The notes beneath the pieces were generated by a model that saw only the letters and a list, made by a program, of their open reading frames with translations, had not been told where the DNA came from and ran no database searches. Positions 1 to 55,411 of a stretch of DNA of 55,411 bases are shown piece after piece (within the stretch, counting starts at the first letter, position 1; every line of letters starts with the position of its first letter). The stretch is from positions 1 to 55,411 of IMG/VR virus record IMGVR_UViG_3300021197_001537; one strand, written 5' to 3'. The DNA comes from a virus. Made by a program: the position numbers and the translations under genes.

Positions 1-120
1 GTAGATAATGCGATGAAGTTATTAAACAGAGCCCTCTACAACATTCAGAGTGGCAAATACATAAAAAATAAATTATCTTGCAGTAAATGCGAGTTCAAAA
101 ACACACCAGAGTGTCCATAG
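1..120 (+). CDS. C-terminal end of a Cys-rich protein, possible PD-(D/E)XK-type nuclease (partial, 5' end outside window)
   Basis: An open frame enters at base 1 and ends at TAG 118-120, giving the last 39 residues of a protein. The tail holds a cysteine cluster, C-x2-C-x7-C, ending one residue before the stop (CSKCEFKNTPEC). A C-terminal cysteine cluster of this kind is known from Cas4/RecB-like PD-(D/E)XK exonucleases, where with one upstream cysteine it holds an iron-sulphur cluster or zinc. The catalytic part would lie outside the window, so the nuclease assignment is inference only. The next gene's Shine-Dalgarno site overlaps this stop codon, so the two genes are probably co-transcribed. 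Confidence 0.5.
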   Translation, partial: VDNAMKLLNRALYNIQSGKYIKNKLSCSKCEFKNTPECP

Positions 121-128
121 GAGAAAAG

Positions 129-1379
129 ATGACTAAAAAGATAAAAGTTTTAACTTTATCTGACCACCCCTTGTTTTCTACAGGGGTTGCGATTCAGACA
201 AAGATGTTTATCGAGGCGATGTTACAAACGGGTAAGTTTGAATTTGTCTCTTTAGCAGGAGCACAAAAGCATAGAGATATGTCACCAATTAAAACAGAGC
301 AATACGGCGACGATTGGAAGATTTTTCCTGTCGAGGGTTATGGGAACATTGAGACAATGCGTTCTGTTATGAGAACCGAAAGACCAGACATCGTTTGGTT
401 AATGACTGACCCTCGTTTCTACGAGTGGCTTTGGAAGATTGAAGACGAAGTAAGAGCCCAAGCCTCAATGGTTTATTACCACGTTTGGGACAACGACCCT
501 GCTCCTCATTATAATAAAAAGTTTTATGATTCTAATGACCTCGTGGTTTCTATTTCTAAGCTCACCGAAAGAGTTGTAAATGAGGTCGGAACGAAGGCAA
601 AGCACATTCGAATTCCGCACACCGTTGATGAGACTGTTTACAACATCTTACCTCAAGAGGATGTGTCAGAATTCAAGAAAGAGCACTTTGGCGAAGATGA
701 TAAAACGTTGTTCTTTTGGAATAACAGGAACGCACCTAGAAAGAATGTAACAACCCTTCTCTGGTGGTTTAAGGAATTCCTCGATGAAGTAGGGCACGAC
801 AAAGCGTCTTTATTGGTTCACACTGACCCAAGCGACCCCATGGGGACAGACCTTGAGGCGAACTTAAAACAACTGGGTCTTCAAGACGGTCAAGTAATGT
901 TGTCTAATTTGAAATATCCTGCTGACAGAATGGCGATGCTTTACAACGTTTCAGATTGTACTATTAACATTTCAGACGCAGAAGGCTTCGGACTTGCTAC
1001 GCTTGAGTCAATGGCATGTGGAACACCCATTCTCGTCAATGAGACAGGCGGTCTAAGCGAACAAATAAGAGATTGCGACAACGAACACGGAATTGGAATT
1101 AAACCCGCCACACGGACGATTATAGGCTCTCACAGGGTTCCTTACATTTATCAAGACAGGATTAGCAAAGAAGATTTTATTTCTGGTTTAAAGAAGTTTC
1201 ACTCTATGACAGAAGAGGAAAGAACTCGTCTTGGACAGCTTGGTCATAACCACGTTGTAAGAAACTATAACAGCAAAGACTTTTCCGAGAGTTGGGAAAA
1301 GGCTCTAACAAACATTTATAAAACAAAAGGTTCTTGGAAGAATCGCAAACACCAGAACTGGGAGATTATTGAACTATGA
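129..1379 (+). CDS. Glycosyltransferase, GT4-like (group 1)
   Basis: The protein is 416 residues from the ATG at 129. AGGAG at 119-123 sits at good spacing; the longer in-frame ATG at 87 lies inside the preceding gene and has no such site. The N-terminal half starts with a beta strand and glycine region typical of a GT-B Rossmann domain (KVLTLSDHPLFSTG). The C-terminal half carries the GT4 nucleotide-sugar signature E-x7-E (EGFGLATLE, about residues 285-293) followed by MACGTPILVNETGG. Family knowledge: such enzymes move a sugar from an activated donor to an acceptor. The acceptor is unknown; phage DNA, a virion protein or host surface glycan are all possible. The stop overlaps the start of a second glycosyltransferase by 4 bases, so the two probably act on one pathway. 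Confidence 0.85.
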   Translation: MTKKIKVLTLSDHPLFSTGVAIQTKMFIEAMLQTGKFEFVSLAGAQKHRDMSPIKTEQYGDDWKIFPVEGYGNIETMRSVMRTERPDIVWLMTDPRFYEWLWKIEDEVRAQASMVYYHVWDNDPAPHYNKKFYDSNDLVVSISKLTERVVNEVGTKAKHIRIPHTVDETVYNILPQEDVSEFKKEHFGEDDKTLFFWNNRNAPRKNVTTLLWWFKEFLDEVGHDKASLLVHTDPSDPMGTDLEANLKQLGLQDGQVMLSNLKYPADRMAMLYNVSDCTINISDAEGFGLATLESMACGTPILVNETGGLSEQIRDCDNEHGIGIKPATRTIIGSHRVPYIYQDRISKEDFISGLKKFHSMTEEERTRLGQLGHNHVVRNYNSKDFSESWEKALTNIYKTKGSWKNRKHQNWEIIEL

Positions 1380-2542
1380 GTAGAAAGATTTTAGTACGAG
1401 GACCAGCGTTATCTCGTTCAGGTTATGGGGAACACTGCCGTTCAGTTTTACGAGCACTTCGTTCTGATGACAGAAACGATGTTTATTTATTGAATGTAGG
1501 TTGGGGAGCTTCTGGTTGGCTATTCGAGGAAAACGAAGAGCGAGACTGGATTGATTCAACAATTATGAAGACAGCAAAGAAAGTTCAAACAGGAGAGTTA
1601 GACTTTGATTTATCAATTCAGGTTCAACTTCCTACAGAGTGGCAACCTCTTTGTGAAAAGAACATTGGAATTACTGCTGGAGTAGAAACGACACAAGCAC
1701 CACAATCTTGGGTCGAGGCTTGCGAGCAGATGGACCATATCGTTGTTCCATCACAACATTCGAAGGATTGCTTTACGGAAACACTTGCAGAAAAGATAGA
1801 AGTAATCAATTTTCCTGCTCGTCAGGCACGTTCGAAAAAGATTGATTTAAATGTTTCTTCTGATTTTAACTTTTTAACAGTGGCTCAATGGAACCCAAGA
1901 AAGAATGTAGAGCAAACCATTTTCTCATTCGTTCAAGAGTTCCAAAATGAGGATGTAGGTCTTATTTTAAAGCTTGGAATTCAAGGAGGAACTGAGATTG
2001 ATAGAGAGCATGTTAAGACAAGGCTTCAAGACTTGCTTGCAGAACTCCCACAGGATAGAAAATGTAAAGTTCATTTGCTTCACGGAACTTTATCTGATGA
2101 AGAGATGGTCTCACTTTATAAGAATAAAAACATCTCTGCTTACGTTACAACGTCACACGGCGAAGGTTATGGGCTTCCTATTTTCGAAGCAGCACAGCAC
2201 GGCGTTCCAGTTATCGCACCCAACTGGGGAGGGATTAAGGAGTTTTCAAACAACTCCATTGTAGAGATTGATTATGAAGAGAAGAATCTTGAAAAACATC
2301 ACTCTTGGGAAGGTGTTTTGGAAGAAACTTCAAGTTGGTGTTTTCCAGACACTAATTCAGTTCGCTCTCAGATGAGGGAGGTTTATAACAACCTTTCAAA
2401 GTATAATAAGCAGGCAAAGAGTCTTCAGAACCACATAAAGGACAATTTTACTGAACAACAGATAAACCTGTGCTATAATAATGTTATAGACAGTGTTCTA
2501 CAAACAACAACTGAAGGAGATGACACTAATGAAGTTAAGTGA
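1376..2542 (+). CDS. Second glycosyltransferase, GT4-like
   Basis: This 388-residue protein starts in an ATGA overlap with the first glycosyltransferase. The N-terminus has a glycine-containing first strand (VRGPALSRSGYGEH). The C-terminal domain has the GT4 pattern E-x7-E (EGYGLPIFE, about residues 263-271) followed by AAQHGVPVIAPNWGG. It is clearly related in fold to its upstream neighbour but divergent in sequence, so the pair looks like two different transferases rather than a recent duplication. Donor and acceptor cannot be read from the sequence. Sequential addition of two sugars to one acceptor is a reasonable inference from the tight coupling. No membrane segment is visible, which fits a cytoplasmic enzyme. 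Confidence 0.85.
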   Translation: MSRKILVRGPALSRSGYGEHCRSVLRALRSDDRNDVYLLNVGWGASGWLFEENEERDWIDSTIMKTAKKVQTGELDFDLSIQVQLPTEWQPLCEKNIGITAGVETTQAPQSWVEACEQMDHIVVPSQHSKDCFTETLAEKIEVINFPARQARSKKIDLNVSSDFNFLTVAQWNPRKNVEQTIFSFVQEFQNEDVGLILKLGIQGGTEIDREHVKTRLQDLLAELPQDRKCKVHLLHGTLSDEEMVSLYKNKNISAYVTTSHGEGYGLPIFEAAQHGVPVIAPNWGGIKEFSNNSIVEIDYEEKNLEKHHSWEGVLEETSSWCFPDTNSVRSQMREVYNNLSKYNKQAKSLQNHIKDNFTEQQINLCYNNVIDSVLQTTTEGDDTNEVK

Positions 2543-2735
2543 CCAAGCATTAGGAGCTATTATGATGGCTCTACAGAAGAGCCTATTAGAGCAAACCGAT
2601 ATTGTTCCTGTTTTGAAGTCCATGGAATTCACCAAGGACGAAGAAACCAAGCGTTGGGGCACCAAGGACGGAGAACTCGTAGTCGCTAACCCACCTACAT
2701 TCCAATTAAACCAAAACGAGGGTGAAGATAACTAA
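2529..2735 (+). CDS. Small conserved-type phage protein of unknown function
   Basis: I place the start at ATG 2529, giving 68 residues (MKLSDQALGAIMMALQKSL...). AAGGAG at 2514-2519 is well spaced for it; an in-frame ATG at 2520 is too close to that site and one at 2493 has none. The gene overlaps the end of the glycosyltransferase by 14 bases. It has an N-terminal amphipathic helix with several methionines and leucines and a C-terminal extended segment ending in a V-V-x-N-P-P motif. Small proteins of this style occur in T4-like marine phages next to the late sigma factor, but that is memory, not a search result. No catalytic residues can be proposed. Confidence 0.6.
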   Translation: MKLSDQALGAIMMALQKSLLEQTDIVPVLKSMEFTKDEETKRWGTKDGELVVANPPTFQLNQNEGEDN

Positions 2736-2989
2736 TGCCTTATTATTCTTACCAATGTTCAAAGTGTGAAGTTATTTTTAGAGCATTTCACGGCATGAAC
2801 GAAGAGCAGGAAGAATGTAAGTTCTGCTTGAGTAAGGATACTGAACTCACAAGAGTTTACGATAAGATAAATGTTAAGAAAACCACCCCGACAAAGACTT
2901 CTGCTGCTTCAAGAGTAAAAGAATTTATAAAAGACTCGAAAGAGGTTTTTGAACAGCAGAAGTCCGAGTCAAGAGTTGAGCATGATTGA
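2735..2989 (+). CDS. Zinc-ribbon protein, FmdB-like
   Basis: The 84-residue protein begins MPYYSYQCSKC and has two C-x2-C knuckles (C8/C11 and C28/C31). A small beta zinc ribbon with the aromatic P-x-Y-x-Y start is the hallmark of FmdB-like putative regulatory proteins. The C-terminal half is lysine/glutamate-rich and probably helical. FmdB-like proteins are often called regulatory, but a molecular role in phages is not established. The start overlaps the previous stop by one base (TAATG), indicating translational coupling. The position two genes upstream of the late sigma factor fits a role in transcription, but this is only suggestive. Confidence 0.65.
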   Translation: MPYYSYQCSKCEVIFRAFHGMNEEQEECKFCLSKDTELTRVYDKINVKKTTPTKTSAASRVKEFIKDSKEVFEQQKSESRVEHD

Positions 2990-3269
2990 AACTCTCATAA
3001 TTTATTTATTATTTCCCCTCGCAATTGCCTTTAATGCCATTCTTTTATGGTACATTAGGAAGTTGCTCATCATCATCGAAGATAATTCCGTTGAAATGAA
3101 GGAAAGGTTTAATGCCTTTCACGAATTCCTTGACGAGACTTATAAGATGGACCTGTTCTTTGGCGAACCTCGCTTGAAAGAATTATTATCCATTATTAAA
3201 GACTTTGACGAGTGGGCATCCGAATTCGAGGAAAGAATAATTACTGAAAAAGAAAATAATGACGACTGA
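2982..3269 (+). CDS. Small single-pass membrane protein, unknown function
   Basis: I use ATG 2982, giving 95 residues beginning MIETLIIYLLFPLAIAF. An in-frame ATG at 2949 would add 11 hydrophilic residues but lies deep inside the upstream gene. Residues about 2-28 form one hydrophobic transmembrane segment; the rest is charged and helical, probably cytoplasmic. The gene overlaps its upstream neighbour by 8 bases and the sigma factor gene downstream by 11. A membrane-anchored small protein directly upstream of gp55 is an arrangement I associate with T4-like marine phages. Function is unknown. Confidence 0.6.
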   Translation: MIETLIIYLLFPLAIAFNAILLWYIRKLLIIIEDNSVEMKERFNAFHEFLDETYKMDLFFGEPRLKELLSIIKDFDEWASEFEERIITEKENNDD

Positions 3270-4029
3270 AAACACACCAAGAAAAAAGATTAAAAGAAAA
3301 CGACGCAAAAGAACTAAAAGGCTTTATTTCACCCATGTTCACGAAGAAGCAATTATAGAATATTGTTCTACAAGTGATAGGGCAAAGAGAGAAAAACTTT
3401 ATAGAGAACTCATTCAACCTGCAATGGGTGAGATGGTAGATAAAATCGTCTACACTTATAAGTTCACAACTCTTCCTAACATTGACGAGCTTCGAGATGA
3501 GTGTAAGATTTGGCTTACAACTATTCTTGAGAAGTTCGATGTTTCCAAGGGTTCCAAAGCGTTTTCTTACTTTTCAGTCATTACTAAGAACTGGTTTATC
3601 CATAAAGTAAAAAGACATTCTATTCAGAGGAGGCGTGAAATCCAGTTTGACTCACTTCCAAGGTCTATTGAAGAAAGATACATGTCCACTTCAAACCCCT
3701 ATGAAGACTCAATGGAACAAAAGCAGTTTTGGCAAGCTCTTTGGAATGAGATTGAGAAGTGGGGTGAAATGCCTATGAAACCAACAGAGGAGCGTGTCTA
3801 CAAGGCAGTTAAGATTCTTTTGGAACAGCCCGATGATATTGAAATTTTTAATAAGAAAGCTATTTACCTTTACTTGAGAGAATTGACGGGACTTAACACA
3901 AAACAGGTCGTCAACAACTTAAATAAGTTAAGGTCTAAATACCGTTCTTTCAAGTCTGACTGGAATGAGGGTAAAGTCACCCACATAGAGGAAAGACAAA
4001 ATGGCGAAAAAGAAGAATCAGAACCTTGA
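3259..4029 (+). CDS. 55: Late-transcription sigma factor, T4 gp55-like
   Basis: The 256-residue protein has a strongly basic start (KKIKRKRRKRTKR) and then a sigma-like helical region: residues about 70-125 (LRDECKIWLTTILEKFD..KGSKAFSYFSVITKNWFIHKVKR) match the region 2 core of the gp55 family, where bulky aromatic residues recognise the -10-type late promoter. T4 gp55 replaces the host sigma, binds a short AT-rich late promoter (TATAAATA in T4) and works with the sliding clamp. T4 gp55 is 185 residues; the extra length here is at both ends. The C-terminus (GEKEESEP) shows no clear clamp-binding peptide. The gene overlaps both neighbours and probably drives transcription of the structural genes that follow. 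Confidence 0.85.
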   Translation: MTTENTPRKKIKRKRRKRTKRLYFTHVHEEAIIEYCSTSDRAKREKLYRELIQPAMGEMVDKIVYTYKFTTLPNIDELRDECKIWLTTILEKFDVSKGSKAFSYFSVITKNWFIHKVKRHSIQRRREIQFDSLPRSIEERYMSTSNPYEDSMEQKQFWQALWNEIEKWGEMPMKPTEERVYKAVKILLEQPDDIEIFNKKAIYLYLRELTGLNTKQVVNNLNKLRSKYRSFKSDWNEGKVTHIEERQNGEKEESEP

Positions 4030-4309
4030 AGAGTTTATCGGAGAGGCTCTAGAAAACATCCGCTCAGACAGAGCAATAACTTCCCACCTACTAACAGAGC
4101 TAGTTCAGGAAATGAACAAACAAGGCTCTATCTCTACTATCCAGCAATGCGGAATGATTGCTTCCAAATATGTAGAAACACTCCAAAGGTCAAATGAGCA
4201 GATAGTCAAACTTGCTGGACTTCTTCAAAAGAAAGAAGGAAAGCAAGAAGGCTTGACTGCTTCTGAGAAAGATGAAATCTACGACCTCTTAAACGAGTCG
4301 GAAGAATAA
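4001..4309 (+). CDS. Small helical protein downstream of gp55, unknown (candidate late-transcription accessory)
   Basis: The 102-residue protein overlaps the end of the sigma-factor gene by 29 bases and has a GAGGAAAG Shine-Dalgarno site. It is predicted all-helical: residues about 5-35 (EEFIGEALENIRSDRA..LLTELVQEM) and about 45-75 (KYVETLQRSNEQIVKLAGLLQKK). The C-terminus is acidic with hydrophobics, D-E-I-Y-D-L-L-N-E. In T4 the co-activator gp33 and gp55 each end in a short hydrophobic-acidic peptide that binds the sliding clamp. Because gp55 here lacks an obvious one, a clamp-binding or gp33-like role is an attractive hypothesis, but I recognise no direct family match. Confidence 0.55.
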   Translation: MAKKKNQNLEEFIGEALENIRSDRAITSHLLTELVQEMNKQGSISTIQQCGMIASKYVETLQRSNEQIVKLAGLLQKKEGKQEGLTASEKDEIYDLLNESEE

Positions 4310-4310
4310 A

Positions 4311-5675
4311 ATGTCTAATGCTGGTTGCAATAAAGATTCCGACCCAAACGTTGTCAAGGTCACTCCTAAGAAGAAAGCACCTAAGCACGACTTTGGAGAC
4401 TTGAATCCAAAGGTCAAACCAAAGACTTCTGGTAAGAGCTTTGATACCAAAAGAAACACTTCAATGGATGTTCTCAAGGATGTTGCGAGAACACACCTGA
4501 CAGATACATCTTTACCAGCAGGTAGGATGGTTGGAATAGTTTTAAGAAAGTTGACAGACTCAGAGTTATCGACTGAAGTGGATAACCCAGTCTTCGCCAG
4601 TCTTGGTCTAGTACAAGACCAAATTCTAAAACTGAAGGGCTATAAAATAAGAGTTCCAGAACTTGATGCTCACCTTCCAGAGCCAGAGACTTTTGACACT
4701 GGAGACCCGAATCAAGTAGCAGCGCACAGTTCGATTATTAACAGTCACAAAACTTATGTCTCCAAGAGTGAGGATTGCATAGAGCCAACCATAGGTTCTC
4801 TTGTTTGGGTTGAACTTGATAACAATGTTGGATTCTACCTTGAGCCTTTGACAAGCGGAACTTCAATGCCTGCGACAAAACAAGAACCAGATAGGGTAGG
4901 CGGCTCTAAAAAAGCCTTTTCTGGTCTTAAGCCAAAAGTCTCTTTATCAGGACCACTTCCAGCGGAATCTTCTCCACCACCAATAACGCCATATCGAATC
5001 TACAAGCTTGTCAGAGTTAAGGCTGACAAATTTACACCTATGGGGGAATATGGAGGATATGGTTCTATGAAGTTAAGAGAAGACGCAGCAAAAGCTTATA
5101 ACGAATTGAAAGCTGAAGTTAATTCTCTCGGCGGAATTGTCACTACATCTGGAGGAGTGAGAAGTCTCGCAAATGCTAAAAAATCAGCATCAAGAAGTCA
5201 GACTTCAATTCACTACACTGGTTTAGCTTTTGACTTAGGGATGTGGACTGGGATGTATGATGGAAGAATAAATGCAAAAGTTAAGGTCGATGCTACCAAA
5301 CAACCTTATGTGATAGAAAGGGTCGGAACAAGAAATTGGCATGTTTGGTGTAAAACTGAGAATCCAAATGTTCCTGTAAGAAAAATAAAAGCTTACATTT
5401 TTCCACACAAACAGGTTGTTGTCGAAGGAAGATTCTTTTCATTTACAGACCTCGCTTCAAAATACGGATTTACAGGCATCGGAGAGAGGAGCAAATTTAA
5501 GTCAACTTATGCTTGTGCTGAATGGTGGCACTTTAATTATCTAGTGCCACTTGTGAGGGGAAGAGATACCTTCGCATCAATTTTAGAAGAACTCTGGAGT
5601 GACAAGCAGCTACAAGGCTTCGCTGGTCATTCAAAATTTGGGGCTCGTGTCTGGGGTGAAGGGTGGAGAGGATAA
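4311..5675 (+). CDS. Baseplate spike/hub protein with C-terminal M15 (VanY-type) peptidase domain
   Basis: The 454-residue protein has three parts. Residues 1-55 are basic and low complexity. Residues about 65-185 look like a gp5-type OB-fold, with a short barrel strand motif PTIGSLVWVEL near 159-169. Residues about 245-445 carry M15 metallopeptidase signatures: S-x-H-x6-D (His301, Asp308 in SIHYTGLAFD) and E-W-W-H (Glu404, His407). His301, Asp308 and His407 would bind zinc and Glu404 would act as catalytic base. VanY/M15 enzymes cleave peptide cross-links in peptidoglycan. T4 gp5 carries a glycosidase at the matching place, so this protein probably opens the cell wall during injection by peptide cleavage. 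The neighbouring gp25 and gp6 genes support a baseplate position; a lytic endolysin is the alternative. Confidence 0.8.
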   Translation: MSNAGCNKDSDPNVVKVTPKKKAPKHDFGDLNPKVKPKTSGKSFDTKRNTSMDVLKDVARTHLTDTSLPAGRMVGIVLRKLTDSELSTEVDNPVFASLGLVQDQILKLKGYKIRVPELDAHLPEPETFDTGDPNQVAAHSSIINSHKTYVSKSEDCIEPTIGSLVWVELDNNVGFYLEPLTSGTSMPATKQEPDRVGGSKKAFSGLKPKVSLSGPLPAESSPPPITPYRIYKLVRVKADKFTPMGEYGGYGSMKLREDAAKAYNELKAEVNSLGGIVTTSGGVRSLANAKKSASRSQTSIHYTGLAFDLGMWTGMYDGRINAKVKVDATKQPYVIERVGTRNWHVWCKTENPNVPVRKIKAYIFPHKQVVVEGRFFSFTDLASKYGFTGIGERSKFKSTYACAEWWHFNYLVPLVRGRDTFASILEELWSDKQLQGFAGHSKFGARVWGEGWRG

Positions 5676-6590
5676 ATGTCTAAAAAGAAAGCAGTAGATA
5701 TCTCTGGATTAACAGAGACTAACCTAGAATCTATTTCAGGATTCACAAAGGCAGAAAAATCTAAAAGACAAGGTGTTTTTTGTGAAGAGTTGTTAGAGCC
5801 AATTCCACAATTTGCAAAAGCACCTTGTGAGATAGTCTACCCAGGCAAGAATAACAACTACATCGTAATGGGCAGAGACCGTCCAAGAACGAGGGACAGC
5901 GGTTATGGTGGTCAAGGTGACACTCAGGCTTCGATGATTGACATTGTAGTGGGTAGGATGTCTTATCAGCCAAACCAATCATCTTTCGTTGACCCTAACT
6001 TTATTACTGACTCTGCTAGAATTTACATTAGTCAAAAGACAGACCTCGATGAAAACTTTGGCTTGGTTGATGGCAATGTTGGAGAGTCTCGGTCGAAGTC
6101 TGGCATAGCCATTAAAGCAGATGCAGTCCGAATTATTGCGAGAGAAGGAATTAAATTAGTAACAAGAACAGACGAGGAAAACTCTCAAGGTGCGAATATG
6201 TCTGTTGCAGTTCCTGGAATAGACTTGATAGCAGGCAACGACGACACTGACCTACAATGGATTCCAAAGGGTGACAATCTCGTTTCCGCACTTAAAAGAT
6301 TGACTAATCACGTTCATAAATTAAACGGAATTGTAAATGGTCTTCTAATGTCACAGCATAAATTAAATAAAGCCCTAAAAGACCATTGGCACTTTTCAAC
6401 AAAACCTGGCGCAAGAACCTCATCATCACCAGTTGTCGATATCGTTGCAGGTCAGGTTATGTTAAGGCACATGCAGAAGACAAAGGTTTCCTTGAGAACA
6501 CACAGGGCTAACTTGGAAAACTTCGAGAAAAACTATTTATCATCAGCAGGTGAAGGCTGGATAAACAGTCGTTTCAATAAGGTAAATTAA
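5676..6590 (+). CDS. Putative central-spike/needle structural protein, unknown family
   Basis: The 304-residue protein starts directly after the M15 spike gene stop. Residues about 95-190 contain beta-rich, repetitive strands (SGIAIKADAVRIIAREGIKL) like the triple-stranded beta-helix strands of gp5/VgrG needles. The remainder is helical with many histidines (LTNHVHKLNGIV, KDHWHFS). Position beside the OB-fold/M15 protein suggests a second spike component or its tip chaperone. I see no enzymatic motif. The functional call is inference from context and strand pattern. Confidence 0.5.
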   Translation: MSKKKAVDISGLTETNLESISGFTKAEKSKRQGVFCEELLEPIPQFAKAPCEIVYPGKNNNYIVMGRDRPRTRDSGYGGQGDTQASMIDIVVGRMSYQPNQSSFVDPNFITDSARIYISQKTDLDENFGLVDGNVGESRSKSGIAIKADAVRIIAREGIKLVTRTDEENSQGANMSVAVPGIDLIAGNDDTDLQWIPKGDNLVSALKRLTNHVHKLNGIVNGLLMSQHKLNKALKDHWHFSTKPGARTSSSPVVDIVAGQVMLRHMQKTKVSLRTHRANLENFEKNYLSSAGEGWINSRFNKVN

Positions 6591-6591
6591 A

Positions 6592-9500
6592 ATGGCATTA
6601 ACACCAAGTCAATCACGACTCGAAGACCTTCGGGCAAAAGAGAAGTTTGCTATAGAGAATGGATACGATTATTCAAATCCAGCCCAAGGAAAAATTCAAT
6701 CTTGGGTCGAAGTCGAATTGGACTTTACCCCAGAAGAAGATAAATTAGTTCCACCCGCAGGTCGTCTAATCCTCAATAACGTAGATGCGGGCAGGATTTT
6801 ACAAAAAGACATTAACGCTTACTGTGCCGCTCATCCTCAAGTTTGTGCATCTGCTTCACGAAGAGATGAAATTTACAAAAGGATGGTCGAAGAAGGAACT
6901 ACACCAGAACCAAAACCAGCAGAGCCTGTAAGTCAAGATTTTATTCCTACGCCAATGGTTCCACCTTTACCTACATCTGCTACACACAGGGTTATCATAA
7001 ACGAGAGCAACATCGAAACAGTATTGCGGTCATTACCTGACCCAAACGCTGAAGTTGTTATGCCTCTTGAACCAGAGCAGCAGTTCATAGTCATTGATGA
7101 GGCAGTCGGACCCAACGGCACATTCACAGAAGTAAAGACTATTGGGACAACGCCCCAGAGTGCTCGCCTTTACGTCTTGAAAAACTTTATTTCACCTTTA
7201 CCGCAGACGCCCAAATCTGCCAAAATGGACCTGGGTCAACAGAAGTCTCTACCAATGCCTTCTGCAATCTCTCCAAGGTGGACGGACAAGAACGTAAATG
7301 TTTCTTATTTTGATGTCTCTGATGCTAAGGTTAAAGTTTCTGTTGAGACGAATTACGACTCAACAGGAGGAGAAAAATTAACAGAGAGAATGAGAGAGGC
7401 TCTCGCCACTGGACTGAAGATTATTCTGAAAGACAATGGAAAGAAATCTGATGAGGAAACTGTCAACAGACTTCTTCTTGAAAACTATTTTATTTTCGCT
7501 AGAGCAGAAGACTATTATGTTGACTCACGAGCAAAGATTCCAATGCGAGTCTTGGTTACTTTGCCTTATAAATACATTGAACCACTAGAGGATAAAGAAG
7601 AAGAGCCAGAATTTGACTTCTCTATTCAGATACCAGTTGCAAAATTCTTGGACATTTTCTCCACCGCCTCTAATAAGATAAAGACTCTAGGAAAGGGGAT
7701 GAAAGAGTTCGACGGAGAAATTCAAACATTCGACCCCGATAGGGAATCTGACAATCTTACTTCTTACGTTGATGAGATTGAAAAGCTTCTTACCGAAAAC
7801 GGATTGAAAGGTCCAACCTCCTCTCCTTCCGCACCACCGACTGACTTTATTATTATCGGATGGAAAGAGGGTTATGAACCGACATATGTAGCCTACCTCA
7901 ACCAAAAAAACAATGATAAAACGGTTATGTCAAAGTCGATGACCGTTTTTCAAAAGACAGAGCCTGTTGAATCAAAGAGGACTCAAGAACTTGTTCATAG
8001 AGTGCGTGAAATAGGTTCATTTGCGGGCTCTTGGACAGAATTTTTAGGAATCTTTTCAAAAGAAGAACCAGTAAGCATTATTCATAACAATCAGAACTTA
8101 GATAAACAGCCAAAGTCAGAAATTGGTCCCTCTGTAAAATCAGTTGAGCAAATGAGAAGAGAGGACAACTATCTTATTGACGATAATCGAAAAACAGAGA
8201 TTTATGAAGAAAGAAAAAACAAATCGACTGTAGTTGCATTAGCTGGTAGGGCAGCAGAAGACTTTCCAAAGACAGCAAACCAAGTAACCAGTCTTGAGAG
8301 TTCTTACGAGAGGGTTTTAAACAATGTAAACCTTCCATTCTTAATTTCAGAAGCAATAGCTTGTTTAGGAGATATCAGAGGGTTAAAATCAGAAGTTAGC
8401 GGAGCTTTAGGCTTCTTGTCACAGATTCATAAGATACCATCGGCTATTTTTCCTGATGACCTTCCAACAGACGACATATCAGCAGCATTTGTTTCCACTC
8501 TTAAAAACACTTTAGAGAGCATGATATCAGCCGTTCTCGTCTCACTTGTAAAGGGTGTGTTGGCAAGTTTGGGAGCAGCCTGCGCCGATGACGAACCAGC
8601 AGGAGAATCGCCGAGCCTGGAAGACCTGCTAAATGCAATGGAAAAGGTAGAGGGAGACTTTGATAAAGAGAAGGCAGCTTCCTTTATTGATGACCTCTTC
8701 AATGTCTTGACACCAGTAGAAATCTGTGAATTATTAGAGGGCAATCCAAGTGAAAAAACGCTGGAGATAGCACAAAGCTTGCTAAGAAGGTTATATCCAG
8801 AATTGGGTCTCGAAACGAAAACACAAATAATTAATTTCTTTCAAACCCTCGGCAACTTCATAAACTTTCAACTCTGTAGAGACATTTTGGACGAGCAAAT
8901 TCCAGATACGGACCTTAAGGTGGAAGACTTCTTGTGCGAAGATGAAAGTGACTCACTAAGAGAAGAACTACTTCGACAAAAGGGTGAAATGACCGAGGAC
9001 CAGATAAAGGAACAGCTTGCTAAAGATAAAGAAAGAAAAGAACAATTAGCAGACCAGTTATTGGCGGCATTGGAAAATGGACCTCTCGCCGACAACTTTA
9101 AAGCACCTGATTTATTCTGTGCAAAGGACTCGAACAAGCCTGGAGCAGCCTCATTTGTAGACGAAAGCTTTTCACTAATGTTAAGAGAGACTCTAGAGGG
9201 TCTATTCGGTGCTGTGTCCACTTCATTTAATAAAGAGGGCAACGAGTTTGCATCCACAACATTAGAACAAGTTCAGTATGAAAATGAGGAAGGTCAGCAA
9301 CTTTTCAGGTTTGAACCTGTTCCTCAATTTAAGAACATTATCAAAACATCAATTCCAGAACAGGCACCTGACAATCCAGCGTCATTCATTCTACCAGTCT
9401 CATCTACACCTGTTTCTAATAGCATAGCAGACAATATCAGGCGAAGAATTGATGATATTTCAAACATTTTTATTGGAATAGAATTAGTTGCAGGCAGCGA

Positions 9501-12120
9501 GGCTGAAGCCTATACTGTTGAGCAGTTTAAAGATACTGCACAGGACATAATCAGAAACGGGACCATCTTGCGCCGCACCATCAGCGAAGCCGAGGCTTCT
9601 TTTATTCAGTTGGCGTCCGATAATTTCGAAAAGAGAGGAGAATTAGAAGCAGAGAGTCTTCAGTTACAGGAGTTTTTAGAAATCGGAGCAGCACCTGGAC
9701 TACCTACTCAAATAGTTTATGAAACCGTAGGAGATGAACTAACTCGAATAGTCGTAGAAAGGGATGAGGGTTCAAACGATGTAATCATCGTGGAACAGGG
9801 CACTCCAAGTTCTTACTCGCAATATTTTAGAGCAAATGGTTTGGAAGGCGATTCACCAAACGACATTTTCGCATCTCTTATTGGAAGCCGATTCACCGAG
9901 TTCGTAGATTCAAACTCCTTGGAGGCTATAAGAGAAAATGCGAGAACGACCCTTTATAGTGTTGTTAAAAATAAATTCTTAAAAGACATTTCTGATAGAA
10001 TTATCAGCAGCCCTTATTTTAAGAAATTAGACAACGCTGCCCACGGCATTGAATTAATTGATTTATCACCACAGACGGATAATCCAGAATGCGATGTTCA
10101 TTTGCTAAAGGTCAAGACCCTTATAAAAGACATTGAGGGGGAGTTCGACCAAGACTTTTGTTTAGATTACGATTCCTTGAATGATACCACTGGTGACCAA
10201 AAAAATCCAATGGAAGCAGCTATTATGGAAGGCTGTGTCAGATTAACTTCAAGACATTATCTTGTCGAGATGCTTTTAAAGAGTGTTTTCACAATGTCTG
10301 TTTTCGATTCCACGAGAGACTTTGATAAGATAAAGTTTTCTTTCATAAAAGACATGGTAAAGCTTGCGATGCTTGAATACAGTGCTCAATATTATGATGA
10401 CTTCTTAATTGAGGTACACGAGATTGTAGGTGCTGAGACAAAAGAAGAGTCATTTATAGAGATTTTAAAGCAGGAATATGAAGTGATTATAGAGCCTCTT
10501 CAAATAGCATTGTTATTACCAAAAACCAGACCTTCAATTGTGAGGGAAATGTTACAAGAGATAATTGATAACACAAATGATAACCTTGCTGGCTCAAACA
10601 ATACAAGAGAAGTAGGTTCTTCAAGAGAACTGATAAAAGAGAGAATAATAAAGATTCAGTTTGAAAAGGAATCGTTAAAAGAAAATGATAGATTCTTCTA
10701 TGATAGACACAGGTCTCCCGATTCAAACATTATTCCTCAATCACCGCTGAGACAGTTTCAACTTTATGCAAACAGTTTGATAAGCAGAGGAATTGCTACA
10801 AAAGAAGAAGTAGAAAAAGCTACAATGATAATAGACTCTATTTCTCTGATAGAAGAAGCATTTGCAGAAGTTGATTATTCAAGAATGGATAACTATAGCA
10901 AAGAAAGGGGTTTCTTTCTCGGACTAAACAAAGAACAACTTACTGGAATTAACTCTGAATCAAATAATCCTCGGTTTATAATTCCAATATCAGAGGTTGA
11001 GAACCGATATGAAAAATTAGTAAAGAATAAATCAGAGGAGTCAACATTCCAGGGTCAAGAACAATTTGCAGAACTTACGTTCGATGAGTTTTTCGATGCT
11101 ACTGAAGTAAGAGTCTTGTTTGATTTCTTCTTTCCTATTGAGAACTACAAGGCTACATTCACTATTCACGAGATTGTTTCTTTATCCACCAACGCTGACA
11201 TAAGAAATTCTTTCACAATAACAAGAGACCAGTTGAATTCTCTATTTTACACCATTACACCAGAACAAGATGACTGGAAAAAGCAGAATCCAAACTTGAA
11301 AGAAACAAGTGCAGAAGACTTAACTTCAATTGTTGACCTTGAGTTCGGTGTCAAAGACACCCCTTGTGGGGAGCTATCTTGGAATCTAGGTCTCGGCGTT
11401 AATTGGGGTAAAGCCTATAAGGGTTTCAATTTCAACTTTGCAGCAAAAGCCGCAAAAGATGCAGCACTTCAAGCATTTAAGGACTATGTTGAGCAAAACG
11501 ACCCCAACATTAAACTTGCAAGACAGCTTGCGTTCTTGTCGAAACTTGCTTGTGTTAACGTTCCAACAACAGTTTACTCTGCACCACTATCCTTTGTTCC
11601 TGGCTTCATTCCAACCCCTTTAACGAATCTTTATAATGCGTTAGGTCTTGGCTTTTACGATAAGAATAGAACAAAAACAGATGAAGAACTTGAAGACTTG
11701 GGGCTCGAACAAAGAGACCCTTGCACTGGCGAACTTATCGAACCACTGGAAAGAAGACAGAGGACTGGACTTCGTGACTTTCTAACAACCGAAGCTCAAG
11801 CAACAGAGGTGAGAAACATTCAGTCTGAGAGAGAAGATGCAATTGTTTCAGAATTAAGAGAAAAGATTGAACTTGAAAATCAGAGGCTGGAGAGTGCAAA
11901 GAGTCAGCGATTTGCACTTCAAGAAGATATAAATAACTACACAAGTTATGGTAGAAGAAACTTTGATGCGAGACCTTATCCTCAAGAACTTTTAACGGAA
12001 AATCGACCTGGAGAATTCCTAAGCCCCTTTGCCCGATGGACAAGACTAAACGAGGATGAAAGAAAGGCAAGAATAGAAATAAACAGGCTTGAAGCTGAAC
12101 TGATGCAACTTACAAGATAA
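6592..12120 (+). CDS. Very large (1842 aa) putative baseplate/virion protein of unknown family
   Basis: A single uninterrupted frame of 1842 residues begins one base after the spike gene and ends 39 bases before gp25. Residues 1-180 are proline-rich and extended. The middle alternates hydrophobic helices (about 590-680, with MISAVLVSLVKGVLASLGAAC) and acidic stretches (DDEPAGESPSLEDLLNAMEKVEGD). The C-terminal 110 residues form a long charged coiled coil (REKIELENQRLESAKSQRF...). No peptidase, lysozyme or carbohydrate-binding motif is recognisable. Its place between the spike and gp25 argues for a hub or wedge component. A tape-measure role is possible on size, but the composition (many prolines and extended acidic linkers, few long helices) does not fit well. 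I do not recognise the family. Confidence 0.7.
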   Translation: MALTPSQSRLEDLRAKEKFAIENGYDYSNPAQGKIQSWVEVELDFTPEEDKLVPPAGRLILNNVDAGRILQKDINAYCAAHPQVCASASRRDEIYKRMVEEGTTPEPKPAEPVSQDFIPTPMVPPLPTSATHRVIINESNIETVLRSLPDPNAEVVMPLEPEQQFIVIDEAVGPNGTFTEVKTIGTTPQSARLYVLKNFISPLPQTPKSAKMDLGQQKSLPMPSAISPRWTDKNVNVSYFDVSDAKVKVSVETNYDSTGGEKLTERMREALATGLKIILKDNGKKSDEETVNRLLLENYFIFARAEDYYVDSRAKIPMRVLVTLPYKYIEPLEDKEEEPEFDFSIQIPVAKFLDIFSTASNKIKTLGKGMKEFDGEIQTFDPDRESDNLTSYVDEIEKLLTENGLKGPTSSPSAPPTDFIIIGWKEGYEPTYVAYLNQKNNDKTVMSKSMTVFQKTEPVESKRTQELVHRVREIGSFAGSWTEFLGIFSKEEPVSIIHNNQNLDKQPKSEIGPSVKSVEQMRREDNYLIDDNRKTEIYEERKNKSTVVALAGRAAEDFPKTANQVTSLESSYERVLNNVNLPFLISEAIACLGDIRGLKSEVSGALGFLSQIHKIPSAIFPDDLPTDDISAAFVSTLKNTLESMISAVLVSLVKGVLASLGAACADDEPAGESPSLEDLLNAMEKVEGDFDKEKAASFIDDLFNVLTPVEICELLEGNPSEKTLEIAQSLLRRLYPELGLETKTQIINFFQTLGNFINFQLCRDILDEQIPDTDLKVEDFLCEDESDSLREELLRQKGEMTEDQIKEQLAKDKERKEQLADQLLAALENGPLADNFKAPDLFCAKDSNKPGAASFVDESFSLMLRETLEGLFGAVSTSFNKEGNEFASTTLEQVQYENEEGQQLFRFEPVPQFKNIIKTSIPEQAPDNPASFILPVSSTPVSNSIADNIRRRIDDISNIFIGIELVAGSEAEAYTVEQFKDTAQDIIRNGTILRRTISEAEASFIQLASDNFEKRGELEAESLQLQEFLEIGAAPGLPTQIVYETVGDELTRIVVERDEGSNDVIIVEQGTPSSYSQYFRANGLEGDSPNDIFASLIGSRFTEFVDSNSLEAIRENARTTLYSVVKNKFLKDISDRIISSPYFKKLDNAAHGIELIDLSPQTDNPECDVHLLKVKTLIKDIEGEFDQDFCLDYDSLNDTTGDQKNPMEAAIMEGCVRLTSRHYLVEMLLKSVFTMSVFDSTRDFDKIKFSFIKDMVKLAMLEYSAQYYDDFLIEVHEIVGAETKEESFIEILKQEYEVIIEPLQIALLLPKTRPSIVREMLQEIIDNTNDNLAGSNNTREVGSSRELIKERIIKIQFEKESLKENDRFFYDRHRSPDSNIIPQSPLRQFQLYANSLISRGIATKEEVEKATMIIDSISLIEEAFAEVDYSRMDNYSKERGFFLGLNKEQLTGINSESNNPRFIIPISEVENRYEKLVKNKSEESTFQGQEQFAELTFDEFFDATEVRVLFDFFFPIENYKATFTIHEIVSLSTNADIRNSFTITRDQLNSLFYTITPEQDDWKKQNPNLKETSAEDLTSIVDLEFGVKDTPCGELSWNLGLGVNWGKAYKGFNFNFAAKAAKDAALQAFKDYVEQNDPNIKLARQLAFLSKLACVNVPTTVYSAPLSFVPGFIPTPLTNLYNALGLGFYDKNRTKTDEELEDLGLEQRDPCTGELIEPLERRQRTGLRDFLTTEAQATEVRNIQSEREDAIVSELREKIELENQRLESAKSQRFALQEDINNYTSYGRRNFDARPYPQELLTENRPGEFLSPFARWTRLNEDERKARIEINRLEAELMQLTR

Positions 12121-12131
12121 AAATGTTTAGA

Positions 12132-12152
12132 ATCTCTACTTAGAGATAGGAG
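12132..12152 (+). promoter_or_regulatory. Stem-loop immediately upstream of the gp25 Shine-Dalgarno site
   Basis: ATCTCT (12132-12137) pairs perfectly with AGAGAT (12142-12147) across a four-base loop ACTT, and AGGAG (12148-12152) follows at once. The 39-base gap is one of few in this region. The hairpin could mark an RNA processing site, stabilise the 5' end of a processed mRNA or tune ribosome access. It lacks a T-tract, so it is not an intrinsic terminator. Confidence 0.4.
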
Positions 12153-12159
12153 AAATAAC

Positions 12160-12552
12160 GTGGCTTACGGCTTATCACCAAAATTACCATTATTAAAAGA
12201 CCCAGCAGATGGCTATGCTCTTAATAAGACATATAGAGAAATGGTGGCACAGAACCTCAAAATGGTTGTTCTCACTGCACCAGGTGAGAGAATAATGGAG
12301 CCCAACTTCGGCGTCGGATTACGAAATTACTTATTTAAAAACAACACAAAGCAGACCTATCACGAAATTGAATCAAAGATTCGAGAACAGGTTTCTTTCT
12401 ATCTACCATTTGTAACGATAATAGAGGTTAAGATAGAGGACTACCTGAAAGAAATAGGAATAACCAGCAACGGTGTTAAGATAAGTCTTCAATACAACAT
12501 CGACCCGATTAGCGTTATAGACTCTTTAGAAATAAAAGCCTCGGCAAACTAA
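12160..12552 (+). CDS. 25: Baseplate wedge subunit, T4 gp25-like
   Basis: The start is GTG 12160, preceded by AGGAG at 12148-12152. The 130-residue product is the usual size for gp25 (132 in T4). It shows the gp25/IraD-like fold markers: the segment VLTAPGERIMEPNFGVGLRNYLF (about residues 43-66), with the conserved G-E-R..P-x-F-G-x-G-L-R core, then an amphipathic helix (YHEIESKIREQV) and beta strands. In contractile tails gp25 sits at the wedge core next to gp6 and primes sheath assembly. The gp6 gene follows 25 bases downstream, the order expected of a T4-like baseplate module. Confidence 0.92.
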   Translation: MAYGLSPKLPLLKDPADGYALNKTYREMVAQNLKMVVLTAPGERIMEPNFGVGLRNYLFKNNTKQTYHEIESKIREQVSFYLPFVTIIEVKIEDYLKEIGITSNGVKISLQYNIDPISVIDSLEIKASAN

Positions 12553-12577
12553 TTATTTTACCGAAGAGGAATTACAG

Positions 12578-14419
12578 ATGAGCAAGACCAGAACAGTTTC
12601 GATAAAATACACAAGTCGTGAATTTGATTCAATTAAACAAGACCTTGTAGACTACACAAAAAGATACTACCCTGATTCGTTTAGGGACTTTAACGAGGCA
12701 AGTTTCGGTGCTCTTATGATAGACACTGTTGCCTACATTGGCGACATTTTATCTTTCTACATTGACTATCAAGCAAATGAGACGTTTCTAGAGACAGCAG
12801 CGGAATACGAAAACATCTTAAAGCTCGGAAAGCAGCTTGGATTTAAATTTAGAGGTGCAGCGTCATCTGTTGGCAATGCAACTTTTTATGCTTTGATTCC
12901 TGCTACGACAACAGGAGTTGGTCCAGACCAAGCCTACATGCCAGTCCTTAAAAAAGGTTCTACATTTCGAGCAACAACAGGAGCTTCATTCCTTTTAAAT
13001 CAAGACGTCTTCTTTGGAAATCCAAGAAATGAGACTCGTGTTGCAAGAGTAGATGAAACAACAGGCACACCAACCTTTTACGCAATCAAGGCTTATGGAG
13101 AGGTGGTCTCTGGTTCATTAAGTCAAGAGTTTGTCTCTGTTGGAGCTTTTAAGAAGTTCAACAAGGTAGAACTACAATCACTTGATATTTCAGAGATTAT
13201 TTCAGTTATAGACTCTGAAGGTAATGAGTTCTTCGAGGTTGATAATTTATCACAAAACGTAATTTATAAATCTGTGACAAACAGAACCAAGACGGTAGGA
13301 ACTGAATCTTACGATGCTAACACAGGCGACCAAGCAGCGGAGATTTTAAAACCAGTAGTGGTTCCAAGAAGATTTATCGTTGACCGAGCGGCTAGAAAGA
13401 CTACATTATCATTTGGCTCAAGTTCAGATGCCATTCTTCCTGATGATATGATTTCAGAACCAAACACTGTTATTATGGAGACTCATGGAAAGAATTTTAT
13501 TCAAGACAAATCATTTGACCCCACCCGCCTTATTGCTAGTGATAAATTTGGCGTTGCACCTTCGAACACAACACTAACTGTAGAGTTCAGAAGCAATACC
13601 ATAACAAACGTTAATTGTAGAGTGGGTCAGTTAAATAAATCAGTTGATTATAACGTAGAGTTCGAAGACCTTCCGTCACTAAACGCAGCAACAGCAAATG
13701 ATGTTGCAAACTCTATTGAAGTTGATAATGAAGAGCCTATTGTAGGAGATGTTTCACTTCCAAACTCAGATGAACTTAAGGTAAGAATAAGAGACACCTT
13801 CGCAACTCAAAACAGGGCAGTCACCCAACAGGACTATGAGTCATTTGTCTATCAGATGCCACCAAAGTTTGGCTCTGTTAAGCGATGCAGGATTTTAAGA
13901 GATAATGATTCTTTAAGGAGAAACTTAAACCTTTACTTGATTTCCGAGAATAGAGATGGTACACTAACAGAGTCTAATTCTATCCTCAAAAAGAATGTTA
14001 AGACGTGGCTACAAAAGAATAAGATGATTAGCGATACTATTGACATCCTTGACGCAAAGGTAGTTAATTTTTCAATTGAGTTTGTAGCAGTTGGTCGAAT
14101 GGATAAATCAAAGTTTGATGTTCTTGAATCAGCAAAACGTAAGCTACAACAGCGATTCTCAAGACTTCCAGACATCGGCGAACCTTTCTTCATAACTGAC
14201 GTTTATAGTGAGCTTCGAAAAGTAGAAGGAATTCTTGATGTGACAGACGTGAAAATTGTTCAAAAGATTGGAACTACAAATCCGAACCGAGGTTATTCCA
14301 ACATCCGATTTGACTTGGATAGAGCGACCTCTGCTGACGGACGCTACATCGAGATGCCAAAGAACGTTCTTTATGAAATTAAATTCCCAGCGTTCGACAT
14401 TACAGGAGCAATTGTCTAA
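12578..14419 (+). CDS. 6: Baseplate wedge subunit, T4 gp6-like (J-like)
   Basis: The 613-residue protein (T4 gp6 is 660) opens with the gp6 family core FNEASFGALMIDTVAYIGDILSFYIDYQANE (about residues 38-70, broken here only for reading as one helix-rich block) and the FLETAAEYENILKLGKQLGF region. The C-terminal half has the J-like fold strands and helix (AVTQQDYESFVYQMP, about residues 410-425). Gp6 dimers form the ring of the baseplate inner wedge together with gp25 and gp53. GAAGAGGA at about 12563-12570 is the ribosome site. The stop overlaps the next start (TAATG). No defect is visible. Confidence 0.93.
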   Translation: MSKTRTVSIKYTSREFDSIKQDLVDYTKRYYPDSFRDFNEASFGALMIDTVAYIGDILSFYIDYQANETFLETAAEYENILKLGKQLGFKFRGAASSVGNATFYALIPATTTGVGPDQAYMPVLKKGSTFRATTGASFLLNQDVFFGNPRNETRVARVDETTGTPTFYAIKAYGEVVSGSLSQEFVSVGAFKKFNKVELQSLDISEIISVIDSEGNEFFEVDNLSQNVIYKSVTNRTKTVGTESYDANTGDQAAEILKPVVVPRRFIVDRAARKTTLSFGSSSDAILPDDMISEPNTVIMETHGKNFIQDKSFDPTRLIASDKFGVAPSNTTLTVEFRSNTITNVNCRVGQLNKSVDYNVEFEDLPSLNAATANDVANSIEVDNEEPIVGDVSLPNSDELKVRIRDTFATQNRAVTQQDYESFVYQMPPKFGSVKRCRILRDNDSLRRNLNLYLISENRDGTLTESNSILKKNVKTWLQKNKMISDTIDILDAKVVNFSIEFVAVGRMDKSKFDVLESAKRKLQQRFSRLPDIGEPFFITDVYSELRKVEGILDVTDVKIVQKIGTTNPNRGYSNIRFDLDRATSADGRYIEMPKNVLYEIKFPAFDITGAIV

Positions 14420-15837
14420 TGTCTATTAAAAAGTTTTACGCAACAAAAGATACAACTATTACAAACGCCTATAAAGAAGACTTGAAAACACGAGCAACTG
14501 ATGCTAATATGGGCTTATCAGATTCTCTTGAAGTTTTCTTCATCTACGGGCAGAACCCTGACCCTGATGCAACAGACGCACAGAAAAGAGAAGAGTCAAG
14601 AATTCTTGTTTATCCGAATCTAGATGATATATGGACCTATTATGGCGTGTCTGCACCTTCCGATACAAAATTTGTCTTAAGACTTTTTAATGCAAAGCAC
14701 CCATTTACATTGCCAAAAAACTTTACACTCAATCTTTATCACTTCGAGGAAGCATGGCTAGAGGGTCACGGTCTGGACATGGAGTCTTATAAGGACATCG
14801 GTGCTCCAAATTGGGCTGAAAGGCAGACAGGAGCTAATTGGACCAGCGAAGGAGTGATAGACACTTCTACTCCTCCTGCTGGTTCTTTCATCAGCAGCAA
14901 GAATTTCGACACAGGCGATGAAGATTTGGAAATAGACATTACGTCTTTTATTGTAGATAATTGGAACACCATAGATGTAGACACCGCCTTTTTGATAACC
15001 TTCACTTCAACAGAGTCAGCAGGCGTAATCAACTTCTACACAAAGAAGTTCTTTTCTCGCTCATCAGAGTTCTTTTTCAAGCGACCAATTATCGAAGCAA
15101 GGTCTGCTAATGCCATCGGCGATGATAGAGGAAAATTCTATAAAGCTTCGCCATTGGCTACCAGCGATGTCCAAAGTTTATATCTATACAACACTGTCTC
15201 AGGAGTAAGGGAAAATATAACAGGTGTAGTAACCTTAGAATTGTTCTCAGGCTCTACACTAACACCAGAGACTCTCATCGGCACAGCAGCAGTCACAAAC
15301 CCAGAGACGGGAGTCTATAAGGGGACTATTACGATTAGCAGCGACGTTACTGTTGCGACCATATACGAAAAATGGGTAGTAGCAGGCACAACGACAATAA
15401 AAACTGGTTCAATAAAGCTTCTAACAAGAGAGCCAGAGACTAATGCAGGCGAGATTGACTACGTTGTAGACATTACAAATATGAAATCATCCTATTCAAG
15501 AGAGGAAACGGCAAAGTTCCGAGTTTACACTAGAGTAAAAGATTGGAATCCAACTATTTATACGGTAGCAAGTAAAGAGTTAGAAAACAACATTGTAGAA
15601 AAGATTTATTACAAGATTGTTCGAATGGTTGATGACGAAACTGTTATTGATTATGGAATTGGAACAACGCTTTTAAATAATGACCACACATTAGCTTCTT
15701 ATGACGCTTTAGGCAGTTATTTTGATTTTGATATGTCACTCTTGGAGAGTGGCTACATGTATGGAATCAAATTAATGTTCTCTGTAAATGGCGAACTATT
15801 GGAACAACCAGAGACTTTCAAATTTAGGGTAGATTAA
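14419..15837 (+). CDS. Baseplate-associated beta-sandwich protein, DNRLRE/CBM96-like N-terminus
   Basis: The 472-residue protein overlaps the gp6 stop by one base. Residues about 8-215 resemble a DNRLRE-type beta sandwich: a D-x-x-I-x-N-A start (KDTTITNAYKED), N-x-G-x-S-x-x-L-x-V (NMGLSDSLEVF), then R-x-L-V and a closing E-x-W ... W pattern (FEEAWLEGH, ANWTSEG). Residues about 230-330 look like a further Ig-like beta domain and the C-terminal 130 residues are also beta-rich. DNRLRE domains occur in secreted adhesins and glycan-associated proteins. Next to gp6 this is probably a structural wedge or fibre-attachment protein. The domain call is by motif only. Confidence 0.55.
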   Translation: MSIKKFYATKDTTITNAYKEDLKTRATDANMGLSDSLEVFFIYGQNPDPDATDAQKREESRILVYPNLDDIWTYYGVSAPSDTKFVLRLFNAKHPFTLPKNFTLNLYHFEEAWLEGHGLDMESYKDIGAPNWAERQTGANWTSEGVIDTSTPPAGSFISSKNFDTGDEDLEIDITSFIVDNWNTIDVDTAFLITFTSTESAGVINFYTKKFFSRSSEFFFKRPIIEARSANAIGDDRGKFYKASPLATSDVQSLYLYNTVSGVRENITGVVTLELFSGSTLTPETLIGTAAVTNPETGVYKGTITISSDVTVATIYEKWVVAGTTTIKTGSIKLLTREPETNAGEIDYVVDITNMKSSYSREETAKFRVYTRVKDWNPTIYTVASKELENNIVEKIYYKIVRMVDDETVIDYGIGTTLLNNDHTLASYDALGSYFDFDMSLLESGYMYGIKLMFSVNGELLEQPETFKFRVD

Positions 15838-18800
15838 TGAGCGTAAAAAATCTGTTTAACAAGCGATTAAACAATAAAGTCGTAACTAAAACACAAGCAG
15901 ATAACCTCACTAACGACATCGAGTCAGCAGAGTTGGTAAGTGATGTTGTAAAGTCAGAGAATACTCTTATCCCTCACGTTGACTTTTCAGACCCAAAGAA
16001 CTTTTCTCGTTATGGCTCTGCTGAAAAATACTATGAAGATTCATTCGCAAGAGTCTATAAGACCTTTCCTTATGATGGTTCGACATCCGAGATTCAAAAG
16101 TGGCAAAACGAATCCTCCTATCTAGACAGATGGATATTCGACAATGCCTATCCTAAGTCAACTGGTTATGTAAAATTAGGAACTAACCAGTCTGTAACGG
16201 CGAAAGGTGGTCCAAACAACCAACCAGGGGTTACAGAAGGCGAAGCAGAAGAGCTTTCTAAACAGTTCCCTGTTAAATCAGGTAATTCTAACATCTGGGA
16301 CACCTCAATTTATAGAAACTCTAATCTCTATATTGACGGGGCATTAGGAAACACTGTTGAATTTTGGGCTAAACTTGAGTCCACATTTTCTGGCTCATTC
16401 GTTACGTTCAACGTAGGAAATGAAGCACAGTCTATTATAATGTCCGTTCGCTTTCGAACAACCGATGGTCTCCTAACCCTCGTCTATAGAGACGACACTG
16501 CTTCTGGCTTATCGACAACTACAAACATCGTTGATTTAATTACCACGACTTGGAGCCACTTGGCATTCTCATTTGTCAATGAAGGCGGTCAAGTAAAGGT
16601 CGAGGTCTATAAGAACGGCACAAGAGTCCACACTCAGGCAACTGGAACAGCTATTGGTTCAGTTACCCAGGTTGATTCAAAGTTAAACATAAATGGCACA
16701 TCTACTGGAACTTTGTCTGCTGATGGCTTTTATGTTGACGAATTCCGCTTCTGGAAGCAGCGAAGAACAGAAGAACAGATAGGAAGACATTGGTTCACAC
16801 AAGTTACAGGTGGAACAAACACAGACAACAATAAATATAGCGAAGAGAGTAACATCGTAGACCTCGGAATTTATTACAAATTCAACGAAGGTATTACAAC
16901 AGACGATTCTATTGACGCTACTGTTCTCGATTATTCAGGAAGAATTTCAAACGGAACAATCGCAAACTACTCTTCAACAGTTAGAAACACAGGTTCAGCG
17001 ATTAACGAATCAGGTCTTGTCGATGCCGACGATTATGAATTGCCCGACCCAATTGTTTACTCAACTCATCCGAGCTACGTCTCGGCATTGGAAGAATATA
17101 AACTCTTAGGTCAGACTCACGACTACACAAATAATGCCTCTATCTATCACACGATGCCAGCTTGGATTCTTGAAGAAGATGACGTCAATGGACAGAACAT
17201 TAAAGAGTTAACACAAGTTATCAGTAGTCACTTCGATGACACTCATCTTCGGATAAGCGAATTAACTAATTTAAAAAACAACGAATACTATTCTTTAGAA
17301 GAAGAATCAGACAAGCCATTCTTTTTTGTTAACAGGGCTTTGGAGTCTACTGGTCTTATAGTTCCTGACTTGTTTGTAGAGGCTACGGCTTTTGAAGAGA
17401 TTCTCTCAAGAGGCGAGCAAGAGCTTTTCGACGAAAAGATTCAAGACATTAAGAATGTTATTTATCAAAACATTTACAACAATGTCTCTTATATCTACAA
17501 GTCAAAGGGTGCTGAAAAAGCGTTTAGAAATCTCATCCGCTGCTTTGGCGTTGATGATGAATTAATTAAGATTAATCTTTATTCTGATAACTCTGATTAC
17601 ACGCTTGAGGATACAAGAAGAACAACAGCCATTAAAAAGAATGTTGTAGATTTCAATGACCCAGATAGAAATGATGCACTTGTCTATTCAAACGAGGTAG
17701 CAGCACGAGCAGAGACATCATCCTTTATTCCAGGCGTTCCATCTGCAAAGAGCAACCTTATTTCTCTTACCTTCGAGGCAGAGGCTATTTTTCCAAAGAG
17801 ACTTTCAGTGGAGCACCCAAACTATGTTTCACCAACTGGTCTTGAGAAGCAGATTGCAATGCTTGGTGAGGCAGATTCATTGGCTTCAGGTGACGCTGTT
17901 TATCAGGCAAGCATAAACCCAATCTTCAGCATTTATGCAAAGAAGGACGATGCTACGTCTGAAAACATAAAGTTCGCTCTATCATCTACTCTTCTCGGTG
18001 CTGACATCGAGACGGACGCAACTTATAAAGAGACTTATGATAACTCAAAGTGGAACTTTGCAGTAAGGCTTTCACCAATAAAAGAAATTGGAGATACAGT
18101 TTTAGGTGGTGCAACTTCTGATTATAACCTTGAGTTCTACGGCGTTAAGATGCTTGCAGATGAAGTTGAAGAGGAGTTCACAAAAACTACCGTTATAACT
18201 TCTTCTAACGCTCGGGCAGCAATGGAGTTGGCAAAGTTTGTTTCAGTAGGTGCTTTAAAGACAGATGCAGACCCTACCAACGCTACAACAGTAAGAGACA
18301 CTGACATCAAGGTCTCTTCGGTTAGATTTTGGTATGATTATCTATCAGACGCAGAAATCAAGGGACACGCTTCAGATGCAAGCAACTTTGGTAGACTAAA
18401 CCCAAACGCTGATGCCTATGCTTTTGTAACAAGTTTGTCAAGTGGTCTCACAACAGACATCCGAGTTCCAAGAAAAGATACTCTTGCACTCTTTTGGGAT
18501 TTCTCAAACGTAACAGCAGCAGACAGTTCAGGCGAGTTCATTGTAGAAGACTTGTCGGACAGAATAACAGACGGTCGTTATGGCTGGTTTACTGACTTAT
18601 TAGATAAACAAATAACTGGTAGAGGCAGGAGATTCTTAGCAGACGATAAACAGGTCGTAAACAAAGAGTTCCTTTACTCTGCAAAACATAGAACACCAGA
18701 GGTCTTAAATTCAGAAGACCTTATTGAGATTAGAACTCAAGACGACGATAAATTCACAAGAGAGTCCAGACCAATCACTCACTTCTTTGCTGCTGAAAAG

Positions 18801-21800
18801 AGCATGTATCAGGTTATTGATGATGACATCATTAATCTATTCGCTTCTATCGTAGAGTTCAATGACTTGATTGGTCAGCCAGTCAACAGATATCGAATGA
18901 ACTACAAGGCACTAGAGAAGTTTAGACAACTCTATTTCCAAAAGGTTCAAAACGTTCCAAGTCTTGAGAAATATGTTCACTTCTATAAGTGGCTTGACTC
19001 TTCAATTGGAATGATGATTGAACAGCTTATTCCTATTTCAAGCAATTTCTCCTCAACTCTTCGAACGATGGTCGAGAACCATACTTTAGAGAGAAACAAG
19101 TATTGGACAAAGTTTCCAACTCTTGAAATGAAACAGGACATCCCAGAGGGTCAGGTAAGAGGCATTCGGGAAATGCTTTATGATTGGGAGTCTGGCTCGG
19201 CACCAATAACAAAGGTTGCAGAGTTTGACGGAGCAGCGGACTTTATCAATGTTCCTGACGCTGATAGTTTATCCTTTGGAGATGGAACAACAGATTCCTC
19301 ATTCTCTATTGCAGCTTGGGTTTACATTCCAACGACGGTGAGTTCACCAGGGACTATCGTTTCCAAATATAACAGCTTCGCCTCAAACAGTGAATACTAC
19401 CTCCAGCACGACCCGTTTAATCAATTAACACTTGTTATGATTGACACATCGGCTGCGGTTTCCATTTCAGCCTTTAAAACAGGTGCGTTCACCCTTGGCA
19501 AGTGGCAACACCTTGTTGTAACCTTTGATTCAACCGAGGCTGACCCTGAAGATGGAATTGAAATGTACATCGACGGCACCCTTCAGTCGCTGGACAACCG
19601 AATTGGAAATGTCGCCTATGTAGCGATGGAAAATGGAACAGCCCCAGTAAGAATCGGAACTCTTGCAACAACTACGGACCCTTTCGAGGGCAAGATGTCT
19701 AATCTGGCATTCTTCAATAGAGACTTAACACAAACAGAAGTGACTGACCTCTATAATGGCGGAATAGTTCTTGACTTAGTAGAGCATTCTGCTTATAATG
19801 ATGTTATTTCTTGGTGGAAGTTCGGAGAAGGCGACACAGCAGGAGCAGATAAGGTTATCGACCAAAAGGGTTCAAACAACGGAACCCTAAATGGTGACAC
19901 GGCAATCGTAAGAGACCTTGCCCTACCTTCAGGCGATGCTTGCTTGTGGAACGATGAAAGAGTAGAAAGAACTGACCCAGGTGTCACTTCGGGAGTTTCT
20001 ACGGTCGATGATGACCGAGAGACAATTAGAAACGTTGCTGTTAGAGATATTAAAGGTCAGACAAAGGTTGTCAAGAGAGGAAGTGTTTTCGTAGAAGAAG
20101 CTTCGCCAATCTTATATGACCACACAACAACCACTTCCTATGAGGGCAGCACTTATGCTGTTAGAAGATTGTCAAAGCCTTATAAGTTTGGAGTTGACAA
20201 AGCTTTAACTATTCGAGGCGGAGCAAACTACGCAGAGATAACAAAAGACCCGAATGAGTTTATTAGAGCGTCAACAACTATCACGACTGGAACTTCAGGA
20301 ATTGAGTTAAATGGTGTTGAACCTAACCCAGAAACTTGCTATGATAAGGGTGATAAAGAAAAATTTAGAAGAGCACACAAGATTACGCTCACGAACTCTG
20401 TAACGAGCACACAAGAGAGTTTAAAGGGCTCACAGGGGATGTTTCCACGCTATGGAGAGACACCAACTGGCGGTGCTGCTGAGTTAACAAACATCCATAA
20501 TGACTCTTACGGCGACGACGCAGAGATTCCTATTCAAGGTCCGTTTACCAATCAATGGGTAGGTGGTAATCAGCACCGTCACGTTTATCTTGCAACACCA
20601 GCCGCTGACAGACCAGAGCTTTACTTAAATGTTGCGGATACTCTTCGCCACCCACACGAAGTAGACCCAAACAATCCATCTGCTCGTTACACGAGAGATG
20701 AGTTGGCAAAGAGACCATTGAATATCGAGAACATTAAGTTCGAAGAAGGTGAGCCTGGACCTCTTGGTAATTATTCAAGAGTTTATCAAGTTGTTCAAAC
20801 ATCAGGAAGAACTCAGAACAATAGATTCTTGGTTAGAAACCCAGATTACTCGATTGTTAAGCAAGCCTCTTCTGCTATTACAGACGCTTTCGATTTCACT
20901 CTTCCAAATAGGGATGAGAATGCTGACGCAACGACCTTCGGAAGAACAGAGCACGTTTTCGTAGAAAGATTCTCTGCACCTGGTGACCCTCTTACAGTTC
21001 CAAGAGGTCAGATGGACGTAGAAGCAGAAGAATTCAGTTCCTACAATTCGTTGAACTTTAGAAACCTTACTGTAAGAACTCACTTAAACTTCTGGCAAAC
21101 ACAACACAGTGCAGTCCAAAGTGGCTCACAGGGCTATAGGTTGATGGAAGGCTTCAACACTGGCTTGGACGGCGTAGCAGCTTATCAGAAGAACAATAGA
21201 AACCCTTCAGTAAGAATGAGTTTGAAAATTCAGGATGACCCTTCGAACCACTCTGGCTCTTATGGTTGCATAACAAACTATGACAACTTCTTTATTGGTC
21301 ATCAATTGCCAAGGTCAGATTTTCAATATGCTTGGGTTACAGCTTCTGCTTTACCAGACTCTTCGGTTATTGATTGCGATAACTTGGCAACAGTTTATCC
21401 AAGACTCGGCGGTTATGTTTCTGGCTATTCAAACGCTTCAATAGACATCACTTTCGTTTCTCAAAGTTATAACCCCTTGGTTACAAAGACTTTATCAATT
21501 GAAAGTGGTCTCGTCGAACCATCTGGTAGCGTTATGCCCTTATCTGGGTCTGGAGACTACACACCAAACGACCTTTTTCTAGATAGAAATGGACCTTATC
21601 AGGGGGCAAGCTGGAAGTTATTCCGTGGTCAGGACAGACCATTAGTTATAGAACAAAGAAGACAAAACACCATTTCAGTTATTAGTCGCTCTGACGAAAA
21701 CACTTTTGAAAACTACGTTGAACCTGTTGTTACTTGGAATCTTCAAACGAGAGGTTCCATAGGAGAGCTTACACAAGTAGATGCTTATTCACCAGGAATA

Positions 21801-24800
21801 ATTCTTACCGACTATACTGCATCTTATTCAAATAATTTAGAGTTCTTTGCAAATCCAAATTTAAGAGAAAGAGTTTCTGTAGTTAAAGACCCTGTTCAGT
21901 TCTATGACCAGGTGATGTCAGAGTTGCGTAATGTAGATTCAAACTTGGGCTACAAAGAATTTATTTACAGTGAAATTGTTTATCCAAAGCATAGAAATGT
22001 TGGCTTGACAAAGATTCGTGAGCGAGCAAAGCTGGACGATTATAACGTCTTTTGGAAAGATAAGTTCCTTGATAGAATTAGAAAAGATTCAAACCCGAAC
22101 AAGCTTGGTTGGGCGACAATTGAAGAGAAGAAAAACTTCTTAAAACAGAAGAACTCGAACTTCTCAATGGATAATTTCTATTATTCACAAACCCTCGGTG
22201 GAGTTGAGACAGTTTATAACGTTATTGGCGATTTATCTTATGTTGGAGAACAGAGATACTTCGATTGGATAAAGAGTAGAAAACACTCAACATTACCTGA
22301 TTCAGCGTTAACAACAACGACATCAGGTCTCGAAAGTCTCCCAGCGGCAGAGCCAGCGACGGAAACGGTTGTAAGATATAGCTCGGACGCTATAAAAGAG
22401 ACACAGGTCGCACCAACACCTGCGGCTCAACTCTATTACAATCCTCTCAATGGAGGCAGTCGTGAATCAGGCTGGATTAGCAGAACATCAGAATTGTCTG
22501 ACAATTCGCCTGCTTATAACGATTATGATTCTTACAACTTAGAACTTCGTTCCATAGGTCAGAACTATGGAATCTTATCAGAGTTCAGAATTTCACAACA
22601 CATGGATAAGTATGTTAATGAACAAGGCGGAGACTTTAGAGCAAAGAATTATAATTTCTTATCTCTAGACGGCGCATCCTATGACGCCAACCGCCATGAA
22701 GGAAAAACTCACACTCAATTCAGCGGAAAGACTGTCACCACAAAGGACGAGACAGTTTATTCTTTAAGTGGTTTTGAAAATGAGCGTGTGACAATAGGAG
22801 CCTACCCTTCAGCCTTCAGTGATGTCACTAATGTGATAAACAATGCAGCTAAGGTTTATGCAGATTTTAACCCAATAAAGGCTTCAGAAACATTTACTTT
22901 AGAAAACAGCATCTTAACTGGCAGAAAGATTGGACCAACCTATGCACTTGGTCGTGAACCTGTCTTTCCATATATGTCTGGTTATAACGCAGCGGCTAAA
23001 TTTAACTTAAGTTCTACATCAGATGATTTCTTAGCAGTTAGGCTAAATAAAGTCTCTCAGACTAGCGACAACCAGTTTCTTAAATTGAGTGAAAAGGCTT
23101 TCACATTCTCCATTTGGGCTCAACCAGACTCTTCACTACAGAACAGCAGGGATAATTCAGCCATTGCGACCCTCGGAAACAAGGGTTCTCGCCTCGCTGG
23201 AAATTATGAGAGTATTGTTTTGATGTCAAGATTTAAGCACCCAAACGGTGTAAAATCAGAGGTTCACAGTTCAGACCAACTTGGCTTGACAGTTGTCTTT
23301 TCAGACTCGAAAGATGTGGTCAATGGAGAATTCAATAAGATTCTCACTACAAGCTCGGTCTATTGTTTCTTCAATAGCGACGGAACACCAGCATTTTTGA
23401 AACCAGATGAATTCAACCACGTAGCATTTCAACTTGTTCCGTTCTTGAATGCAACAAGACCAATGATGATAAAGATGTGGCTCAATGGTGTGGAAGTTTA
23501 TGGCGTTCATGCAAAGGCGATTGACACATCACAAGTCGCAGATATCTACGGCTACTCGCCTTGCCCAGTAGGTAAGTTTCCAACTGCAAGTTATCCTTGG
23601 GGTGAAAATCTTGACACTGATTTGAATCTCGAAAGTCGTATCATTGACAGATACGCTTTAGGCTGCGGTAGTTTCTCGCACTCTCTTGGGAATAAATTAG
23701 AGGCAAATGAAAGAATGTCATTTAGTGGTCTGCTCGACGAGCACTCTTTATGGACAGGCATTTTATCAGAAGCAAGCTTGGACAGGCTCTATAATAATGG
23801 AATTCCAGGGAACATCTTAGAGGATAAAGAGAACTCTGACATCTTCGCTGGCTACACATCCGCTACTACAAAGTGGGACATCAACTATTCTACAAACGGA
23901 ATCACTATAGATGACACGGGGACATCGGTAACGAATCCAAACCTAGCTTTCGAATATAGTTTAGTCCAGACCCAAGCAAACTTCGACCTTCCTGTTTGGC
24001 ACCGAATCGGTGTTCCTTATGTAGAGAAGACCGAGACTTGTGATGGTTGGGATGATGAGTTCTTCAACTCTTACGTCCACACTGACAACGTTAAGTTCTT
24101 GGAAAAGGTTGTCGATGACCACGAGGCACTTGGTAGAAAGCCTCGGTTAAGAGTAAACTTAAAAGTAAGTGCTATAAAGAAGCTTCTTCCTTATGAAGGA
24201 TTTTATCCACAAGATAGAACAGTCCAAATAGCAAGCTTATTTTCAGACAAGATTAGCAAGATTTCAGACGAGTCTAGTACCTTCTTCAAAGAACAGCAGG
24301 TTCAGACTGCGTTACAACACTTTTTTGCACCAGGAATTCTTTATAATTCTATAAAAGCGGGATTATCTGTAGACTGGGCATCATTTACTGATAAAACAGG
24401 TCTTGAGCAGAACTTCGTCGATGATAATAGAACTGTAATTGGCTCAGGTTCATTTGATTTCGCCACTTATGCTCCAAACTGGTATGCACCTCGAACAGAT
24501 AGGAACGATGTCAATGAAGCACTTGGAAACAAGCCTGGTGATTTTGCAGATTCAAACTTAGCAAAAAGCCAACCTTCCTTCAAGCAAGGTCTTCAGGGTA
24601 ATGGTTTCGTAATTCTACAAGAACCAGACACAAGACTTCCGTTTGAAGCACTCCTTAATCCAAGAGACTATTTGTCAAGAACTTCTCGTGCCGTCAATCT
24701 TGAAGGGCAGATTTTCCACCACAGTGACCTTGAGATTTTTGATTGGAATGCCGAAGGCACTTTCCTGACTATTAGTCACGTAGAAGAAGGTTCAAATGGA

Positions 24801-27722
24801 AGCCCAGAGGTGAAAACAACTAGAGTTTCAATTGGAGACCCGAATGTTCCAGTTAATGAGGGAATAGATTGGGACGTCAAGGTTGACTTCAGGAGAACCC
24901 CAGAGGGGCTTTCCATCGCAAGAAGAAATTCTACAACGGGAGAGGTAGAAAGGACTTCTGCGAACCAGTTTAGCACGAGCCAATCGGAGATTACTTCAGC
25001 TAGATTGAATGAAGAAATTGCAGTAAAGCTCTGTAGAGCAATAAATAAAAATCAAGAATTGTCAGTAATCGCCATTCCAGGCACCACACCAAATTATACA
25101 TTTGGACAATCTCGCTCCGATGATATAATTGGGTCAGACGATAAAATAGCGCAAATATTTGAAGAGACTTATAAAGGAGGACTGCCACAGCTTTTTGAAG
25201 GAGCCAATCTAGGAATTCAAACCAACGGAAGTTGGAAGATTAGATTATTTTATGTAGGACCAGATTCCCTCCCTAGCCTCCCTAGCGAAGAAGGAGAAGA
25301 AGCGTTTCGTAATAAAGAAGAAGAAATGGACTCCATGAGTTTTACTGGCGGTTCGGAGAAATTCAAGAACTCTGGAAAGACTTACGGAGAATTAACGACA
25401 ATCCAATCCACAAGGGTCATGGGCGTCTTAAATTCAACCAATTCCTTCGACGGAAACACTATGATTGGCTGGTCGAATTACTCGATTGCCTCGGAACTCG
25501 GATTAAAGATTCTTAACAGTAACGGCAACATTGACTTTTCTTCAATTTCCAGTTCAAACACAGGTTCTGGTTTCTTGGATGCCACAATCTTTGGAATGAC
25601 GACAGAACTAAGGCAAGGAGAGCAAGGTCAAGTTGTTCAGTCCGATAGGGCAACGACGCAAGGACCAATATCTTTCTATAACCCTGTTGAGAGGGAAAGA
25701 GACCAGGTAGAAAAGAATCCATTCAAATTTTACCTAATGACGCCAGAATATTATAGCCTAAAATCTAAGTTGTATGGTGAGGAGTTGGAGCAGTTCTCTT
25801 ACCCATCTTTCGAATGGTCAGATGAGAGCAGTAGTGATATTAGATATGAGTTGGCGATAAATAACTTCTTAGCAGAAGTTCCTAAGTTCTTCCTGAAGAA
25901 TCAAGGTCTTACAACTATAGCTTCAAAGCCAGAGAACGAGTTCAAGGCAATGACTGCTGGTAAGACCTATTACATGGACGTAAGTGTTCAGAAGACAAGA
26001 GGATTTGAGATTGCACTATCACCAACCTCGTCAGAGGGTCGATATTTCGGACCTTCATTCAAGTGGAAGAAATTGTCCGACTATAGTGAACCGAAAGACC
26101 TTGTTGCTGGTCCAGCCCAAGCACCCTATGTTCCACCTTATCTACACGGCAAATCGACAACAAGAATGTCATTTGTTCCTAGTGAGAGTAGAACTTACAC
26201 GCTAGAAGAGATTCTTTCTGGATTGTCAACGGAGGACATCACAGAAGAGCAGCACAACTACTTTGAATCACAAGCGTCAGGCTCCTACTTCGAGGACACG
26301 CCAGCCTGGAAGTCAAGAATGACCGTTAGGTCGTCGTTCAATCTTACTGGTAAGGCGAGGGTTAAAAAGACAAACTTTGATACATCTGTCAGTGTCGCAA
26401 AACCTCTTTCAGAGAATCAAAGTCAAGCTGTTGTCACTTCAGCGGTAGAATCAGAAGGAACTGCTTATGACACTTGGGTAATTTCACCAAAGTTCGAATG
26501 TCCAGTTCTTAATTTTAATAATGCTGAAAATGGTGTTACAAGAGTTGTTAGACAAGATGCAGGTGTCTACGAGATAAAGCAAGAGGAGACCTTGAACTAT
26601 GAAGGTGCTGCCACATCTGTTAACTACAAAGTCTCAAACGACAAATCCGCCGTCTCCACCGATGGCACCCCTTCTTATGAGAGCGGCACTGGAACCTGGG
26701 CTGGCTATGGCTCAATCCCACAGCAGTCAGAAGGCATTTTCGTTTCAATCGAGGAGAGTTTTTCAAACCCAGGGAATTCAAATAGAACTGCTGGCTCATT
26801 AATCGACGTGTGCGGATTCACTGCCACGCAGGAAAAGATTGGTGACATCGCAGAATCCAGAGAAATTTCAGAGGCGATTGTAATGATACCGTTCCTTGAT
26901 AGGGGAGACGCACCACTCTCGCAATATATAAGAGAAGGTTCAAGATTTAATAGCAACGTCTCTAGCTTACCTATCAACACGGCTTCTGCGACTTCGACTA
27001 ACGGAAGAACAATCGCCCCTGTCCGAATCGACCCCACTCCGCCTATTAGAGAAACAGAAGGGCAGCAAGTAAGAACAACAAAGGTTGACGGAAGAAATTT
27101 TATTTCAATAACTAAGGAGAACTTTTTAGCTCAAAAGAGCAACATTGAAAATGGCTTACCAGCAATCACATCGACGGAGAGAGCAGACTTGGGTGAGCCA
27201 AAGCAAGAGACTACAATCTCAAGAATGATTAAGATGATGAAGAAATATAACCTTCCACCTCGTTATGATTTTATCACCTATCCTATGTCAGCAGGCGAAA
27301 ATCCTTTTGTAATGTATTTCTTTGAGTTCACACAGACCCTTGGAAAACAAGACCTTGCTGACATTTGGCAAGGCGTTAAGCCAGAGATAGCTAATAAAGC
27401 TGTTAGACAAGAAAAACAAATCATTCATGACTTAGGACCAAGCGAGTTCTTTGAAGGAAATGAAATTCCATCAGATATCCGCTGGATGGTTTTTAAAGTG
27501 AAGAGGAAGGCAAGTGCTGACTACTTCGAAATGGCAAAAGATTCCAGAGAAGACTCAAGATTTAAGTTTGACTTCAAGGTCGGAAAAAAGAAGCCAGAAT
27601 ATAGTTATAACTATCCTTATGACTTTTTCAGTTTAATCGAGATGGCGAAGATTGAGTCAGGAATTGAGATAGAGACTGACCCAGAGGACTTAGTTAAGGA
27701 TAATAACAGGAACCAGGAATAG
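15837..27722 (+). CDS. Giant (3961 aa) tail/baseplate protein with several LamG-like domains
   Basis: One uninterrupted 11.9-kb frame starts in a TAATG overlap. I see four LamG/concanavalin-like jelly rolls: about residues 160-320 (NTVEFWAKL ... VDEFRFWKQRRTEEQIG), 695-850 (IKVSSVRFWYDYLSDAEIKG at its end), 1129-1355 (SFSIAAWVYIP ... GKWQHLVVTFD ... VISWWKFGEGD) and 2420-2640 (FTFSIWAQPDS ... DEHSLWTGILSEASLDRLYNNG). Between them lie long beta-rich, aromatic segments without a recognisable family; the C-terminal 150 residues are basic. LamG domains bind glycans or proteins. The position between gp6 and other baseplate genes suggests a peripheral wedge component or a baseplate-anchored adhesin. 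No transmembrane or signal sequence is visible. Length far exceeds any T4 baseplate protein. Confidence 0.75.
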   Translation: MSVKNLFNKRLNNKVVTKTQADNLTNDIESAELVSDVVKSENTLIPHVDFSDPKNFSRYGSAEKYYEDSFARVYKTFPYDGSTSEIQKWQNESSYLDRWIFDNAYPKSTGYVKLGTNQSVTAKGGPNNQPGVTEGEAEELSKQFPVKSGNSNIWDTSIYRNSNLYIDGALGNTVEFWAKLESTFSGSFVTFNVGNEAQSIIMSVRFRTTDGLLTLVYRDDTASGLSTTTNIVDLITTTWSHLAFSFVNEGGQVKVEVYKNGTRVHTQATGTAIGSVTQVDSKLNINGTSTGTLSADGFYVDEFRFWKQRRTEEQIGRHWFTQVTGGTNTDNNKYSEESNIVDLGIYYKFNEGITTDDSIDATVLDYSGRISNGTIANYSSTVRNTGSAINESGLVDADDYELPDPIVYSTHPSYVSALEEYKLLGQTHDYTNNASIYHTMPAWILEEDDVNGQNIKELTQVISSHFDDTHLRISELTNLKNNEYYSLEEESDKPFFFVNRALESTGLIVPDLFVEATAFEEILSRGEQELFDEKIQDIKNVIYQNIYNNVSYIYKSKGAEKAFRNLIRCFGVDDELIKINLYSDNSDYTLEDTRRTTAIKKNVVDFNDPDRNDALVYSNEVAARAETSSFIPGVPSAKSNLISLTFEAEAIFPKRLSVEHPNYVSPTGLEKQIAMLGEADSLASGDAVYQASINPIFSIYAKKDDATSENIKFALSSTLLGADIETDATYKETYDNSKWNFAVRLSPIKEIGDTVLGGATSDYNLEFYGVKMLADEVEEEFTKTTVITSSNARAAMELAKFVSVGALKTDADPTNATTVRDTDIKVSSVRFWYDYLSDAEIKGHASDASNFGRLNPNADAYAFVTSLSSGLTTDIRVPRKDTLALFWDFSNVTAADSSGEFIVEDLSDRITDGRYGWFTDLLDKQITGRGRRFLADDKQVVNKEFLYSAKHRTPEVLNSEDLIEIRTQDDDKFTRESRPITHFFAAEKSMYQVIDDDIINLFASIVEFNDLIGQPVNRYRMNYKALEKFRQLYFQKVQNVPSLEKYVHFYKWLDSSIGMMIEQLIPISSNFSSTLRTMVENHTLERNKYWTKFPTLEMKQDIPEGQVRGIREMLYDWESGSAPITKVAEFDGAADFINVPDADSLSFGDGTTDSSFSIAAWVYIPTTVSSPGTIVSKYNSFASNSEYYLQHDPFNQLTLVMIDTSAAVSISAFKTGAFTLGKWQHLVVTFDSTEADPEDGIEMYIDGTLQSLDNRIGNVAYVAMENGTAPVRIGTLATTTDPFEGKMSNLAFFNRDLTQTEVTDLYNGGIVLDLVEHSAYNDVISWWKFGEGDTAGADKVIDQKGSNNGTLNGDTAIVRDLALPSGDACLWNDERVERTDPGVTSGVSTVDDDRETIRNVAVRDIKGQTKVVKRGSVFVEEASPILYDHTTTTSYEGSTYAVRRLSKPYKFGVDKALTIRGGANYAEITKDPNEFIRASTTITTGTSGIELNGVEPNPETCYDKGDKEKFRRAHKITLTNSVTSTQESLKGSQGMFPRYGETPTGGAAELTNIHNDSYGDDAEIPIQGPFTNQWVGGNQHRHVYLATPAADRPELYLNVADTLRHPHEVDPNNPSARYTRDELAKRPLNIENIKFEEGEPGPLGNYSRVYQVVQTSGRTQNNRFLVRNPDYSIVKQASSAITDAFDFTLPNRDENADATTFGRTEHVFVERFSAPGDPLTVPRGQMDVEAEEFSSYNSLNFRNLTVRTHLNFWQTQHSAVQSGSQGYRLMEGFNTGLDGVAAYQKNNRNPSVRMSLKIQDDPSNHSGSYGCITNYDNFFIGHQLPRSDFQYAWVTASALPDSSVIDCDNLATVYPRLGGYVSGYSNASIDITFVSQSYNPLVTKTLSIESGLVEPSGSVMPLSGSGDYTPNDLFLDRNGPYQGASWKLFRGQDRPLVIEQRRQNTISVISRSDENTFENYVEPVVTWNLQTRGSIGELTQVDAYSPGIILTDYTASYSNNLEFFANPNLRERVSVVKDPVQFYDQVMSELRNVDSNLGYKEFIYSEIVYPKHRNVGLTKIRERAKLDDYNVFWKDKFLDRIRKDSNPNKLGWATIEEKKNFLKQKNSNFSMDNFYYSQTLGGVETVYNVIGDLSYVGEQRYFDWIKSRKHSTLPDSALTTTTSGLESLPAAEPATETVVRYSSDAIKETQVAPTPAAQLYYNPLNGGSRESGWISRTSELSDNSPAYNDYDSYNLELRSIGQNYGILSEFRISQHMDKYVNEQGGDFRAKNYNFLSLDGASYDANRHEGKTHTQFSGKTVTTKDETVYSLSGFENERVTIGAYPSAFSDVTNVINNAAKVYADFNPIKASETFTLENSILTGRKIGPTYALGREPVFPYMSGYNAAAKFNLSSTSDDFLAVRLNKVSQTSDNQFLKLSEKAFTFSIWAQPDSSLQNSRDNSAIATLGNKGSRLAGNYESIVLMSRFKHPNGVKSEVHSSDQLGLTVVFSDSKDVVNGEFNKILTTSSVYCFFNSDGTPAFLKPDEFNHVAFQLVPFLNATRPMMIKMWLNGVEVYGVHAKAIDTSQVADIYGYSPCPVGKFPTASYPWGENLDTDLNLESRIIDRYALGCGSFSHSLGNKLEANERMSFSGLLDEHSLWTGILSEASLDRLYNNGIPGNILEDKENSDIFAGYTSATTKWDINYSTNGITIDDTGTSVTNPNLAFEYSLVQTQANFDLPVWHRIGVPYVEKTETCDGWDDEFFNSYVHTDNVKFLEKVVDDHEALGRKPRLRVNLKVSAIKKLLPYEGFYPQDRTVQIASLFSDKISKISDESSTFFKEQQVQTALQHFFAPGILYNSIKAGLSVDWASFTDKTGLEQNFVDDNRTVIGSGSFDFATYAPNWYAPRTDRNDVNEALGNKPGDFADSNLAKSQPSFKQGLQGNGFVILQEPDTRLPFEALLNPRDYLSRTSRAVNLEGQIFHHSDLEIFDWNAEGTFLTISHVEEGSNGSPEVKTTRVSIGDPNVPVNEGIDWDVKVDFRRTPEGLSIARRNSTTGEVERTSANQFSTSQSEITSARLNEEIAVKLCRAINKNQELSVIAIPGTTPNYTFGQSRSDDIIGSDDKIAQIFEETYKGGLPQLFEGANLGIQTNGSWKIRLFYVGPDSLPSLPSEEGEEAFRNKEEEMDSMSFTGGSEKFKNSGKTYGELTTIQSTRVMGVLNSTNSFDGNTMIGWSNYSIASELGLKILNSNGNIDFSSISSSNTGSGFLDATIFGMTTELRQGEQGQVVQSDRATTQGPISFYNPVERERDQVEKNPFKFYLMTPEYYSLKSKLYGEELEQFSYPSFEWSDESSSDIRYELAINNFLAEVPKFFLKNQGLTTIASKPENEFKAMTAGKTYYMDVSVQKTRGFEIALSPTSSEGRYFGPSFKWKKLSDYSEPKDLVAGPAQAPYVPPYLHGKSTTRMSFVPSESRTYTLEEILSGLSTEDITEEQHNYFESQASGSYFEDTPAWKSRMTVRSSFNLTGKARVKKTNFDTSVSVAKPLSENQSQAVVTSAVESEGTAYDTWVISPKFECPVLNFNNAENGVTRVVRQDAGVYEIKQEETLNYEGAATSVNYKVSNDKSAVSTDGTPSYESGTGTWAGYGSIPQQSEGIFVSIEESFSNPGNSNRTAGSLIDVCGFTATQEKIGDIAESREISEAIVMIPFLDRGDAPLSQYIREGSRFNSNVSSLPINTASATSTNGRTIAPVRIDPTPPIRETEGQQVRTTKVDGRNFISITKENFLAQKSNIENGLPAITSTERADLGEPKQETTISRMIKMMKKYNLPPRYDFITYPMSAGENPFVMYFFEFTQTLGKQDLADIWQGVKPEIANKAVRQEKQIIHDLGPSEFFEGNEIPSDIRWMVFKVKRKASADYFEMAKDSREDSRFKFDFKVGKKKPEYSYNYPYDFFSLIEMAKIESGIEIETDPEDLVKDNNRNQE

Positions 27723-27727
27723 AAGAG

Positions 27728-28786
27728 ATGGCATTTAAAGACAAAAAAGAAGAAGTTTTAGAAATTGAGCTTACGGCATTTGGAAAGCACCTATTGTCGA
27801 AGGGTAAATTCAAACCAGTCTATTATTCATTCTTCGATGATGACATTGTTTATGACTGGAAATACTCTGGTGATTCTCAAGAAGAGCAGAACTATGCTGA
27901 GACTAGAATCTTGGAAGAAACTCCTACAAATGAAGTTCAGGTTTCATTCTCATCTGCTGAAAAAAGAGTTTATAAACAGGTAGAATTAGTTCGAACTGGC
28001 AACAAGGAATTGAAAGAGTCATTTCAAGCAACACCAGAAAGGCACTATTCACTTTCAGCCCCACTTGGCAAGTCTTCGGTTTTAAACGACTATTTTCCAG
28101 CTTGGCAGATAAATCTTTATGGCTCACAGATAGCATCAGACACAACTGTAGACCAAGGCGACCAGCCAACATTGCAGATTCCTCAAATCAATGTCGATAA
28201 GATAATGTATAAGACGACGATAGGTGAATCTCTCTTGTCAAAGGGAAATTCAGACTTTACGCAAGGTTCAGATGGTAGTCTCGACGAGGTTGAACCAACA
28301 GTTCTTGACTTCTATGAGGATAACCAAGAGTTCGTCAAACAGAGTGGTCTTGATGTAGTGGTAAAGGTCGACCCACAATATTTTGTCCTAGAAGTCGACG
28401 AGGCAAATACAGAACCACTCACGGAAAACTTTGATGTAGAGGTTTTCATCGTCGAGGAAGAGCTTGTCGAAGGAAATACTGTTGAGACATTAATTCCCTT
28501 GAACTTTATAAAGAAGCATGATAACATAAAGGACGGCATTCTTCTCGATGAAATTGAAGAAGAATTAAACGTTGAAGACATCGACGAAACTTATGTAGAA
28601 TATTACTTTGACATTTTTAGGGATAAAGAGATTGAAAAGGATTTATTATGCGAATTGGGCTACAGAACAGATTTCAGCAAGAGAGGCTATCTCAAAGTTG
28701 AATGTCCTGAGACAAAAGACACTGTTGTCGGAGAGGTTGATATCTACGAGACAACTGTTGAAGACCCGTTTGGAGATGACTGTTAA
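27728..28786 (+). CDS. Virion structural protein, paralogue of the 34584 gene (N-terminal domain)
   Basis: The 352-residue protein begins MAFKDKKEEVLEIELT and has an N-terminal region with the pattern L-T-x-x-G-x4-L-x-K-G-x-F-K-x-V ... D-D-x-I-x-Y-D. The 312-residue protein at 34584 has the same pattern (LTDTGRMRLAKGDGTFKIVKF..DDEIDY), so the two share an N-terminal domain. The C-terminal half here is very acidic (EEELVEG, DEIEEELNVEDIDE). The start follows the giant gene by 5 bases and the stop overlaps the next start. A tail or baseplate accessory role is inferred from context; the family is not named. Confidence 0.6.
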   Translation: MAFKDKKEEVLEIELTAFGKHLLSKGKFKPVYYSFFDDDIVYDWKYSGDSQEEQNYAETRILEETPTNEVQVSFSSAEKRVYKQVELVRTGNKELKESFQATPERHYSLSAPLGKSSVLNDYFPAWQINLYGSQIASDTTVDQGDQPTLQIPQINVDKIMYKTTIGESLLSKGNSDFTQGSDGSLDEVEPTVLDFYEDNQEFVKQSGLDVVVKVDPQYFVLEVDEANTEPLTENFDVEVFIVEEELVEGNTVETLIPLNFIKKHDNIKDGILLDEIEEELNVEDIDETYVEYYFDIFRDKEIEKDLLCELGYRTDFSKRGYLKVECPETKDTVVGEVDIYETTVEDPFGDDC

Positions 28787-31700
28787 TGGCTATTAAACAA
28801 GAAGATTTATTAGGAATGCTTGTTCCAAGCGTCGACATAACAAGGGTAACAATAGAGACGAGCAGACCATCTGGTCTTTCAGTGACAGTGAATCTGTCTG
28901 CCTATGACGTTATAGAAAAGGACAAAATCAGCCGCTGGTTCGCTCAAGAGGACTTTGCAAGGTTCATAAAGGTAGCTCTTTTTCAAGCATCTTCAAAAAC
29001 GGCAAGAGCTATTGTGAATCCAGCAATGACTCTGACTACGGCACAAAACATCATCGACTTTACAGAAAGGGAAGACATCAAGGTTGTAACCTATTCAATG
29101 AACGAAGTCTTGCCAAGCGAAGAGGATTACTTTGATAATTCAGTAAGAACAATTCAGAGTGATGGAACTTCATTTCACGAGTTTGTTTTCTCTGAAACGT
29201 TTAAACTAGATGAAGAGCCAGAAGAGCTTAATTACGCAGCCTTTGCATACATCGACATTCAAGAGATGGAAGACTTCTTCAACGTAGAGCTTATGTCAAT
29301 GCTTCAGCAAGAAGAGTCTGCTAGACAAAATGGCAAGGTCTCTTATGAAGAAGTGATAAGAAATAGAGAAACGGTTTCAACTTCAGTTGTTTATTTAACA
29401 AAAGAAGGGGAAGTTTGGAACGGACCAAAACATCCAAGGGATGGGCAATGGTTTGCAGGGACACGAAAAGCAGGTAACGACCTTATCGAAAATGGAAGCT
29501 TTCCAGAACCTCTGACAACAAAAAGAGTTCCTAACGCAAAGATTCAAGACTTTAGAATACTAGAGAGAGCAAATAAGCTAGAAATTGACGAAACTTTATT
29601 TCACAATGCCTTATCGGAAATCGCAATAGCAGACCAGTCAAGTGTCGAAACATTAAGACAGACTTTCTATTCTGACGTTTGGCTGACAAGGGGCTTGCCT
29701 GGCGAAGCAAGATTTATGTTTGCGATTGATATGGCAACTATGATTCGAAAACTTGGTCACTATGGTAAGATACTAGACAAGATGGATTCGGCGTCACAAC
29801 AACGACTTTTATCTTATTCTAAAATAAGAACAATGAAGCTTCTGAGAAAGCGTGTTCGCAATGTCGAAACCTTAAACTCTTTGGGAACACCCTACGGAGG
29901 TAAAGTAGACTTTGAAAGAAATCAGGAAATAGAAGTTATTGCTTTTACTGGACAAATAGACGACAAGCTCGTCGAAGTTTCTGATGAAAAAGGTTCAATA
30001 AGAGAATCGAGCATTTCACTTGACACCAATAACACTGGCGTCCGATTCTTTACTGGAACTGATAAAAGCATTATAGACATAACAGACGGTCTTTACCAAT
30101 ACGGAATAGAGATTGATTTTATTGATGGAACAAGACAGTTTCTACAGGATATTATTGACGAGCTTTCAATAAGTAGGCACGACCTGTCTTCTATTCTTGC
30201 AAGGGTCGAGGCACCCGCTATGAAGCAAGACTATCTTTACAACCCCAACCTTAATAGATTCGAAGAGGATTTTGCATTCACACCTATAGAGAGGCAGAAC
30301 ATTTCACGCTCTCTAATTTTATACAACAGGGTGTTATCTATTTTCGGAAAGACAACCTTTATTCCACTTTTGCGACTTATCGCAGAGACACCATCTTTTA
30401 TTAGATTTATGGTTGAGGTCTTCGACCTTTTGATTGCAAAGCTTTCGACCACAATTGAAGTCTCAATAGACCAAAACTCAAAATCTAAAATTGGCTCTGG
30501 CTTAAAGTTTATTATAACTGACAAAAAGTTCTTTGCAAATGCAACATTTGACTCTAACATAGAAAAGGGCAATGGCTTAGACTTCTTGACCAATCCAGAA
30601 GATGCAGGTCAAATCGACGGCGAGATTTTAGAAATCTCCGAAGAGCAAAAGAATACGACTGGTCTTAAAATAGTTGATGCAGGAGAATGGGAAAAGAGAT
30701 TGAATTTGGAGTTAGAAAAGTTCTTCACATCAAAGACACCAGAGGCTACTTTTCCAAAAAAGAATTCCAAATCGCTAGAGCCAGATTCACCAGTTGACTT
30801 TTCTGGACCAAGTTCAGCTTTTATGACACCTACTATTATAAAGAAAAGCAGGATTACTATTCCAAGTGTTTTGGATAATAATGACCAGCAAAAGAAAAAG
30901 GAAGATAGAATGGTTCAATTTAAGGACAATTCAGGCAATGCTCTTGATAATAACATCTTCTCTTCTTTTGGAATTTCTTTTAACCCACCCTCAAGCAGCA
31001 CTCTGGAATCCGACACCAATGATGTTCGAATTGAAAACGTTGCTAGTTGTTTTGGAATTGACGAAAATAGGGAAACAGGCATCGACCCTGTTGAGGGCTG
31101 GGAGGAAGTTGATGGTCGAATAATCTCTTTAGGTCGTAGTGAAAGTCTGGAGGACCAATACACGACTTCTACAGGAGCTTGTGAAGAAGGTGAAGACTCT
31201 GAACAAACTTCTCAGTCTTCTCCCGCATCTATTGTCTATGACCTGATGAGAGAGACAATTATTAATGTAGGAATTCAGAAGTCATCCCCAGGAGGCTTGC
31301 TATCAGAGTCTGACTTGCGAAGAGTCTATTCGAGCATCGATAACTTAAAGCCACCAACTAGAGAGAATCTTAAGTTCGCACCCCTACAGATTCAGTCTTT
31401 GTTTCCAGAGTTTGAAAGCCAGTCTTTAGCCAAGGGCTTTGAACTCACTGGACCAAAATTCAGAGTGAATTACTCATTCCTTGCAAAGATTGACTACTTA
31501 AAAAACTTTGGTGACAATGAAGTTGTATTCGACAATGAAAGAGAGAGGAAGAATTACAAGCAGATAAAGGAGCCAGTTTGGGAAAGTCTTAGTAAGAGAA
31601 CGTTCTTGACTGTTGCTGGAGAGGAAATCCTTTGTAGACTAAAACTTACAACAATTGAAGAGTTGGGAATTAAAGTTTCAGACCCGTTTAAATCTTTACC

Positions 31701-32118
31701 AGTCTACGACGCTTATTTTATTCTCAAACCACCTGTGACGAGAATTAATGCACAGTTGTTACAGGAGCCAGAAGAATTAGAGGTTCAAGGTATCCAAGAG
31801 GAGGAAGTTCTGGTCGGCTCTGTTAATTCTGGATTGATAAGCTCACTCAAAGACCTTAAGATGACTTTAGAACAAGAAGACCGAGAGTTAGAATCTGAGA
31901 GAATGTCATTATTGAGACTGATTGGTGAAATAAAAAGAGACCCAAACAATTATCTTCAACGAACTGATTTAAGAAGCATAAGAGGAGACCTACCTCTTAG
32001 GGAAGATGTTGAGGCAAGAATAAACCTCCTAGAGGGAAGAATCAGCACTATTGACAGAAGAAGAAGAGAAATAAGGGACGAACTCGCAGAGCCTAAATTT
32101 GACCTATTATCTCTGTAG
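28786..32118 (+). CDS. Large (1110 aa) putative baseplate/tail structural protein, unknown family
   Basis: This uninterrupted 1110-residue protein is coupled to its upstream neighbour by a TAATG overlap. It is mixed alpha/beta with an early helical segment (NRETVSTSVVYLTKEGEVWNG near 200), a hydrophobic helical stretch around residues 520-560 (FIPLLRLIAETPSFIRFMVEV), low-complexity Ser/Pro/Asp regions (about 660-740 and 800-825) and a C-terminal charged coiled coil from about 1025 (KDLKMTLEQEDRELESERMSLLRLI). No enzymatic motif is visible. Flanking baseplate-type genes suggest a wedge or tail-completion part. I do not recognise a family. Confidence 0.6.
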   Translation: MAIKQEDLLGMLVPSVDITRVTIETSRPSGLSVTVNLSAYDVIEKDKISRWFAQEDFARFIKVALFQASSKTARAIVNPAMTLTTAQNIIDFTEREDIKVVTYSMNEVLPSEEDYFDNSVRTIQSDGTSFHEFVFSETFKLDEEPEELNYAAFAYIDIQEMEDFFNVELMSMLQQEESARQNGKVSYEEVIRNRETVSTSVVYLTKEGEVWNGPKHPRDGQWFAGTRKAGNDLIENGSFPEPLTTKRVPNAKIQDFRILERANKLEIDETLFHNALSEIAIADQSSVETLRQTFYSDVWLTRGLPGEARFMFAIDMATMIRKLGHYGKILDKMDSASQQRLLSYSKIRTMKLLRKRVRNVETLNSLGTPYGGKVDFERNQEIEVIAFTGQIDDKLVEVSDEKGSIRESSISLDTNNTGVRFFTGTDKSIIDITDGLYQYGIEIDFIDGTRQFLQDIIDELSISRHDLSSILARVEAPAMKQDYLYNPNLNRFEEDFAFTPIERQNISRSLILYNRVLSIFGKTTFIPLLRLIAETPSFIRFMVEVFDLLIAKLSTTIEVSIDQNSKSKIGSGLKFIITDKKFFANATFDSNIEKGNGLDFLTNPEDAGQIDGEILEISEEQKNTTGLKIVDAGEWEKRLNLELEKFFTSKTPEATFPKKNSKSLEPDSPVDFSGPSSAFMTPTIIKKSRITIPSVLDNNDQQKKKEDRMVQFKDNSGNALDNNIFSSFGISFNPPSSSTLESDTNDVRIENVASCFGIDENRETGIDPVEGWEEVDGRIISLGRSESLEDQYTTSTGACEEGEDSEQTSQSSPASIVYDLMRETIINVGIQKSSPGGLLSESDLRRVYSSIDNLKPPTRENLKFAPLQIQSLFPEFESQSLAKGFELTGPKFRVNYSFLAKIDYLKNFGDNEVVFDNERERKNYKQIKEPVWESLSKRTFLTVAGEEILCRLKLTTIEELGIKVSDPFKSLPVYDAYFILKPPVTRINAQLLQEPEELEVQGIQEEEVLVGSVNSGLISSLKDLKMTLEQEDRELESERMSLLRLIGEIKRDPNNYLQRTDLRSIRGDLPLREDVEARINLLEGRISTIDRRRREIRDELAEPKFDLLSL

Positions 32119-32140
32119 AAAGACTATTTACAGAGAAGGA
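32110..32140 (+). promoter_or_regulatory. Inverted repeat spanning the stop codon, with AT-rich motif and adjacent Shine-Dalgarno site
   Basis: TCTCTGTA (32110-32117) is perfectly complementary to TACAGAGA (32129-32136) around an 11-base loop that contains the start of ACTATTTA (32123-32130). AGAAGGA follows at once, ahead of ATG 32149. The layout repeats that before gp25, where a stem ending in AGAGA also touches the ribosome site. It may be a processing or translation-control element, or the AT-rich string may be a late promoter. There is no T-tract for a terminator. Confidence 0.4.
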
Positions 32141-32148
32141 AATAAAAA

Positions 32149-34515
32149 ATGAACATTATTGACATTAGAGGGAAAAAGATAAAGCAGACCAATAGCAGGG
32201 TTGTAAAAGACTATCTTGCAACAGGTGCAAACAATCTCAACAGAATTACGTTTGGAAACCCTATCTTTATTGTAGATTCTCAAAACGCACTACCAAATTA
32301 CGATAAATCAAAACCACTCACAGATAGGCAGTCGAAAGAAGTTGACCCTATAAGATATCTCGCAGCAGCATTTTGGGCAAGAAACGATGACGGTTCAATC
32401 TATTTCGCATCTGACGATAAAGAAGTGAGTGATAAGGTCTTTATCTCATTTAAGGAAGAAGGTAGGGAGCTTAAGACAGACGCTGACGGTTCCTACTATG
32501 AAGAGACTTATAGAATCATTACTGACAATGGAGACGACATTTTCGCTTCAGAGCAGTCTTTAGATGAAGAAATTTCTTCTAAAACCTTTGTAGACCACGC
32601 TTGTGACTTCGACACGCTCATTGACAAGAAAATAGCAGACCAGAGAGACTCGCACATTCAAACAGCCTATGCTGAAGTTAAGTCTGATTACAATTATTAT
32701 ATCAAAGGCTACGAAGATTCAATCGGAGTTGAGCAAATTCCAGAAAAAGGTCTTCCAAACCTCTATGCTTTCTATGAAGCAGATGAAACTACAAACGAGA
32801 CTCTTGAAGACTTCTTAACCATCGGCGGTAACATCGAGCAAAAGAGAGTTAGCGGTTTTCGATTCAAGAAAATAAGAGAAGCATCGGGAACAACAATCGA
32901 GAGAAGAGTTAGACCTGTTGCTAGATATTTTGAATCTTGGTCGAATGGTGTCGGTTTTTGGATAAAGAGCGACAACTACAGTGAGACACTTTCCAAATTC
33001 ACCAATCTTGTTTTCTCACAAAAGGACGTAAGGGACTTAAAAGACATTAACGAGAGCAAAGAGTTGATGCCAATGTTTGTAGACATAAGTTTTTCTACAG
33101 ACGCAAACGCTCAATTGAATGCAGCCCTTGACGAGCTAAAGCTTGCAACAAAGTTACAACAGGACGTCGCAGAGGCAACGCTGAACGCAGAGTTAATAAA
33201 CCTTCCTGTGTTTGAGGCTCAAACTCAAATGTCAGAACAGTCTGGTCTACCAGAGGTTTTATCTGGCACTGACACAAAGAGGATTTATGACCTCGGTAAA
33301 TGGCTGAAGAACTACACTGAACTTTCCTCTGGTGAAAACTCTATAGCCTTTAGAGATGAAGACCAGAAGCCTGATGACCCAAGGTTTGAGTTCTTTTATA
33401 ACTTAATGTCTTTAATCGGCAAGTCAAAGGTAGACGACATCGTAAAGAACAACTTGAGGTCATTTCAAGACCTCTTGGTTGGAAATAAGTGCTACAACGA
33501 AACAGTCTTCTATAGAATAGATAAGCAAGATGCTGCCGACAACCAAAATGCAGCACCAATTCAGTCCTTTTATCTCTCTAATCTCGGAGACTTAAAAGAC
33601 TTGCATTATGTGGACACACAAGTTAAATATGGCAAATCTTATGTTTATAAAATCTATTCAATGAATTTGATTGTTGGTTCGTCCTACAGATATGAAAGAC
33701 TTCGAGACGGCGCACTTAAGATTATAACAAGACCATCGCTACAGTTGATGGAGATTCCAATCTTCAGTAAAGAAACAATGGTTATGGATAATCCACCTAT
33801 CGCACCTGACATCGACATCATTCCATTCCGTGGAGTTAATAATAAGTTAAGGTTGGCTCTCAATTCTGGAACTGGAAGATATGATATGCATCCAGTGATT
33901 ATTCAAGAATTGGAACAGGACCAGATAAACAAGTTCAGAATAGCACAGGACTTATCCCCTGAAGACAAGATAAGATATGAGACAGATGACAAGGTTGATG
34001 ACTTTATCATCTATCGCCTTGACAGAGAGCCAAGGTCTTATAAAGACTTTCAAGAAGGTGTTATACGAGAAATAAGCACTCTTCGTGCTTCTTCAGCATC
34101 TACTAATGACACAATTATACCAAACAAGAAATACTACTACTGTGTTAAGGCTATTGACGTTCATGGACACTACTCTTATCCTACAGTTGTTTATCAGGCA
34201 GAAATCGTAGATGATGCAGGTTCGGTTTATCCGATAATAAACACTTTTGAATTTAGAGAACCAGATGTTAAACAGCCTACTGTTGGAATTAAAAGATTTC
34301 TTCACATCGAACCAACGACATCGAACACTTTTGTTAATTATGAAAAGTCTGGGATTACTGGAGGTAGGGAAGTAAAGCCAGGACAAAAGGTGATTCTCGG
34401 AACAACAGCAGACCCAGTGTGGGGAAAGAAGTTTAAAGTTAGGTTGACATCGAAATCAACTGGCAAGAAAATTGACTTTAACTTAGAATATGATTACGAG
34501 GCAGAAAAGCAATAA
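32149..34515 (+). CDS. Virion structural protein with C-terminal fibronectin-III-like domain
   Basis: The 788-residue protein begins MNIIDIRGKKIKQTNSRVV after AGAAGGA. Residues about 1-300 are mixed with many acidic residues; about 310-370 form helices; about 440-560 are beta-rich with the signature of an Fn3-like strand (YVDTQVKYGKSYVYKIYSMN). A second such block lies at about 620-695 (VDDFIIYRLDREPRSYKDF ... KKYYYCVKAIDVHGHYSYPTVV), the typical Y-x-Y/C-x-V-x-A-x-D-x-x-G pattern of Fn3 domains. Fn3 modules are common on phage surface proteins and help weak glycan binding. A tail or baseplate location is inferred from context. Confidence 0.6.
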   Translation: MNIIDIRGKKIKQTNSRVVKDYLATGANNLNRITFGNPIFIVDSQNALPNYDKSKPLTDRQSKEVDPIRYLAAAFWARNDDGSIYFASDDKEVSDKVFISFKEEGRELKTDADGSYYEETYRIITDNGDDIFASEQSLDEEISSKTFVDHACDFDTLIDKKIADQRDSHIQTAYAEVKSDYNYYIKGYEDSIGVEQIPEKGLPNLYAFYEADETTNETLEDFLTIGGNIEQKRVSGFRFKKIREASGTTIERRVRPVARYFESWSNGVGFWIKSDNYSETLSKFTNLVFSQKDVRDLKDINESKELMPMFVDISFSTDANAQLNAALDELKLATKLQQDVAEATLNAELINLPVFEAQTQMSEQSGLPEVLSGTDTKRIYDLGKWLKNYTELSSGENSIAFRDEDQKPDDPRFEFFYNLMSLIGKSKVDDIVKNNLRSFQDLLVGNKCYNETVFYRIDKQDAADNQNAAPIQSFYLSNLGDLKDLHYVDTQVKYGKSYVYKIYSMNLIVGSSYRYERLRDGALKIITRPSLQLMEIPIFSKETMVMDNPPIAPDIDIIPFRGVNNKLRLALNSGTGRYDMHPVIIQELEQDQINKFRIAQDLSPEDKIRYETDDKVDDFIIYRLDREPRSYKDFQEGVIREISTLRASSASTNDTIIPNKKYYYCVKAIDVHGHYSYPTVVYQAEIVDDAGSVYPIINTFEFREPDVKQPTVGIKRFLHIEPTTSNTFVNYEKSGITGGREVKPGQKVILGTTADPVWGKKFKVRLTSKSTGKKIDFNLEYDYEAEKQ

Positions 34516-34566
34516 CATAATTTTTTATGTTTGAGGCTTTAAATCAATAACGAAACTAATTATAAT
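34514..34566 (+). promoter_or_regulatory. Intergenic AT-rich hairpin and TATAAT string
   Basis: AACATAA (34514-34520) pairs with TTATGTT (34525-34531) over a TTTT loop, beginning in the stop codon of the upstream gene. TATAAT occurs at 34561-34566, directly before the GCGGAGGAC ribosome site. A bacterial -10 here would place the RNA start inside the Shine-Dalgarno site and no -35 is seen at 16-18 bases, so a sigma-70 promoter is unlikely. The AT-rich block may be a phage late promoter. The 68-base gap contains no gene. Confidence 0.3.
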
Positions 34567-34583
34567 GCGGAGGACAGAATAAA

Positions 34584-35522
34584 ATGGCATTTTTAGATAA
34601 TTCAGGCGACATCATTCTTGACGCAGTTTTAACTGACACAGGTAGAATGAGATTAGCAAAAGGCGACGGAACTTTCAAGATTGTAAAGTTTGCTCTTAGT
34701 GATGATGAGATTGACTACGAGCTTTTCAATAAGTCTCACCCAAGCGGTTCAGCATATTACGATTTAGAGATTATGCAGACTCCTGTTTTGGAGGCTTTCA
34801 CAAACAACGCTTCTACAATGAAGCACAAGTTGATTTCTTTTCCTAGAACGAATCTGCTTTATCTTCCAACGATAAAACTTAGTGAGACTTTCGCAAATCA
34901 CACACGTGTAACTCAGGCTAGTCCTGCGCCAACTGGTGTTTTTGTCGTTGCAGTTGACGAGACGACTTTGACTGAGATAACTGGGGAAGACAACATTTGC
35001 CCTAACACAGGCGTTCTCGACGGTGAAGCCGCAAGCGAAGGAAACTACATTAGAGTAGACCAGGGAATTGACTCATTGGGCAAGCCATCACCAGCCTTAG
35101 CTTTGGACAGCGACCTTGTTGAGACCCAATACATTATTCAAATCGACGACCGCTTTGGTAAGATTGTCAGCCAAGCAGACGGCGCAAAAGAAGCCACTGT
35201 TTCTTTTAAGGACGATGACAACATCGCAAGCTACTATCTTTCATTAAACACTGACACGGAATTTGTTTTTAATAATAGTAACAAATTGGTCACAGACGCC
35301 CAAGCAATCTCTGGACCAAGAGGAACTTATTTACAGTTTAGGGTCCAGTCATCACTTGATTTAAACACAAGCACATTCCTTTTTCAGGAACTTGGTGGAA
35401 GCGCAACGATGACAATCAACTCAAAAAAATACTACTACATCGACTCCAATGTAAGAGTCACAGGCGCAACAACAGGAAGAAGCATTGACATCCCTGTTCG
35501 TTTTACAAAATTTTACACTTAA
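34584..35522 (+). CDS. Virion structural protein (paralogue of the 27728 gene)
   Basis: The 312-residue protein starts MAFLDNSGDIILDAVLTDTG after a strong GGAGGA site. The N-terminal region (about 1-60) has the same L-T-x-x-G, L-x-K-G, F-K-x-V, D-D-x-I-x-Y pattern as the 352-residue protein at 27728, so they are diverged paralogues. The rest is beta-rich and lacks the acidic tail of that relative. This N-terminal type is one I associate with virion proteins of large marine phages. Role unknown, likely tail or baseplate periphery. Confidence 0.6.
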   Translation: MAFLDNSGDIILDAVLTDTGRMRLAKGDGTFKIVKFALSDDEIDYELFNKSHPSGSAYYDLEIMQTPVLEAFTNNASTMKHKLISFPRTNLLYLPTIKLSETFANHTRVTQASPAPTGVFVVAVDETTLTEITGEDNICPNTGVLDGEAASEGNYIRVDQGIDSLGKPSPALALDSDLVETQYIIQIDDRFGKIVSQADGAKEATVSFKDDDNIASYYLSLNTDTEFVFNNSNKLVTDAQAISGPRGTYLQFRVQSSLDLNTSTFLFQELGGSATMTINSKKYYYIDSNVRVTGATTGRSIDIPVRFTKFYT

Positions 35523-35536
35523 GAGGATAACATAAA

Positions 35537-36757
35537 ATGGCATCAACATTCAAAACATTTTTAAATGACGATATCGCAACTACGAGAACATTGCTTCACG
35601 AGGCGATTCCGATTACAGGTTCTATTATTTACGGAACCTACGGTGTAGCACCCGCAGCAGAGACTCATATCAAGAAGTTTGCACACGGAATGTTCCAGTC
35701 AGTTTATGATTATCCTTTCTTAAGTTCTTCAGCAAATCACATCTTTGACGTAACCCACGCACACAACTCTGTTTTTCAAGCACAGGGTGTAACTGGAACT
35801 AAATCAGATAGTTCAACTTACGACGGTGCATCGCAGTTGGGAGCCATTAGCACGCATCCTTTCTTCAAGAAGAGAAAGAACATTTACGGACAGATGGCTC
35901 AGGTGCTTGTGGGTCACGATGTCACAGGTGGTGTTCAAGACTTTGACCAAGACGGCGACTTACTATCATTAATCGGCTCTAAATATAACTGCTTGATTTT
36001 CATGAACTTTGCAAGACTTCTTGGAAAAGATGAAATCAAAAAGGGTTCATTCGAAATCAAGATTGGAACAGAACAAGCTCACAGCGACACTGCTGGCGAC
36101 ATGAATGACAATCTTTTGACAATTAAGGATGATGGAGCAGCAACTGATTACAAGGTTAATTCACCAGCAGGCGAATATGGAATCCTTAAAATCACTGGTG
36201 ACTCAAATGTCACTGGCGGCGGTCCTTCAACCCAGCCCGCTTATGACCCCAAGTGTGGTTTGATTTTTTATCAAGCAGGTGTTGTCGCTTTAACACCAGA
36301 CCTATTTATGGGCTTTGTTTCGAACGTTTATAATATGGGCAAGATTACAAACGCTTCAGGCGGTCTAGGCGATGACGGAGTAGATGCTTATATGAATGGC
36401 TCTAACCAGAACATTCTTGCCCTTTTAAACGACAATGCCAAAACAATGGACGACGTTGCACTTGCTTTCCGACAGAGAATCGAGAAGGTTTGTTTCAATA
36501 ACACAACAGAACTTAACTCAACAATTTACTTTTGCAGAGTCTCTCACAACGACTTCAACTACAGTTCTAATCCAACTTACTTGTCCAATAGCAGGGTTAG
36601 AGTTAAAAATGAGGAGAATGATAGTCCAATCTCCTACATTACTTCAGTAGGTCTTTACTCATCAGACAACGAGCTACTCGCAGTTGCCAAACTCTCAGAG
36701 CCTCTTCGCAAAGACATAACGAACGACATGACCCTTCGAGTTCGATTGGACTACTAA
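35537..36757 (+). CDS. Virion structural protein, first of a paralogous tandem pair
   Basis: The 406-residue protein follows its neighbour by 14 bases, with AGAGGA as ribosome site. Its C-terminal 110 residues match those of the next gene: a S-N-P-T-Y motif (NYSSNPTYLSNSR here, NHSNNPTYVKPS there), then Y-I-[TS]-x-V-G-[LV]-Y and L-[LI]-A-[VI]-A-K-L-[SA]-x-P, ending in a basic/aromatic strand (RVRLDY). An internal G-V-V-A-L-T string also recurs. The N-terminal halves differ. A role in the tail or baseplate is inferred from position. A sheath or tube role cannot be excluded, but I see no sheath signature. Confidence 0.6.
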   Translation: MASTFKTFLNDDIATTRTLLHEAIPITGSIIYGTYGVAPAAETHIKKFAHGMFQSVYDYPFLSSSANHIFDVTHAHNSVFQAQGVTGTKSDSSTYDGASQLGAISTHPFFKKRKNIYGQMAQVLVGHDVTGGVQDFDQDGDLLSLIGSKYNCLIFMNFARLLGKDEIKKGSFEIKIGTEQAHSDTAGDMNDNLLTIKDDGAATDYKVNSPAGEYGILKITGDSNVTGGGPSTQPAYDPKCGLIFYQAGVVALTPDLFMGFVSNVYNMGKITNASGGLGDDGVDAYMNGSNQNILALLNDNAKTMDDVALAFRQRIEKVCFNNTTELNSTIYFCRVSHNDFNYSSNPTYLSNSRVRVKNEENDSPISYITSVGLYSSDNELLAVAKLSEPLRKDITNDMTLRVRLDY

Positions 36758-36762
36758 TCCGC

Positions 36763-36770
36763 ACTAAATA
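36763..36770 (+). promoter_or_regulatory. Candidate late-promoter-like string ACTAAATA
   Basis: ACTAAATA occurs in the 26-base gap between two paralogous structural genes, 13 bases before the GTG start. It resembles the T4 late promoter core TATAAATA (six of eight positions identical in register). An RNA starting downstream of it would have a very short leader, so it may instead be chance in AT-rich DNA. A similar CTAAATA occurs at 54708-54714 in the longest gap of the window. Confidence 0.25.
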
Positions 36771-36783
36771 GAGAGGGAGAAAA

Positions 36784-38007
36784 GTGTCTTTATATAAGTT
36801 TGAGCAAAATGACGTTTTTAAAAACAGAATAAAGACACACCCTCGCATTGGCTTTGTGATTAGTGATAAGAAGACTTATTACAATCGTGATATTCTTCCT
36901 ATCAACACCTTTGCCGTAGGCGACGAGACTATTCAACAAACAGAGCAGGGTGACTTAAGCCTTTACGAGTTGAACATCAACAGGGATGCTTCTACGCACA
37001 GTCCACCAACACAAGAGAGTTTAATCTATCCGTTCATAACAAAACAGGGTTCTTTGACGTCATTTAAGACCATCTCTACAGAAACGTTTCAGACCTATTC
37101 TTATGGAGATGAAATTAGAGGTCAATATCCTCTATCCTCGTCAATCGATGTTGAATATCAGGCTGCCTCCACTACGGACAGACCACACATCAAGGCTCTA
37201 AAAAACACATTCAATTATTATAGACCTTTAAGTCCGCATTATGCTTACGAGTCTTCCAATGCCGTAGGAACTTGGGACAAAGCAACACAAGAGATAAAAT
37301 TAGTTTCCATTCCTTCTATCTTTTATGGCTCTTCGATAAAGAAGGGTTCTGTAGACATGAAGTTTTATATCACAGGCTCTCTTGTAGGGAGACTTCAAGA
37401 TTCTAATCAGAATGGAGAATTGATTCAAACGTTGCCGAATGATGCGAATGTTAATAAGGTTGCGGGAACTGTTCTCTACAACGAAGGCTTCGTAGCTCTG
37501 ACTGGCTCTTGGGATTTGTCAAGCACCTACACAGATGAATTCTTATTCAGTGGCGTCAACATCGCACCCAAGTGGACGCTTTGGGGTCAAAAGTTTTTAG
37601 CTGCCGACCCAACCGCAGCAGCATTTTGCCCTTCATCTTCTTGGACAATCGACTGTGAGGGAACGAACTATGTTCCTGTTATTACGATGTTGGCTCACGC
37701 TAAAATGGGAGACCTCAATCACTCAAACAACCCGACTTACGTAAAACCTTCAGCCGACCAAGACGTCGAAGTTTGCGTAGATGTTGAACACGACGTTGAT
37801 TACTATGAGAATGATAAGAGAGAATTAGCAAACGTTGTTAAATCACCTTATCCAAATACCTCAGGTTCGTTTGAGAAAACAACCTACATTTCCAAGGTCG
37901 GCGTTTACGACGAGAATAAAAACCTAATCGCCATTGCAAAACTAGCAACACCAGTAAAGAAGACTATTTCGAGAGAATACACCTTCAAGATGAAAGTAGA
38001 CTTTTAA
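36784..38007 (+). CDS. Virion structural protein, second of a paralogous tandem pair
   Basis: The start is GTG 36784 behind GAGGGAG. The 407-residue protein shares its C-terminal domain with the gene before it (N-N-P-T-Y-V, T-Y-I-S-K-V-G-V-Y, L-I-A-I-A-K-L-A-T-P and a final KMKVDF strand) and an internal G-F-V-A-L-T string. Its N-terminus (KFEQNDVFKNRIKTHPRIGF) is unrelated to the partner. The pair therefore probably arose by duplication and N-terminal replacement. This looks like an exchangeable structural protein of the tail or baseplate. The next gene starts directly after the stop. Confidence 0.6.
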   Translation: MSLYKFEQNDVFKNRIKTHPRIGFVISDKKTYYNRDILPINTFAVGDETIQQTEQGDLSLYELNINRDASTHSPPTQESLIYPFITKQGSLTSFKTISTETFQTYSYGDEIRGQYPLSSSIDVEYQAASTTDRPHIKALKNTFNYYRPLSPHYAYESSNAVGTWDKATQEIKLVSIPSIFYGSSIKKGSVDMKFYITGSLVGRLQDSNQNGELIQTLPNDANVNKVAGTVLYNEGFVALTGSWDLSSTYTDEFLFSGVNIAPKWTLWGQKFLAADPTAAAFCPSSSWTIDCEGTNYVPVITMLAHAKMGDLNHSNNPTYVKPSADQDVEVCVDVEHDVDYYENDKRELANVVKSPYPNTSGSFEKTTYISKVGVYDENKNLIAIAKLATPVKKTISREYTFKMKVDF

Positions 38008-38523
38008 TTGATTTTAGGACTAGACATTTCCACTAGCATTACAGGCATTACTTTACTCGACGACAACGGAGAGGTAAAGGTTATGAATGCTATCGACACA
38101 AGAAAATATAAAAACTTTTTCCAAAAAGCAGAAGCAGTCAAAAAAGTCTTGACAGACTTGTCCAATTCCTATAAAGTAGAAGAAATCTTTATAGAGCAGT
38201 CTCTGCAATCTTTCCGTTCAGGCTTCTCTTCAGCAAAAACGCTTTCAACCCTTTCTCGCTTCAATGGGATTGTAAGCTGGATGTGCTATTCCTTATGGAA
38301 CCTTGAACCTCAATACCTCGCAGCAACTTCTGCGAGAAAGCTTTGCGGAATAAAGATTCCAAAGGGCGAAAAAGCAAAACCAGTTGTTTTACAATATGTA
38401 CTTGACAACGAGCCTACTTTCGTGGTAGAATATACAAAACACGGAAACCCCAAGCCTGACTCCTTCGACAGAGCAGATAGTTGGGTTATAGCAAAAGCAG
38501 GTTTTTTTCAAAAAACCGCTTGA
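38008..38523 (+). CDS. RuvC-like Holliday-junction resolvase (RNase H fold)
   Basis: The 171-residue protein starts with TTG 38008, directly after the previous stop, and begins MILGLDISTSITGITLLDD. The RuvC-type acidic residues are all visible: Asp6 in GLDIS, Glu63 in FIEQSL, and Asp154/Asp157 in SFDRADSWVIA. Size and motif spacing match RuvC-like nucleases. These cut four-way DNA junctions. In a T4-like phage the usual resolvase is gp49 (endonuclease VII, unrelated), so this could replace it for debranching DNA before packaging. The primase gene follows, making a small DNA-metabolism island. Confidence 0.8.
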   Translation: MILGLDISTSITGITLLDDNGEVKVMNAIDTRKYKNFFQKAEAVKKVLTDLSNSYKVEEIFIEQSLQSFRSGFSSAKTLSTLSRFNGIVSWMCYSLWNLEPQYLAATSARKLCGIKIPKGEKAKPVVLQYVLDNEPTFVVEYTKHGNPKPDSFDRADSWVIAKAGFFQKTA

Positions 38524-38548
38524 CTTATCATTTCTATTCTGTTATTGT
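38520..38548 (+). promoter_or_regulatory. Candidate sigma-70-type promoter before the primase gene
   Basis: TTGACT (38520-38525) is separated by exactly 17 bases from TATTGT (38543-38548). The -35 matches consensus at five of six positions and the -10 at four of six. An RNA would start near 38555, about 23 bases before the TTG start of the primase, with an AAGAAGG ribosome site between. A near-palindrome of A and T runs (38500-38517) lies just upstream. Host-sigma-dependent early or middle transcription of the replication genes, within a late structural block, is the natural reading. Confidence 0.5.
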
Positions 38549-38577
38549 GTGAGAGAATAAAAGAAGGTTTGTAAAAC

Positions 38578-39513
38578 TTGTCGGACAAGATTGATATTAT
38601 AAAAAATGTGTTGGGCAGCGGTTACCACTCTGGTGGTGAGACGCTATTCTTTTGTCCAAAATGCAAGCACCACAAAAAGAAGCTATCCGTCAACCTGGAA
38701 AAGAACAAGTTCAAGTGCTGGGTTTGTGATTACCGAGGCAACAACCTCCGCCGACTTGTAAGACGCTTCGGCTCATTCATGGACCAGCAAGCCTGGGCAA
38801 AGATAGACGACACTATCGAGATTTCTTCTTTCGAAGATGTCTTCTCAACAGAGCAGGAAGCAGAAGAAAATGTAGAGCAGTCAATAGCTCTACCAGAAGA
38901 GTTTAAGTCTCTTTGTTCCAGTAGCCTTTCACTCACAACAAAACCTATCCTTCGATTCCTCTATGAACGAGGCTTGACGAAAACAGACATTCTAAAATGG
39001 AAGATAGGTTATTGTCCTTCAGGCGAATATAAAAATAGAATTATTATTCCTTCATTCAACGAGGACGGCGATGTAAGTTATTTCATTGCGAGAACTTATG
39101 GTAACGACTGGATGAAATACAAGAACCCACCTGCACACCGAAACATTGTCTTTAACGAGCTTTATGTTGACTATGAAGACGACTTGGTTATTGTAGAGGG
39201 AGCCTTCGATGCCATTGTAGCAGGAAATGCAGTTCCTATTCTAGGTTCTTCTTTAAGGGACGACGCAAAGCTATTCCAGAAGATAGTAGAGCACGACACA
39301 CCAGTTTATATTGCTCTGGACCCAGACGTCGAAACAAAGGCAATGAAATTAATAAAAAAAATGTTGACTTTTGATATAGAAGTGTATAAGATAGATATTA
39401 TGCCCTATGGTGACGTAGGCGAAATGACTAAAACAGAATTCCAAAAGAGAAAGTCGGAAGCACAATTAATGACGCCCGACACTTTTTTGGAAAGAGCAAT
39501 TTATAGCATCTAA
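38578..39513 (+). CDS. DNA primase (zinc ribbon plus TOPRIM)
   Basis: The start is TTG 38578; the frame gives 311 residues, near T4 gp61 size (342). A zinc ribbon comes first: Cys26/Cys29 and Cys47/Cys50 (CPKC ... CWVC). The TOPRIM domain follows with the E-G motif (Glu207, VIVEGAFDAI) and D-x-D (Asp248, Asp250 in ALDPD), which bind the catalytic magnesium. This protein makes RNA primers for lagging-strand synthesis. No helicase domain is attached, so the helicase must be encoded elsewhere. A promoter candidate lies directly upstream and the SbcD-SbcC fusion follows after 9 bases. Confidence 0.9.
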   Translation: MSDKIDIIKNVLGSGYHSGGETLFFCPKCKHHKKKLSVNLEKNKFKCWVCDYRGNNLRRLVRRFGSFMDQQAWAKIDDTIEISSFEDVFSTEQEAEENVEQSIALPEEFKSLCSSSLSLTTKPILRFLYERGLTKTDILKWKIGYCPSGEYKNRIIIPSFNEDGDVSYFIARTYGNDWMKYKNPPAHRNIVFNELYVDYEDDLVIVEGAFDAIVAGNAVPILGSSLRDDAKLFQKIVEHDTPVYIALDPDVETKAMKLIKKMLTFDIEVYKIDIMPYGDVGEMTKTEFQKRKSEAQLMTPDTFLERAIYSI

Positions 39514-39522
39514 GGAGAGAAG

Positions 39523-42500
39523 ATGAGTAAAAAGAAAAAAGCTTTACGGCTTGCCCACATTAGCGACACCCACATTCGCAACTTAAAGTTCCACGAAGAC
39601 TATCGTGCAGTGTTTGAGCACCTCTATAAAATCCTTCGGGAAGAGAAGCCAGACTACATTGTTCATTGCGGAGACGTAGCCCACACAAAGACTCAACTAT
39701 CACCAGAGTTCTTTGAAATGGCTGCTAACTTCTTTGATAAGTTATCGGACATTGCTCCGCTTGTTCTTATCGCAGGCAACCACGACGGCAACTTGAAGAA
39801 TAGTAGCCGCCAAGACGCTCTTACGCCTATTATCAATGCTCTTGATAAGGACGCTATTCACTATCTCAAGAACTCTGGCGAGTTCTCACCCTGTAAAGGC
39901 TTGACATTCAATGTCTTATCTGTTTTTGATAGAGATAACTGGGTAGAGCCTTCTGACGATAAGTCTATCAACATTGCTCTTTACCACGGTGCTATTGCTG
40001 GTGTTACAACCGACATTGGCTGGGTAATGGACCACGGAGAAGACACAGTAGATATCTTCGAGGGGCACGACTATGCTTTCCTTGGAGACATTCACAAGAC
40101 AAACCAAATCTTAGACACCGAGGGCAGAGTCCGTTATTGCGGCTCAACGGTTCAACAGAACCACGGCGAGACTAATGATAAGGGTTTTTTGATTTGGGAC
40201 ATTAAAGATAAGGACACATTTGACGTAAGACATCACGTCCTCAAGAACCCACGCCCATTTATGACTATTGAACTTACAAAGACAGGTAGGCTTCCAAAGG
40301 GTGCCAATCCACCTGTTGGAGCAAGACTTCGCATTGTAACGAACCACTCCATCCCAGTAGAAAAGGTTCGTAAAGCCATCGACATCGCAAGAACAAAGTT
40401 TAGCCCTGAGTCAGTAACTTTCCTTAATAGAGCAACTGGCTCTAGGGCAAAAGTAGACATCGGCTCTGACTTTGAAAAACACAACCTACGAGACGTAGCG
40501 GTCCAAGAAAAACTTATTGGAGAGTATCTCGAAGATTATCTCTCCGACACCGCAGAGGACAAGGAAGTCCTAAAAGAGGTTATGGAGATAAACAGAAGAA
40601 TCAATGCTCAAGCAGTGTCTGTGGAAGCCGTCGCTCACAGAAACGTAAACTGGCACTTAAAGACTCTCGAATGGAACAACCTATTCAACTATGGCGAGGG
40701 TAACAAGGTGGACTTTGACAACCTTGGAGGAATAATTGGAATCTTCGGAAAGAACTTTTCAGGAAAGTCTTCCATCATTGACAGCCTTCTTTGGGTAATG
40801 TATAACTCCACTTCCAAGAGAAATAGAAAATCAGTAGACATTGTAAACCAAAACAAGCAGAATGCTTGGGGCAAAGTTACGATAGAGGTAAACGATAAGC
40901 TCTACACAATTGAGCGAACAGCAGATAAATACATCAAGCGTCTAAAAGGCGAAGAAACGGAAGAAGTAAAAACTAATGTAGAGTTCTCGGTCTATGACCT
41001 GGCAACCGAAGAGTCCGCACCCCTAAACGGCGAGACCAGAAGCCAGACAGACGATAACATTAAAATCTTCTTCGGAACACTTGATGACTTTCTGATGACC
41101 TCTCTGTCCTCTCAGTTAGAGTCCCTCGCTTTCATCGCAGAAGGTTCAACTAAGAGAAAGGGAATTCTTGCAAAGTTTCTAGACCTAGAAATCTTTGAGG
41201 CAAAACATAACATCGCCAAAGTCGAGTCAAGTGACTTGGACGGAAAGATTAAATATCTTCTAGACTCTGCTGGTCCTCTCGGTCACGAAGTTAGAAAGCT
41301 CGAAGCAGAAAAGGAAATAGAAGAAGCTACGATGGAACTCCGCAAGCAAGAGGGAACTTGCAATGTTCTGACGAAAGAACTTGAACAACTAAACCTTGAA
41401 ATAATGAGAATCGAGACAAGGTTGGAGTCCACACCAGTCCAGAAGATTGTTGACCCTGACGAAGAGAGGGTAAGGATAAGCAAGCTTGCTCTTGACCTAG
41501 AAGCCCATCGCCAGAACAATATTGCCCTCGAAGAGGCTATTAAGAAAAATGAGTCAATTGTAGAAAGAATAAACAGTTTCTTGTTGGAGTTCAACTATTA
41601 CGATTGGAAGGAAAAAGAAACTAAAATAGCACAACTAAATCATCAGATATCCAAAAGCACGAGTCAAGTCTCTGACCTTGAAGATAGACTGAGAAGTGTT
41701 TCTGAAAACAAGATTTTGTTACAACAGGTTCCCTGTGGAGACAAATACCCAAGTTGCAAGTTTATAAAACATGCACACGACAATATAGCGAAGGAGAGTT
41801 TTCTCCATTCAGAAAGAAGTGAACTCGAAAGACAGAACCAGAAGTCTATTGAAAAAATTGCTCATCTAGACGAGGGTAATGTAGTTAAATATTTGGAACA
41901 ACACGACCAGTTGGTCAAAAAACAAAAGATAAAACAAGATGAAATCAATAAGTTTGAACTCCAAGTCGCAAAGAACAAGACGTCTATCGTAAATCTTCGA
42001 GAAGTAAAGAATAGGGCAGAAGAAGATGTTCGACTGTTTGAAGAAAATGAAAAGACCATTTTAGAATTTGCAAAGCTTACGAGAGAACGAAGTGAACTCA
42101 TTGGGGTTAAGGTGAGAAAAAAGAAAGAACTGGCACTGTGCAACGAAGCCTCTATTGGGTTGAGTAGAAAACAAGGTCTTTTTGAAAACTCACTAAAAGA
42201 AATTCAAATTCAAGAACTAGACTTAGAAAGATTCCAACGAGACTTCTCCGCCTACGACCTCTATAAAAAGGCGATGGGCTCCAATGGTGTTTCTCTTGAC
42301 ATTATCAAGAAAGAACTTCCTATCATCAACGACGAGATGGCAAAGATTCTTGCCAACGTCGTGAATTTCGAAGTGTTTTTAGAAAATGAAGAAAAACGAC
42401 TCAATGTTCTTATCAAGCACCCAAGTTTCGAACCACGTCCCCTAGAGATGGGTTCTGGGGCTGAGAAGGCTATTGCTGCAATGGCTATCCGACTTGCGTT

Positions 42501-42723
42501 TATGAATGTGTCATCACTTCCTGTTGGAGATGTTTTTATCTTGGATGAACCAGGAACAGCTTTAGACGAAGAGAACATGGAAGGCTTCATCCGCATCTTG
42601 GACCTAGTGAAGTCTCACTTTAAAAATGTTATTCTTATTTCACACTTGGATAGTTTGAAAGATTCAGTAGACTTGCAGATTGTCATCGAGAAGAAGGACA
42701 AATTCGCTTTTGTAAACCAGTAA
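39523..42723 (+). CDS. Fused recombination endonuclease: Mre11/SbcD (gp47-like) plus Rad50/SbcC (gp46-like)
   Basis: The 1066-residue single chain has both subunits of the usual two-protein complex. Residues 1-340 are the Mre11-type phosphoesterase: D15-x-H17 (HISDTHI), G-D in HCGDVAH, G-N-H87-D, and GDIHK. Residues about 380-1066 are the Rad50-type ATPase: Walker A at 409-416 (GKNFSGKS), long coiled coils, a hook with Cys738 and Cys745 (C-x6-C), an ABC signature near 975-983 (MGSGAEKAI) and Walker B Asp1008/Glu1009 (ILDEPGTAL). T4 gp47 (339) and gp46 (560) are separate. The complex processes DNA ends for recombination-dependent replication. No stop or frameshift lies between the halves; GGAGAGAAG precedes ATG 39523. 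Confidence 0.92.
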   Translation: MSKKKKALRLAHISDTHIRNLKFHEDYRAVFEHLYKILREEKPDYIVHCGDVAHTKTQLSPEFFEMAANFFDKLSDIAPLVLIAGNHDGNLKNSSRQDALTPIINALDKDAIHYLKNSGEFSPCKGLTFNVLSVFDRDNWVEPSDDKSINIALYHGAIAGVTTDIGWVMDHGEDTVDIFEGHDYAFLGDIHKTNQILDTEGRVRYCGSTVQQNHGETNDKGFLIWDIKDKDTFDVRHHVLKNPRPFMTIELTKTGRLPKGANPPVGARLRIVTNHSIPVEKVRKAIDIARTKFSPESVTFLNRATGSRAKVDIGSDFEKHNLRDVAVQEKLIGEYLEDYLSDTAEDKEVLKEVMEINRRINAQAVSVEAVAHRNVNWHLKTLEWNNLFNYGEGNKVDFDNLGGIIGIFGKNFSGKSSIIDSLLWVMYNSTSKRNRKSVDIVNQNKQNAWGKVTIEVNDKLYTIERTADKYIKRLKGEETEEVKTNVEFSVYDLATEESAPLNGETRSQTDDNIKIFFGTLDDFLMTSLSSQLESLAFIAEGSTKRKGILAKFLDLEIFEAKHNIAKVESSDLDGKIKYLLDSAGPLGHEVRKLEAEKEIEEATMELRKQEGTCNVLTKELEQLNLEIMRIETRLESTPVQKIVDPDEERVRISKLALDLEAHRQNNIALEEAIKKNESIVERINSFLLEFNYYDWKEKETKIAQLNHQISKSTSQVSDLEDRLRSVSENKILLQQVPCGDKYPSCKFIKHAHDNIAKESFLHSERSELERQNQKSIEKIAHLDEGNVVKYLEQHDQLVKKQKIKQDEINKFELQVAKNKTSIVNLREVKNRAEEDVRLFEENEKTILEFAKLTRERSELIGVKVRKKKELALCNEASIGLSRKQGLFENSLKEIQIQELDLERFQRDFSAYDLYKKAMGSNGVSLDIIKKELPIINDEMAKILANVVNFEVFLENEEKRLNVLIKHPSFEPRPLEMGSGAEKAIAAMAIRLAFMNVSSLPVGDVFILDEPGTALDEENMEGFIRILDLVKSHFKNVILISHLDSLKDSVDLQIVIEKKDKFAFVNQ

Positions 42724-42756
42724 CTATTTACTCTAACTGGCGAAAGCCACTGGAGG
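42723..42756 (+). promoter_or_regulatory. Intergenic ACTATTTA string and GAAA-tetraloop hairpin before the membrane cassette
   Basis: ACTATTTA (42723-42730) is followed by TGGC-GAAA-GCCA (42738-42749), a four-pair stem with a GNRA loop, and then by TGGAGG (42751-42756), the ribosome site of the next gene. The stem is short but the tetraloop is stabilising. The gap separates the replication genes from the membrane-protein genes and is a reasonable place for a late promoter or processing site. Confidence 0.35.
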
Positions 42757-42761
42757 ATAAT

Positions 42762-42953
42762 ATGATGACACAGATTAAAGCATTCATGGACACCCATGTT
42801 GAAAGGTTTATTTCACGCAAGTTTCTTGCTTGGCTAACAGCTTCGGGCTTGGCTCTTTATGGAGTTCTATCATCAGGCGACTGGACACAACTTACAATGG
42901 TTTACATTGGTTCACAAGCAGCAGTTGACCTTGTAAAGCAACTAAAGGGATGA
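42762..42953 (+). CDS. Small membrane protein, holin candidate
   Basis: The 63-residue protein starts ATG 42762 (or ATG 42765) after TGGAGG. Two hydrophobic segments are visible, about residues 21-36 (FLAWLTASGLALYGVL) and 43-57 (LTMVYIGSQAAVDLV), separated by a short polar turn (SSGDWTQ). The N-terminus is hydrophilic and the C-terminus ends in KQLKG. Size and two-segment topology fit a class II-type holin. It overlaps a coiled-coil membrane protein (ATGA junction), the gene pair expected in a lysis cassette. No endolysin gene is adjacent, so the holin call is tentative. Confidence 0.5.
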   Translation: MMTQIKAFMDTHVERFISRKFLAWLTASGLALYGVLSSGDWTQLTMVYIGSQAAVDLVKQLKG

Positions 42954-43315
42954 TAAAGTTCTGGACCTGGCTCAAAACCAACTGGTGGGTTCCTTTCGCC
43001 TCTGTTGTCGTTCTTATCAGTTATTTTGCTGGTAACAGCGGCAAGCAGGGTCTAAAGGACATGCTCCAGGCTCAACGTGACGACTATGAGACTCAACTCA
43101 AAGTTCTACGAGAGCAACGAGAGAAGGAAAAAAAGATTTTAGAAAACTATAAAAAAAGCTTGCAACTTCTCCAAGAAAGATATAAAGTAAAAGAAAAAGA
43201 AATAAAGAAATCGAATCGTGAAGAACTCAGAAAAACTATTGAGGAAAACAAAGACAAGCCAGTAGAAGAGATTGCTGACGACTTCGCAAAACGTTTTGGT
43301 TTAGAAAGGATATAA
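42950..43315 (+). CDS. Membrane-anchored coiled-coil protein, spanin-like (i-spanin candidate)
   Basis: The 121-residue protein has one N-terminal membrane segment (about residues 11-27, WWVPFASVVVLISYFAG) followed by about 75 residues of charged heptad-rich helix (YETQLKVLREQREKEKKILENYKKS...). This is the layout of Rz-type inner-membrane spanins: a signal-anchor followed by a periplasmic coiled coil. The overlap with the holin candidate and the secreted protein after it support a lysis role. No partner lipoprotein with a lipobox is visible, so the alternative is a generic phage membrane protein. Confidence 0.5.
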   Translation: MIKFWTWLKTNWWVPFASVVVLISYFAGNSGKQGLKDMLQAQRDDYETQLKVLREQREKEKKILENYKKSLQLLQERYKVKEKEIKKSNREELRKTIEENKDKPVEEIADDFAKRFGLERI

Positions 43316-43316
43316 C

Positions 43317-43742
43317 TTGAAACTATTATCTATTTTGCTAACTATTTCCTTGACTTTGGCTCCTACCTATGTTATAAGTCAGGAACTAAACATAACAGGG
43401 TTGAATAAGGGCGAGGAAGCCCCCTTCACGGGCATTTTGCTAACAAAAGCAGCACTCGCCAAGATAGAGGCTGACCTTCGCTTAGAAGTCCAGCTATGCG
43501 AGAATAACTGTAAACTGAAATTAGACGAAAAGGAACTTCTCTACAACAAAGATGTTTCTATTTTAAAGGCAGAGATAGACGGACTAAACCAGTTCGTCGA
43601 AGTCAAGAATAAAAGAATCAATAGACTGGAAGAAATCATTGACGAGAATAACAACTCTTGGTTTGTTCCAGTTGTCGCTATTGCTTCTTTTGTTGTTGGT
43701 GTTGCCACAACTGTTGGAATAACTTATGCGGTGAATAAATGA
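43317..43742 (+). CDS. Exported protein with signal peptide, coiled coil and C-terminal membrane anchor
   Basis: The start is TTG 43317, one base after the previous gene, with GAAAGGA as ribosome site. The 141-residue protein begins with a signal peptide (KLLSILLTISLTLAPTYVIS, probable cleavage near residue 21). It then has an L-x3-G-x3-P-F-x-G-I-L-L motif (about 29-42), a cysteine pair (C60 and C64, approximate), a coiled coil (about 70-112) and a C-terminal membrane segment (about 117-136, VVAIASFVVGVATTVGITYAV). Two membrane-targeting elements suggest a protein in the periplasmic space tied to the inner membrane. With the two preceding genes it forms a membrane cassette probably linked to lysis or envelope change. 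Confidence 0.55.
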   Translation: MKLLSILLTISLTLAPTYVISQELNITGLNKGEEAPFTGILLTKAALAKIEADLRLEVQLCENNCKLKLDEKELLYNKDVSILKAEIDGLNQFVEVKNKRINRLEEIIDENNNSWFVPVVAIASFVVGVATTVGITYAVNK

Positions 43743-44131
43743 GTAAAGATAAAGATTGGAATCTTGTAGCCAAGATTGAGCAAAAGATAAAAGAGAAATA
43801 TGGTGAAGAGGCTATTAAATCACCAGCCCAAGGTTGGACAGACGAGCAGGAAGAAGAGCATTTAGAAAAGCTCAAAATTGCTGCTACAAAGTCCAGAGAG
43901 GCAGAAGACAAGAAAGAAAAAGTAGAAATCACTGAAGGCGTTTTTGTTTCAAAGAAACTACTTATGAAGGGTAGCAATAGAACTTGCCCTGTTTGCTCTA
44001 CTTATTCGTTTAATAAGCAGGACGATGTTTACATGAGCAAGTTCCAATGTTGCTTTACCTGTTACATAGATTATGTCGAAAATCGTGAAGATAGATGGAA
44101 GTCTGGCTGGCGACCCAACAAGGAGAAATGA
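43739..44131 (+). CDS. Zinc-finger protein of unknown function
   Basis: The 130-residue protein overlaps the previous stop (ATGA). The first 75 residues are highly charged and helical. The C-terminal part has a cysteine set C-x2-C (TCPVCSTYSF) then C-C-x2-C (QCCFTCYIDYVE), suggesting a treble-clef-like zinc site. It ends with an aromatic/basic tail (WKSGWRPNKEK). The location two genes before the terminase suggests a role in packaging or late DNA metabolism, but I do not recognise a named family. Confidence 0.55.
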   Translation: MSKDKDWNLVAKIEQKIKEKYGEEAIKSPAQGWTDEQEEEHLEKLKIAATKSREAEDKKEKVEITEGVFVSKKLLMKGSNRTCPVCSTYSFNKQDDVYMSKFQCCFTCYIDYVENREDRWKSGWRPNKEK

Positions 44132-44132
44132 A

Positions 44133-44666
44133 ATGGCTGATGTATTAGAAATCGTTCAGGGAATCTCGCAAGTAATGGCGAACACCTACGATGGTGCTGT
44201 TGATGAAAATGGCGAACCAATTAAGATTGGTTTGAAACGAGAAGAAGAAGTAGCGATTACTGATAGAAGAGTTATGGACGGCTTTATGGTCTCAATGTCT
44301 GGCGAAACTCTCTTTATTAAATATCAGGGCGAAGTTACAATGAAGGAAGCAAAGGCAAGTGGCTTTGAGTCAGAGATGGAGCAAATGATTGCTGACATTT
44401 CTTCTTTCCTCAAGAAAGAATATAAAAAGGTTACAGGCTCTGCTCTCACTTTGAAGAAGTCAGGCGAGATGGACGCTATCGTTCAGACAGTCGGTGCTCA
44501 CAGATGTTGGGTTCAGGCAACTTGCCCTTACACAATTACTTCATTCGGCGAAGAAGTCGCTGCTGTTGGCGAGCCTTCATCAGACAACGTTGACGACGCA
44601 ATCAAAAAATGGCTTGAGCTTGGAAGAAAAGGCAAAGCACCTAACGACAAAAGGAAAGACGGATAA
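44133..44666 (+). CDS. Conserved-type protein upstream of the terminase, unknown
   Basis: I place the start at ATG 44133, which gives 177 residues (MADVLEIVQGISQVM) with AAGGAGA upstream. The longer frame from 44073 reads through the end of the preceding gene. The protein is mixed alpha/beta: a central strand region (RVMDGFMVSMSGETLFIKYQGEV), a helix (FESEMEQMIADISSFLKKEYK) and a charged C-terminal tail. It lies two genes upstream of the large terminase. A packaging-associated or small-terminase-related role is possible from order alone. Confidence 0.5.
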   Translation: MADVLEIVQGISQVMANTYDGAVDENGEPIKIGLKREEEVAITDRRVMDGFMVSMSGETLFIKYQGEVTMKEAKASGFESEMEQMIADISSFLKKEYKKVTGSALTLKKSGEMDAIVQTVGAHRCWVQATCPYTITSFGEEVAAVGEPSSDNVDDAIKKWLELGRKGKAPNDKRKDG

Positions 44667-45013
44667 TGAAGATTTCAAAAGTAAGACTAAAGGAAATCAT
44701 CAAGGAAGAAGTCCGACTTCACCAGAACGAAGGCGTTGGAGCTTATCTTGATAACGACATTAAAAACCTTATCCAGAGAGCAGTTCGTGATTACGAGATT
44801 TCAACAGAAGAGGTTGCCCTCGCATTCCACGCAGCAGCAAGAGAACTAGACGGTAACGTCATGAACGAAAACGTTCAGGAAACAGCAGAGCAACAGATAG
44901 AAGCAATTCTCAATGACCTTTTCGATAATGGCGTTTCCAACGATGGGCTCAAAGCAATACTACTCAAAGTCATCGAAAACATCGATGCAGGTTTCATAGG
45001 CGAACCGTCATAA
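44666..45013 (+). CDS. Small helical protein directly before the large terminase, unknown (small-terminase candidate)
   Basis: The 115-residue protein starts in a one-base overlap with the previous gene. It opens with a basic helix of the form I-S-K-x-R-L-K-E-I-I-K-E-E, an N-terminal style I have seen in several T4-like phage proteins, then continues as amphipathic helices (IKNLIQRAVRDYEI; EVALAFHAAAREL; AEQQIEAILNDLF). The T4 order gp16-gp17 puts a small terminase at this place. Size (115 against 164 for gp16) and helical content are compatible, but no gp16 motif is recognisable. Confidence 0.45.
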   Translation: MKISKVRLKEIIKEEVRLHQNEGVGAYLDNDIKNLIQRAVRDYEISTEEVALAFHAAARELDGNVMNENVQETAEQQIEAILNDLFDNGVSNDGLKAILLKVIENIDAGFIGEPS

Positions 45014-45030
45014 AGAAAGCACAGGCTTGA

Positions 45031-46608
45031 ATGTCTTATCAACTCACCAAGAAAAAGATTTTATCTGAAATCGTTCAATGCGGCAAAGACCCCGTTTATT
45101 TTCTAAACAACTATGCAAAGATTTCACATCCGATGCACGGGTCTATTCCATTTAGAACCTACGACTTCCAAGACGAGCTTTTAAGAGACTTCAACGACCA
45201 TCGTTTCAATGTTATTCTAAAAGCACGTCAGTTAGGTATTTCAACCGTAACAGCAGGTTATGTTGTTTGGATGATGCTTTTTCACAAAGATAAAAATGTT
45301 CTTGTTATGGCTACAAAGTTCGGCACAGCAGCCAACTTGGTAAAGAAGGTAAAAGCGATAATGAGAAACGTTCCAGAGTGGATGCGAATAGCAAACATCT
45401 CTGTGGACAATAGAACTTCATTCGAGCTATCTAATGGCTCACAAATTAAAGCAACTTCCACATCAGCCGACGCTGGTCGTTCAGAAGCACTATCCCTTCT
45501 TGTTATTGACGAGGCTGCTCACGTAGAGGGTCTCGCAGAACTATGGACTGGTCTTTATCCTACCCTATCAACTGGTGGTCGCTGCATTGCCCTATCCACA
45601 CCTAATGGTGTCGGAAACTGGTTCCATCAGACTTATGTTGACTCAGAAGAATCTAATAACGACTTTCACCCTACTTGTCTTCCTTGGGATGTCCACCCAG
45701 ACAGAGACCAAGCTTGGTTCGATAAAGAAACAAGAAACATGTCTCGCCGCCAAATCGCACAAGAGCTAGAATGTAACTTCAATATGTCTGGTGAGACGGT
45801 TATTAACACCGAGGACATAGAAAGAATAATGAATGCTATTGCAACCCCTTCGCACAAAGCAGGGTTTGATAGAAACTACTATATTTGGGAAGACTTCAAC
45901 CCAGAGCACTCTTACCTACTCGTAGCAGACGTCGCTCGTGGAGACGGTAAAGACTTTTCAGCATTCCAGGTTATAAACGTAACAGAGATGACTCAAGCAG
46001 CGGAATATCAAGGCAAGGTAGACTTGGACACTTATGCTATGTTCTTGGCAGACGTAGGCAAGTCCTATGGCGGCTGCCTGCTTGTAGTGGAGAACAATAA
46101 CGTCGGCTATTCTGTTCTTACAAAACTAGAAGAAATGGTTTACCCGAACCTTTACTACTCTATCAAGTCAACTCATGAATATGTAGACGCATCGGCAGCA
46201 AGGTCTAACAGTCGCTCTGTCCTTGGTTTTACGACTTCAATGAAGACTCGCCCTCTTATTATCGCTAAGTTAGAAGAATTTATAAGAAATGACCTAATTA
46301 GCATTGTATCGAATCGTCTTTATAATGAGTTAAAGACATTTGTCTGGAACAATGGAAAGCCAGAGGCTATGAGGGGTTATAACGACGACCTTGTAATGTC
46401 CATGGCTATTGCTTGTTGGGTAAGAGATACCGCACTGGTTTCAAACCAGAGGGACTCTGAATATAAGAAAGCTCTTTTGGGAGCAATGACTACTTCTAAA
46501 ACAAAGCTTAACACAACCATTCCAGGTATGGTAAACTATGGGGAACCTAATGGGGTTCAACAAATGAAAGAAATAATGACCAACTTCCCTGGTCTTTTTA
46601 AGGGGTAA
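45031..46608 (+). CDS. 17: Large terminase subunit, T4 gp17-like
   Basis: The 525-residue protein contains both motor and nuclease. The ATPase has a Walker A-like loop (KARQLGISTVTAG, about residues 63-75) and Walker B with catalytic Glu (VIDEAAH; Asp160, Glu161). The RNase H-like nuclease has Asp300 (VADVARGDGKDFSAF), Glu354 (VVENNNVG) and Asp452/Asp453 (GYNDDLVMSMAI), matching the D-E-D triad of gp17. It pumps DNA into the prohead and cuts concatemers. T4 gp17 is longer (610), mainly at the N-terminus. The portal gene follows after 5 bases, without the sheath and tube genes that separate gp17 from gp20 in T4. Confidence 0.95.
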   Translation: MSYQLTKKKILSEIVQCGKDPVYFLNNYAKISHPMHGSIPFRTYDFQDELLRDFNDHRFNVILKARQLGISTVTAGYVVWMMLFHKDKNVLVMATKFGTAANLVKKVKAIMRNVPEWMRIANISVDNRTSFELSNGSQIKATSTSADAGRSEALSLLVIDEAAHVEGLAELWTGLYPTLSTGGRCIALSTPNGVGNWFHQTYVDSEESNNDFHPTCLPWDVHPDRDQAWFDKETRNMSRRQIAQELECNFNMSGETVINTEDIERIMNAIATPSHKAGFDRNYYIWEDFNPEHSYLLVADVARGDGKDFSAFQVINVTEMTQAAEYQGKVDLDTYAMFLADVGKSYGGCLLVVENNNVGYSVLTKLEEMVYPNLYYSIKSTHEYVDASAARSNSRSVLGFTTSMKTRPLIIAKLEEFIRNDLISIVSNRLYNELKTFVWNNGKPEAMRGYNDDLVMSMAIACWVRDTALVSNQRDSEYKKALLGAMTTSKTKLNTTIPGMVNYGEPNGVQQMKEIMTNFPGLFKG

Positions 46609-46613
46609 AATAG

Positions 46614-48512
46614 ATGGCAGACGATAATATCAAAAACGAAGACTCGGCTTTATTTAAGCGACTAACGAGACTATTCTCTGGACCTATTGTAAATAGGCGA
46701 CAGCAAAACAGAAGAAAGTTTAAGAGACAGGCATTAGACAATTATGCCACTCGCTTTACTTCTGCTTCTGGGAAACAATTTCAGAAGAACCAGTATAACC
46801 CATTCGAGCAGATAAACTCAGATGCGATGAATAACCGTGTCCGTTTTGAGCGATATGTTGACTTCGACCAAATGGAGTTCGAACCTATCATCGCCTCGTC
46901 CTTGGATATTTATGCAGACGAGATGACTTATCATAATGAACTCAACAATATGATAAACATTGAATGCCCAAACCAAGAGATTAAATCTACATTAGAATCT
47001 CTTTATAATAACGTCCTAAACGTTGATTTTAACCTTTACGGTTGGTGTCGAACAATGTGCAAATATGGAGATTACTTTCTCTATGTCGATATTGACGACA
47101 AGCTCGGCGTAAAGTCTTTTATTCCGCTTCCACCAGCAGAGGTGGAGAGATTAGAGGGCGAAGACCCAACTAACCCCAATTATGTTCAATATCAATGGAA
47201 CTCTGCTGGGCTTACTTTTGAGAACTGGCAAGTGGCTCACTTCCGCATTCTAGGTAATGACAAGTACGCTCCTTACGGAACTTCTATCTTAGAACCAGCC
47301 CGACGCATCTGGCGACAACTTCACCTTCTAGAAGACGCTATGATGTCTTACAGAATCACTCGCTCACCAGAACGAAGAGTTTTCTATGTTGACGTTGGTA
47401 ACATTTCTCCACAAGACGTAGAACAATACATGCAGAAGGTCGTAACAACTATGAAGAAGAATCAAGTTGTTGATGCAAACACTGGACGTGTCGACCTTCG
47501 TTACAACCCACTCTCTATTGACGAGGACTACTTCATTCCTGTCCGAGGTGGCGAGAGCACAAAGATTGAATCACTTCCAGGCGGAACCTACACAGGCGAC
47601 ATTGACGACGTAAAATACTTAAGAGATAAACTCTTTGCAGCTTTAAAGATTCCTCAGTCTTATCTTTCTCGTTCAGAGGGAGCAGACGAGGACAAGGCTA
47701 CGCTCGCACAAAAAGACATTCGCTTTGCAAGAACTATTCAAAGACTTCAGCGTTCTGTTATTGCAGAATTAGAAAAGGTTGGAATTATTCACCTTTACAC
47801 TCTTGGCTATCGAGGCGAGGACTTAACCAAGTTTGGTCTTAAGCTAAACAACCCTTCACAGATAGCAGCAATGCAAGAGTTAGAGCACATGAAGACTAAG
47901 TTCGAGGTTGCTGACTCGGCAACAGAAGGTTACTTCTCAAAGGCTTGGGTTTATAGAAACATTTTTAGACTTACAGAAGAAGAAGTTATTCGCATTCAAA
48001 GAGAGATGTTCCACGACTCCAAGTTCGCCGCAGCTATTGAAGCAGCAGGTGAAGCTCCCGAAGGCGGCGAAGGCGGTGGAGGAGACTTTGGCGGAGACGA
48101 AGACTTCGGTGACGAAGGCGGAGACGACATGGACCTCGGAGATGAAGGCGGAGATGAGCCAGAATCAGCACTCTTGGCAGCACCAGGTAAGAGAGATGGA
48201 TATCTCACACCAGGAGCCAAGGGCAAGGTCTACCACCCAGAGAAAGTTGATTCAAGACCTTCTGGTGCTCGGACACGTTCTATAAAGTCTAAATGGTCAG
48301 ACGAAACTGCTTCTAACACCCCACGTAACGTAATGCCAGGAATGTCTGACTTGAAGTCTCTTTCTCGTGGCATTTACGAGGGTAATGAAACTACTTACAC
48401 TGACGCAGATGAAAAATTGCTTCTTGAAGTGAATCAAGAGTTAACTGACTGGCAAGTCAAGGCACTCGTGAAAGACCTTGAAAAGAAGAATAATAAGCAA
48501 TTAAAAGGATAA
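46614..48512 (+). CDS. 20: Portal protein, T4 gp20-like
   Basis: The 632-residue protein is longer than T4 gp20 (524). It shows gp20 family segments: RFERYVDFDQMEFEPIIASSLDIYADE (about residues 77-103), the stem helix region with ISPQDVEQYMQKVVTTMKK, the tunnel-loop region NPLSIDEDYFIPVRGG, and the conserved LFAALKIPQSYL (about 342-353). It forms the dodecameric ring at the head vertex that docks the terminase and the neck. Residues about 482-520 are an unusual Gly/Asp/Glu-rich low-complexity stretch, followed by about 110 extra C-terminal residues. Confidence 0.93.
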   Translation: MADDNIKNEDSALFKRLTRLFSGPIVNRRQQNRRKFKRQALDNYATRFTSASGKQFQKNQYNPFEQINSDAMNNRVRFERYVDFDQMEFEPIIASSLDIYADEMTYHNELNNMINIECPNQEIKSTLESLYNNVLNVDFNLYGWCRTMCKYGDYFLYVDIDDKLGVKSFIPLPPAEVERLEGEDPTNPNYVQYQWNSAGLTFENWQVAHFRILGNDKYAPYGTSILEPARRIWRQLHLLEDAMMSYRITRSPERRVFYVDVGNISPQDVEQYMQKVVTTMKKNQVVDANTGRVDLRYNPLSIDEDYFIPVRGGESTKIESLPGGTYTGDIDDVKYLRDKLFAALKIPQSYLSRSEGADEDKATLAQKDIRFARTIQRLQRSVIAELEKVGIIHLYTLGYRGEDLTKFGLKLNNPSQIAAMQELEHMKTKFEVADSATEGYFSKAWVYRNIFRLTEEEVIRIQREMFHDSKFAAAIEAAGEAPEGGEGGGGDFGGDEDFGDEGGDDMDLGDEGGDEPESALLAAPGKRDGYLTPGAKGKVYHPEKVDSRPSGARTRSIKSKWSDETASNTPRNVMPGMSDLKSLSRGIYEGNETTYTDADEKLLLEVNQELTDWQVKALVKDLEKKNNKQLKG

Positions 48513-48520
48513 CTAATCAA

Positions 48521-49351
48521 ATGAAGTTTAAGCACAATAAAAAGAGAAACACAGCATTCCTATTTGAAACCCTTATCAAGGAAATGGCAAAGTCAGTAGT
48601 AGCCAACGACTCTGAGCGACAGACAAAAATCGCAAAGATTATCAAAAGGCATTTCACCAAACGTGGAGTTCTCTACAAAGACTTGCAGTCCTACAAGGTT
48701 CTAATGGAGCTTAAAGAAGCAGAGTCCGACTTCGCAAAGAGAATTATTTCAGAAGTTCGCAGAGACAGGGATAGACTCAACACTCAGAATATCTTTTCAG
48801 AGCAGTCAAGACTTATCAAGAAGATTAACGTAGAACTAGGGCAAGAGGTTTATTCCAACTTTGTTCCAAACTACAAGACCATGGCTACTATTGGTCAGTT
48901 GTTCGCCGACAACGTTTCTCCTAATGAGAAAGTTATCCTTGAGGATAAACTTCTTACAGAGATGACAAAGGCAGAAGAGAAAACTGAAAAAGAAATCTTA
49001 GAGCATCTCGACTCTATCGCTTATAAGACTTTTACTAATAAGTTCAATAAAGCTTATGCTGGCAAGCTTCACGAAGAGCAGCAGCAGGTTGTTTCAAAAT
49101 ACATCTATTCCGTCTCAGACAACGGCATCTCCCTCAAGACTTATCTGAACGAAGAAGTCGGAAGACTTCGAGATAAGGTCAAAGCTTCTTTAGACGCAAA
49201 AGAAATCAGTGCTGACCCAGAGATGGTTGAAAAGACAGAGAAGGTTTTGGAATTCCTAAACAGCCTTACCGAAACCAAGCTTGATGAAGCTTCTATCAAA
49301 AAGATTATGCAGATTCAAGGTCTTGTCAGAGAGGTAGAAACAAATGAATGA
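48521..49351 (+). CDS. Helical head-assembly-region protein, unknown (scaffold/core candidate)
   Basis: The 276-residue protein lies 9 bases downstream of the portal gene. It begins MKFKHNKKRNTAFLFETLIKEMAKSV and is almost entirely helical and charged, with coiled-coil-like stretches (about 130-160 and 205-270). No catalytic motif is visible. Between gp20 and gp21 T4 has the small core proteins gp67 and gp68; a prohead core or scaffold role is therefore plausible but not shown. The stop overlaps the next start by 8 bases. Confidence 0.5.
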   Translation: MKFKHNKKRNTAFLFETLIKEMAKSVVANDSERQTKIAKIIKRHFTKRGVLYKDLQSYKVLMELKEAESDFAKRIISEVRRDRDRLNTQNIFSEQSRLIKKINVELGQEVYSNFVPNYKTMATIGQLFADNVSPNEKVILEDKLLTEMTKAEEKTEKEILEHLDSIAYKTFTNKFNKAYAGKLHEEQQQVVSKYIYSVSDNGISLKTYLNEEVGRLRDKVKASLDAKEISADPEMVEKTEKVLEFLNSLTETKLDEASIKKIMQIQGLVREVETNE

Positions 49352-49883
49352 AGATATTAAAGTCCAGATTGGTGAGCCAGAAGAGAAGAGTGTAGTCTAC
49401 AACCCTAAGATGAAAATGGCTCTTCGTAAAACTCTATCAGGCGATTATGCTATTTTCGACCACGCTGACTTGGACATCGTAGTCCAGCCAGAATCGAAGC
49501 AAGTTCTTGCTTTCCCGAAGAATGAAATGTCTGACGATGTTTACGCAGCCCAAGACAGGTTGTTCGACTTCCTCGGTAGAAAGGGTGTTCTTGTTAGAGA
49601 TTCTGTTCAGGCAGGAAACGTCTATGGAACAATCCAAGCTACTTATCCCACTGCCACCAACGGTGCAAACGAAACAGAAGTAGTTATCTACTCTATCGGT
49701 CGCTTTATCGAAGAAGAAAAACCCTACTATGCACACGAAGAGGCACTTGAGGATGAAATGACTCAAGCAGTCACCAACCCTTCAGAGGAAGACTCGACAG
49801 AGTTAGGTGAAGTTCCACAGGAAGTAGAAAAAGGAACTGTTCCAAAATATCCCGCCATCAAGTCTTACTATAGAGTTTACTAG
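49344..49883 (+). CDS. Hypothetical protein in the head-assembly block
   Basis: The 179-residue protein starts at ATG 49344 inside the end of the previous gene. The first 125 residues are alpha/beta, with a compact segment LRKTLSGDYAIFDHADLDIVV and a helix AAQDRLFDFLGRKG. The last 50 residues are acidic and disordered (EEDSTELGEVPQEVEKG) and end in a short tyrosine-rich strand (KSYYRVY). It is probably a structural or assembly factor for the prohead. I recognise no family. Confidence 0.5.
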   Translation: MNEDIKVQIGEPEEKSVVYNPKMKMALRKTLSGDYAIFDHADLDIVVQPESKQVLAFPKNEMSDDVYAAQDRLFDFLGRKGVLVRDSVQAGNVYGTIQATYPTATNGANETEVVIYSIGRFIEEEKPYYAHEEALEDEMTQAVTNPSEEDSTELGEVPQEVEKGTVPKYPAIKSYYRVY

Positions 49884-49895
49884 AAAGGAACTCAA

Positions 49896-50192
49896 GTGCT
49901 ACCCCTCACTTATTTTATCTTATCATCATTCGGACTTACACAAATTCTAGTCTACGGTTCTATCTTTAACCCTATCAGACCGACCAAGGGAAAGCTAGGA
50001 GAGTTATTTAGATGCCCTATGTGTCTAGGTTTTTGGATTGGTTTACTTTTATGGAGTCTAAATAATCAAACGGAACTATTTAGTTTTGATTATAGTCCAT
50101 TAACGGCAATCTTGCTTGGGTGTTTGAGTTCTGGAACTTCTTACATTATTGCAATGCTATTTGACGACAATGGCTTAAAAATAAGCAAATGA
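49896..50192 (+). CDS. Membrane protein with CPMC-GFW motif (DUF1360-like)
   Basis: The start is GTG 49896 after GAAAGGA. The 98-residue protein has an N-terminal hydrophobic segment (about 2-22), then the motif F-R-C-P-M-C-L-G-F-W-I-G (about 37-48) leading into a second membrane segment, and a third near residues 68-88. A C-P-x-C-x-G-F-W motif at a membrane entry is characteristic of DUF1360-type proteins found in phages and Gram-positive bacteria. Function is unknown. It is odd in a head-assembly block and may act at the membrane where proheads assemble (inference). Confidence 0.6.
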   Translation: MLPLTYFILSSFGLTQILVYGSIFNPIRPTKGKLGELFRCPMCLGFWIGLLLWSLNNQTELFSFDYSPLTAILLGCLSSGTSYIIAMLFDDNGLKISK

Positions 50193-50206
50193 AAGTGAGG
50201 TTTCCA

Positions 50207-50305
50207 ATGGCAAACAAAAGATGGATGTTACAGCCTGTTCGTAATTGCTGCAAAGGCAGTAAACCCAAGCAGGGAGAGCCTGCTTTTTATTATTTATGGA
50301 GTTGA
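50207..50305 (+). CDS. Possible 32-residue protein overlapping a terminator
   Basis: An ATG at 50207 preceded by GTGAGG opens a 32-codon frame ending TGA 50303-50305, three bases before gp21. The product starts MANKRWMLQPVRNCCKG and is basic with a C-C pair. An in-frame ATG at 50189 overlaps the previous stop (ATGA) and would give 38 residues. The ribosome site and fit between neighbours favour a gene. Against it, the 3' half doubles as a hairpin terminator, so the frame may be fortuitous. Confidence 0.35.
   Translation: MANKRWMLQPVRNCCKGSKPKQGEPAFYYLWS
50267..50295 (+). terminator. Intrinsic (rho-independent) terminator before gp21
   Basis: AAGCAGG (50267-50273) pairs perfectly with CCTGCTT (50279-50285) over a five-base loop GAGAG, and the stem runs straight into T-rich TTTATTATTT (50286-50295). 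This is the clearest intrinsic terminator in the window. It lies 13 bases before the gp21 start, so it would limit read-through from the portal block or set the level of protease and downstream gene expression. Confidence 0.65.
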
Positions 50306-50308
50306 CAA

Positions 50309-50923
50309 ATGAACAATAAAGTTCTACTAAGAGAATATTATGAGCTTTGCGAAGGCGGGATATGCCAAGACTTTCTAACTGAAAGTGAAAAGCGAGAGGT
50401 TGCCGACGGAAAGGCAATGTATCTTACTGGCGTTATTCAGAGAGCAAAAGCAAAGAACCAAAATGGTAGAGTCTACCCAAGAGAAGTCTTGGAGAGAGAA
50501 GTAGAGAACTATCAAAAAGTGGTAAGAGAGAATAGGGCACTTGGTGAGTTAGACCACCCAGAAGACTCTGTTGTTAATTTGAAGAACGTTTCACACCTTA
50601 TGACTCAAATTTGGTGGGAAGGTGACAACGTAATGGGGAAGTGTAAAATCCTCAACACACCTTCGGGGCAGATTCTCCAGTCTCTTGTTCAGTCACAGGT
50701 TACACTCGGCATTTCCTCAAGAGGAATGGGTTCGGTTCATGAGGATAGACAGGGTAACACTATTGTTGAAGACGACTTCAACCTTATCTGTTTTGACTTT
50801 GTTTCAGACCCTTCTACTATCGGAGCTTTTATGGGATTAGCCGAGGGCAAGATTAAAACAACAAATGTCTACACTAAAGCAGACAAGATTAACAGATTAC
50901 TAAACGACATTGTAAGGGACTAA
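50309..50923 (+). CDS. 21: Prohead core protease, T4 gp21-like
   Basis: The 204-residue protein matches T4 gp21 in size (212). The catalytic His is His83 in GELDHPED and the serine is Ser136 or Ser137 in GISSRGMG, the spacing expected for this herpes-assemblin-like protease family. Conserved surroundings include NQNGRVYPREVL (about 52-63) and DFVSDPS. The enzyme digests the prohead core and trims capsid proteins before DNA entry. ATGGAG at 50296-50301 is the ribosome site, immediately after the terminator. The major capsid gene, usually close by, is not in the window. Confidence 0.93.
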   Translation: MNNKVLLREYYELCEGGICQDFLTESEKREVADGKAMYLTGVIQRAKAKNQNGRVYPREVLEREVENYQKVVRENRALGELDHPEDSVVNLKNVSHLMTQIWWEGDNVMGKCKILNTPSGQILQSLVQSQVTLGISSRGMGSVHEDRQGNTIVEDDFNLICFDFVSDPSTIGAFMGLAEGKIKTTNVYTKADKINRLLNDIVRD

Positions 50924-50925
50924 AA

Positions 50926-51381
50926 TTGAAGAAATCAGAACTAAAGAACATTATTCAGCCTATCGTAGAAGAATGTGTAAAAGACGCACTCTTATCAAGC
51001 GGCTTATTGTCTAAGGTTATTTCAGAAGTTATTGCTGGCGTCCAAGGCGGACTTATGACGGAGACTCGTCAAGCAGCACCTGTCCAGCAGCAGCCAACGC
51101 CAGCCCCACAGCAAACGAATCAAATGAGCCAAGCCGAGAAAGAAAAGATTTTAGAAAATAAAAAGAAACTTCTTGACGCTATTGGTTCTTCGTCTTATAA
51201 TGGTGTCGATGTATTTGAGGGAACCAAGCCTTTAAAGAAGGGCGGTTCGGCTTCTAAGGGTTCAGGCGGATATAAAGCATTCGACGGAGTTGACCCTAAC
51301 GACCCAGGTGTCAATATTGATGGACTCGCAAGCAGTCTCGGCAATGTCTGGAAGAAACTAGCAGAAGGTAACAAGAAGTAA
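50926..51381 (+). CDS. Putative prohead scaffold/core or capsid-associated protein, unknown
   Basis: The start is TTG 50926, two bases after gp21. The 151-residue protein begins with a helix (KKSELKNIIQPIVEECVKDAL) like an assembly domain, then has a Gln/Pro-rich linker (QQQPTPAPQQ), a helix (QAEKEKILENKKKLLDAI) and a Gly/Lys-rich tail (KKGGSASKGSGGYKAF). T4 places the scaffold gp22 here (269 residues); this is shorter and only compositionally similar. Tight coupling to the protease suggests it may be a protease substrate. Confidence 0.5.
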   Translation: MKKSELKNIIQPIVEECVKDALLSSGLLSKVISEVIAGVQGGLMTETRQAAPVQQQPTPAPQQTNQMSQAEKEKILENKKKLLDAIGSSSYNGVDVFEGTKPLKKGGSASKGSGGYKAFDGVDPNDPGVNIDGLASSLGNVWKKLAEGNKK

Positions 51382-52016
51382 TGGCTAGGACTTTTATCCG
51401 AGGCGGCTCTGCTGCTACACAACTACAGGCAGGCAAGCCTTTCTTCAAGAGAATTATTAGAATAGGCGGAGACAGCGGATATCTACGTGCCGATGGCTTA
51501 ACTTGCGAAATTGACGGAACAGGACGGATTAACTTCGCTGACGTGTTCTCACCTGACTGGAATGCAGGTGCTGACGGTCATGGCGGCGAGCTTATTATGG
51601 TTGAGTTTCCAAGCACAATAAGGAGTGCAAAAGTCTTAATCGAAGAAGCATGGTATAAAGAAGGGGCAATTGCCACAGAAGCATTAGAGGTAGGAGACCC
51701 AGGCATTAGATGCAAGGTTGCTCTTTTGGCAGAAGACCAGGACGTCCAAGTCACTCAAGGCGGTTCAGACGCTAAGCCTCTTACTTTGAGTAATTTTATT
51801 GAAATCAATGTAGGTGAGACAGCGACAGTTAGTTCGAGGTCTAAAGTTTTATTCATCCTTGTTCAGAAATTTGATTACGACGTTTCAGGAAACGAACCTT
51901 ACATTTTCGACACAGGTCCAGCTTTGACACAGGGTGTTGCAGGCGCACCTGACGATGCAATTTCAATTCTCGTCACGGCTGTCTTGGACCACGAACCATC
52001 AGCGGGAGCAAACTAA
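51381..52016 (+). CDS. Virion surface/structural protein, copy A1 of a duplicated gene
   Basis: The 211-residue protein overlaps the previous stop by one base. It begins MARTFIRGGSAATQLQAGKPFFKR, and the protein at 53213 begins MARNYILGGMAATQLQAGKP. The two align along their whole length, with G-E-L-[IL]-M-V-E-F-P-[ST]-T-I-R-S in the middle and D-A-[IL]-S-I-L-[VI]-T-[AG]-V-L-D near the end. It is beta-rich with no known enzymatic motif. The neighbouring LamG protein is coupled by a TAATG overlap, suggesting a partner role such as a base for an adhesin or a decoration protein. Confidence 0.6.
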   Translation: MARTFIRGGSAATQLQAGKPFFKRIIRIGGDSGYLRADGLTCEIDGTGRINFADVFSPDWNAGADGHGGELIMVEFPSTIRSAKVLIEEAWYKEGAIATEALEVGDPGIRCKVALLAEDQDVQVTQGGSDAKPLTLSNFIEINVGETATVSSRSKVLFILVQKFDYDVSGNEPYIFDTGPALTQGVAGAPDDAISILVTAVLDHEPSAGAN

Positions 52017-52897
52017 TGGTCGACCCAAACTCTAAAGTTATAAACCCAGACGGAACAGAAAGAACTTTGCGTCAAATTTGGGGCAGACCTACAGGTAGAG
52101 TTATCGCACCCATGAGCACCAAAGCCATTCAGTTCGACGGCACCGATGACATTGTAACTGTCACTGACGATGATGCTTTTAGTCCAACAAATGGTGTAAC
52201 AGATACGCCGTTTTCTATTTCTGCTTGGGTTTGGGTGGGAGACATTGCTACAGACAATGGTCCTTTTGTTACAAAATCAAACAACGACATCCCCGTCCGA
52301 AATGAATACATTTTTAAGCACGCTAACGGCAAATTGGGCGCTTTTGTTTATGACAGCACTCTCAGTGCTAACGGTAACGCTCTTCGAGCCCAAGCACCCG
52401 CAGCGTCTCTGACAAGTGCAACTTGGCACCATGTTGTTGTAACTTATGATGGTAGCACGTCCGCAGCAGGATTAAAAATCTACGCAGAAGGTTCGCTGGT
52501 GACAACAACAAATGATGAGTCAGGAACCTATGACAGGCTCAAGAACACAGCAACTCCATTAACCTTTGGCTCAACTCAAGACGCAAACGTCCCCGCCCGA
52601 AGATTCGAAGATTATCTTGCGGACATTTGCTTCTTCAATAAAGAGTTATCCGCAGCAGAGGTCTTGGAAGTCTTCAACGGTACCGAAGGCGTCGTAGGCT
52701 CAGGAAGAGTAAAAGACATGAGCAAATTCTCAGATGTCAGCAGCATTGTTGGCTGGTGGCAAATGGGCGACGGAGACAATAACGGAACCAACGGAATTCT
52801 CGATTCTATTGGTTCAAATAACGGCACAGTGGAAAATGGCTCGATAATAGTTCAAGCCAAAAACTTAAAATCAGATTACATAACCAAGATACTTTAA
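52016..52897 (+). CDS. LamG/concanavalin-like domain protein (putative adhesin)
   Basis: The 293-residue protein starts in a one-base overlap. After a 40-residue N-terminal segment (PNSKVINPDGTERTLRQIWG) comes a LamG-like jelly roll, about residues 38-285: IQFDGTDDIVTV, FSISAWVWVG, TWHHVVVTYDG, YLADICFFNKELSAAEV and IVGWWQMGDGDN. The last element closely resembles VISWWKFGEGDT of the third LamG domain of the giant protein at 15837. LamG modules bind sugars, so a role in host-surface binding is inferred. The N-terminal segment recurs at the C-terminus of the protein at 53213, which marks a duplication and fusion event. Confidence 0.75.
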   Translation: MVDPNSKVINPDGTERTLRQIWGRPTGRVIAPMSTKAIQFDGTDDIVTVTDDDAFSPTNGVTDTPFSISAWVWVGDIATDNGPFVTKSNNDIPVRNEYIFKHANGKLGAFVYDSTLSANGNALRAQAPAASLTSATWHHVVVTYDGSTSAAGLKIYAEGSLVTTTNDESGTYDRLKNTATPLTFGSTQDANVPARRFEDYLADICFFNKELSAAEVLEVFNGTEGVVGSGRVKDMSKFSDVSSIVGWWQMGDGDNNGTNGILDSIGSNNGTVENGSIIVQAKNLKSDYITKIL

Positions 52898-52912
52898 CAC
52901 GAAAGGAACAAA

Positions 52913-53176
52913 ATGAGAGATAAAGGAAAAGGTTTATTTGAAGAGAGAATTAGAAGTGGAGAATCTACGGAAGCATTCGTAAGACGAGCACTTCGTAAAT
53001 TAAAGAAGGAAGGTGTTATGAATATTATTCGTGACCCTTCTCGTGGAACTGCCGAGTGCAGAAACACACCAAAGAAATCACTTCGCAAGAAGTATAAGAA
53101 AATCGAGGCAGAACGTCGCAGGTTTGCTGATGAGGCTCGCAAGAGAAAAAGACAACGACAAAACAGAAACGAATAA
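52913..53176 (+). CDS. Small basic protein resembling ribosomal protein bS21
   Basis: The 87-residue protein starts ATG 52913 after AAAGGAA and is extremely Arg/Lys-rich. Residues about 17-40 (ESTEAFVRRALRKLKKEGVMNII) follow the bS21 pattern of an acidic start, paired arginines, a basic helix, then K-x-G-V-hydrophobic. The following helix (LRKKYKKIEAERRRF) fits the second bS21 helix. E. coli bS21 is 71 residues. Phage-encoded bS21 homologues are known, notably in marine phages, and could enter host ribosomes to favour phage mRNA. The match rests on pattern only; a nucleic-acid-binding basic protein is the alternative. An insert with one cysteine separates the helices. Confidence 0.5.
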   Translation: MRDKGKGLFEERIRSGESTEAFVRRALRKLKKEGVMNIIRDPSRGTAECRNTPKKSLRKKYKKIEAERRRFADEARKRKRQRQNRNE

Positions 53177-53183
53177 CTATTTA
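53176..53183 (+). promoter_or_regulatory. ACTATTTA string in the gap before the second duplicated gene
   Basis: ACTATTTA begins in the TAA stop of the bS21-like gene and lies 29 bases before ATG 53213, with AAGAGGA between. The same string occurs in gaps at 32123 and 42723. It also appears within coding DNA (for example near 6530), so it is a weak promoter candidate. Confidence 0.25.
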
Positions 53184-53212
53184 TTCTTAGTTTATAAAAG
53201 AGGACTTTTACA

Positions 53213-53968
53213 ATGGCAAGAAATTATATCCTTGGTGGCATGGCAGCGACCCAACTCCAAGCAGGAAAACCCTTCTTTAAAAGAGTTGTTAGAATCAATG
53301 GCAACGTCGGAGGCACCGATGGTGTAGGCGGCATACCAAGAGCTTTGTCAGACCCAGAGGCACCAGGCACCGACGGGCTTACTTGTAAAATCACAGCCGC
53401 TGGTGATATCGATTTCAGTGGCGATGCTGGTAATTCAAAAGCTTGGAATGCTGGAGCAGCAGGCGAAGACGGAGAATTGCTTATGGTAGAATTTCCAACG
53501 ACCATTCGAAGCGTTCAGATTCTCATGGAAGAAACTGTCGTAGGCGGAACTAAAGAAGCAGCAGGCGCAGGACTTGTGAGAGCAAAAGTAATGCTTACGG
53601 CTCCAGGTCAGGATGTCAATGCTGATGATGCAGCGGACCCTGTTATTGCTCAACCCATCCAAAACGGCAACTACATTGAAATAAAGCAAGGTGAGACAGC
53701 AACAATCAATTCGAGAACAAAGGTTGTTTTCATTTTAATTCAAAGGTTCTTGAACGATGATGTCTTCACAGGTGGTTCAGCACTCACGGTAGGTGCTGCT
53801 TCTGCCACCACTGACGCACTTTCAATCCTTATCACAGGCGTTCTTGACTTTGAGCCTAATTCAGGAAGCTCACAAGCAGACAGAGAGCCTAATTCAGTCA
53901 TTATCCCAGCAGTTGGTGACGAGAGAAGCCTTCGCAAGATTTGGGGCAAAGGCAGCGGCGTAGGATAA
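53213..53968 (+). CDS. Virion surface/structural protein, copy A2, with fused N-terminal remnant of the LamG gene
   Basis: The 251-residue protein is the paralogue of the 51381 product: shared start (AATQLQAGKPFFKR), shared core (GELLMVEFPTTIRS) and shared end (DALSILITGVLDFEPNSG). It carries an extra loop near residues 28-48. Unlike the first copy it continues for about 30 residues as PNSVIIPAVGDERSLRKIWGKGSG, which matches the N-terminus of the LamG protein at 52016 (PNSKVINPDGTERTLRQIWGRPTG). The LamG domain itself is missing, so the second copy fused to the start of a lost or replaced neighbour. AAGAGGA precedes ATG 53213. Confidence 0.65.
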   Translation: MARNYILGGMAATQLQAGKPFFKRVVRINGNVGGTDGVGGIPRALSDPEAPGTDGLTCKITAAGDIDFSGDAGNSKAWNAGAAGEDGELLMVEFPTTIRSVQILMEETVVGGTKEAAGAGLVRAKVMLTAPGQDVNADDAADPVIAQPIQNGNYIEIKQGETATINSRTKVVFILIQRFLNDDVFTGGSALTVGAASATTDALSILITGVLDFEPNSGSSQADREPNSVIIPAVGDERSLRKIWGKGSGVG

Positions 53969-53972
53969 AGCA

Positions 53973-54635
53973 ATGTCGGGTAAGTCTGGACCAGGCGGTC
54001 GCTCAAGTGGTAAATCGTCAGGAGGCACCATCGGCTTGGCAACTTCTATTTCAGAAGACTTGCTTGAGTCTATTACCGCCGACGTAACAGCAGCCGTAGG
54101 CACTGGCGGAGGAGGAAGTGGAACTTCAGTTTCAGAAGTAACTGCTCACTCAATTACCGCCGCTGCTGGAACGGACGTTTTCACCACACTTACCCACAAC
54201 CTTGGAACAACCAACTATCTTATTCAATTGTTTGACTCGTCAGGAAACAATATTGTAGTTCCTTTTACTCGCAGCGAAAACAACACTGTCTTTTATTTTG
54301 GCGATGTTTCAAATAACACAACCTATACAGCGTTAGTGTCAGGAGGCAACGACACTGCAATAGAAACTGCCATTTCAAACGCTGTTATTGAAGCCATTGC
54401 TGCTTCGTCATCTTTATTGCCAGAGATAAAGTCCTACACCATAACAGCCAATGTTGGCTCTAATGTTTTTGAAACACTCGCACACAACTTGGGTGCTTCT
54501 GATTATGTTGTTCAAATAATTGACTCGAATAAGAACAATATTGTTATTCCATTTACGAGAAGCTCGAATGACGTCGTTTTCTACTTCGGCGAGGTTACTT
54601 CGCAAGAAAGTTACAGCATCATCATCGTTCATTAA
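53973..54635 (+). CDS. Surface/fibre-type protein with an internal tandem duplication
   Basis: The 220-residue protein starts with a Gly/Ser/Lys-rich flexible arm (SGKSGPGGRSSGKSSGG). It then has two homologous beta-rich repeats, residues about 57-122 (SITAAAGTDVFTTLTHNLG ... FYFGDV) and 153-220 (TITANVGSNVFETLAHNLG ... FYFGEV). The strings L-x-H-N-L-G and N-N-I-V-[VI]-P-F-T-R-S recur in both. The T-H-N-L-G-type motif is common in phage tail-fibre and head-fibre domains. A connecting Ala-rich helix (AIETAISNAVIEAIAA) separates them. The location next to the LamG protein and the coiled-coil fibre suggests a receptor-binding or decoration role. Confidence 0.6.
   Translation: MSGKSGPGGRSSGKSSGGTIGLATSISEDLLESITADVTAAVGTGGGGSGTSVSEVTAHSITAAAGTDVFTTLTHNLGTTNYLIQLFDSSGNNIVVPFTRSENNTVFYFGDVSNNTTYTALVSGGNDTAIETAISNAVIEAIAASSSLLPEIKSYTITANVGSNVFETLAHNLGASDYVVQIIDSNKNNIVIPFTRSSNDVVFYFGEVTSQESYSIIIVH
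54141..54632 (+). repeat. Protein-level internal duplication (two ~66-residue units)
   Basis: Unit 1 covers about 54141-54338 and unit 2 about 54429-54632. They share residues such as TLTHNLG/TLAHNLG and NNIVVPFTRS/NNIVIPFTRS but differ at many codons, so this is an older duplication than the one in the fibre gene that follows. Confidence 0.8.
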
Positions 54636-54816
54636 AACTTTTTTTACCCTCTCAAAACCTAAATCACCAATCCTAAAAAAAACCTATTCTTTATCTTTTT
54701 CTGTAGCCTAAATAAAGGCAGGTGGGAGAGGTTTCTCTTGTCCATCTTAACTCAAATTTTATAGTGCAGAGTCACGAATACTTGCACATTTAACATTATT
54801 TTAGGAGGATAAAATT
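54636..54816 (+). promoter_or_regulatory. Longest intergenic gap (181 bases), probable control region for the fibre gene
   Basis: No gene is visible here. The 5' part is T- and A-rich (ACTTTTTTTACC; CTAAAAAAAACC) without a strong stem. CTAAATA lies at 54708-54714 inside a short inverted repeat GCCT..AGGC (54707-54718). A purine-rich GGTGGGAGAGG block follows, then an AGAG/CTCT inverted repeat near 54727-54738, and finally the strong AGGAGG ribosome site at 54803-54808. A late promoter at CTAAATA would give a 5' leader of roughly 90 bases, the longest of any gene here. I see no riboswitch-like fold. Confidence 0.4.
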
Positions 54817-55411
54817 TTGAGTAGAATAAATATTTTAAACGCATCGGTGGAAGACTTTCAGATTGAAATCTTTGAAACGGCACCAGCCGACGGTTCAACA
54901 GGCGACTATGAAGAAGGTCGCATTGTCAAGTATTTGACACACTTTTATATTTGGCATAACACATCGGGTGCTTGGAAGAAGTTTGGTAACTCAACAGACG
55001 TCACTTCACTTGAAACTCGTTTGGCAAGCCAAGAGGCAGACCGCTCGACAGAGCACGCAGCCTTCGTCGCCGCAGATTCATCAATTGAATCAAGCCTTAC
55101 ATCTGCAATCGCTACTAGGTCACTAGCAGTAGATTCAGCACAGGCAAGTGCAGAGGCGGCAGAAGCTTCACTTGAGTCAAGCCTCACGGCAGCAACCGCT
55201 GCTCGCCAGGCAGACATTTCAACAGAGCTTGCAAGAGCAGTAGCGGCAGAAGGCTCCCTTGAGTCAAGCCTTGCATCTGCAATCGCTACTAGGTCACTAG
55301 CAGTAGCTTCAGCACCGGCAAGTGCAGAGGCGGCAGAAGGTTCGCTTTTATCAAGCCTCACAGCAACAATTGCCTCCAGCCAGTCAGAAGTTTCCACAGC
55401 ACTTTCCACAG
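54817..55411 (+). CDS. Coiled-coil fibre-type protein with 29/58-residue repeats (partial, 3' end outside window)
   Basis: A frame opens at TTG 54817 behind a perfect AGGAGG (54803-54808) and remains open to the right edge, 198 codons; no ATG is available early in the frame. Residues 1-65 form a small alpha/beta head (YLTHFYIWHNTSGAWKKFGN). From about residue 66 the chain is Ala/Ser/Glu-rich heptad-like sequence with 29-residue repeats of the form E-S-S-L-x-[SA]-A-x-A-x-R ... A-E-A-A-E-x-S-L. Such repeats build long trimeric shafts in phage tail fibres. The gene is probably a long tail or side fibre; neighbours with LamG and fibre-like domains agree. Confidence 0.7.
   Translation, partial: MSRINILNASVEDFQIEIFETAPADGSTGDYEEGRIVKYLTHFYIWHNTSGAWKKFGNSTDVTSLETRLASQEADRSTEHAAFVAADSSIESSLTSAIATRSLAVDSAQASAEAAEASLESSLTAATAARQADISTELARAVAAEGSLESSLASAIATRSLAVASAPASAEAAEGSLLSSLTATIASSQSEVSTALST
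55087..55411 (+). repeat. Direct tandem repeat, 174-base period, inside the fibre gene
   Basis: The unit beginning GA[AG]TCAAGCCTT at 55087 recurs at 55261, exactly 174 bases (58 codons) later. About 85 bases of each copy are nearly identical at DNA level, for example TCTGCAATCGCTACTAGGTC at the same phase in both. The second copy is cut by the window edge. DNA-level identity indicates recent duplication or ongoing homogenisation, and such repeats can expand or contract by recombination. Confidence 0.85.

Follow-up and report, generated by a model that had tools for sequence, protein, structure and literature searches.

Background

What kind of protein is encoded by a single reading frame of 3961 codons, and what are the several LamG domains within it for? 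The question is raised by a 55,411-bp single virus record (IMG/VR IMGVR_UViG_3300021197_001537), referred to here as the window. A preliminary description of its sequence had assigned the product to the tail or baseplate, with a possible role in host recognition distinct from classical fibres, and had proposed that four LamG modules, separated by long uncharacterised beta-rich regions, form a multi-valent glycan-binding skirt around the baseplate.

In published contractile tails, the periphery of the baseplate is made of BW3, to which the receptor-binding proteins are attached in most of the tails studied (PMC10811340). Here we present a bioinformatic analysis of the long gene and its relatives, from which it appears probable, though well short of certain, that the product is a BW3-class outer wedge protein (the class of T4 gp7, P2 gpI and pyocin PA0619) from a myovirus of the T4 superfamily, and that it has grown through exchangeable host-glycan-binding lectin modules and through fusion to structural modules downstream.

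Results

A long gene in a baseplate wedge operon

The frame is stop-free over its whole length, confirming the one long gene first described, and at the junction with the preceding gene stop and start codons overlap (Table 1). It lies in a wedge operon after gp25 and gp6/J homologues, with one or two small genes between. This order, gp25, gp6-like gene, an intervening gene and then the long gene, was found in the window and in the relatives checked; in Flavobacterium phage immuto and Microcystis phage Mel-JY01 the same order ends in a shorter gene that shares the core described below. The gp6/gpJ-like product matches its immuto and Mel-JY01 counterparts at 28% over its full length, and the terminase of the window is closest to that of immuto (45%).

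The intervening 472-residue product gave no CBM96 match in the window itself, and its positional counterpart in Mel-JY01 (L218:16887-18047) gave a weak one (E 5.5e-5, below the cut-off); from this match it is possible that the position holds a second carbohydrate-binding neighbour of the wedge.

Table 1. Features of the window; residue numbers refer to the 3961-residue product
Feature	Position	Strand	Basis
gp25-like baseplate wedge gene, 130 aa	12160..12552	+	Pfam GPW_gp25, E 1.1e-13
gp6/gpJ-like baseplate wedge gene, 613 aa	12578..14419	+	PHROG baseplate wedge, E 1.5e-19
Gene between gp6-like gene and long gene, 472 aa	14419..15837	+	Position
Putative wedge-type protein, 3961 aa	15837..27722	+	ORF translation
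LamG1, residues 160-330	16314..16826	+	Pfam, family LamG profile, AlphaFold2 fold
Putative wedge core, first half, residues 405-600, motif KGTEK..RNLIRCFG	17049..17636	+	Profile comparisons
LamG2, residues 601-950, inserted between core halves	17637..18686	+	Fold only; sequence E 0.25
Putative wedge core, second half, residues 955-1090	18699..19106	+	Collinear match to immuto gene 161, E 1.7e-5
LamG3, residues 1130-1309, accessory cassette	19224..19763	+	Pfam, E 1.5e-28
Conserved module 2, residues 1345-2280; separate gene or gene border in some relatives	19869..22676	+	Coverage by relatives
LamG4, residues 2409-2655, accessory	23061..23801	+	Family LamG profile
Conserved module 3, residues 2730-2950	24024..24686	+	Coverage by relatives
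Conserved C-terminal module, residues 3330-3950, best-covered stretch of the family	25824..27686	+	Coverage by relatives
Stand-alone LamG protein, 293 aa	52016..52897	+	Pfam Laminin_G_3 match at 52145-52663

A family of relatives in metagenomic contigs

A single-sequence scan of IMG/VR viral contigs recovered one relative (L002, 3152 aa). Scanning with the alignment of two sequences recovered 157, of which 80 were kept for a first family set of 81 loci, and scans with two other members recovered 123 and 412. More than 400 IMG/VR viral contigs, up to 204 kb in length, encode relatives of the N-terminal module, and the complete members encoded by a single gene run from 2842 to 4753 aa. Except for the short relatives in immuto, Mel-JY01 and the 484-kb phage LR756508, all members are metagenomic contigs. 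No match was obtained in a DNA-level search of a phage collection, in a tblastn search of phages with the C-terminal two thirds of the protein, or in PHROGs with the protein and its relatives; a PDB sequence search gave nothing useful, the DotG match being to repeats.

Assignment of a host from genome contigs was set aside as unreliable, since the matches were short metagenome-bin contigs or a fragment in a WOR-3 MAG. The latter (L388, CP070664.1) is a piece of the gene in a 2.8-Mb bacterial chromosome without the upstream wedge genes, and is probably a misassembly or contamination.

Four LamG folds, two of them accessory

The protein contains four LamG/concanavalin-type folds, three of them detected by sequence profiles and LamG2 by predicted structure only. 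Pfam Laminin_G_3 matched residues 1134-1302 (LamG3, E 1.5e-28, over the curated cut-off), and a genome-wide Pfam scan gave a second match within the gene at residues 171-315 (LamG1, 38 bits, over the cut-off). With a LamG profile built from the relatives only, the window being left out, LamG1 was found at 171-319 (E 1.3e-22), LamG3 at 1155-1307 (E 1.2e-17) and LamG4 at 2420-2653 (E 2.3e-7); LamG2 did not reach significance with this profile (E 0.25), and the reversed protein, as a control, scored at best E 23. An AlphaFold2 model of residues 1-1128, made from a 67-sequence alignment (mean pLDDT 75), returned concanavalin/pentraxin folds in a fold search at 108-404 (VIA Z up to 16.7, rmsd 3.8, 207 aligned) and at 600-950 (Z 15.9, rmsd 3.4, 215 aligned), both matching pentraxin, PAPP-A LG and neurexin-type folds. 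The count of four modules first given is thereby confirmed, structure prediction having yielded the expected folds in the N-terminal model, and the intervals are off by no more than tens of residues, apart from that of LamG2, which occupies about 601-950 rather than 695-850.

Every one of the 81 loci in the first family set has LamG1, and conservation extends to the LamG2 region. Coverage of the window protein by its relatives is 80-100% over most parts, about 27% over residues 1140-1320 (LamG3) and 2% over 2400-2620 (LamG4). LamG3 is a clean insertion in the alignment with L002, and LamG4 has a clear counterpart in L005 only. In the sequences compared, LamG1 is universal in the family, and LamG3 and LamG4 are accessory insertions. 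Recent internal duplication as the origin of these two was rejected: the gene has no DNA repeat, and their nearest relatives are the cassettes of L005, not each other. Among the relatives the number of extra LamG domains varies from zero to five, at varying places, with up to six LamG domains in total in L029.

Some loci have unusual arrangements. In L052 and L057 an extra LamG is seemingly nested within LamG1 (near residues 172-613 of the window protein), and in L083 one lies within the N-terminal module, outside LamG1 (near 672-861). In L044 (2642-18107), LamG1 is interrupted by about 4 kb containing two further ORFs that look structural; the locus may be rearranged or the contig chimeric.

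A core shared with shorter wedge-operon genes

The two stretches flanking LamG2 form a core that is helical in the AlphaFold2 model of residues 1-1128. Immuto gene 161 (1265 aa) matches the family profile collinearly at positions 439-611 (E 1.9e-18) and 1014-1115 (E 1.7e-5); the two stretches are about 70 residues apart in immuto, where no LamG was detectable by profile, and about 400 apart in the long protein, where LamG2 sits. The core is also found near the gp6 homologue in a 1336-residue gene of Mel-JY01 (E 2e-27) and a 1404-residue gene of LR756508 (E 7e-29), and carries the motif [Y/F]..KGTE.S.R.L.

Sub-threshold matches of the core were obtained to TIGR02242, a phage tail protein domain (21 of 59 members, best E 0.0038), and to Tail_P2_I (13 of 59 members, best E 0.032). 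In profile-profile comparisons with hhalign, gpI (E 0.0029) and gp7 (0.025) were the best of eight baseplate proteins, both again sub-threshold; gp6, gp8, gp9, gp10, gpJ and gpH gave 0.07-0.71, and the reversed core 0.37-0.86. The gp7 structure was not among the fold-search matches of the 1-1128 model, a list filled by LamG folds, and the T4 gp8 profile (PF09215) was silent in the relatives, but so was its control. Because the separately weak matches agree with each other and with the gene order, we take the helical core (405-600 and 955-1090) to be, most likely, a wedge domain of BW3 type (gp7/gpI).

Gene order, shared core and folds together support the original placement in the tail or baseplate. 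The accompanying statement that T4 has no baseplate protein of this kind stands in that the LamG profile found nothing among the T4 baseplate gene products; it needs amending in that the core most resembles, below threshold, the T4 gp7 / P2 gpI wedge class. This resemblance also makes the protein look like an elaborated wedge protein and not like a glycan-binding skirt separate from the wedge. A skirt would be in keeping with four LamG folds in a single protein and with a beta-rich C-terminal part of no known fold, but the core is common to much shorter genes that lack the C-terminal fusion and occupy the BW3 position of the operon, which makes the protein primarily a wedge component to which lectins were added. 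We therefore consider a separate skirt quite improbable.

LamG1 is replaced between close relatives

Two relatives, L013 and L015, are 95-97% identical across 26 kb, with next-door genes at about 97%. Within their N-terminal modules the helical core and LamG2 are identical in protein sequence, whereas LamG1 is only about 42% identical. The dS is 1.93 in LamG1 and 0.61 in the stretch just before it, compared with 0.07-0.25 in residues 325-1085. Saturation in LamG1 next to low values in the residues after it argues for replacement of a DNA segment and not for fast point mutation; the divergence looks like an allele replacement, and the exchanged tract seems to start in the stretch just before LamG1. 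When the 26 kb were divided into 200-bp bins, every bin below 85% identity fell within the long gene: in the LamG1 region, in one bin close to the site of the LamG3 insertion, and where the first ORF of the split gene ends. This last region (L013 15868-16868) is a second hypervariable stretch and is not LamG by profile.

LamG1 identities of 0.39-0.45 against flanks above 0.8 were also found between L007 and its relatives and between L246 and both L245 and L265. Over 77 close pairs, which are not independent, mean identity was 0.71 for LamG1, 0.76 for LamG2 and 0.88 for the flanks. In AU tree tests a single LamG1 clade remained tenable for the swapped pairs (p 0.25, 0.08 and 0.11), so the donors of LamG1 cannot be named.

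All of the LamG1 swaps are read from metagenomic assemblies, in which hypervariable regions are easily mis-joined, and the divergence might in principle be an artefact of chimeric contigs. That it recurs in three lineages, with conserved flanks on both sides and the frame open throughout, and that the other divergent bins fall in the same gene instead of being scattered, makes this explanation very improbable. Host-range modules typically show localised replacement within an otherwise constant protein, and, formal AU tests aside, LamG1 is replaced against just such a conserved background. The host-recognition role first suggested thus gains new support from LamG1 allele swapping. That this role would be distinct from classical fibres is more tentative, other fibre genes being possible.

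LamG folds elsewhere also have structural or protein-binding uses, and the domains here could be structural or assembly modules, engaged in wedge-wedge contact or fibre docking, with LamG1 varying along with a partner protein and separate fibres, encoded elsewhere, binding the receptor. Such a role would fit the presence of LamG1 and LamG2 in every member, within the conserved module, and the fact that published BW3 proteins mainly anchor receptor-binding proteins (PMC10811340). The genome also has other LamG proteins, and the LamG gene past the portal gene (52016) counts against reading the domains as adhesins. Accessory cassettes that are gained and lost, however, are unexpected for contact modules, and LamG1 was replaced while the rest of module 1 stayed unchanged and the next-door genes remained about 97% identical, so that no co-varying partner could be seen within the 26 kb compared. 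We regard a purely structural role as rather unlikely.

Modular build of the gene

Several relatives have the gene in pieces, divided at residues 1125/1545 (L012, L050 and L070), 1794/1815 (L008 and L063) or 1585/2735 (L013, L015, L016 and L052). Since the splits recur at the same borders, the N-terminal module (about residues 1-1125) can stand as a separate gene, and the long gene would be a fusion of a wedge protein with further structural modules. The C-terminal part was modelled on residues 1643-2842 of the compact relative L056 (pTM 0.72, mean pLDDT 65). A fold search of this model against the PDB gave no match (best E 0.09; VIA best Z 5.2), and its matches in BFVD were uncharacterised marine virus proteins only. 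The earlier picture of long uncharacterised beta-rich regions holds for this conserved part; taken as a whole, the preliminary interpretation is partly supported.

Discussion

As a BW3-like wedge protein, the long product would be expected to pair, by analogy, through its helical core with two gp6-like subunits in each of the six wedges. LamG1, LamG2 and the optional LamG3 and LamG4 would protrude from the wedge and attach to glycans of the host surface; with six copies of four domains, a particle would have about 24 weak sites. LamG1 alleles and accessory LamG cassettes would be exchanged between phages by recombination, and attachment specificity could thereby change without rebuilding of the baseplate. 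Presence in the virion, stoichiometry, orientation and glycan binding are what we infer here, a glycan ligand following from the fold class only. A broader proposition, which we put forward tentatively as possible, is that this large marine T4-like group relies for receptor binding mainly on the wedge, as an evolvable device: a conserved scaffold with a fixed LamG1 slot for recombining alleles and with optional slots for LamG cassettes, which are gained, lost and exchanged also with stand-alone genes, leaving a smaller role to classical fibres.

Like the long protein, the BW3 proteins T4 gp7, P2 gpI and pyocin PA0619 are encoded after gp25 and gp6/J-like genes and have a KGT..S.R.L motif, and they are its best profile match in the panel, with sub-threshold similarity. 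They are 176-1032 aa long, in contrast to 3961 aa, and lack the LamG fold that parts the core halves, the extra LamG domains and the C-terminal fusion. Immuto gene 161 and Mel-JY01 WWT39511 (1336 aa) have a homologous core at the same operon position without LamG1 or the C-terminal fusion, WWT39511 giving only a weak LamG-like match (E 0.0014).

A lectin-bearing wedge protein is already known. The BW3 protein Gp119 of Bacillus phage Vp4, which has CBMs, decorates host cells, whereas its CBM-less homologue Gp177 does not (PMC11406892). Gp119 resembles the long protein in having lectin-type modules on a wedge protein, in its case absent from a close homologue and with cell binding shown; it is an 831-aa protein with CBM16-type modules from the Herelleviridae (PMC11406892), whereas the modules described here are LamG domains that occur throughout a marine family and show both allele swapping and accessory cassettes. 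The LamG version in the T4-like marine group is thus a variant, extending to that group an idea shown, in the literature searched, for one Bacillus phage. LamG3 lectin domains are also known from tail fibres and components of the virion in jumbo phages, where they are not presented as wedge proteins or swapped modules (PMC7824862), and a literature search for LamG and baseplate in marine phages found no paper.

The analysis names a family of more than 400 uncultured marine phage contigs whose products would otherwise read as huge hypothetical proteins, and links this family with the wedge of the baseplate. Its likely specificity switch, LamG1, opens host recognition in these marine phages to tests with recombinant single domains, and may serve as a marker for host-range differences in metagenomes.

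The stand-alone LamG gene of the window is located past the terminase and portal genes. Its product is 44% identical to the cassette at the LamG3 site (site A) of L005 and 30% identical to the window's own LamG3, a likeness that suggests cassette exchange between loci. Before the tail genes, at 87-2542, the window has two neighbouring GT4-type glycosyltransferase genes.
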